Source: a virus | Strand: one strand, 5' to 3' | Length of the DNA stretch: 28,899 nucleotides | IMG/VR virus record: IMGVR_UViG_3300009085_000075 | Location: 1 to 28,899 of that record | Shown: positions 1 through 28,899 of the stretch, one piece after another | How positions within the stretch are numbered: the first letter of the stretch is position 1 | Layout of the letters: every line of letters starts with the position of its first letter | Notes under the pieces: generated by a model | What the model was told of the DNA's origin: nothing | Database searches by the model: none | Seen by the model: only the letters and a program-made list of their open reading frames with translations | Made by a program: the position numbers and the translations under genes

Positions 1-866
1 AGGCTCTTTTATTCAGGAACCGTGTAGCATTCATAACACTTGAAATGTCCGCCGACGAGGTTGCTGAAAGACTTTATAAACGCTTGACAGCAACCGGTAG
101 TAAGGATGGTGAGTATCTGTTCCCGGTTTTTGATTGCTTGAAAAACCAAATTGGTTCCTGTTTAAGAGTTGAGAGAACAAATCATGTAAATTTGAGGATT
201 GAAGGGGAGGAGAAACCGACGTATGCCCAGGCTAAAAATTATAAAGTCTGTACCTACTGTCGAGATAAGTTTCCAAATGAATTCATACCTGAATATTGGG
301 TTACCCCAGTATTGAAAAAGAAACTTGGCTTTCCCATAACAAAACGTGTTCTTTCTTCTTTCTCAACTATGTATGGAAGGAATTTGAGGGTTCTGTCATA
401 CCCAGCTTATGAAGCAAACTTGTCCGGGGTTAGGCGGGATCTTGACGTCTTGGAATTCTCAGAGGAATTTATACCGGATGTCATCATTATTGACTACGCG
501 GACATTCTGGCACCGGAGGACCGTAATTTAAGTACAAGGGATCGATTGAATGAGACATGGCAATATTTGAAGAACCTTGCAATGAAGAAACACTGCCTTG
601 TAGTAACAGCCTCTCAATCGAATCGGAATTCTTTTGAGAAGAAGCAGATTGGTGCGGTTGACGCCGCAGAGGACATCCGTAAGATGGCTCATGTTAATGC
701 CATGATATTTTTGAATCAAACTCCTGTTGAGAAAGATTTCCAGGTCATGCGGTTGGGGTTCTTCTTCCGTCATAAATTCTTTTCCGACTCCTTCCAAATT
801 CAAATAACAACTCAGTTAGACACAGGACAGTTCATTCTGGATAACGAACGGTATAGGACAAAATAA
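1..866 (+). CDS. DnaB-type replicative DNA helicase, 5'-truncated by the window edge
   Basis: This is the C-terminal RecA-like ATPase part of a ring helicase that unwinds the fork ahead of the polymerase. The reading frame is open from base 3, and the first ATG at 45 is internal: the codons before it read FRNRVAFITLE, running into MSADEVAERL, which matches the DnaB block 'vaffSLEMs..ql..R'. Walker B is seen as DVIIIDYADIL (about 100 residues past the ATG at 45), followed by the 'laQlnR'-like TASQSNR segment and an AEDIRKMAHVNAMIFL stretch. The Walker A lysine must lie upstream of the window. Four cysteines (two in the CLKNQIGSC segment, two in CTYC) form an insertion that could bind zinc, which is not usual in cellular DnaB. 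The family call is strong; the start and full length are unknown. Confidence 0.88.
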   Translation, partial: ALLFRNRVAFITLEMSADEVAERLYKRLTATGSKDGEYLFPVFDCLKNQIGSCLRVERTNHVNLRIEGEEKPTYAQAKNYKVCTYCRDKFPNEFIPEYWVTPVLKKKLGFPITKRVLSSFSTMYGRNLRVLSYPAYEANLSGVRRDLDVLEFSEEFIPDVIIIDYADILAPEDRNLSTRDRLNETWQYLKNLAMKKHCLVVTASQSNRNSFEKKQIGAVDAAEDIRKMAHVNAMIFLNQTPVEKDFQVMRLGFFFRHKFFSDSFQIQITTQLDTGQFILDNERYRTK

Positions 867-880
867 ATTTTCAGAGTATT

Positions 881-911
881 TTTACCGCCTCTAAGGATAC
901 TATGCTATAAT
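881..911 (+). promoter_or_regulatory. Promoter P1 (TTTACC-N19-TATAAT, extended -10)
   Basis: TTTACCGCC at 881-889 and TATGCTATAAT at 901-911 give a sigma70-like promoter with an extended -10 (TGC before TATAAT). The spacing from the start of TTTACC to the start of TATAAT is 25 bases, identical in the three other copies in this window. The likely transcription start is near 917-918. This places the ATG at 916 at or before the first transcribed base and supports the start at 979 for the next gene. Confidence 0.85.
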
Positions 912-978
912 AAGAGTGAATGGAAAAGGAATAGAAACGGAAAGCACACATTCACTTAAAACAGAAAGGAGAACAGAG

Positions 979-1629
979 ATGCCAGTACAGAAGCCAAGTG
1001 AGATTGATGTCAACCGGTTGAGGGAAGCTATCAAGATTACAAACTCTCTTCCCTTCATTGAGAAACGCCTTCGCTCCGCAGGGGTCACCACGGAACAGAT
1101 GAGGGATTCCTTCCTAACCACGATCGAGAAGCTTAGTGACGCCGATCTTGCGAAAATCCCCGCGGCCGTTGGAGACACGTACAATATCATTGCAGGAACA
1201 GCACAGACGGAGCCAGAGGTAACTAAACCAGAAAAGGAGACGGTAAAGGAGGAGCCGGTCATGACGAAGAAGAAGAACAGGAGAGTCAAGAAGACGGAGC
1301 CGAAGGAAATTGGGAAAGAGGAACCGGTGAGCGAGGAGAAAGCCCCGCCGAAGAAGGAGAAGGAACCGACGAAGGTGGAGAAGACGCCAACGGGGAGAGC
1401 ACCGAAAGCGGAGACCACGAAGGGCATGAGGAGAACTGAGGCCTACGCCAAGATTCTGAAGGGAGCCAAAGCCCCTCTCACCAAGAAGGAGATCAAAGAT
1501 AAGATGCTTACACTCTTCAAGGGAACGGAGAGCGAAGCACAGTTTGCCGCCTCCCTCTACTCCCAGGTCCTCATCGACATGGGTTTCGCAAAGCTTGATG
1601 AGGAGGGGAGGGTATGCCTTCTGAAATAA
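979..1629 (+). CDS. Lys/Glu/Pro-rich protein with a C-terminal winged-helix-like segment
   Basis: This 216-residue protein has no recognised function. The start at 979 has AAGGAG seven bases upstream; an upstream in-frame ATG at 916 lies on the promoter's expected start site and is not used. The N-terminal ~75 residues look helical (MPVQKPSEIDVNRLREAIK...). The middle ~90 residues are a low-complexity linker rich in K, E, P and T. The last ~65 residues (from about MRRTEAYAKI) have the pattern of a small helix-turn-helix or winged-helix domain ending in strands (GFAKLDEEGRVCLLK). Codon use favours AAG, GAG and GCC more than its neighbours, which may reflect the linker. It could be a DNA- or chromatin-binding adaptor, but that is inference. 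It is the first gene after P1 and overlaps the next gene by 16 bases. Confidence 0.75.
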   Translation: MPVQKPSEIDVNRLREAIKITNSLPFIEKRLRSAGVTTEQMRDSFLTTIEKLSDADLAKIPAAVGDTYNIIAGTAQTEPEVTKPEKETVKEEPVMTKKKNRRVKKTEPKEIGKEEPVSEEKAPPKKEKEPTKVEKTPTGRAPKAETTKGMRRTEAYAKILKGAKAPLTKKEIKDKMLTLFKGTESEAQFAASLYSQVLIDMGFAKLDEEGRVCLLK

Positions 1630-2489
1630 AGAGGGATCTCCCGGACACTATAACGGAGAAACACACAATTGATGGGCGCCAAGTCTTCTACGTAAAAAGA
1701 GAAGACTTGGCGTGCCCTTCCCCCGGACCGCCTTTCGCAAAAGTCCGGGGGCTTTACCCACGTCTTTTATCATTGAAAAAGAGAGGGGTGACTCATGTTG
1801 GCTATATGGAAACTTCTGTTTCAATGGCGGCATGGGGCATCTCATACTTCGCAAAAAAGTTAGGCATGAGCGCAGTCATCTATATGCCTCATTACAAGGA
1901 CGGGTTCAGGGACGAACAAAAAGCTCAGGTCAAAAAATGGAAACGGTGGGGTGCTGTAATCACGCCCTTGGAAAAACCAAATCGATTATCCATCAATTAT
2001 TACCGTGCTAAAAAAATGTTCCTTCAGGAATACCCTCAGGGGGTTTTTCTTGAACATGGAATTCCATTACAAGAGACAATAACTTCCGTTTCCGAACAAG
2101 TCCGTTTGCTCCCGAAAGAAGCGGTTGGCGGGACTATTGTTATGTCCATTGGGAGCGGAGTAATGTCTGCGGGGGTTATTGTTGGAATGAGGAAATATTT
2201 CCCAACAATAGATTACGACCTTTGGGGAATATTAGCCGCTCCAAAAAATGCAGCGCTAAAACGTTCTCAGATCATGAGATTGTCAGGAATTAAAATGCAA
2301 TCCGGGCTCTTCAAAGATTCGTTGGTCAGCCTGTTTATCAAAGATGATGGGTATGCTTATACCCAAAAAGAGTTGTGCCCTTGCCCATTCCCTTGCAACC
2401 CTTATTATGATCGGAAAGCGTTTCGTTGGTTACGAGATAATATTCATATGCTGAGGAAACCGGTTCTCTTTTGGAACATTGGCGCTTAA
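1614..2489 (+). CDS. PLP-dependent enzyme, fold type II (tryptophan synthase beta / D-cysteine desulfhydrase-like)
   Basis: The 291-residue protein resembles fold type II pyridoxal-phosphate enzymes, which carry out beta-elimination, beta-replacement or deamination on amino acids. Residues 26-32 (YVKREDL) and the following FAKVRG (K43) match the 'KREDL..GgNKxR' block of ACC deaminase/D-cysteine desulfhydrase relatives; K43 is the candidate Schiff-base lysine. SIGSGVMSAG (178-187) matches the glycine-rich phosphate-binding loop. A cysteine cluster (CPCPFPC) lies near residue 260. The start has an AGGAGGGGAGGG ribosome site and overlaps the previous gene by 16 bases. Two long inverted repeats lie in the 5' part of the gene (see separate entry). 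Substrate unknown. Its position in front of two methyltransferases and a PP-loop ATPase suggests a role in nucleotide or DNA modification, but this is inference. Confidence 0.72.
   Translation: MPSEIKRDLPDTITEKHTIDGRQVFYVKREDLACPSPGPPFAKVRGLYPRLLSLKKRGVTHVGYMETSVSMAAWGISYFAKKLGMSAVIYMPHYKDGFRDEQKAQVKKWKRWGAVITPLEKPNRLSINYYRAKKMFLQEYPQGVFLEHGIPLQETITSVSEQVRLLPKEAVGGTIVMSIGSGVMSAGVIVGMRKYFPTIDYDLWGILAAPKNAALKRSQIMRLSGIKMQSGLFKDSLVSLFIKDDGYAYTQKELCPCPFPCNPYYDRKAFRWLRDNIHMLRKPVLFWNIGA
1674..1751 (+). other. Two tandem long inverted repeats (hairpins) inside a coding region
   Basis: Hairpin 1: CGCCAAGTCTTCT at 1677-1689 pairs perfectly over 13 bp with 1700-1712, with a 10-base loop; GGG at 1674-1676 can add pairs to CCC at 1715-1717 past a 2-base bulge. 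Hairpin 2: CCCCCGGAC at 1720-1728 pairs perfectly over 9 bp with GTCCGGGGG at 1743-1751, with a 14-base loop. Both begin about 60 bases after the PLP-enzyme start codon and span the codons of its KREDL and FAKVRG motifs. The T-run after hairpin 2 is short (CTTTA), so a terminator is doubtful. Confidence 0.8.
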
Positions 2490-2505
2490 TTAATGGAGGG
2501 TTTGA

Positions 2506-2949
2506 ATGAAAAAGACTACAAAGGAAAAAAAGGAAATCTCCATAATTCTAAACGGGATTGAGGGTCACCCACTCAAAGTCGATTCCGTATTGAAAATTCC
2601 CGGTTCCATCGTTTATATGCTATCCTCACGAGTTAAATTCATGTCCCTTGATGCATTAAAGGTGATGATGCACAACATCGCCGATATTGTTGAAGAAGCG
2701 AGCGTGCTCTTCAAGATGGGAGGGGTTTCCGTTACACGATATGCGAAGTCTATTCGTAAGAAGGCGGATCTTGCAAAGGACACAGAAACTTTATTTTCCT
2801 ATTTGTATGACCAACTTCTTGCATCAGAACATCTCAATACGCTCCCCGGTTTTGGATATGTGACTTTTGAGAAGAATGAAGAAGGGGGATTGAAAATAAA
2901 AGGACGTTATATGATTAACCCTGAAAAAAGCGGGGTTAATTTTCTTTAG
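2506..2949 (+). CDS. Hypothetical protein, 147 aa
   Basis: Not recognised. The start has GGAGGG (TTAATGGAGGGTTTGAATG), 16 bases after the PLP-enzyme stop. A Lys/Glu-rich N-terminus is followed by a beta-rich segment (ISIILNGIEGHPLKVDSVL) and a long helical middle (SLDALKVMMHNIADIVEEASVLF). The C-terminal part reads LPGFGYVTFEKNEEGGLKIKGRY. No catalytic motif, signal peptide or membrane segment is visible. It sits between the PLP enzyme and the first methyltransferase and is probably co-transcribed with them from P1. Confidence 0.7.
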   Translation: MKKTTKEKKEISIILNGIEGHPLKVDSVLKIPGSIVYMLSSRVKFMSLDALKVMMHNIADIVEEASVLFKMGGVSVTRYAKSIRKKADLAKDTETLFSYLYDQLLASEHLNTLPGFGYVTFEKNEEGGLKIKGRYMINPEKSGVNFL

Positions 2950-2958
2950 GAGGAACAA

Positions 2959-3858
2959 ATGGGGGGACTTGGTTTCAAGCCAGATTTGTTTAGAAAAGCA
3001 ATTGACCATTACGGGGTTTGGCCGGTGACCGTTTGGGACTTGAATTATTCCGGCAAATTTATGCAGGCATTAAAACAACAGATAGGGGATGTCTGCGAGA
3101 ACAGAGCCGGTTCCGGCTCCCTTGGTTACCAATCGAAAAATAAAAAACAAACACGGAAAGGGTGCTTCAGCACAGAAAGAGAAGATACAAAAAGTGTCTA
3201 TGGGGGAAAGATAACGGAGTCCATCTTCAACCCTGAGACTGCCATTTCCATATTGAAATTGTATGCCCCAAAAGAGGGCGTTGTTTACGATCCGTTTGCC
3301 GGCGGTGGAACAAGGGCCATTATCTCGGCTAAATTTGGATTGAAATATACTGGCGTCGAAATTCGTAAAGAAGAAGTTGATGCTGTGATTGAGAGGTGCT
3401 GTGCAAGCGGGGTTAAATCCGGTGAGGTTGTAATTTACCATGCTTCCAGCACAAATGTCCCGCATATCAAATCGGAGTCCGCCGACTTCCTGATAACTTG
3501 TCCGCCTTATTATGATCTCGAAAAATATAAAGGGGGGGAAGACGATCTTTCTATGCTTCCTACTTATGAAGCGTTTCTTGATTCCATCCAGGCCGTAATT
3601 CAAGAATCTTACCGTATTCTTAAACCGGGCACAACTTCTTGTTGGGTTGTTGGCCTTCATAGGGATAAAAACAAGGAACTGCTCTGCCTTCATCATGATA
3701 TTGCCAAGCTTCATAAAAAAGCCGGGTTCTTTCATAAAGAAGAAGTAATTCTCCACATGAAAAACACGGGCGCAATCCGGAGGGTTGGTACATTCGAGGA
3801 AGGTTCTCATCATTTAGTGAGATCGCATGAGTATTTATTGGTCTTCGAGAAAAAATAA
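2959..3858 (+). CDS. DNA methyltransferase-like protein with CPPYY motif
   Basis: A 299-residue class I SAM-dependent methyltransferase of the amino (N6-adenine/N4-cytosine) DNA methylase type. Motif I is VYDPFAGGGTRA (109-120), followed by GVEI as the acidic strand-2 motif (about 132-135). The catalytic motif is CPPYYD at 181-186, where DPPY, NPPY or SPPY is usual; Cys in the first position is uncommon. Motif I precedes the catalytic motif, and the C-terminus carries the usual late 'hEyllvF' strand (SHEYLLVFEKK). The N-terminal ~90 residues may be a target-recognition or accessory region. The start has AGGAGG and overlaps nothing. Next to it are an HNH nuclease and a second, different methyltransferase-like gene. 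It probably modifies phage DNA; the base and site cannot be told. Confidence 0.82.
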   Translation: MGGLGFKPDLFRKAIDHYGVWPVTVWDLNYSGKFMQALKQQIGDVCENRAGSGSLGYQSKNKKQTRKGCFSTEREDTKSVYGGKITESIFNPETAISILKLYAPKEGVVYDPFAGGGTRAIISAKFGLKYTGVEIRKEEVDAVIERCCASGVKSGEVVIYHASSTNVPHIKSESADFLITCPPYYDLEKYKGGEDDLSMLPTYEAFLDSIQAVIQESYRILKPGTTSCWVVGLHRDKNKELLCLHHDIAKLHKKAGFFHKEEVILHMKNTGAIRRVGTFEEGSHHLVRSHEYLLVFEKK

Positions 3859-3868
3859 GGAGGGAGAT

Positions 3869-4747
3869 ATGAGCGTTAGAAGTAAATCAAACGGGGCCGC
3901 GTTTAGAAAGAAAAAAGAAGTCTCCGAAGCAGGGATAGTTGGTAAAGAATATAAACGTATTGTGGAAAAAGGTGAACAGATTAAAAAGGGGGAAGAATTA
4001 AAGAGGCAGAAAGAGATCCCGGTTTTATTGAAAATTATTGAGGACACCGAATTACCCCCAAATAAAAGGGGCACTATTAAATACCGAATGACCGCGGAAT
4101 TCACAAGATTCCATGTTGATAGTGAACCAGCCATTTCATTCAAGACTGTATTCCCAACAGCCGCTGAACGTATTAGGTTTTATAATAAATATGACCCTGA
4201 TGCACCAGAACATGGGGGGTCAGTAAGAATATTTACCCATTTTAGTGCTACAGAAAAAAGGGAATCTAAACAGGAAAGGAAGAAAAGACTGGCGGCTGAA
4301 GAAGAATACAAAAGAAACCATCTACCAAAACTAACCAGCGGTCTTTTTCAACAGAAGACTGGTGCTAATGCTGAGCCCGAAGCAAACGCAAGTGACCCAA
4401 TTGAAAAAATAAAGCAAGTAAACGATACTATTCCAAAAGGGGTTGTAAACCCAACCAAACACATTTCAACTATTGAGATTCCTTTTCGTGACCCCGAAGT
4501 CAGGAAATGGGTTCTTACAAATGCAAAGGGTATTTGCGAATTATGCGACCAAAAGGGTCCGTTCGTTACTAAATCGGGACGTATTTTTCTTGAGGCACAT
4601 CATGTGGAAGGGGCCTCCAATTTTGATACACCAAATACTACTGTCGCTTTGTGCCCAAATTGTCATCGAAAGTGTCACTATGCCAACAACGCTGATTTAG
4701 TAAAAGAAGAATTAATAAAAAAAGTGGACAGACTTCAAATTAAATAA
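3869..4747 (+). CDS. HNH endonuclease (McrA-like HNH at the C-terminus)
   Basis: The 292-residue protein carries a zinc-bound HNH nuclease at its C-terminus: CELC (223-226), HH (244-245), an Asn in the NFDTPNTTVAL stretch, then CPNCH (262-266). This is the layout of McrA-type HNH domains, which cut double-stranded DNA. The N-terminal ~200 residues are charged and partly helical, with a possible separate domain around 70-125, and are not recognised. The ATG at 3869 is chosen over an in-frame ATG at 3827 because AAGGAGGGA lies just before it and the upstream choice would overlap the methyltransferase gene. It sits between two methyltransferases, so it could be the nuclease of a restriction-like set, a host-DNA-degrading nuclease, or a free-standing homing endonuclease. 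Confidence 0.82.
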   Translation: MSVRSKSNGAAFRKKKEVSEAGIVGKEYKRIVEKGEQIKKGEELKRQKEIPVLLKIIEDTELPPNKRGTIKYRMTAEFTRFHVDSEPAISFKTVFPTAAERIRFYNKYDPDAPEHGGSVRIFTHFSATEKRESKQERKKRLAAEEEYKRNHLPKLTSGLFQQKTGANAEPEANASDPIEKIKQVNDTIPKGVVNPTKHISTIEIPFRDPEVRKWVLTNAKGICELCDQKGPFVTKSGRIFLEAHHVEGASNFDTPNTTVALCPNCHRKCHYANNADLVKEELIKKVDRLQIK

Positions 4748-4756
4748 GGAGCCCCT

Positions 4757-5860
4757 ATGGCAAAAAGAGGGTTGTTTGATAAAGGCGCCGATCATGAGGC
4801 GTCCGGGGTGAGCATTGCTTCTTTGAAAAAGTCGAGGGAGGTTCGCAGGGATTTCATTGTTAAATACGGGAGCATTCCCACTTCGATTTTGGTTCATGAT
4901 AGACATCAAAAAGCGATGGATTTAATTCGGGATGGGTTAGAAGAAGCACCTGAAAATGGCAGAAGCTATGAGAAGTGCCGGTTTGTTACAGGGGACCCTT
5001 TGTTGGATCAGGAATCAAACTTTTATCTTCGTAATCGGTCTGTGAGGAAAGGTAAATCATATAAATCGAAAAGGTCATATGGAAGCGGGGATTATAAAAC
5101 CGGTGACCAAGCTTTAGATAATACCGGGTTTGGCGCACGGGGTCATTTTGTTCGGCAAAGTTCCGGAGTAAGAAATGACCCAACGCAACCAGCACCCCTC
5201 TCATCCTTTTTTCAAAATATCGGACGATTGATGATTGATTTCTATTGCCCGGAGGGAGGGGTTGTTTATGACCCGTTTGCAGGGCACAACAGTAGAATGG
5301 AGCTCGTTTGGAAAAGCGGTCGCCATTATATTGGAGTGGATTGCTCTGCCACTTTCATGCACGCAAATGAAGTCATTCGAGACGTCCTTTTCAAAAGGAA
5401 TGAACAGGCTGTAAAAAAGAACGATGCAACTGTTAAGTTGATATTGGGGAGCTCCGCCAAGGTTGACTTACCGGACAATCACGCGGATTTCACAATCACA
5501 TCACCCCCATATTATAACCTTGAATGGTATGGAGATGAACCTGAACAATTAGGTAATGCGCCAACGTATGAGAAATTTCTCGAGCTGTTAAAAAGTCATG
5601 TAGCTGAAAACTTACGAATTCTTAAACCCGGTGCTTTTTGTGCGTGGTTCATAAACGACTTCCGTTTGGATAAAATTTTCTACCCTTACCATATGGACTT
5701 ATACCGCATTTTCGTTGAGGTTGGTTTTAAACCGTTCAATATCTATATTGTGGATCTTGGAAACCCCATAACACAAGCGTTTGTTCAATTCATTATTTCA
5801 TCAAAGATATTCCCTAAAAGGCATGAATATTGTTTGCTGTTCAGAAAAGGGGGCGAATGA
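4757..5860 (+). CDS. DNA methyltransferase-like protein with SPPYYN motif
   Basis: A 367-residue SAM-dependent DNA methylase-like protein. Motif I is VYDPFAGHNSRM (170-181), where the usual GxG is replaced by GHN, followed by YIGVD (191-195). The catalytic motif is SPPYYN (249-254); SPPY is typical of N4-cytosine methylases, although assignment from this motif alone is unsafe. The N-terminal 160 residues are an extra domain with a basic, Ser/Lys/Arg-rich patch (about 92-110). It shares the 'PTYEkFL...iLKPG' segment with the gene at 2959, so the two are distant relatives. The start has AAGGAG. The stop overlaps the start of the next gene (ATGA), implying coupled translation with the PP-loop ATPase. 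Confidence 0.8.
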   Translation: MAKRGLFDKGADHEASGVSIASLKKSREVRRDFIVKYGSIPTSILVHDRHQKAMDLIRDGLEEAPENGRSYEKCRFVTGDPLLDQESNFYLRNRSVRKGKSYKSKRSYGSGDYKTGDQALDNTGFGARGHFVRQSSGVRNDPTQPAPLSSFFQNIGRLMIDFYCPEGGVVYDPFAGHNSRMELVWKSGRHYIGVDCSATFMHANEVIRDVLFKRNEQAVKKNDATVKLILGSSAKVDLPDNHADFTITSPPYYNLEWYGDEPEQLGNAPTYEKFLELLKSHVAENLRILKPGAFCAWFINDFRLDKIFYPYHMDLYRIFVEVGFKPFNIYIVDLGNPITQAFVQFIISSKIFPKRHEYCLLFRKGGE

Positions 5861-6708
5861 GCTACAAATTAACAATTCTGTCCCTTGGCGCCGGTGTTCA
5901 ATCATCGGTTCTGTTTCTCATGGGTTGTAAAGGGATGATTCATTTTGACGTGGCCATATTTGCTGATACAGGTTGGGAGACGCAAGCAACTTATAAACAT
6001 CTTGTCTGGTTAACAGAAATAGGAAAAGTAAGTGGTAAAGAAATTATTAAAGTAGCGGCTGGAGATGTTAGAAACGGGCGGTTTGTTCCAAAATACAGGG
6101 GAACCTACCCACTTATACCAGCTTACACAACAAATGATAAAGGAATTCTCCGTTGTTTAAGCAGGTGGTGTACTTACCATCATAAATTAAGGCCCATTGA
6201 AATAGCAATCAGACAGCTTTTGGGTGTTAAACCGAAAAAGAGTATCCCCGTTGGAGCGGCAGAAAAAATTATGGGCTTTTCTTTAGATGAGATAACAAGA
6301 ATTGATAGAATGATTTTATCACATATGAATAAAAAAGTAACCCCCCGATTCCCCCTTGCTGAATTAGGAATGACAAGGGCGGATTGTAAAAAATGGTTGT
6401 GGGATAATTACCATTTAATTGTTCCCAAGTCTGCTTGTGTTGGTTGTCCATATAGAACGAACGAGGATTGGTTGGAAGTTAAAACGGATGTCGAGGACTT
6501 TAATTCAGCCATTGAATACGACCATCTAATTCGTAATGCAGTACCACGGAGTAAAAACGGTTGTTTTTTACATCCAACAAGAAGACCATTGGAAGAAGTC
6601 AATTTTGTTATACGAGAGCGACCTTCAAAATGGGATTCGGGGTTGGGCTTGTATAAACAGAGTAAACATTTGCTGTTTCTAAGAAACGTTGAGCATATGA
6701 ATAAATAA
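5857..6708 (+). CDS. PP-loop ATPase, PAPS reductase / adenine-nucleotide alpha-hydrolase family
   Basis: A 283-residue member of the PP-loop family that includes PAPS reductase, tRNA-thiolation enzymes and DndC. SLGAGVQSS (9-17) is the PP-loop, followed by the typical IFADTGWE (34-41). Two cysteine groups, C100/C105 (RCLSRWCTYHHK) and C194/C197 (CVGCPYRT), could hold an iron-sulphur cluster. Relatives are common in phages without a proven role; adenylation of a substrate or sulphur transfer are the family chemistries. The start at 5857 overlaps the previous stop (ATGA) and has a GGGGG-rich ribosome site; an in-frame ATG at 5830 would overlap the methyltransferase by 31 bases. It is the last gene of the P1 unit. 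Whether it modifies DNA, as DndC does, is inference. Confidence 0.78.
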   Translation: MSYKLTILSLGAGVQSSVLFLMGCKGMIHFDVAIFADTGWETQATYKHLVWLTEIGKVSGKEIIKVAAGDVRNGRFVPKYRGTYPLIPAYTTNDKGILRCLSRWCTYHHKLRPIEIAIRQLLGVKPKKSIPVGAAEKIMGFSLDEITRIDRMILSHMNKKVTPRFPLAELGMTRADCKKWLWDNYHLIVPKSACVGCPYRTNEDWLEVKTDVEDFNSAIEYDHLIRNAVPRSKNGCFLHPTRRPLEEVNFVIRERPSKWDSGLGLYKQSKHLLFLRNVEHMNK

Positions 6709-6731
6709 TAAGGCCTTTTTCTATAGTAATT

Positions 6732-6762
6732 TTTACCGCCGGCTGAAGTTCTATGCTATAAT
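6732..6762 (+). promoter_or_regulatory. Promoter P2 (TTTACC-N19-TATAAT, extended -10)
   Basis: TTTACCGCC at 6732-6740 and TATGCTATAAT at 6752-6762, with the same 25-base start-to-start spacing as P1, P3 and P4. It lies in the 103-base gap between the PP-loop ATPase and the clamp gene. The leader to the clamp start is about 43 bases and AT-rich. No convincing terminator hairpin is seen upstream, so the preceding unit may read through. Confidence 0.86.
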
Positions 6763-6811
6763 AAAGACGAGAAAAATGAACATAAATAAATAAAATTAAA
6801 CAGGAGGAAAA

Positions 6812-7840
6812 ATGAAGAGAGAAGAATTGGTTGCGGTGTTGAAAGCGGTTATGGTTGGGGTGGATGTTAAAAAATCATCGGACGGGTTCGATATATTTGT
6901 ATTCAACACGGACCTGGTTAAAACATTTAATTATAATATTTCAGTTTCCCACCCATGCGCAACAGGGGTTGATTGTGCAGTTAAAGCCGACAGCCTCTTC
7001 ACTGTTTTATCAAAAATGGAAGGGGAAGAAGTTTCTATCAAATTGGACAATCAAAAGTTGGTTGTGACCGATGGGAAAACAACCTTGAAATTATCTATTA
7101 TTGAAGACCTTGTCTCGGCCCATATGGAAGCCTTGAAATTGGATGAATTAGAATGGAAGCCCCTTCCAAAAGATTTCATTCACGGGCTATCTCTTGTCGC
7201 ATTCTCCGCCGCCAAGGACATCACTTTTGGTTCTCTGAATGGGGTTGGGATTTCTAATGAAGGATTGTTTTCATCGGACAATTGGCGTGCATCATGGTTC
7301 AAAATAAAAAGTAAGATCGAGCAGTTCGTAATCCCCGTTGCTTCAGCGTTCGATATTTGTAAATTCGAGAACCACACTCATTATGCTCTGAGCAATGAAT
7401 GTTCGTGGTTCCATGTTCGTAATAAGGATGGGGTCATTATTAGTTGCCGTCTCCTTACAGCCGAGGATTTCCCGTTTGATGGAATTAAGACGTTCTTTAC
7501 AGATAAGAAAGGTAAGAAATACAAGTTCCCGGATGGGATTGAGAAAACGTTGGAAAGGACCGGGTCCTTGGCAATGGAAGACCGGGTCAGCGGTGAATCT
7601 TTCATTTCAATTTGGGCGAGTAACGGCAAGTTGATTTGTCAAGGGGTAAAAGAATTTGGGGAGGTGACCGAGGAGCTAACCATTAAGAAAGACTCATTCC
7701 CTGCGAAAGCAAAGCTTGATATCTCTCACCGCTTCTTGCAAGAGGTCCTTCCTAAATCAAAGGAATTCCTCTTTGATGATAAAGTCATCGTTTTTGAACT
7801 GGAGAATTTTGAACACCTTATCACCACAATTGAGGTTTGA
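6812..7840 (+). CDS. DNA polymerase sliding clamp (beta-clamp-like)
   Basis: The 342-residue protein has the length and layout of a processivity clamp, the ring that holds the polymerase on DNA. Features that fit are an N-terminal 'l...l......i....dgi.i...d' strand pattern, segments such as DNQKLVVTDGKTTLKLS and SFISIWASNGKLICQGVKEFGEV in the later domains, and the closing HRFLQEVLPKSKEFLFDDKVIVFE stretch, where clamps place the polymerase-binding pocket. Sequence similarity by eye is modest, so the call rests on length, beta-rich repeated pattern and position directly before the polymerase and clamp loader. The start has AGGAGG with ideal spacing. It is the first gene of the P2 unit. Confidence 0.7.
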   Translation: MKREELVAVLKAVMVGVDVKKSSDGFDIFVFNTDLVKTFNYNISVSHPCATGVDCAVKADSLFTVLSKMEGEEVSIKLDNQKLVVTDGKTTLKLSIIEDLVSAHMEALKLDELEWKPLPKDFIHGLSLVAFSAAKDITFGSLNGVGISNEGLFSSDNWRASWFKIKSKIEQFVIPVASAFDICKFENHTHYALSNECSWFHVRNKDGVIISCRLLTAEDFPFDGIKTFFTDKKGKKYKFPDGIEKTLERTGSLAMEDRVSGESFISIWASNGKLICQGVKEFGEVTEELTIKKDSFPAKAKLDISHRFLQEVLPKSKEFLFDDKVIVFELENFEHLITTIEV

Positions 7841-7842
7841 TC

Positions 7843-10404
7843 ATGGGGGGGCTCGGGTTCTTTAAGAAGTCAACCTCTTCCATTGGAAATTCTGTAACCA
7901 ACCGGTCAAATGGCGGGTGCTCTGAGTGTGGGCTGGATAAGTTTTGCACTTCACCTTATATGAAAGTAACCGGTGAAGGGAGGAAGGAAGTGCTTATCCT
8001 TGCCGAGGCCCCCGGTGAAGAAGAGGACCGGTTGGGCACCCAATTAATCGGGAAAGCGGGTCAATTACTCCGTGGGAAACTTAGTTCCCACGGGTTGGAC
8101 TTGGATAAAGATTTTTGGAAGATCAACGCTGTCAATTGTCGTCCAACGGACCCGAAGAAACACAAGGATAACCGTGAGCCTACGAAGAAGGAGATTCTTT
8201 GTTGTAGACCGAGAATTATATCCGTAATCCAATCTTTGAAACCAAAGATTATTTGGTGCATGGGGTCCTCCGCCTTGTATTCGCTAATGGTTGATAAATT
8301 TGAAAATGATAGGCTGGAAATAAGCTCTTGGAAGAGAACCTTAACCCCCGATGAAGAAACGGGGGCTTGGGTTCTTCCTTTGTTCCACCCATCAGCTTTA
8401 TTACAAAACAAGGATGCTTGTTTGGAAGCCAATTTTGATCTCGATTTGAAATACGCTGTTTCAGCTCTAACTTTGGAAAGGCCAGAAATAGAAAAATTTA
8501 ATGACTACGTGGAGATTGTGACAGACTTTAACCGAGCGATGTCTATTCTCAAAGAGGAACCGGAGAGCGTTGCCATTGACTATGAAACTTCGGGGTTGAA
8601 ACCTTATAAAAAGGGAAACCGGATTTTGTCTATTGGGCTATCTTCATCCGAACACAAAGCGTGTGCATTCCCATTACAATACCCACATTGGGATGCTTCT
8701 CAACAAGAAGAATTATTAGATGCCCTAAGAAAATTCTTAACAAACCCAAAGGTAGAAAAGGTCGCTCATAATATTAAGTTCGAACATAAATGGGCAAAGA
8801 ACATTCTTGGTGTTGAGACAACTCCGTGGTTATGGGATACATGTCTTGCGCAACACATTTTAGATTCAAGGAAGAACCATGCTGGGTTGAAATTTCAAGC
8901 TTTAATCCGGTGGGGCGTGGTCAACTACGGAAAACATTTAGAATCCCTGAAGACAAAATCTGGGCCGGATGGTTTCAATTCCCTTCACAAAGCACCGTTG
9001 AATGACTTGTTATTGTATAATGGCCTTGACGCATTATTCTGTTTCCGGTTATTCAAGAAACAGCCAAAAGAGCTCAGGAAAGGCAAATTATTTGATGCTT
9101 ATGATCTATTACATGATGGCACCCTTTCCCTTTCTGATTCTGAAGACCACGGTATTTGTATTAATGAGGAGTTTTATAAAGAGAAGAAGAAAGAACTAAT
9201 GCTTGAAGCAAAGGTATTGGAAGAACAAATAATGGATTGTGACCCAATAAAAGAGTTCACGAGACGGTTTGGAAGGACCCCAAATCTTGACTCACCACCG
9301 GATTTGAGGTCGATCTTCTTTGTCATCATGGGTGAGGTACCGAAACGGGTCACTGCGATCACCCAAGCCGCTGCTGTCACCGAGGAAGTCTTATTGGGAA
9401 TGAAAAACGAGGTTGCGAAAAAGATAATTCAGAAAAGGAAGATTGAAAAGATAATCTCCACTTATATTGGGCAATTCGAGAGAGAAGTGATCAATGGGAA
9501 AATAAACCCTTTATTCTCCCTTGAAACAACAGAAACCTTTCGTTCCTCCTCTGAGAAACCAAATTTTCAAAACATTCCTAAAAGGGATGAAAAAGCAAAA
9601 AAGGCCGCCCGTTCTGGAATAGTGCCCCGCCCGAACCACTTCTTCAGGGAGGGTGATTACAAAATGCTTGAAGTCTGTATTATGGCCTGTTACACACATG
9701 ACCCTGTTCTTATTCGTTATATTAAAGATAAAACATCCGATATGCACAGGGATCAAGCTATGCGTATATTCCAATTGCCTCAGGAGGGAGTAACAGACCA
9801 ACTGCGTGGGATTACAAAAGGGGACTTTGTTTTTGCTCAATTTTATGGTGATTGGTATAGAACATGCGCAGAGAACCTTTGGGAGGATTCGAAAGAATTA
9901 ACATTACATGACGGGACCCCGGTGCATGACCATTTATCAAATTGTAATATAGGAACAAGAGCTCAATTTGAAAAACATATTCAAGCTGTTGAAAACCATT
10001 TTTGGGATCTTTTAAGAGTATCCCGCGATTGGCGGGAAAGTGTTATTAAGTTTTACAAAGGGAAGGGGCATGTTGATTCCTTTTTCGGGTTTAGAAGAAG
10101 CGGGTATTTAAGACGAAACCAAATTTTCAACGCCCCGGTGCAGGGAACGGCATTCCATTGCTTATTGTGGTCTTACAATAAATTGCATGAATATATCAAA
10201 ACCAACAAATTGGAATCGGTTTTAATTGGGCAAATACATGATGCAATCATAATAGATGTTAAACCGGAGGAGGGAGATGTTATCAAAAAAGCAATGAACC
10301 AAATTATGACAAAAGATATTCAAGGAGCTTGCCCATGGTTGATTGTGCCGTTGGAAGTTAAGATCACGGACGGGGAAATAAACGCCTCTTGGTCTACTAT
10401 GTGA
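7843..10404 (+). CDS. Uracil-DNA glycosylase (family 4) fused to DNA polymerase I (family A)
   Basis: This 853-residue protein would be the replicative polymerase. Residues ~1-205 are a family 4 UDG-like domain: CSEC near 26-29, AEAPGEEED as motif 1, NCRP and CCRP cysteines as candidate 4Fe-4S ligands, and FHPSALL (~181-187) as motif 2. Next is a 3'-5' exonuclease: IDYETSGL (D246, E248), AHNIKFEHKW (the usual Asp is Glu), WDTCLAQHIL and YNGLDA. The polymerase part shows GDYKMLEV (~605, motif A), RGITKGDFVFAQFYG (~653, motif B) and QIHDAIIID (~796, motif C, HDA rather than HDE). No 5'-3' exonuclease domain is present; that activity is encoded at 14201. ATG 7843 has GAGG upstream; a TTG at 7837 is in frame. 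A UDG-like N-terminus is, as far as I recall, known from SPO1-related phage polymerases. Confidence 0.9.
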   Translation: MGGLGFFKKSTSSIGNSVTNRSNGGCSECGLDKFCTSPYMKVTGEGRKEVLILAEAPGEEEDRLGTQLIGKAGQLLRGKLSSHGLDLDKDFWKINAVNCRPTDPKKHKDNREPTKKEILCCRPRIISVIQSLKPKIIWCMGSSALYSLMVDKFENDRLEISSWKRTLTPDEETGAWVLPLFHPSALLQNKDACLEANFDLDLKYAVSALTLERPEIEKFNDYVEIVTDFNRAMSILKEEPESVAIDYETSGLKPYKKGNRILSIGLSSSEHKACAFPLQYPHWDASQQEELLDALRKFLTNPKVEKVAHNIKFEHKWAKNILGVETTPWLWDTCLAQHILDSRKNHAGLKFQALIRWGVVNYGKHLESLKTKSGPDGFNSLHKAPLNDLLLYNGLDALFCFRLFKKQPKELRKGKLFDAYDLLHDGTLSLSDSEDHGICINEEFYKEKKKELMLEAKVLEEQIMDCDPIKEFTRRFGRTPNLDSPPDLRSIFFVIMGEVPKRVTAITQAAAVTEEVLLGMKNEVAKKIIQKRKIEKIISTYIGQFEREVINGKINPLFSLETTETFRSSSEKPNFQNIPKRDEKAKKAARSGIVPRPNHFFREGDYKMLEVCIMACYTHDPVLIRYIKDKTSDMHRDQAMRIFQLPQEGVTDQLRGITKGDFVFAQFYGDWYRTCAENLWEDSKELTLHDGTPVHDHLSNCNIGTRAQFEKHIQAVENHFWDLLRVSRDWRESVIKFYKGKGHVDSFFGFRRSGYLRRNQIFNAPVQGTAFHCLLWSYNKLHEYIKTNKLESVLIGQIHDAIIIDVKPEEGDVIKKAMNQIMTKDIQGACPWLIVPLEVKITDGEINASWSTM

Positions 10405-10418
10405 AAGGAAGGTAAAAA

Positions 10419-11378
10419 ATGGAAACAAAACAGCAGCCCCTTCATTTGAAGTACCGGCCAGATTCGTTTGATAAACTTATTGGAAATAAGTCGATCATTG
10501 ATTCATTACAGGGGGTCTTAGCCAGACCATCCGGTAAACCACACTCTTTTATGTTCACCGGGCCATCAGGGTGCGGGAAAACCACCCTTGCACGTATTTT
10601 GGGTAAAGAATTGGGAAGCTCTGAAGTTGATATTTATGAATACAACTCTGCAAACTTGAGGGGGATCGACACTGTTCGAGAGATTATTCAATTCGCTAAA
10701 TACAAACCAAAACAAGGTCTGGCAACCACGTTCATTCTTGATGAATTTCATAGAACCACCGGTGACGCTCAAAATGCAATCTTGAAAATCTTGGAGGACA
10801 CCCCAAAGCATGTATTCTTCATTATTTGTACGACCGACCCGGAGAAGGTCTTACCGACGATCAGGAACCGTTGTTCTTCCTACCAAGTACAATCTCTAAC
10901 AACTCGGGAATTAACGGGGTTGCTCAAACAGGTTGCTACCTCTGAAAACGCTGAGCTTCCTGAAACGGCGTTTGTAGAAATAGCGAAAAAAGCAAATGGT
11001 TCACCCAGACGTGCGCTTGTTATTCTCGACCAAGTAATTGACATTCCAACAGACATTGAATTGATGAACGCAATTCAAAATGGGGTTGCATCAGAATCAG
11101 AGCTTATAGACATATGTCGTCTTTTAATAGCTAACCAAAGTAACAAATGGGCAACCATGTCTCCATTATTGAAAAATTTCCGTGGTGAAGCTGAACAAGC
11201 ACGGTATGGAATCCTTGCTTTCCTATCATCTTCCCTGCTCGGTAAGGTGGATGATAGAATTGCAAATATGATCTCCATGTTTTCTGATAGTTATATGTAT
11301 GTTGGGAAACCGGGGTTGATTAGGGATTGTTATTTTGCTTGCAATTTATTTACCGAGGCACCGAAACGTATGCTATAA
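10419..11378 (+). CDS. Clamp-loader AAA+ ATPase (DnaX / RFC small subunit / T4 gp44-like)
   Basis: The 319-residue AAA+ protein opens and loads the sliding clamp. Walker A is GPSGCGKT (48-55), Walker B is ILDEFH (106-111), sensor 1 is ICTTD (136-140), and the arginine-finger 'SRC'-type motif is TIRNRCS (147-153). The N-terminal LKYRPDSFDKLIGN block is typical of clamp loaders. The C-terminal ~120 residues are a helical collar. No second loader subunit is recognised in the window, so this one may form a homopentamer or a partner lies elsewhere. The start has AAGGAAGG. The 3' end of the gene contains promoter P3. Confidence 0.92.
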   Translation: METKQQPLHLKYRPDSFDKLIGNKSIIDSLQGVLARPSGKPHSFMFTGPSGCGKTTLARILGKELGSSEVDIYEYNSANLRGIDTVREIIQFAKYKPKQGLATTFILDEFHRTTGDAQNAILKILEDTPKHVFFIICTTDPEKVLPTIRNRCSSYQVQSLTTRELTGLLKQVATSENAELPETAFVEIAKKANGSPRRALVILDQVIDIPTDIELMNAIQNGVASESELIDICRLLIANQSNKWATMSPLLKNFRGEAEQARYGILAFLSSSLLGKVDDRIANMISMFSDSYMYVGKPGLIRDCYFACNLFTEAPKRML

Positions 11379-11379
11379 T
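11349..11379 (+). promoter_or_regulatory. Promoter P3, inside the 3' end of the clamp-loader gene
   Basis: TTTACC at 11349-11354 and TATGCTATAAT at 11369-11379, with the same 25-base start-to-start spacing. The -10 ends one base after the clamp-loader stop codon. The leader to the next start (11399) is only about 13 bases (…AATGAAAGGGGATCAT), and this leader resembles that of P4. Confidence 0.84.
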
Positions 11380-11398
11380 AAGAATGAAAGGGGATCAT

Positions 11399-11935
11399 AT
11401 GTCGCAGGACTTCAAGGAAGATTGTAAGATAAATAAATATGATTTGGATGGTGAATGGGAAAGGCAACCTATCAACTTCCAACAATGGACGGAATCATTA
11501 GCGGATGCCATAAACGAGAAAGAGAAATTAAAAAGCAGGATGGACTTTTTATCAGCGACAATTGCGAAGAAAGTTCGTTCCAACCCCCGAGCATACGGGT
11601 TAGAAAAGGTTACGGATAAAGCAATAGAATCGATTATAACATTAGACCCAGACTTCTCCTCTTTGTCTGACCAGTTCATCGATGCGAATTATAATATGAA
11701 TGTCCTCAAAGGAGCCGTGGGTGCATTGGAACAAAAGAGGGAGTCCTTGGCGTGGCTGTCTCGACTATTCCTCAAAAGTTATTATGGGGCCGTTCAAGAG
11801 AAAGATTTTGAATTTCCCGAAATTAAAGAACAGATGGATGATGTTGTTCAAGAACTTCACAGCCGAGGAATGGAGAAGAACGAGAGGCTGATTAAGTTGA
11901 GAGAAAGGAGGGGTAAGGATGGAAACAGTAATTGA
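11399..11935 (+). CDS. UvsY-like recombination mediator (probable)
   Basis: A 178-residue helical, coiled-coil-like protein. The N-terminal pattern (KEDCKINKYDLDGEWERQP, then a WTESLADA helix and KLKSRMDFL) resembles T4 UvsY, which loads the UvsX recombinase onto gp32-coated single-stranded DNA. A conserved-looking middle (GLEKVTDKAIESIITLDPDF) and a helical end (GALEQKRESLAWLSRLFL) follow. The same operon encodes a gp32-like protein and a UvsX/RecA-like protein downstream, which supports the call strongly by context; by sequence alone it is moderate. ATG 11399 is chosen because P3 starts transcription near 11386, which excludes the in-frame ATG at 11327. The alternative is an unrelated coiled-coil protein. 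Confidence 0.6.
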   Translation: MSQDFKEDCKINKYDLDGEWERQPINFQQWTESLADAINEKEKLKSRMDFLSATIAKKVRSNPRAYGLEKVTDKAIESIITLDPDFSSLSDQFIDANYNMNVLKGAVGALEQKRESLAWLSRLFLKSYYGAVQEKDFEFPEIKEQMDDVVQELHSRGMEKNERLIKLRERRGKDGNSN

Positions 11936-12107
11936 TGCTGTAAAATATATTCTTGCCTTCTTTCTTCTCTTGTTCCTCATAGGGGTGATAGTAAGAGTGG
12001 TATCAAAGGTGGTATTCAAATCCTTTTTTGAAGAAAGGGCGAAGTTTGTTATGACAATTTTTCAGGAGAAATCAAAAAACGAAAAGGAGGAAAAAAATGA
12101 AATTTGA
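11919..12107 (+). CDS. Small single-span membrane protein
   Basis: A 62-residue protein with one membrane helix (YILAFFLLLFLIGVIVRVV, about residues 10-28) and a charged C-terminal tail (KSKNEKEEKNEI). The start has GAAAGGAGGGG upstream and overlaps the UvsY-like gene; its end overlaps the ssDNA-binding protein gene by 11 bases. No family is recognised. It sits inside the recombination operon, so it could tether recombination proteins to the membrane, but nothing in the sequence proves this. Confidence 0.72.
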   Translation: METVIDAVKYILAFFLLLFLIGVIVRVVSKVVFKSFFEERAKFVMTIFQEKSKNEKEEKNEI

Positions 12108-13137
12108 CCGAAACAAAGCACGTGAGGACCTTTTGGCGCAGACGCAACTTTCATTCCAGACCAAGGATTTTGCAGGGTTGGGTGCTTCTTATTTGAAGCC
12201 CCTGCCAAGACCTTCATGGTCGTGTAAAGAAGGTAAACATTTGATTGATATCATTCCTTGGATTGCTGGTGATAACTTTCCTAACCCAAAGGTCAAACCG
12301 GGGGCGTTCGTTTACCATTTGGATGTTTTCATTCATCGTAACATTGGGCCAACTGACTCCCAATTCCTCTGCCTTGCCTCTAATTTTCAGAAGAGGTGCC
12401 CCATTTGCGAGAAGCTGAAAGAGCTTCGTTTGGCGAGCGCGGAGAAGGAATTGATCGACGCTGTCCGACCTAAACGCAGAACGGTGTACAACATTGTATG
12501 CTTGGATACAAGCATGGAAGAAGAGAAGGGCGTCCAGGTTTGGGAACTTGCCCATTTCTTCATGGAACAGAAACTCGCCTCCCTTGCTGAGAGGCCAAGA
12601 ACTGGTGGATTCGTTGGGTTTGCGGACCCGGATACGGGAAAGAGCATCTCTTTTGAGCGCAAAGGTTCCGGCTTTGAAAATACTCAGTTCCTTGGGCACC
12701 AATTTGTGGATCGTGAGGGGTATATCATTCCGGATGCGCTTTTAGAACAAGCTGTTCCGCTCGAGGAATTCCTTGTTATCCCCACTTATGATGAGCTCTA
12801 CGAATCGTTTTACAATAAGAAACCGGCCCCTGATGAAGACGGGGGGGGCACACAACCAAGGCGCCTTATGCGGGGGCAGAAAACACCGGCCGAAGACAGC
12901 AACAACCCGTGTAAATTCGGTGGCGTCTTTGGTAAGTCAATTGATAACCTGGTACAATGTAATGAATGTGATTTGTATGATGAATGTGCAATTGCAAGCA
13001 AGGGTGAACCAGTACCTGTAGCACAGGAACAAACGTCCGGTACAAGACGGAGAGCTCCACAAGAAACGCAGGAAGCACCCGCCGCGCCAGCCCCCGCTGA
13101 GTCTACCACAAGGGTGAGAAGGAGGACACTGGCCTAA
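12097..13137 (+). CDS. Single-stranded DNA-binding protein, T4 gp32-like
   Basis: The 346-residue protein fits gp32-type ssDNA-binding proteins, which coat unwound DNA and recruit UvsX and UvsY. The core includes the WSCKEGKHLIDIIPW block and a zinc knuckle H-x11-C-x8-C-x2-C ending in CPIC, close to the spacing in T4 gp32. After the OB-fold region comes a second cysteine set near the C-terminus (CKFGG…CNECDLYDEC: C-x15-C-x2-C-x5-C), which T4 gp32 lacks. The tail is rich in Ala, Pro, Gln and Glu and ends with RVRRRTLA, so it is not the strongly acidic tail seen in T4. The start has AAGGAGG. The stop overlaps the recombinase start (TAATG). Confidence 0.8.
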   Translation: MKFDRNKAREDLLAQTQLSFQTKDFAGLGASYLKPLPRPSWSCKEGKHLIDIIPWIAGDNFPNPKVKPGAFVYHLDVFIHRNIGPTDSQFLCLASNFQKRCPICEKLKELRLASAEKELIDAVRPKRRTVYNIVCLDTSMEEEKGVQVWELAHFFMEQKLASLAERPRTGGFVGFADPDTGKSISFERKGSGFENTQFLGHQFVDREGYIIPDALLEQAVPLEEFLVIPTYDELYESFYNKKPAPDEDGGGTQPRRLMRGQKTPAEDSNNPCKFGGVFGKSIDNLVQCNECDLYDECAIASKGEPVPVAQEQTSGTRRRAPQETQEAPAAPAPAESTTRVRRRTLA

Positions 13138-14189
13138 TGATTAAAAAACGATCTGTTCCGGATAAAGTTCAACAGGTCGAAGAAACAATGGCTCCCAAAC
13201 CACGGAAGGAAGCAAGGGGGCAAGATCGCCTTTTGCTTCCTTCCGGGAGCACCCTGTTGGATTTGGCGTTGTCGGACACTCCTGATGGGGGGTATATTCC
13301 GGGGAGTATGGTTAACATTGTAGGGGATAGCTCTGCCGGTAAAACATTTCTTCTTTGGACAACATTTGCGGAGGCCGCTCGTAATTTTTTGTTCAAAGAT
13401 TACCGGTTCCTGTATGATGAACCAGAAACAGCTTTTTATATGAATATTAAAAAGCTGTTTAACTTAGAAGATAAAAAGATTGAATTATTGAAATCCCCAA
13501 CTATTCAATCTTGGTTAAAAAACGTCATGGTAACGATAAAAGATAACATTCCTTTCATCTATGGGTTGGATTCATTTGACTCGGTCGGATCGGAAGAGGA
13601 GAGAACAAGGTTTGATGATTTAGTAAAAAAGGGTGAGGCTTCTGGCAGTTATAAGACAGAAAAAGCCAGAATGTCCGGTGAATTATTCCGGGTGATTGTT
13701 GACCACCTAAGTAAAACCAAGTCCATCCTTTTTGTTATATCACAGACGAGAGACAACATTGGGGCGACATTTGGGGAGAAGAAGATTCGTTCTGGTGGTA
13801 ATGCCCTGCGTTTTTATTCAACGCATGAGGTGTGGTTGCATATAAAGGGGCACATTAAAAGAAGGGAGCGGGATGTTGGGGTTGATATTATTGCCCGTGT
13901 AAAAAAGAATAAACTTACTGGTAAATTGAGGACCGTTGAATTCCCCATTTATTTTGATTATGGGGTGGATGATGTTCTGTCCTGCATCAACTGGTTAGTT
14001 AATGAGAAGTTTTGGGGCAGGAAGATGGGGGTTATTAATACGTGTGGCGATTTTATTGATGCAAAGGAGGAGGAACTCATTCAATATATCGAATCTAATA
14101 ACCTTGAGCCAAAGCTAAAATCCATAGTAACTGAAAGTTGGAATGAAATAGAAAGGAGCATCGCAACGAATCGGAAACCAAAATTCTGA
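13137..14189 (+). CDS. RecA/UvsX-like recombinase
   Basis: A 350-residue RecA-fold ATPase that would pair and exchange strands. Walker A is GDSSAGKT (63-70), preceded by the PSGSTLLDLAL and GGYIPGSMVNIVG blocks. The Walker B-type strand is FIYGLDSFDSVG. The L2-adjacent segment is ISQTRDNIGATFG, followed by GGNALRFYS, which matches 'GG.al.f..s.r'. The C-terminal part is shorter and different from bacterial RecA, as in UvsX. Its position directly after the gp32-like and UvsY-like genes supports a UvsX role. The ATG overlaps the previous stop. Codons are rich in GGG: at least eleven runs of four or more G are seen. Confidence 0.85.
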   Translation: MIKKRSVPDKVQQVEETMAPKPRKEARGQDRLLLPSGSTLLDLALSDTPDGGYIPGSMVNIVGDSSAGKTFLLWTTFAEAARNFLFKDYRFLYDEPETAFYMNIKKLFNLEDKKIELLKSPTIQSWLKNVMVTIKDNIPFIYGLDSFDSVGSEEERTRFDDLVKKGEASGSYKTEKARMSGELFRVIVDHLSKTKSILFVISQTRDNIGATFGEKKIRSGGNALRFYSTHEVWLHIKGHIKRRERDVGVDIIARVKKNKLTGKLRTVEFPIYFDYGVDDVLSCINWLVNEKFWGRKMGVINTCGDFIDAKEEELIQYIESNNLEPKLKSIVTESWNEIERSIATNRKPKF

Positions 14190-14200
14190 AAGGACGGAAA

Positions 14201-15055
14201 ATGATTCTTGTTCTGGATTGTAATGGGATCTGTCACATGGCTCGGCACGCCATGAAAAATTTCACTTACGAAGAGAGACAAGTCGGGGTCATTTTCGGGT
14301 TCATGAGGCAATTGTTGTCTCTGTCAAGAAAATTTGATTCCCCGTCTTTTGTTTTCGCATGGGATTCACAATTTTCCTTTCGTAAAAAAGAGTACCCATT
14401 GTATAAAGAAAACCGGAAAAGTAATAAAGACCCGAACGAAAGAGAGGAAGATAAAAACGCATTCCGCCAATTTGATACGCTCCGCGATGAAATCCTTCCA
14501 TACATAGGGTTTAAAAATAATTTCCAACAGAAGGGCTACGAGGCAGATGATCTAATTGCCTCCGTAGTTCAATTGAACGTTGGGGATTTTGTGATCGTAT
14601 CAATGGATACGGACCTCCTTCAGTTATTAAACACCCGGACGCAGATTTATAACATCAGAAAAAAGGAGTTGTATGGGGTACGAGATTTTACGAAAGAATA
14701 TAACACGCCTGTGCATAATTGGCCTCTCGTCAAAGCTATCGCTGGGTGCCCAACAGATAACGTCGAAGGGGTGCCCGGAGTCGGAATTATAACAGCAGTA
14801 AAATATATCAACGGAGAATTGAGCCATAGCTCATTCTCTTATAGAAACATTGTTACCAACTGGGACAGTATTGTTGAACGGAACAAGCCCCTTGTAACTT
14901 TGCCGTATAATGGACTTCGTGTTAATTTAGCCAATGGTAAAGACCAACTGTCCTTATCAAACTTCATTGACGTTTGTACAGATTATGGGTTTGCTTCCTT
15001 CCTTGAACATAAGGCTCTCCAAGATTGGAGGGAACATTTATTCAATATCAAATAA
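14201..15055 (+). CDS. 5'-3' exonuclease / flap nuclease (RNase H-like, PolA N-terminal domain family)
   Basis: A 284-residue FEN-type nuclease that removes RNA primers and 5' flaps during lagging-strand synthesis. Metal-binding acids appear in order: D6 (LVLDCNG), the YEADDLIAS block (E114, D116, D117), VSMDTDLLQLL (D136, D138) and GCPTDNVEGVPGVG (D186), which also contains the helix-hairpin-helix. The basic 'YK.nR' motif (YKENRKS, 69-75) is present. It supplies the domain missing from the polymerase at 7843. The start has GAAAGGA upstream, 11 bases after the recombinase stop. Confidence 0.9.
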   Translation: MILVLDCNGICHMARHAMKNFTYEERQVGVIFGFMRQLLSLSRKFDSPSFVFAWDSQFSFRKKEYPLYKENRKSNKDPNEREEDKNAFRQFDTLRDEILPYIGFKNNFQQKGYEADDLIASVVQLNVGDFVIVSMDTDLLQLLNTRTQIYNIRKKELYGVRDFTKEYNTPVHNWPLVKAIAGCPTDNVEGVPGVGIITAVKYINGELSHSSFSYRNIVTNWDSIVERNKPLVTLPYNGLRVNLANGKDQLSLSNFIDVCTDYGFASFLEHKALQDWREHLFNIK

Positions 15056-15067
15056 AGGGGGTCTTTA

Positions 15068-15352
15068 ATGAGCAAAGGGACAACGGTTGTTCATTGCAAA
15101 AAAGAATCGTTTGATGTTTACATTGGACGCCCATCAATATGGGGGAACCCATTCATCGTTGGTAAACATGGGACACGGGAGGAAGTCATTGAAAAGTTCC
15201 GTTTTTACTTACTCAATGACCCTCTATTGAAGTCACAACTGATGGATTTGGATGGTAAAACTCTTGGCTGTTGGTGTAAACCGCAGCCTTGTCATGGTGA
15301 TGTTATTGTGGAAGTTATAAACCAAATCAAAAAGGGTGAGTTCACACTATGA
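15068..15352 (+). CDS. DUF4326 family protein
   Basis: The 94-residue protein matches the pattern of DUF4326: DVYIGRPSIWGNPF, then REEVIEKFRFYLL, and LGCWCKPQPCHGDVI near the C-terminus. The Cys-Trp-Cys and Cys-His residues are the family hallmark. The biochemical role is not established. The family is common in phages and beside nucleotide-handling genes. The start has AAAGGGGG upstream. The stop overlaps the next gene's start. Confidence 0.85.
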   Translation: MSKGTTVVHCKKESFDVYIGRPSIWGNPFIVGKHGTREEVIEKFRFYLLNDPLLKSQLMDLDGKTLGCWCKPQPCHGDVIVEVINQIKKGEFTL

Positions 15353-16452
15353 TAAATTCAATATCAATATCAAATTTCCAATCTCATAAAAAAACGTGCA
15401 TCATATTTGATCAAGGGGTTAATGTTATTACCGGGGTTTCCGATTCCGGTAAATCTTCTATTTTAAGAGCCCTTTTGTGGGTGATTCAAAATAAGCCGTC
15501 TGGAGACGCAATAAAGAATTGGGATTCCGGGGAAGAGCCCGTCACTGTTAATATCAAGACCGGGGAATTTAGTATTACTAAGACTCGAGAAAATGGTAAA
15601 GTCATCTACTACCTATCTAACAGCGACGATAATGAAGGGCGTAAGAAATTTGAGGCTGTTCGAAGTGATGTCCCAGAGGAGATTGAAAAAGTATTAGCTA
15701 TATCCGATTATAATTTACAGACTCAGCACGACCCGTATTTCTTATTGAAAGACTCACCGGGGGAGGTGGCTCGAAAACTTAACGAATTGATAGGTTTGGA
15801 TATTATTGATAAAATATTTAAGAATCTCAATTCTAAGATACTATCTACGAGAAGGTTCATTGATGAACAAAAAGAATCGTTGGAGAGGTTAGAGAAGGAA
15901 ATTGACTCGTTAGCCTACTTGGATTCCTTGTCTGAACAGGTGGATTTATTATTACTTCTTGCGCAAAAGCATGAAAAAATAACGACATCGGTTACCGCCC
16001 TGCAAAATTGTGTAAAAAGCTATACAGAAATCGAAAGAGAAGAAGCGAAGCTTGAACGCATCTTAAAATTACAAACCCCCTGCGAGCACTTGTTAAAACG
16101 GATTGAAGAAGGGAAAAAATTGTGTGGGAAATTGGACTCGCTTAACTCCATCATTAATCAACTTGAAAAAGTAAATTGTAGCATGGCAGAAGAGTCGGAA
16201 TGGTTGAAAGTGGAACAGCCAGAGAAGGAACTGAAGAAACTAATTGATTCATCTACTTCTATTAAAACGACCATAAAAATGTTGTCGTCGATCAAAGAGC
16301 AGTGGGAATCTTTTGATGAGAAAAGCCGTGTTCTGTCCACCAAATTAGTATCCTTTATCGCATCGTATAAGAACATATTGAAAAAGAATAAAATCTGTCC
16401 CCTCTGTCGTACTAAAATTAATGACGAGGTAATAAGGAGAATAACTTTATGA
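15349..16452 (+). CDS. Rad50/SbcC-like ATPase, N-terminal half ending just after the zinc hook
   Basis: A 367-residue protein with the N-terminal ATPase lobe of Rad50/SbcC/T4 gp46: ISISNFQSHKKT followed by Walker A GVSDSGKSS (29-37), and the Q-loop-like YNLQTQHDPYF. From about residue 150 to 345 it is coiled coil. It ends with the zinc-hook motif CPLC (C350-C353) and only fourteen more residues. In normal Rad50 the chain turns at the hook, returns through a second coil, and carries the signature and Walker B; all of that is absent here. The missing ATPase lobe is encoded separately at 17769, with Mre11 in between. Start and stop overlap both neighbours, so the end of the gene is natural rather than an obvious frameshift. 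Confidence 0.88.
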   Translation: MINSISISNFQSHKKTCIIFDQGVNVITGVSDSGKSSILRALLWVIQNKPSGDAIKNWDSGEEPVTVNIKTGEFSITKTRENGKVIYYLSNSDDNEGRKKFEAVRSDVPEEIEKVLAISDYNLQTQHDPYFLLKDSPGEVARKLNELIGLDIIDKIFKNLNSKILSTRRFIDEQKESLERLEKEIDSLAYLDSLSEQVDLLLLLAQKHEKITTSVTALQNCVKSYTEIEREEAKLERILKLQTPCEHLLKRIEEGKKLCGKLDSLNSIINQLEKVNCSMAEESEWLKVEQPEKELKKLIDSSTSIKTTIKMLSSIKEQWESFDEKSRVLSTKLVSFIASYKNILKKNKICPLCRTKINDEVIRRITL

Positions 16453-17363
16453 AGCTCCTAATTCTTGGTGATTTGCACCTCACAGATAAACAACCTGAAA
16501 ATAGAATTGATGATTACAAAGCGACTTGTATTCATAAATTTTGGTTCATACTTAATACAGCAAAAGATTATGGCGTAGATGCAATTCTTCAACCTGGAGA
16601 TTTTACAGATTCGCCTAATTTATCGTATGAAATGTTTAGTGAGATCCTTGAATGCTTCGAAGGACTCAACATTCCAATCATTACAACTTTTGGCCAACAT
16701 GACATGAAATTCCGTAGGAAAGAAAATACAGTTTTGCACGCATTACACTCTGCGCTTGGAGATGATAGATTTGAAATTCTCTGCCGAGAATATATTGACG
16801 GAATTGAACCGGAAGAAGACAATATTGCTATTCAAGGTGCTGCATACAATGATCCTATTCCTGAAGTTCCAAAGAATGACAGATTCAATGTTCTGCTTAT
16901 CCACAAAATGATTGTTAATGAAAAAGATCAGAAGTGGAAAGAGCAGTATGACTTTGCAAATATTTTCCTCATGAAAAACAAGTTTGATTTAATTGTGAGT
17001 GGGGACAATCATTTGCCTTTCATTGCTTCAACAAGAGACAAACAAAGGCATTTGATCAACTGTGGATCGATGATGCGAAGCACCATCGCACAGATAGAAC
17101 ACGAGCCCTTCATCGTTCTGTTTGATGTGGACGAAAGGTCGTATGAAAAGATATTCATTCCAATTCAACCAGCAGAACAAGTATTCAAGCTGGAACAAAT
17201 AAAAGTGGAGAAAGAAAGAGATGATAAAATAAAAGCATTCGTTGCTGGTTTATCGGAACAGAAAGAGATGGGAATGTCTTTCGAGGATAATTTAGTTAGA
17301 TATATCAGAGATAATAAAGTGAATAAAAAAGTGGTCACCATTATAGAGGAGGCAAAACAATGA
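16449..17363 (+). CDS. Mre11/SbcD-like nuclease (T4 gp47-like)
   Basis: A 304-residue metallophosphoesterase that works with Rad50 to process DNA ends. Motifs: GDLHL (D8, H10), QPGDFTD (D51), FGQHD (H84, D85; usually GNHD, so Asn is replaced by Gln), then LLIHKM and SGDNHLPF with late metal-binding residues and NCGSMMRS. The C-terminal part lacks a long capping domain. The start overlaps the Rad50 N-half stop (ATGA), and the stop overlaps the next small gene. Base use differs from neighbours: only one run of four or more G is seen in 915 bases, against eleven in the recombinase gene. Confidence 0.88.
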   Translation: MKLLILGDLHLTDKQPENRIDDYKATCIHKFWFILNTAKDYGVDAILQPGDFTDSPNLSYEMFSEILECFEGLNIPIITTFGQHDMKFRRKENTVLHALHSALGDDRFEILCREYIDGIEPEEDNIAIQGAAYNDPIPEVPKNDRFNVLLIHKMIVNEKDQKWKEQYDFANIFLMKNKFDLIVSGDNHLPFIASTRDKQRHLINCGSMMRSTIAQIEHEPFIVLFDVDERSYEKIFIPIQPAEQVFKLEQIKVEKERDDKIKAFVAGLSEQKEMGMSFEDNLVRYIRDNKVNKKVVTIIEEAKQ

Positions 17364-17536
17364 CAACGTATAAAATCCGTTTGGACACCAGAACATGGGG
17401 CCGGAAGAGCCGTCGTTTACAAGACTTCTTCTATTATTTAAGAAAGCTCTTGAAAACCGCACGTGCGACGGGAATGTCGATGACCGATTACCACGAGAAA
17501 GAAGGGTATGCCTACATAACATTAGACAGGAGATAG
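17360..17536 (+). CDS. Small basic hypothetical protein, 58 aa
   Basis: A 58-residue frame starting at ATG 17360, overlapping the Mre11 stop (ATGA), with GAGGAGG upstream and a TAG stop at 17534-17536. It begins MTTYKIRLDTRTWGRKSRR, has a helix rich in aromatic and basic residues (DFFYYLRKLLKTAR), and ends YAYITLDRR. Strongly basic. It fills the only gap between Mre11 and the coiled-coil gene, so it is very likely a real gene. Function unknown. Confidence 0.72.
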   Translation: MTTYKIRLDTRTWGRKSRRLQDFFYYLRKLLKTARATGMSMTDYHEKEGYAYITLDRR

Positions 17537-17539
17537 ATC

Positions 17540-17779
17540 ATGGAAGACATCTTGAAGGACCTTGAAGAATTGGACAAACAAATTGGGGAAGCAAAACGAA
17601 CACTCGCTGTTTTTGAAGGTAATAAACAGTCTTTATTAAAAAGGTTGAAAGAGGAATTCAATTTGCATACTATATCCGAAGTTACCAAAGAGCTTGCAAA
17701 ATTGGAAAAGGAGAACATTGCTCTGACCAATACTATTCAAGAAAAGTACAATGATTTGAGGGCTTCTTATGAATGGTGA
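17540..17779 (+). CDS. Small coiled-coil protein, possible Rad50 coil fragment
   Basis: A 79-residue protein that is almost entirely heptad-like helix (ILKDLEELDKQIGEAKRTL… and VTKELAKLEKENIALTNTI), with a break near residue 42. The start has AGGAGA upstream. Its last 11 bases overlap the start of the Rad50 C-half in another frame. Placed directly before the C-terminal Rad50 lobe, it may supply part of the descending coil missing from both Rad50 halves. That is inference from position and composition. Confidence 0.75.
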   Translation: MEDILKDLEELDKQIGEAKRTLAVFEGNKQSLLKRLKEEFNLHTISEVTKELAKLEKENIALTNTIQEKYNDLRASYEW

Positions 17780-18395
17780 GTGGAAAGAAGAATTGCCCCG
17801 AATGCGACGGCATATTGACCAAGAGATCGGGCGTCGTGCTGCGCTTATGAAAGAGCATCTCAAAGTGGGGGGCGCTTTAGAGAAAAGCACGGAGTATTTT
17901 GAAAACGCAAATATGGCCCGCTCCGTTGTGCAAAGTGTCGCGGAGGCCACTCAGAAACACATTGAATTTCATATAAGTTCAATTGTTACAATGGCTTTAC
18001 AATCCGTATTCCCAGACCCCTATACATTTGAACTACGATTTCTTCAGCGAAGGAATAAAACGGAGGCGGATTTAATTTTCATAAAAAATGGTAATGAAAC
18101 GGACGACCTCTTAAACGCAGGCGGGGGCGGCCCCGCGGACATTGCTTCTTTTGCACTTAGAATAGCCCTTTGGAGTATTAAAAAAACGCAACCAGTTCAA
18201 ATATTGGATGAACCGATGCGTTTTGTCAGTAGGGACTTGCAAACCAAAGTTTCCATGCTGATGAAAGAACTAAGTGATAAACTTGGGGTGCAATTTATAG
18301 TGGTTAGCCATATACCCGAATTATGCGGTGAGGCACATAATATCATTAAAATAGAAAACTCGGGCGGGGAATCAAAAATCCTATTGGAAAGGTAA
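17769..18395 (+). CDS. Rad50/SbcC-like ATPase, C-terminal half
   Basis: A 208-residue protein with the second ATPase lobe of Rad50/SMC proteins. After about 75 helical residues comes a beta segment (YTFELRFLQRRNKTEADLIF). The signature region is NAGGGGPADIASFALRIALW (signature at about 116-121; a divergent form of the SGG motif). Walker B is VQILDEPM (143-150, catalytic D147 E148), a D-loop-like region follows, and the H-loop is VVSHIPEL (H181). Walker A and the zinc hook are absent; both are on the protein at 15349. The two must assemble to make one ATPase head. Translation probably couples to the preceding coiled-coil gene through the overlap. Confidence 0.85.
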   Translation: MNGEWKEELPRMRRHIDQEIGRRAALMKEHLKVGGALEKSTEYFENANMARSVVQSVAEATQKHIEFHISSIVTMALQSVFPDPYTFELRFLQRRNKTEADLIFIKNGNETDDLLNAGGGGPADIASFALRIALWSIKKTQPVQILDEPMRFVSRDLQTKVSMLMKELSDKLGVQFIVVSHIPELCGEAHNIIKIENSGGESKILLER

Positions 18396-18399
18396 CGAA

Positions 18400-18993
18400 A
18401 TGATCCATTTGTTTGGGGACAGTCATATCGATACTCTTGCCCAAGCAAGGCCAGATATTTTTGTAAAACATGGGGTCATCTCCTTTTCCGCGTATAAAGC
18501 AGGGAATATAATCGCTTTCGATTCAGACATACAAAATCATCTCTCTACAATTCCAAAGAATTCTAAAGTACTTGTATCATTTGGGGAGATAGATTGTCGT
18601 CGTCATATCATGAAATTTGTAAAAAGGCTCGACAAACCTATCAAAGATGTTGTGGCAATCAATATTGGAGGTCTGAGAAAAGTATTCATCTATCTACAAA
18701 AGAAGCATAAATTGGCTGCATTTGCCCCTTACCCCTCCCTATTATCTCCACACATCCCGTCTGATACACCAGAGCTTTATGAAGGAACATGGGGGGATGT
18801 TCTTGAAGTCAAAGCAGAGTTCAATGATCAAATGAAAATATTATGTGATGAAATGGGGGTGTTCTTTCTTTCTGTATTCAAGGAGTATAGGGAAGGAAGA
18901 TGGTACACTATGCAAGATCCTTACTATCGTGATCCTACTCACCTGAGTGAATATGTGGTTCCTTTGATTGTAAAGAAGCTGGAGGGATTTTGA
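18400..18993 (+). CDS. SGNH/GDSL-family hydrolase-like protein
   Basis: A 197-residue protein with SGNH hydrolase blocks: FGDSH (5-9, nucleophile S8), FGEIDCRRHI (61-70, in place of the GxND block) and DPTHLS (178-183, catalytic Asp and His). The family removes acyl groups from sugars, lipids or polysaccharides. The GEIDCR-type block III is, from memory, common in versions found in surface-polysaccharide gene clusters. No signal peptide is seen, so it acts inside the cell. It begins a group of five or six genes with a metabolic flavour. The start lies 4 bases after the Rad50 C-half stop, with GGAAAGGTAACG upstream. Confidence 0.75.
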   Translation: MIHLFGDSHIDTLAQARPDIFVKHGVISFSAYKAGNIIAFDSDIQNHLSTIPKNSKVLVSFGEIDCRRHIMKFVKRLDKPIKDVVAINIGGLRKVFIYLQKKHKLAAFAPYPSLLSPHIPSDTPELYEGTWGDVLEVKAEFNDQMKILCDEMGVFFLSVFKEYREGRWYTMQDPYYRDPTHLSEYVVPLIVKKLEGF

Positions 18994-18994
18994 C

Positions 18995-19393
18995 ATGGGG
19001 GTGATTCGTAAAGTGCTTGCAAAGTCAGAAGGTGGTAACACTTTCTATTACAAAGACAGCCTTCGCATAGAACAAGCAGAGTTTGTTCATTTGCATTGGA
19101 GAGATGTTCGTTTGGTATTGAATGAACAACAATTCGCCTTTCTTATTCAGTTCATCAACAAAGCGGATAAAGTGTGGAATGGATATATTGGAACAGAAGA
19201 TACTGTTTTATCAACAGCAGAGATTCCTGATGGGGTTATCTTTGATAATATAATCTCTATCGAAGAGCAAGAGAATGGAGATGTTCATTTTCACTACCAA
19301 GACATGAGAATTGAACTTTCCAGAATCATGTTTGTTCACTTGGCTGATCTGTTTATAGAAGCGAGATCTCGATTGATGAGAGGTGACGAATGA
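18995..19393 (+). CDS. Hypothetical protein with an internal duplication, 132 aa
   Basis: Residues 26-54 and 91-121 are two copies of one motif: VHLHWRDVRL (31-40) and VHFHYQDMRI (97-106), each followed by a helix with matching hydrophobic positions. Each copy has an HxH pair that could bind metal. I do not recognise a family with a known function. ATG 18995 follows GGAGGG of the preceding gene end. The stop overlaps the next start (ATGA). Confidence 0.72.
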   Translation: MGVIRKVLAKSEGGNTFYYKDSLRIEQAEFVHLHWRDVRLVLNEQQFAFLIQFINKADKVWNGYIGTEDTVLSTAEIPDGVIFDNIISIEEQENGDVHFHYQDMRIELSRIMFVHLADLFIEARSRLMRGDE

Positions 19394-19740
19394 AATTTGA
19401 GATGGTGGACATTGGTCTTATCTACCCTTTTGACGGAACTCATTTTGCTGAAAAGGAGCTTTGGGATCAAGATGATTATGACTTTCACCAGGAAGGAATT
19501 GTTTACATCAAGGGGGTTCTGAAGACAGAGCCTGTTCTTCCGATCGCTGTCCGTCTTTCTGAAAATCTGCCGTTCGGTAAATACGAACGACTTGATGGGT
19601 TCAAAAGGTTTATGGCAATGAAGGAGTCGGGGTATAGAAAGATCCCTTGCTTCATTTATGATGAGTCAGATGGGGATATTGTCACCCCCGGAATGCAGCA
19701 TGGAATGTCACTTTATTACAGATTAAAGGAGGCAAAATGA
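19390..19740 (+). CDS. ParB-like (ParB/sulfiredoxin fold) protein
   Basis: A 116-residue protein. The KYERLDGFKRFMAMKESGY-IPCF segment fits the 'lvdGhhRl.Aa..lG...ipv' core of ParB/Srx-type domains, which bind nucleotides. No DNA-binding helix-turn-helix is attached, so it is not a partition protein. In phages such stand-alone domains occur beside methyltransferases and sugar genes. It overlaps both neighbours by 4 bases (ATGA), so it is clearly part of the operon. Family call moderate, function unknown. Confidence 0.62.
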   Translation: MKFEMVDIGLIYPFDGTHFAEKELWDQDDYDFHQEGIVYIKGVLKTEPVLPIAVRLSENLPFGKYERLDGFKRFMAMKESGYRKIPCFIYDESDGDIVTPGMQHGMSLYYRLKEAK

Positions 19741-20438
19741 GATTACAGGAGATCATCAATTTCTTCAAACCAATTCAAGGAGCAATCAGCGTAGCCGAAG
19801 CTGTTGCCATGTATTATACGATATTAAACAACTGCAAATTGAAATTCCAATATGCGGCCGATCTTGGATCTAACTTTGGTAAATCTTCGTGCATCGCTTC
19901 CGCTGCCCTTTCTGATGCAGGAATAGAAGGTGAGTTTCATCTTGTCGATCCCATCTACAATCAGAAGAACCCAGACTTATCAGAAACGATAGGCACACAT
20001 GGTCATAATCCCTATTATGACTGGCCTGATTTTTGTGAGAGAACGCTCTCCCATGTTTCAAAGTTCTCTCGTATGAAGCCTATTTTGAACCCTGTCCCTT
20101 CAGTTAGGTTCCTTGAAACCTGCCCAATGCTCGGGTATGTATTCATTGATTCAGATGATCATAACGACATTACAATTCAGAAAGAACTTTCCATTGTAGA
20201 TAAAAAGCTACTTGTTGGGGGGATATTGGGGTTCCATGATTTTGGCAATCAATGTGTGGCCCCAAAGGAAGCCGCATACAAATTGATTGAGTCTGGATCT
20301 TATGAATTATTACCGATTGATTGGGATTACGTTTTGTCCATCGCTGATTCTTTGGGGGGTGAAGAAGGAAATCAATCATGGCATATGACCCACTTGAAGA
20401 ACCCTATTTATGTTGGTTTTCTGAGGAGAATAAAATAA
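19737..20438 (+). CDS. Class I SAM-dependent methyltransferase-like protein
   Basis: A 233-residue protein. ADLGSNFGKSSCIA (about 41-54) fits SAM-binding motif I, FHLVDP the acidic strand-2 motif, and YVFIDSDDHND the strand-4 motif with acidic residues, as in O-methyltransferases of the Methyltransf_24 type that act on sugars or small molecules. A late GGILGFHDFG segment also fits that group. It lacks the (D/N/S)PPY motif of DNA amino-methylases. It sits between a ParB-like gene and a UDP-sugar dehydrogenase, which suggests a glycan or nucleotide-sugar substrate; that is inference. Confidence 0.7.
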   Translation: MRLQEIINFFKPIQGAISVAEAVAMYYTILNNCKLKFQYAADLGSNFGKSSCIASAALSDAGIEGEFHLVDPIYNQKNPDLSETIGTHGHNPYYDWPDFCERTLSHVSKFSRMKPILNPVPSVRFLETCPMLGYVFIDSDDHNDITIQKELSIVDKKLLVGGILGFHDFGNQCVAPKEAAYKLIESGSYELLPIDWDYVLSIADSLGGEEGNQSWHMTHLKNPIYVGFLRRIK

Positions 20439-20467
20439 TTTATTACTTAAATACCGAAGGGGGGCTT

Positions 20468-21346
20468 ATGAAACCGATAGTTGGAGTTTGGGGGTGTGGG
20501 GTAGTTGGATCGAATACGGCGAATCTGTTTGAACGACTTGCTGATGCCCGAGTGAACGTCCTCAAGTATGATAAGTACAAGGAAGGCACTTGGGATTCTC
20601 CGGATCATCTGATAGATAACAGCGATTTTATTTTTGTCTGTCTCCCGACCCCAATGAAGTCAACAGGTGAAATTGATCTTTCATACATAGATTGTTGTCT
20701 CTGTGAAATAGCAGACAGACTTCCGAAAAGAAATCATAAAATCATCATCATTCGTAGCACTTCTGTTTCTGGCAGTTCAGACAAGTTTGCAGATAAATAC
20801 TCCTCTCTCAACATCACTTTTGTGCCAGAGTTCCTAACAGAAAAAGATCCGTGGCAGGACACAGTTCATGCAACAAGGGTTGTGATTGGGGCCACTGATC
20901 CTGTGACTTTCTTTACGATAAAATCATTATTCTATCTTGCTTATGGTGATCAAGTTGATTATATCCACATGACCAGATCTGAAGCAGAAATGTATAAATA
21001 TGTGTGCAATACACTTCTTGCTATGAGTGTGATGGCTGCGAATGAGATCTTCTTTATTTGTACTTTTCTTGGAATCAACTATCAGAAAATCCAGGAGAAC
21101 CTTCGTTACGATCATAGAATCAGTAAGTTCACTCAGGTTCCCGGCAGCGACGGAGACTTCGGCATAGGAGGCAAATGCTTCCCGAAAGACATCGCCGCTC
21201 TTGCCCATCTTGCACAAGAGAACGGGTACGAACCTAAGTTATTGAATGAAGCAATCAGCATGAATCTTCGCATACGAAAGAAGAAAGACTGGTTAGAGAT
21301 TCCTGGTGCTGTTTCTGACTGCACTTTTACAAAAAAGGAGTTTTAA
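20468..21346 (+). CDS. UDP-glucose/GDP-mannose dehydrogenase-like protein, short form
   Basis: A 292-residue member of the nucleotide-sugar 6-dehydrogenase family, which oxidises UDP-glucose or similar to the uronic acid using NAD. The N-terminal Rossmann motif is GVWGCGVVGSN (6-16). VCLPTPM, the STSVSGSSDKFA stretch and VPEFLTE fit the family. The catalytic cysteine block is GIGGKCFPKD (232-241, C237). Full-length members run to about 400 residues with a C-terminal UDP-binding domain; this protein ends about 50 residues after the catalytic block, so that domain is missing. The ATG at 20468 has AGGGGGG upstream; an in-frame ATG at 20378 would overlap the methyltransferase by 61 bases. Confidence 0.82.
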   Translation: MKPIVGVWGCGVVGSNTANLFERLADARVNVLKYDKYKEGTWDSPDHLIDNSDFIFVCLPTPMKSTGEIDLSYIDCCLCEIADRLPKRNHKIIIIRSTSVSGSSDKFADKYSSLNITFVPEFLTEKDPWQDTVHATRVVIGATDPVTFFTIKSLFYLAYGDQVDYIHMTRSEAEMYKYVCNTLLAMSVMAANEIFFICTFLGINYQKIQENLRYDHRISKFTQVPGSDGDFGIGGKCFPKDIAALAHLAQENGYEPKLLNEAISMNLRIRKKKDWLEIPGAVSDCTFTKKEF

Positions 21347-21347
21347 T

Positions 21348-22571
21348 ATGGCGGAGATAACTTTAATTCACCCAGGTAGCCCCTTTTTGATTGATCAAAA
21401 AACATTCCCCCCTTTGGGTATAATGTATTTATCATCAATGGTGAAGAAATTTCATTTTTCCGTCGAATGCAGGGACGTTGGTCTTGATCAGACAATTAAT
21501 AATATTGAATCAAATATTGTTGGCATTTCTTTTACTACAGCACAAAAAGACGAAGCTTTTGAAATCGCACGAAACTTAAAAGGTAAAACATTAATCGCGG
21601 GCGGAGCACACCCATCTCATGACCCGACCAGTTGTATAAAAAAAGGGTTCCAGTTTGTCATTAAAGGGGAGGCTGATTACCAATTACCAATTCTTGACAC
21701 GCAATTATTGAGAAAACGGGTGACCAAATTCCCTGATAATATTATCAAAAGCGTGGACCCAGTTGACATTAACATCATCCCTTTCCCAGACAGGGATGTA
21801 CTTCCAATAAAAGATTATAAATACCTAATAAATGGGGAACCAGCAACCACCATCATGACCTCACGCAGTTGCCCATTTTCATGTTCTTTTTGTTCAAAAA
21901 TAAGTTCTTCATTCAGAATGCAATCAGCATATAGAACCGTCAATGAAATACGAGATATAAATCACAAATATGGGTTCAAAGCATTCATGATATTTGATGA
22001 CGTTTTCATTGCCGATATTGACCGTCTACGTGAAATTGTATGGCTATTAAAAGGAAAGGATTTTATTTTCCGTTGTTTCGGCCGGGCGACAATGCTCACA
22101 GAGGAAGTTTGTGATCTCTTACAACAAATGAATGTTGTTGAGGTGGGTGTTGGGGTAGAAAGCGGGTCTGAAGAGGTCTTGAAAAAGAACATGAAAAGAA
22201 CCTCTGTCGAACAAAACACGAGAGCGATAAATAATCTGAGAAACTATGGAATACGCTCAAAAGCATTTATGATTATAGGGCTGCCCGGTGAGTCTCATAA
22301 AACGATTGATGAATCAAGAAAGTGGATTGAAGCAACCAAACCAGATGACATTGATTTCTCTATCCTCCAAATATTGCCTGGGTCCGATATCTACAAAAAT
22401 CCACGAAAGTATGATTTATATTCTGAGAGAACACACACTCCTTTATGGTATAAGGGAACCCCCGGTCAATACGTGAGTTCGTCCCACACAAAAGAATTAT
22501 CAGCAGATGAACTTATCGCTATACGTGATCAATTTGAGAATCAATATAAAAATAAAAGCTTGCTACGCTAA
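21348..22571 (+). CDS. Radical SAM enzyme with an N-terminal B12-binding-like domain
   Basis: A 407-residue protein. Residues 1-120 have the alpha/beta pattern of B12-binding domains found ahead of radical SAM domains (FPPLGIMYLSSMVKK, then IVGISFTT and TLIAGGAHPS), but the DxHxxG cobalamin motif is not seen. The radical SAM core has the 4Fe-4S motif CPFSCSFC (C175, C179, C182). GVESGSEEVLKKNMKR and AFMIIGLPGE follow, as in this superfamily. Members methylate or rearrange lipids, sugars and peptides. It is the last gene of the P3 unit and probably acts with the sugar dehydrogenase and methyltransferase before it. The start has AAGGAG; the in-frame ATG at 21306 lies inside the previous gene. 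Confidence 0.85.
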   Translation: MAEITLIHPGSPFLIDQKTFPPLGIMYLSSMVKKFHFSVECRDVGLDQTINNIESNIVGISFTTAQKDEAFEIARNLKGKTLIAGGAHPSHDPTSCIKKGFQFVIKGEADYQLPILDTQLLRKRVTKFPDNIIKSVDPVDINIIPFPDRDVLPIKDYKYLINGEPATTIMTSRSCPFSCSFCSKISSSFRMQSAYRTVNEIRDINHKYGFKAFMIFDDVFIADIDRLREIVWLLKGKDFIFRCFGRATMLTEEVCDLLQQMNVVEVGVGVESGSEEVLKKNMKRTSVEQNTRAINNLRNYGIRSKAFMIIGLPGESHKTIDESRKWIEATKPDDIDFSILQILPGSDIYKNPRKYDLYSERTHTPLWYKGTPGQYVSSSHTKELSADELIAIRDQFENQYKNKSLLR

Positions 22572-22572
22572 A

Positions 22573-22603
22573 TTTACCGCCATCTTGGTTGGTATGCTAT
22601 AAT
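22573..22603 (+). promoter_or_regulatory. Promoter P4 (TTTACC-N19-TATAAT, extended -10)
   Basis: TTTACCGCC at 22573-22581 and TATGCTATAAT at 22593-22603, with the same 25-base start-to-start spacing as P1-P3. The leader to the ATG at 22624 is about 14 bases and contains GTGAAAGGGGGAA, which serves as the ribosome site and resembles the P3 leader. It drives the accessory region. Confidence 0.87.
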
Positions 22604-22623
22604 AGGAGTGAAAGGGGGAAGTT

Positions 22624-23166
22624 ATGGCTAAAGGGGGGAGCTTCGAGAGGGAAATCGCCAGAGATCTTTCTTTGTGGTGGTCATTTGGAAAGAGAGATGA
22701 TATTTTCTACCGCTCTCATGCCTCCGGTGCACGATTCACACAAAGGAAGAAAGCAGGGAAGGACACAGCATATCAAAGTGGGGACATCACTTGTTCTGAC
22801 CCTGATGGGAAAGATTTCATTGATCGATTCTCTGTGGAATGTAAGACAGGGTACGGAAGTAAATCGAAGAAGGGAGTTGTGAGATGGGACATTCTGGATC
22901 TTATCGACTCGAAACAAAAAGAGACCGTCTTCAATAAAATGTGGAAGCAGTGCATAAATGATGCCATTTCTTGTGGGAAAACCCCCATCCTCATTTTCAG
23001 AAGGAACCAAAGATCACCCTGCATTGTCTTTAAGAACGCCCTATTCAATAAAATAGTTGATTTTTTTAATGCCCCAACAACTTCATTTATAAGGGCTGAT
23101 GGATTGATTATAATGAATCTGAAGGACTTTTTTGAATGGTGTCCTGATATTAGGGTGATTGTATGA
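22624..23166 (+). CDS. PD-(D/E)XK nuclease (resolvase-like)
   Basis: A 180-residue protein that fits the restriction-endonuclease-like fold. It begins with a GSFEREIARDLSLWW helix that often carries an early Glu in resolvases. SGDITCSD (D54) and SVECKTG (E72, K74) form the D…ExK catalytic triad. SHASGARFTQR between them is typical of a phage group annotated as PDDEXK endonucleases. The role could be Holliday-junction or branch cutting in recombination, or host-DNA cleavage. It is the first gene after P4, and its stop overlaps the next start (ATGA). Confidence 0.78.
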   Translation: MAKGGSFEREIARDLSLWWSFGKRDDIFYRSHASGARFTQRKKAGKDTAYQSGDITCSDPDGKDFIDRFSVECKTGYGSKSKKGVVRWDILDLIDSKQKETVFNKMWKQCINDAISCGKTPILIFRRNQRSPCIVFKNALFNKIVDFFNAPTTSFIRADGLIIMNLKDFFEWCPDIRVIV

Positions 23167-23348
23167 GCGAGAAGAAATTGAAACCAAAAAAAATTCACCC
23201 CGTGATTGTTAAATGCCCTAAGTGTGGGGAAGAGAGAACTGAAATGATGGAATTTGTCCCCAGTGTGAAGCCAAGAATTTTCTGTGCGGTTTGTGATTAT
23301 TTGCGTTATAGTAATAGTGAAGATGAGACAATATACAATATTGTTTGA
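23163..23348 (+). CDS. Zinc-ribbon protein, 61 aa
   Basis: A basic N-terminus (MSEKKLKPKKIHP) leads to a zinc ribbon: CPKCGEE and FCAVCDY, two CxxC pairs about 20 residues apart. The ATG overlaps the nuclease stop. Translational coupling suggests a partner role with the nuclease, but this is not shown. Confidence 0.75.
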   Translation: MSEKKLKPKKIHPVIVKCPKCGEERTEMMEFVPSVKPRIFCAVCDYLRYSNSEDETIYNIV

Positions 23349-23357
23349 GGAGGAATT

Positions 23358-23531
23358 ATGATAAACAGGAAGTTTGCAGACTCAGATGAGAAGTTCAAAC
23401 AAGCGTGTGAAAAAGTTGGGCTTCCTTTCTCTCGAAGAGGAAAAGCAGATCATTCAAAGCTCGGGCTTCGTAGGCAGGCTTCAAAATGGAAGAGACAGAA
23501 AGGGCTTGCTTATAAAGAAGGGAGATTTTGA
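23358..23531 (+). CDS. Small basic hypothetical protein, 57 aa
   Basis: The frame starts at ATG 23358 with GAGGAGG upstream and stops with TGA at 23529-23531. It is strongly basic (FSRRGKADHSKLGLRRQ, then KWKRQKG) with a single Cys. It could bind nucleic acid. The strong ribosome site and tight spacing to the preceding gene support it as real; no family is recognised. Confidence 0.65.
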   Translation: MINRKFADSDEKFKQACEKVGLPFSRRGKADHSKLGLRRQASKWKRQKGLAYKEGRF

Positions 23532-23540
23532 TGTTTAAGG

Positions 23541-23717
23541 GTGGGCGCGAAAGCGTGATGAAGTCGGATAACAGCGGGAGGTAAGCGTATCCATATCCCG
23601 GCCAATCCGGCCCCGCCCGATCTTTGAAAGGCTGGTAGTGGCGCAACGATGATAGCCAATATGAGTCCTCGCTACGGTGTGGCATTGCAGGAGAATCGCC
23701 TGCCTACCAGCCCCTTT
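23541..23717 (+). ncRNA. Candidate structured RNA, about 180 bases
   Basis: This gap between genes holds several nested stems. (a) CGC-GAAA-GCG hairpin with a GNRA loop, 23546-23555. (b) A long arm: AAGTCGG 23561-23567 with 23617-23624 (one bulge), continued by GCGGG 23574-23578 with CCCGC 23612-23616, and a small CCGG/CCGG hairpin inside. (c) A closing stem GGCTGGTAG 23630-23638 with CTACCAGCC 23704-23712 (9 bp) around three arms: TGGC/GCCA (23639-23642/23655-23658); CCTCGC/GTGTGG around a UACG tetraloop (23667-23682); and GCAGG/CCTGC (23687-23691/23699-23703). The shape is cloverleaf-like, but the T-loop sequence is not that of a tRNA. No family recognised. GC content is higher than in flanking genes. 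Confidence 0.6.
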
Positions 23718-23728
23718 AGGAGGGAGAG

Positions 23729-24025
23729 ATGGATAACAACCGAAGGTTCGCGGAGCTGGCGGGGATTAGGTGGTACCACGAATACCCACATAGTGCTGAT
23801 GAGCTGAATCCCGACTACACCGATGCAAGGGAAGTGCTGAGGGTGATGTATAACACGGAGGAATACGGGCCGTTCCTTATATACTTATGGGGGACTCAAC
23901 ACATACAGGCAAATGATGTTCTTGCTGTCGCATCCGTGCCCTTGTTCTATGTCCTCGACACCACAGGCAAGCTCCGTGATCTGGCTATCGCGTGGATGGA
24001 GGGGGGGAAGGAGGCCGGGGGATGA
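23729..24025 (+). CDS. Hypothetical phage protein, 98 aa
   Basis: It starts after AGGAGGGAG. The N-terminus RRFAELAGIRWYHEY resembles short phage proteins that begin 'FaeLaGi.WHe', from memory; no function is known for them. The rest is mixed with a hydrophobic centre (FLIYLWGT and VLAVASVPLFYVLD) that is too short and polar for a clear membrane span. Base composition is more GC-rich than the replication genes. The stop overlaps the next start (ATGA). Confidence 0.72.
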   Translation: MDNNRRFAELAGIRWYHEYPHSADELNPDYTDAREVLRVMYNTEEYGPFLIYLWGTQHIQANDVLAVASVPLFYVLDTTGKLRDLAIAWMEGGKEAGG

Positions 24026-24705
24026 GTTACTGTAGCGTATGCAAGCAAGACCATGAAGGGACAGGCTGTCCGATGCACTACGATCAGGATATGCCCATCT
24101 ATAATCAGGCGATGGATACGGTGGACCAACTGAAAGCCGCCCTTGCGGAGAAGGATGAACTGTTGAGACACCGCGATGAGGGAATGCAAGCGAGCATCGA
24201 CTCTCTGTGTAACATCCACGCTAAGGCCATTGCAGAAAAGGACAAGACGATCCTCCATTACGAGGTTAATGTGTGCCCTGAATTAGAACGGCAGATCGCT
24301 ACCCTGGCCGCCGAGAACGAGCGACTAAAGAAGGTTCCGATGAAGTATCGGAGAATGGAATATAACGCTCAGTTGCAAGCCCGTGTCAAGGAACTGGAAG
24401 AGGCCAACTCTCAATTAGCGGGAGCCACAGAAAAGCCTCCATACAAGCGAGATTTAATCGAGGCGTTGGAGGATGTAATTGCCAATCATACGCTGAATGG
24501 CGTCGTGGCTACCATGTATTGCCAGGGTTGTATAGATGATTTCGATGTGGCCAAAGCCGCCCTAAAGGGAGCCGAGGAACCCTTTTCCACAAACATTGGC
24601 GATTGCGGATATGTAGCAGAGTGCAGAAAGGTTATGGAATTGACCGCCGAGAACGCCGACCTCAAGAAACGGATACAGGGGATGCTCGATGCGGGGAGGG
24701 AGTGA
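24022..24705 (+). CDS. Coiled-coil protein with N-terminal Cys/His motif, 227 aa
   Basis: Residues 1-20 (CSVCKQDHEGTGCPMH) could bind one zinc. The rest is mostly coiled coil: DTVDQLKAALAEKDELL, then ERQIATLAAENERLKK and RVKELEEANSQLA, with a final TAENADLKKRIQG helix. An intervening segment has C-x2-C (YCQGCIDDF). ATG 24022 is chosen over the in-frame ATG at 23992 because it overlaps the previous stop and follows AAGGAGG. Function unknown. Confidence 0.72.
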   Translation: MSYCSVCKQDHEGTGCPMHYDQDMPIYNQAMDTVDQLKAALAEKDELLRHRDEGMQASIDSLCNIHAKAIAEKDKTILHYEVNVCPELERQIATLAAENERLKKVPMKYRRMEYNAQLQARVKELEEANSQLAGATEKPPYKRDLIEALEDVIANHTLNGVVATMYCQGCIDDFDVAKAALKGAEEPFSTNIGDCGYVAECRKVMELTAENADLKKRIQGMLDAGRE

Positions 24706-24884
24706 TGAACCCATATTACAACGCCGTTCATTATTACACATTTCCTAAGTGGCATTGGATGTTTCTTTGGATGTTCCCCACCTATGCCGCCATGGATAGG
24801 GACACACTTATGTTCTACAAGGTGATCTTCAAGAGAATCTATATTGTAGGAGAGGCCGCAGCTCCGTGGAGGAGAGAAAAATGA
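24705..24884 (+). CDS. Small aromatic-rich hypothetical protein, 59 aa
   Basis: It starts at 24705 in a TGATG overlap with the previous stop, with GGGGAGGGAG upstream. It is very rich in Tyr, Trp, Phe and Met (YYNAVHYYTFPKWHWMFLW) with a possible short membrane-associated stretch. The stop overlaps the next start. Not recognised. Confidence 0.6.
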   Translation: MNPYYNAVHYYTFPKWHWMFLWMFPTYAAMDRDTLMFYKVIFKRIYIVGEAAAPWRREK

Positions 24885-25144
24885 CTAAAAATATCATGTG
24901 GGCAGTTCGCTGCAATTATCCTGAGTATGGGGATAGCCAACTCATCGGTTGGGGATGGGATAGGGGAGTAAATGCTCCGATGTCAAAATCTCGCAGATTT
25001 GGAACAGCTCTTTATCCTTCCCGTGAATTGGCAAGAAAGTTACTAAAAGATGTCAAAAGAGCATATCCGAGAGCAACTGTTGTAAAAGTCGCCATTATTG
25101 AAGTTCCTATGGCAAAAGGATATTCCGCATCAAACGGAAGCTGA
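24881..25144 (+). CDS. Hypothetical protein, 87 aa
   Basis: It starts after GGAGAGAAAA at ATG 24881 (in-frame ATG at 24866 is less well placed). Content: IMWAVRCNYPEYGDSQLIGW, then a basic helix SRELARKLLKDVKRAYPRATVVKVAI. The pattern suggests a small alpha/beta domain. No known family. Confidence 0.68.
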   Translation: MTKNIMWAVRCNYPEYGDSQLIGWGWDRGVNAPMSKSRRFGTALYPSRELARKLLKDVKRAYPRATVVKVAIIEVPMAKGYSASNGS

Positions 25145-25163
25145 AAGAAGCGAGGAGGGAAAG

Positions 25164-25595
25164 ATGAAACTTAACGGTTCTGCATATTGCCCTGATTGTG
25201 AAGAAGTATTCCCTTACAACCGATACGGCTGCCCCAGTTGCACCAATCGTTCTACTGTCCCACTTAGTCGTATCCTGTTTGCAAAGGAGGTTAAAAATGG
25301 TGAGATCAATCATGTTGATAATGTCAGTGATGGCGGTGATGGTGGTGGGCTTCCTTCAAAGCCAACTTGTGATCCCCGTGGACATCTCGACCCGACCTTG
25401 CTCTGTGACGCTGAAAATGGAAAAGATGGGGTATCCGAAGAAGCTCGCTTCTTCCATCAAATTGTCCGCGTCCCAGACGATGTTATCCCCGGAGCTACTT
25501 ATTGCATTGATGAAGACGGAAAGCTCATTCGATCCAAAATCGATCTCGTCGAAGGGATACAAAGGTCTGATGCAGATACCGTATCCGATCTATGA
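25164..25595 (+). CDS. Zinc-ribbon protein with a long out-of-frame overlap with the next gene
   Basis: The start at 25164 has CGAGGAGGGA upstream. The first ~35 residues form a clear zinc ribbon (YCPDCEEV and GCPSCTN). The frame stays open for 143 residues in all, but from 25297 it shares DNA with the lytic transglycosylase gene in another frame. The tail (rich in Asp, Gly and Glu) has no recognisable motif. The zinc ribbon is likely real; the tail may be an extension from a lost stop codon, or a true overlap. Confidence 0.55.
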   Translation: MKLNGSAYCPDCEEVFPYNRYGCPSCTNRSTVPLSRILFAKEVKNGEINHVDNVSDGGDGGGLPSKPTCDPRGHLDPTLLCDAENGKDGVSEEARFFHQIVRVPDDVIPGATYCIDEDGKLIRSKIDLVEGIQRSDADTVSDL

Positions 25596-25776
25596 TCCGG
25601 ATACAAACATTCTGATTGGGGCAAAGATACTGCGTGAGAAATTGGCGTTGACAAACGGCAACTTGGAACAGGCGATAATTCTGTATAAGGGGTATGCAAA
25701 TGATCAAGCTCGCGGAAGGATTCAAGCTCGGAAGGTGCTCAGACTTTATCGCCAATTGCAGGAAATGGAGGTCTGA
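25297..25776 (+). CDS. Small lytic transglycosylase (SLT-like), membrane-anchored or exported
   Basis: A 159-residue protein that would cut peptidoglycan. The start at ATG 25297 has a strong AAAGGAGG at 25283-25290. Residues 1-30 are a membrane segment or signal anchor (IMLIMSVMAVMVVGFL). The SLT core is visible: LLIALMKTESSFDP with catalytic E75, SSKGYKGLMQIP (84-95), then NILIGAKILREKL and AIILYKGYAN. It lies next to a small membrane protein, in an accessory region rather than a tail or lysis module. It could aid lysis, DNA entry or superinfection control. The last ~60 residues are free of overlap, which supports this frame as the true one in the overlap. Confidence 0.78.
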   Translation: MVRSIMLIMSVMAVMVVGFLQSQLVIPVDISTRPCSVTLKMEKMGYPKKLASSIKLSASQTMLSPELLIALMKTESSFDPKSISSKGYKGLMQIPYPIYDPDTNILIGAKILREKLALTNGNLEQAIILYKGYANDQARGRIQARKVLRLYRQLQEMEV

Positions 25777-25777
25777 G

Positions 25778-25942
25778 ATGAAAGAGAAACTTGGAATGTG
25801 GGTTCTGATTGCTTTTCTGATAGGGATTGCCATCGGCGGATATGGCATCTACCAATTCAATGATTGGCAAATGTCGAAGACTGTCAAGATGGGGGTCTTC
25901 ATTCATGCTGACAGAGTTTACGAAGTGAAGGAGAGGTTGTGA
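25778..25942 (+). CDS. Small membrane protein, 54 aa
   Basis: It starts at 25778, one base after the transglycosylase stop, with GGAGG upstream. One membrane helix (MWVLIAFLIGIAIGGYGIY, about residues 7-25) is followed by a short soluble tail (QMSKTVKMGVFIHADRVYEV). It may work with the transglycosylase. Too little is seen to call a holin or spanin. Confidence 0.65.
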   Translation: MKEKLGMWVLIAFLIGIAIGGYGIYQFNDWQMSKTVKMGVFIHADRVYEVKERL

Positions 25943-25944
25943 TT

Positions 25945-26136
25945 ATGTTAAACAAAAAAGAGCTGGAACAGATTGATGCTTTTTATGCTGACATGAATAA
26001 CATTGAATGGGTAAAAGTAGAAGTTGAGTGTCCTGAGTGCGGGTATAAAGGAGAAGAAATGTTAGAGAAAGGATTTGAATGAGTTTTATGGAGCTGCCCA
26101 GTTTGCGGTAGCGAGGAGCCTTACGATACAACGTAA
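25945..26136 (+). pseudogene. Zinc-ribbon gene interrupted by an in-frame TGA
   Basis: From ATG 25945 the frame encodes 45 residues with one half of a zinc ribbon (VECPECGYKGEE) and stops at TGA 26080-26082. Directly after the stop, in the same frame, VLWSCPVCGSEEPYDTT supplies the second CxxC half and ends at TAA 26134-26136. The two halves together make a normal ribbon, so the TGA breaks a once-continuous gene, or is read through. TGA is used as an ordinary stop elsewhere in the window, so general recoding is unlikely. A sequencing error is possible. Confidence 0.6.
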
Positions 26137-26160
26137 CAATTATAAGAAGGAGCGACTGTA

Positions 26161-26331
26161 ATGGTGACTGTTCAAATCATGGAAGACAATGAGTGGAGAA
26201 TCTACAGCAGACACAACAACAAAGACTTTGCTATGATCAATGCAGAGACCATACACAGCACTCGTGGGTGCGCTGTCAGAGTGATCGAAGCAGGGAAGAT
26301 CATACATTCTGCTGGTGAAAAGGAGAAGTGA
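26161..26331 (+). CDS. Small hypothetical protein, 56 aa
   Basis: ATG 26161 follows GAAGGAG and the frame ends with TGA at 26329-26331. The content is beta-like (MVTVQIMEDNEWRIYSR … GCAVRVIEAGKIIHSA). It abuts the next gene, whose ribosome site lies in this gene's last codons. No family recognised. Confidence 0.65.
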   Translation: MVTVQIMEDNEWRIYSRHNNKDFAMINAETIHSTRGCAVRVIEAGKIIHSAGEKEK

Positions 26332-26333
26332 CA

Positions 26334-26813
26334 ATGAATATCATCGAATTTGATGAAGAGTGCAAAAGTTGTGAGGGAACTGGTCTTTATATGGGACTGG
26401 CCGAAAGAAACGGAGCAGCAATTGTCTGTTCTGACTGCGAAGGAACAGGACGCTGTCATGTAAAGATAGAGTATGAAACCTTTACACAAAGAAAGAAAAG
26501 GACTTCAGCAAAAAGAGTTTATCAAACAAACCCCGGAATAGTGATTGGGGAAGGAAAAGGTCTTTCTCTCGAAGACTTTGGCGGGATGCCTCTGTCTGAT
26601 TGGGAAGAAGGGAAACCATTCCCGCCTAAATCTGAGAATAGAAAATATACATGCCCACGCTGGTGGTATCAAAGTGCCAACTACAAGAAACAGCCAAAGT
26701 GGGAAGAGTGTTACTCATCTATGGGAACTGTTTTTTCAAAGTGCAAACATTTTCCGGATAGAGAATCGTGTTGGGAAAGATGGGACGAGATGCAAGAAAG
26801 GAGACGTGTATGA
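26334..26813 (+). CDS. Protein with DnaJ-type CxxCxGxG zinc motifs, 159 aa
   Basis: Residues 10-42 carry CKSCEGTG and CSDCEGTGRC, the repeat seen in the DnaJ central zinc finger, without a J domain. After a basic stretch (QRKKRTSAKR) the C-terminal part has further cysteines (YTCPRWWYQ, WEECYSSM, SKCKHFPDRESCWERW) that could hold another metal. Start at ATG 26334 (AAGGAG upstream), with a GTG at 26328 as a weaker option. The stop overlaps the next start (ATGA). Function unknown; small phage proteins of this kind are common. Confidence 0.72.
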   Translation: MNIIEFDEECKSCEGTGLYMGLAERNGAAIVCSDCEGTGRCHVKIEYETFTQRKKRTSAKRVYQTNPGIVIGEGKGLSLEDFGGMPLSDWEEGKPFPPKSENRKYTCPRWWYQSANYKKQPKWEECYSSMGTVFSKCKHFPDRESCWERWDEMQERRRV

Positions 26814-26980
26814 AACTCATAATAGATTTGGCGCAGGATTCTGATAACACCTATCCCGGGCATCTTATAATGCATGATCCAACGGATTCCGATTTTGTGT
26901 TTTTTGAATTGGAGTCTCCAGAAAGACGCATCGCCGTAGAAAAGAATGACCTTTTGAGACTACTACGTGTAATTGTGTAG
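26810..26980 (+). CDS. Small hypothetical protein, 56 aa
   Basis: It starts at 26810, overlapping the preceding stop (ATGA), with AAAGGAGA upstream. The content is acidic, with an alternating hydrophobic pattern (MKLIIDLAQDS, DFVFFELESPERRIAVEKNDLLRLLRVI) that suggests a small alpha/beta fold. Not recognised. Confidence 0.66.
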   Translation: MKLIIDLAQDSDNTYPGHLIMHDPTDSDFVFFELESPERRIAVEKNDLLRLLRVIV

Positions 26981-26994
26981 ATAGGAGGATATGT

Positions 26995-27228
26995 ATGAGC
27001 GAAGTGATTTCAATCTGCACACAAATAGCAGCGGCAAAAGGTGATGAAAAAGCATATCGTGAATATGTGGATGCCATGAAAGAAAACATTAAGTTTGGTT
27101 CCCACTATGTTGCTCCTTGTCATCATGAGCCTGTGTGTGAAGAACCAACTGAGGAGCAAATTAAGTTGTTTGAAGAAAAATTAAGTAAGGAAGATTGGCC
27201 GGAATATGACCCTGATTATGATGAATAA
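26995..27228 (+). CDS. Hypothetical protein, 77 aa
   Basis: Strong AGGAGG upstream of ATG 26995. The N-terminal half is helical; the centre has a Cys/His cluster (PCHHEPVCEEP); the tail is very acidic and aromatic (EDWPEYDPDYDE). An acidic tail could mimic DNA or bind a basic partner, but nothing here proves it. Not recognised. Confidence 0.68.
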   Translation: MSEVISICTQIAAAKGDEKAYREYVDAMKENIKFGSHYVAPCHHEPVCEEPTEEQIKLFEEKLSKEDWPEYDPDYDE

Positions 27229-27279
27229 GTTTTTGGAAGACGTGATGTTGAGATTATTGATTAAGGAGAGATGAGTTGT

Positions 27280-27468
27280 ATGGATACCATATATGATAAA
27301 CTAATGACTGCTGATGAATCAGTTAAGTTTCGCCAAAACTGCAAACATGAGTTTTCCAGGTATGAGGAGGTGGACTGCATAAAATCAATAACCACTTGTT
27401 TATTATGCGGGCATCAATGGTATCCCAAGATAGAAAACAAGGGAGTCTGTCGAGAAGGAGGGAGATAA
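27280..27468 (+). CDS. Small zinc-binding hypothetical protein, 62 aa
   Basis: ATG 27280 is preferred over ATG 27271 because AAGGAG ends only two bases before the latter. Metal ligands are likely: NCKHEF and TTCLLCGHQW, a Cys/His pair plus CxxC, as in small phage zinc ribbons. The neighbouring gene's ribosome site is in its last codons. Confidence 0.62.
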   Translation: MDTIYDKLMTADESVKFRQNCKHEFSRYEEVDCIKSITTCLLCGHQWYPKIENKGVCREGGR

Positions 27469-27470
27469 AA

Positions 27471-27689
27471 ATGGGGAAAGATATAGCAGAGGTATTGAGA
27501 AACGCACTCAGGCAAGCAATCTTAAATATCGTGTGGTGTATGATAATTGCTTTGGTGATATACCTCATGTTTCAGTCTGGCATTCTGCCGGACAGATTGC
27601 TTCAAAGAATAGATCCATCATACTGGGAGCTGTTTTTTGTAATTCTTTTTGTCAACATGATTATTAAACCTGAGGCAAAAAGTGAATAA
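27471..27689 (+). CDS. Small membrane protein, 72 aa, one or two spans
   Basis: ATG 27471 follows GAAGGAGGGAG. Two hydrophobic stretches are seen: AILNIVWCMIIALVIYLMF (about 17-35) and WELFFVILFVNMII (about 52-65). Short polar ends. No family call; it could be an accessory membrane protein of the phage. Confidence 0.66.
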   Translation: MGKDIAEVLRNALRQAILNIVWCMIIALVIYLMFQSGILPDRLLQRIDPSYWELFFVILFVNMIIKPEAKSE

Positions 27690-27701
27690 CAGGAGGGCAA
27701 G

Positions 27702-27992
27702 ATGAAAAAAGTTATCGTTCTTGCAAATGGAGAGAAGCGTGTTATTGATATAGCATATCATAGTTGGAATGTATGGGATGGAGGACATTGTGTCCTGTCT
27801 ATTTATGATGAAAAAAATAATTGCATAGGAGAATTTATCAATCCACAAGCGGTATTTGACTCCAAGGATACTCTCCATAAAAACAGCCCTGCTGCTCTTG
27901 ATGTTGATGCTCAACAGTCTTTAATTGTTGATTTGTGGATGGATGCTTTTAAGAAAAATATACATGGTCTTCGTACTATAATTGGGAGATGA
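27702..27992 (+). CDS. Hypothetical protein, 96 aa
   Basis: Strong AGGAGGG upstream of ATG 27702. Beta-rich N-terminal half (KKVIVLANGEKRVIDIAY, then CVLSIYDEKNNCIGEF) and helical C-terminal half. It looks like a small soluble domain. No family recognised. It is followed by a structured non-coding stretch. Confidence 0.68.
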   Translation: MKKVIVLANGEKRVIDIAYHSWNVWDGGHCVLSIYDEKNNCIGEFINPQAVFDSKDTLHKNSPAALDVDAQQSLIVDLWMDAFKKNIHGLRTIIGR

Positions 27993-28002
27993 AAGATGTA
28001 TG

Positions 28003-28097
28003 CCTCTCCTCCCGAACTTCAGCGAGACGGCAGGAGAGGTAAAGGAGAGGAAGTTCCTCTCCGGCCAGTGCGGGTGAACGCAAGCACTCGCACTGGC
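28003..28097 (+). ncRNA. Candidate structured RNA or 5' leader with alternative pairings
   Basis: Three consecutive hairpins lie in the 128-base gap before the gene at 28121. A: CCTCTCCT 28003-28010 with AGGAGAGG 28032-28039, continued by CCG/CGG. B: GGAGAGGA 28044-28051 with TCCTCTCC 28055-28062. C: GCCAGTGCG 28064-28072 with CGCACTGGC 28089-28097 (9 bp, extended by four more pairs). Two copies each of CCTCTCC and GGAGAGG allow mutually exclusive pairings between A and B. GGAGAGG is also ribosome-site-like. C ends in CTTTA, too weak for a clear terminator. Confidence 0.55.
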
Positions 28098-28120
28098 TTT
28101 ACAAAAGGAAGGAGGAAGGT

Positions 28121-28288
28121 ATGCACATATTTCATAAATGGACAAAGTGGGGGAAAGTTAACATAGTAAAAATGATCCATGTTAGTGATGATGGTGAAAC
28201 TACCGTTATTCCCTATACAAAAAGGACACAGCAACGGACTTGTGAGAAATGCGGGAAGATTCAGGAACGGTATGTGGAGGAGATATGA
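28121..28288 (+). CDS. Small basic hypothetical protein, 55 aa
   Basis: ATG 28121 follows GGAAGGAGGAAGG and the frame ends with TGA at 28286-28288. Basic N-terminus (FHKWTKWGKVNIV), then a CEKCG pair near the C-terminus that could bind metal, possibly as half of a dimeric site. The stop overlaps the next start. Confidence 0.63.
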   Translation: MHIFHKWTKWGKVNIVKMIHVSDDGETTVIPYTKRTQQRTCEKCGKIQERYVEEI

Positions 28289-28494
28289 AACTCAAAAGAA
28301 TTACCGCTTATACAGAAGTTGTAAATGAGCTAAAACCCTATACGAGAAATATCTATATTGAAGATGGTGATTTATGGATTAGGGTTGAAACCAAAGGAGA
28401 TGCGGAGTCTGAGACTCTCGTTGACGCAGATTATTGGAATATATCAGAATTGAATGATTTTCAGAGGGTGTTGGATGCAAGGAGGAGGGCATGA
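28285..28494 (+). CDS. Small hypothetical protein, 69 aa
   Basis: ATG 28285 overlaps the preceding stop (ATGA) and follows GGAGGAG. Mixed alpha/beta content (KRITAYTEVVNELKPYTRNIYIEDGDLWIRVET, then a helical end DFQRVLDARRRA). Not recognised. Confidence 0.66.
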   Translation: MKLKRITAYTEVVNELKPYTRNIYIEDGDLWIRVETKGDAESETLVDADYWNISELNDFQRVLDARRRA

Positions 28495-28664
28495 AGATTT
28501 TGAGGAACATAGCGGATGACGTTTGTGCATTTGGGCAGAGGAAACCATTAGTCTCTGATTATCATTATCCTCGATTGATTGTAGGGGTAATTGACGCAAT
28601 TTGGATTGTTGGATTGTTTCTTCTGATAAAAGTGCTTTTGAATCCGAAGTTTTGGCATATGTAA
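28491..28664 (+). CDS. Small single-span membrane protein, 57 aa
   Basis: ATG 28491 overlaps the preceding stop (ATGA), with GGAGGAGGG upstream, and ends at TAA 28662-28664. One membrane helix (LIVGVIDAIWIVGLFLLIKVLL, about residues 29-50) sits near the C-terminus, with a polar N-terminal half. Function unknown. Confidence 0.66.
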   Translation: MKILRNIADDVCAFGQRKPLVSDYHYPRLIVGVIDAIWIVGLFLLIKVLLNPKFWHM

Positions 28665-28676
28665 GGAGGGGTTAAA

Positions 28677-28899
28677 ATGGAAAGTCCGCTTGAAGTATTG
28701 AAAAAGTTAGACGAGATTGTTAACTGGGATGGAAGTGATGAAGATGCAGAAAAAGCAATGGATGAAGGAGGAGAATGTTGTAAATGGTGTGGAACTTGTC
28801 ATGCGGAAATGGTTGGTATATTGTTGGGGAAGATAGCTAAATCTGTTGAAGAAATGGATTTAGATATTGGATTTGCTTACAAGAAAATTATTAAAAATG
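28677..28899 (+). CDS. Acidic Cys-rich hypothetical protein, cut by the window end
   Basis: ATG 28677 follows AAGGAGGGG. The frame is open to the last base, giving at least 74 residues. Helical acidic N-terminus (VLKKLDEIVNWDGSDEDAEKA), then a compact ECCKWCGTCH motif that could bind metal. The C-terminus is outside the window. Not recognised. Confidence 0.62.
   Translation, partial: MESPLEVLKKLDEIVNWDGSDEDAEKAMDEGGECCKWCGTCHAEMVGILLGKIAKSVEEMDLDIGFAYKKIIKN

Follow-up and report, generated by a model that had tools for sequence, protein, structure and literature searches.

In one large group of phages, most of them uncultivated, Rad50, a motor that processes DNA breaks, is encoded by three genes arranged around the gene for its nuclease partner Mre11. 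The window studied here (the whole stretch analysed, 28,899 nucleotides, IMG/VR virus record IMGVR_UViG_3300009085_000075) carries one such locus, with an N-part (N), a small protein (S), and a C-part (C; Table 1). We consider it probable that the products form a split multi-subunit Rad50-Mre11 complex, with a head built in trans from N and C, S as third subunit, and a one-way modular arm.

Gene order and conservation of the locus

Table 1. Features of the split Rad50 locus (positions in the window)
Feature	Position	Strand	Remarks
N-part of split Rad50	15349..16452	+	367 aa; ABC lobe I, long stalk, C-terminal zinc hook
Walker A GVSDSGKS, N residues 29-36	15433..15456	+	G29, G34, K35 invariant (63 N proteins)
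Zinc hook CPLC, N residues 350-353	16396..16407	+	Both Cys invariant (63 N proteins)
Mre11/SbcD-like nuclease	16449..17363	+	304 aa; Metallophos match 2.4e-9, best PDB match 1ii7
58-aa ORF	17360..17536	+	Excluded from the system; 0/168 loci with a relative
S, candidate third subunit	17540..17779	+	79 aa; conserved antiparallel helical hairpin
C-part of split Rad50	17769..18395	+	208 aa; short coil and ABC lobe II
ABC signature region AGGGGPAD, C residues 117-124	18117..18140	+	SGGG-x-x-D in most relatives
Walker B acidic pair DE, C residues 147-148	18207..18212	+	Both invariant (63 C proteins)
H-loop His 181 of C	18309..18311	+	Present in the C of the window

The same-strand order N-Mre11-S-C was present in 113 of the 114 distinct complete loci, and the sole exception kept all four genes in a changed order. 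The two lobes were fused into one polypeptide in none of 125 distinct loci, and no N-S or S-C fusion occurred among 168 loci. A search of 19 long records (58-172 kb) gave no second, full-length Rad50 over the cut-off; AAA_23 had exactly one match over the cut-off per record, always N, and C was present in one copy in each of 15 long records. The four genes are likewise carried by phages in culture that infect Bacillus (vB_BboS-125 among them), Microcystis (Mvi-JY20 among them), and Microbacterium. In Microbacterium phage Magritte the genes are scattered yet all retained, and its N has no zinc hook. A search of genome contigs returned two loci only.

Because the layout recurs in nearly all complete loci, without fusion or a second Rad50 and also in cultured phages, it reflects neither decay nor a sequencing error. 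The idea that the split is such an error, decay, or the remnant of an inserted Mre11 gene is refuted by more than 100 independent loci and cultured phages with the same split, by the clean overlap of the reading frames (4 nt between N and Mre11, 11 nt between S and C), and by purifying selection on the pieces; nothing was found in its favour.

An earlier note on this DNA had described a Rad50 encoded in separate, intact pieces around Mre11, and the more than 100 relatives sharing the split bear this out, as does the absence of a full-length Rad50 from the 19 long records. Its coordinates were all correct on re-reading, and so were the motifs that it assigned to N (Walker A, a long coil, CPLC, and then a stop, the stop codon lying 14 residues past CPLC) and to C (signature, Walker B, and H-loop). 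It had also counted the 58-residue protein among the pieces; none of the loci holds a relative of this ORF, which is therefore outside the system.

The Mre11/SbcD partner gene adjoins the split Rad50 genes, and the neighbouring genes encode a gp32-like SSB, a RecA-like protein, and a 5'-3' exonuclease. Gene distances co-varied between N and C (0.78), Mre11 and C (0.82), and S and C (0.55), with a null below 0.09. Matches to defence systems (PADLOC Lamassu LmuB and mad3) reflect shared ABC-head similarity only, and a defence role is disfavoured by the linkage to Mre11 and the recombination-gene neighbourhood.

Domains of N, C, and Mre11

The best PDB match of the N profile was Rad50 3aux (E 1.4e-15); N also matched AAA_23 (1e-11), and all 63 N proteins matched phrog_16465 (exonuclease). 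G29, G34, K35, and Q126 were invariant in these proteins, as expected of the Walker A and Q-loop of an N-terminal ABC lobe. In 112 of 114 N proteins the ascending coil ends in the CxxC hook, which lies at most 34 residues from the C-terminus (median 8). Modelled alone with AlphaFold2 (pLDDT 89), N is predicted to consist of lobe I and one very long helix up to the hook, with residues 191-347 as a single helix (pLDDT mostly 83-97). The model aligned with Rad50 1f2u_C at Z 13.4, and by structure Rad50 and SMC heads were tied within Z 1. A closer relationship to SMC, RecF, or RecN was rejected, since Rad50 came first by sequence for both N and C.

For C, the best PDB match of the profile was Rad50 3qkr_B (E 2.3e-15). 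All 63 C proteins matched phrog_15167 (ATPase), that of the window at 1e-22, and they form a C-terminal ABC lobe with signature, Walker B, and in most cases the H-loop. About 11 of 125 distinct loci, close relatives of the window included, have Asp in place of the H-loop His; the window itself keeps the His.

The Mre11 of the window has Pyrococcus furiosus Mre11 (1ii7) as its best PDB match (2.7e-15), and the protein has the phosphoesterase core of Mre11/SbcD, with D8, H10, D51, H84, H152, and H188 conserved. In the window, GQHD and GDNH replace GNHD and GHxH. The change of the GNHD Asn to Gln together with that of the first GHxH His to Asp was found in 94 of the 111 cases in which both motifs were read, and intermediates exist. 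Most members, the window included, thus do not have the full canonical metal-ligand set of Mre11/SbcD. Judging from these residues, the nuclease activity could be changed or lost.

The arm, the S protein, and the proposed assembly

N stalks range from 79 to 303 residues in steps of about 47, with lengths clustering near 79, 141, 189, 239, and 297. Their sequence repeats at lag 47, and lag 24 also stands out, while the 47-residue units vary considerably in sequence. The hydrophobic period is 3.35-3.4 in the N stalk, 3.55 in S, and 3.5 in C. The return coil of C has about 45 helix residues ahead of a conserved head-proximal helix, fewer than the roughly 75 of the earlier note. When the length of S plus C was compared with that of the N stalk, the slope was -0.006, where 1 is expected, so that the coil strands are not matched in length as they are in Rad50/SbcC. 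Hence, of the two options raised in that note, an asymmetric shape of the ATPase gains support, and its suggestion that S may extend the returning coil finds no support. From these sequence comparisons, S and C do not appear to provide a matching return strand for N.

A more radical reading, plausible but less likely than not, has one ascending helix per subunit, in a rod of 47-residue units with a period of about 3.36 (47/14) and without a return strand. The parallel pair of arms would be clamped by the C-terminal hook, the hairpin subunit would close the coil at the split head, and length would evolve by whole units. The single helix in the N model does not prove that the arm is one-way, because AlphaFold2 is prone to render lone coil strands as long helices. 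The stalk repeats might instead be self-contained helical hairpins or a bundle, forming an arm that needs no partner, as the prominence of lag 24 beside 47, a conserved Pro about 58-60 residues N-terminal of the hook, and phase jumps near residues 188, 241, and 287 would allow. This is possible but rather unlikely: the model makes residues 191-347 one confident helix, and a zigzag with odd or even numbers of units would place the hook at opposite ends.

S occurred in all loci in which the four genes were readable, has a near-constant length, and is under purifying selection (dN/dS about 0.06-0.18 in closer pairs). Modelled alone with AlphaFold2, it is predicted to have helices at residues 2-40 and 45-76 (pLDDT 92); the turn is conserved, and indels fall mostly there. 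Searches of Pfam and PHROGs for a known domain in S gave scattered coiled-coil matches only, with no consistent PHROG, and a Foldseek search of the PDB with the S model gave nothing meaningful, although the fold may be a known one. S sequences aligned with a joined S-C chain fell on the C coil, and those rows were left out. In T4, two small proteins, gp46.1 and gp46.2, are encoded between gp47 and gp46. Homology of S to either was rejected, as the S profile had no match to them and the T4 sequences do not resemble coiled coils.

In the model, the coiled-coil protein of the earlier note is a two-helix hairpin and not a straight strand. Its alternative option, a third subunit, is supported by the presence of S in all readable loci and by its retention even where unlinked, as in Magritte, where it lies far from C and N. 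The best reading is that S is a third subunit near the head; that it packs against the head-proximal coil is a guess, by which it is placed through matching helix lengths.

Alternatively, S could repeat along the arm, with one hairpin (39 + 32 residues) per 47-residue N unit (about 45 of them helix) in a three-helix bundle and as many copies as units. A stalk quantised in 47-residue units, an S helix length close to that of the unit, and the constant length of S are in keeping with this, but S is linked to C, not N, and the N units are diverse in sequence, which makes it a doubtful reading. That S is unrelated to the complex, an operon passenger such as a regulator, would agree with the lack of a known domain among its scattered matches; we regard this as improbable given its occurrence in all complete loci, its retention in Magritte away from C and N, its near-constant length, and its co-variation with C. 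Slightly less credible still is a conventional antiparallel coiled coil divided over three proteins, in which S, followed by the coil at the N-terminus of C, would be the descending strand. The gene order does put S between the hook and the C coil, S matches phrog_77 very weakly (E 0.53) directly after the match of N, and the shortest N stalks (79-146) come near the S plus C coil (about 125). However, S plus C ignores the N stalk range of 79 to 303 residues, S is a confident hairpin with a conserved turn where most indels fall, and the period of the N stalk is unlike those of S and C.

In the split complex that we favour, N (lobe I, stalk, and hook) and C (short coil and lobe II) would associate in trans to make a single ABC head; a pair of these heads would close on ATP, as the heads of ordinary Rad50 do. 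A split head is able to fold, since two-chain Rad50 head crystals exist (1f2t A/B, 3qkr A/B). S, often translationally coupled to C, would pack at the head-proximal coil, where N helix 151-187, the roughly 45-residue helix of C, and both helices of S match in length; this coupling is not universal, because the S-C gap is large in several loci (up to 1165 nt). The arm would be formed by N alone, as a long helix made up of repeats of about 47 residues and ending at the zinc hook. As no antiparallel partner is encoded, each N arm probably pairs with its counterpart in the second half of the dimer. We infer ATPase activity, DNA-end binding, and a complex with Mre11, which at the head would degrade DNA ends; the role would be that of T4 gp46/gp47, which serves recombination and replication as well as the breakdown of host DNA.

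The usual picture of Rad50, as of SMC proteins, is a single chain that ascends, forms the hook, and returns. A three-piece Rad50 that is widespread in nature tests whether the lobes need covalent linkage, whether ATP signals from head to hook need a return strand, and what determines how long the arm is; it seems that a textbook machine can be built in quite a different way. It would also give names to phage genes now called hypothetical, generic ATPase, or exonuclease, and short separate subunits are handy for biochemistry. We found no prior description of a three-gene phage Rad50 in the open full-text literature, a scope outside which most subscription journals fall.

Comparison with known systems

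In the Rad50 catalytic-domain crystals (1f2t, 1f2u, 3qkr) the head is likewise formed by separate lobe I and lobe II chains, with no hook and no third protein. For crystallisation, the coil of these constructs was cut close to the head, which gave the two chains. Among phage protein families, phrog_16465 and phrog_15167 bear generic names and, as listed, are not flagged as the two portions of a single Rad50.

The second-best viral structure match of N was the Mre11-Rad50 fusion of Bacillus phage 0305phi8-36 (A7KV18), which, unlike the split system, has Mre11 fused on. One P-loop NTPase segment of SbcC is reported as not observed in this fusion (PMC3175470), which may be an N-part without its C-part.

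With Mre11/SbcD (P. furiosus Mre11, T4 gp47) the split system shares the phosphoesterase core; it differs in mostly having Gln for the GNHD Asn and Asp for the first GHxH His. With Rad50/SbcC (archaeal Rad50, E. coli SbcC, phage T4 gp46) it has in common both ABC lobes, with Walker A, Q-loop, signature region, Walker B, and mostly the H-loop, as well as the zinc hook and an Mre11 partner in the same operon. Whereas Rad50/SbcC is one chain, the split system has two chains and a small third protein, no matching descending strand, a hook at the C-terminus, and a stalk quantised in 47-residue units with the unusual period of 3.35-3.4.

The split locus and its relatives

The split-Rad50 locus lies in a virus record of 28.9 kb. 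The Rad50 N-part (N) carries Walker A and reaches its stop codon 14 residues past the zinc hook CPLC, and the C-part (C) has the signature region AGGGGPAD, Walker B DE and the H-loop His, and no Walker A. The N and Mre11 genes overlap by 4 nt; C overlaps by 11 nt the gene for S, a small helical hairpin. Coordinates and motifs in the earlier note were correct when the sequence was re-read. The 58-aa ORF was excluded from the system because no compared locus had a relative of it.

Features of the split-Rad50 locus and its surroundings
Feature	Position	Strand	Content
Split-Rad50 cluster	15349-18395	+	N, Mre11-like, 58-aa ORF, S, C
N	15349-16452	+	367 aa
Mre11-like	16449-17363	+	304 aa
ORF	17360-17536	+	58 aa
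S	17540-17779	+	79 aa
C	17769-18395	+	208 aa
T4-like recombination set, upstream	12097-15352		gp32-like SSB, RecA-like, 5'-3' exonuclease, then DUF4326 protein
Genes downstream	19737-22571		methyltransferase-like, UDP-glucose dehydrogenase-like, B12-binding radical SAM

Against solved structures, Rad50 was the top match of the profiles of N (62 proteins; archaeal 3aux, 1.4e-15) and C (63 proteins; 3qkr_B, 2.3e-15), with SMC, RecF, and transporters ranking lower, and the Mre11 profile matched P. furiosus Mre11 first (1ii7, 2.7e-15). Rad50 models also ranked top in NCBIfam for both N and C of the window. Judged by these sequence rankings, N and C are homologous to the two ends of Rad50, and the Mre11-like protein is a homologue of Mre11. 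PHROGs files N and C as separate families, named exonuclease and ATPase. A further family, phrog_1499 (427 aa, unknown function), was also matched by 61 of the 63 N proteins of alignment A8 and may be a source of further N-parts.

Successive profiles raised the IMG/VR relatives of C from 1 to 9, 141, and 172, with at most 80 taken per round. The comparison covered 168 loci, 125 of them distinct by C sequence. All four genes were inside the fetched stretch in 114 distinct loci, and 113 of these had the order N-Mre11-S-C on a single strand, so the split order that the earlier note proposed to seek in relatives was found. The exception was Bacillus phage vB_BboS-125 (N-S-C-Mre11); a gap in its annotation holds an unannotated Mre11 gene (L005:6872-7852; NC_048735.1 22423-23403). 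The remaining 11 loci had at least one gene beyond the fetched stretch or unrecognised. N was never fused to S, nor S to C, in the 168 loci, and a CxxC lay within 34 residues of the C-terminus in 112/114 N proteins (median 8).

Microcystis phage Mvi-JY20 encodes N, Mre11, a 94-aa coil protein, and C consecutively, all annotated as hypothetical protein. The coil protein matched the S profile weakly (E 0.018), and its position in the gene row is the main argument for regarding it as S. N, Mre11, a coil protein, and C were also present in a 485-kb uncultured phage. The genes are scattered in Microbacterium phage Magritte (N at 93.8 kb, Mre11 at 119.7 kb, S at 127.2 kb, and C at 0.3 kb), and thus S and C are kept even without operon linkage; its N-part, gp155 (L168:3839-4891), lacks any CxxC hook.

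In pairs of related loci, all four genes, including S, had a dN much lower than dS (e.g., 0.09 vs. 1.24), and the distances of the four proteins co-varied far above shuffles, which bears out the view that the split is not simple decay. A full-length Rad50 elsewhere in the relatives had been named as evidence against the split. In the AAA_23 search, each of 19 long records gave a single match above the cut-off, always the N-part, and hence no second Rad50, although these records are possibly incomplete and their missing parts could hold one; C occurred once per record in 15 records.

Predicted structures and the N arm

AlphaFold2 models were built from 62 sequences each for N and S. The N model has lobe I, a helix at 151-187, and a single helix at 191-347 reaching the hook (pLDDT 89, pTM 0.43). 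Its lobe aligned with Rad50 1f2u_C (Z 13.4, rmsd 2.9 over 129), with SMC heads tied within one Z unit; the putative lobe II of C is assigned from sequence. The S model is a hairpin of two antiparallel helices (2-40 and 45-76, pLDDT 92). Helix 1 of the S family has a near-invariant Gly, and most of the internal indels are located at an F-G-x-x-S/T turn that is common in the family. Helix N151-187, the C coil, and the S helices have similar lengths, which suggests, without proving, that they form a bundle at the head.

The N stalk lengths cluster near 79 (one case), 141, 189, 239, and 297 residues. S has about 80 aa throughout, and C has about 115 residues ahead of the signature, whatever the N stalk length. 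If S and C formed the return strand, their length should track the stalk, but the slope of S + C length against stalk length was -0.006; this speaks against the earlier idea that S adds to the returning coil. Self-similarity in N was highest at lag 47 among lags 20 to 109, followed by 24 and 94. The hydrophobic period of the stalk peaked at 3.35-3.40 in 85/96 N proteins, lower than in ordinary coiled coils (3.45 in E. coli SbcC, 3.5-3.6 in T4 gp46), whereas the C coil gave about 3.5 and S 3.55. Phase tracking resolved near-heptad stretches; the jumps between them lie near residues 188, 241, and 287, and two of these three positions are at Pro-containing joints. We therefore read the arm as a modular rod altered in length by whole units, and the cluster encodes no partner strand for it. 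The simplest answer would be parallel pairing with the other N arm, which agrees with the zinc hook as a constitutive dimerisation module, as reported in PMC6969161. Residues 191-347 of the window N make up a stalk of 47-residue units.

Altered metal and ATPase sites

The Mre11 motif GNHD was changed to GQHD together with GHxH to GDxH in 94 of the 111 cases with both motifs read; 10 were intermediates (GNHD with GDxH), and 5 had the ordinary GNHD and GHxH. The window Mre11 carries both changes. This pattern suggests that the metal site changed in two steps with a set order. In the alignment to 1ii7, the changed positions were the Asn and the first His, which belong to the second metal site according to the residue roles in P. 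furiosus Mre11; the other metal ligands were retained.

In C, the H-loop His is replaced by Asp with D-loop Ser to His in six loci (L002, L004, L007, L009, L011, L024) and with D-loop Ser to Arg in four (L159, L161, L166, L167), a paired ATPase-site change that may have arisen twice. The window C retains both the Ser and the His.

Proposed mechanism and known systems

Most likely, N and C would close one ABC head, two heads would sandwich ATP, and Mre11 would cut DNA ends at the head, with S probably serving as a third subunit in a structural role. Rad50 heads of two chains have been crystallised (1f2t, 1us8, 1ii8, and 3qkr, chains A and B), so the idea of a split head is sound.

The open-access literature yielded no account of a split Rad50 accompanied by a third protein, and its arm may have a new architecture. 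Perhaps a related case is the Mre11-Rad50 fusion of a Bacillus phage mentioned in the 2011 Mimivirus paper (PMC3175470), for which one of the ATPase segments was reported as not observed. Two Acinetobacter phage proteins of 935 and 938 aa (L173:2050-4857 and L174:2041-4857), one annotated as SbcC-like and the other as hypothetical, have a phosphoesterase-like start followed by Walker A and a hook, and resemble Mre11-Rad50 fusions.

The neighbours of the locus are a gp32-like single-strand binding protein, a RecA-like protein, and a 5'-3' exonuclease, and this setting would fit a role in recombination and replication like that of T4 gp46/gp47. These T4 proteins act in both processes, and the T4 record states that recombination and host-DNA degradation require them.
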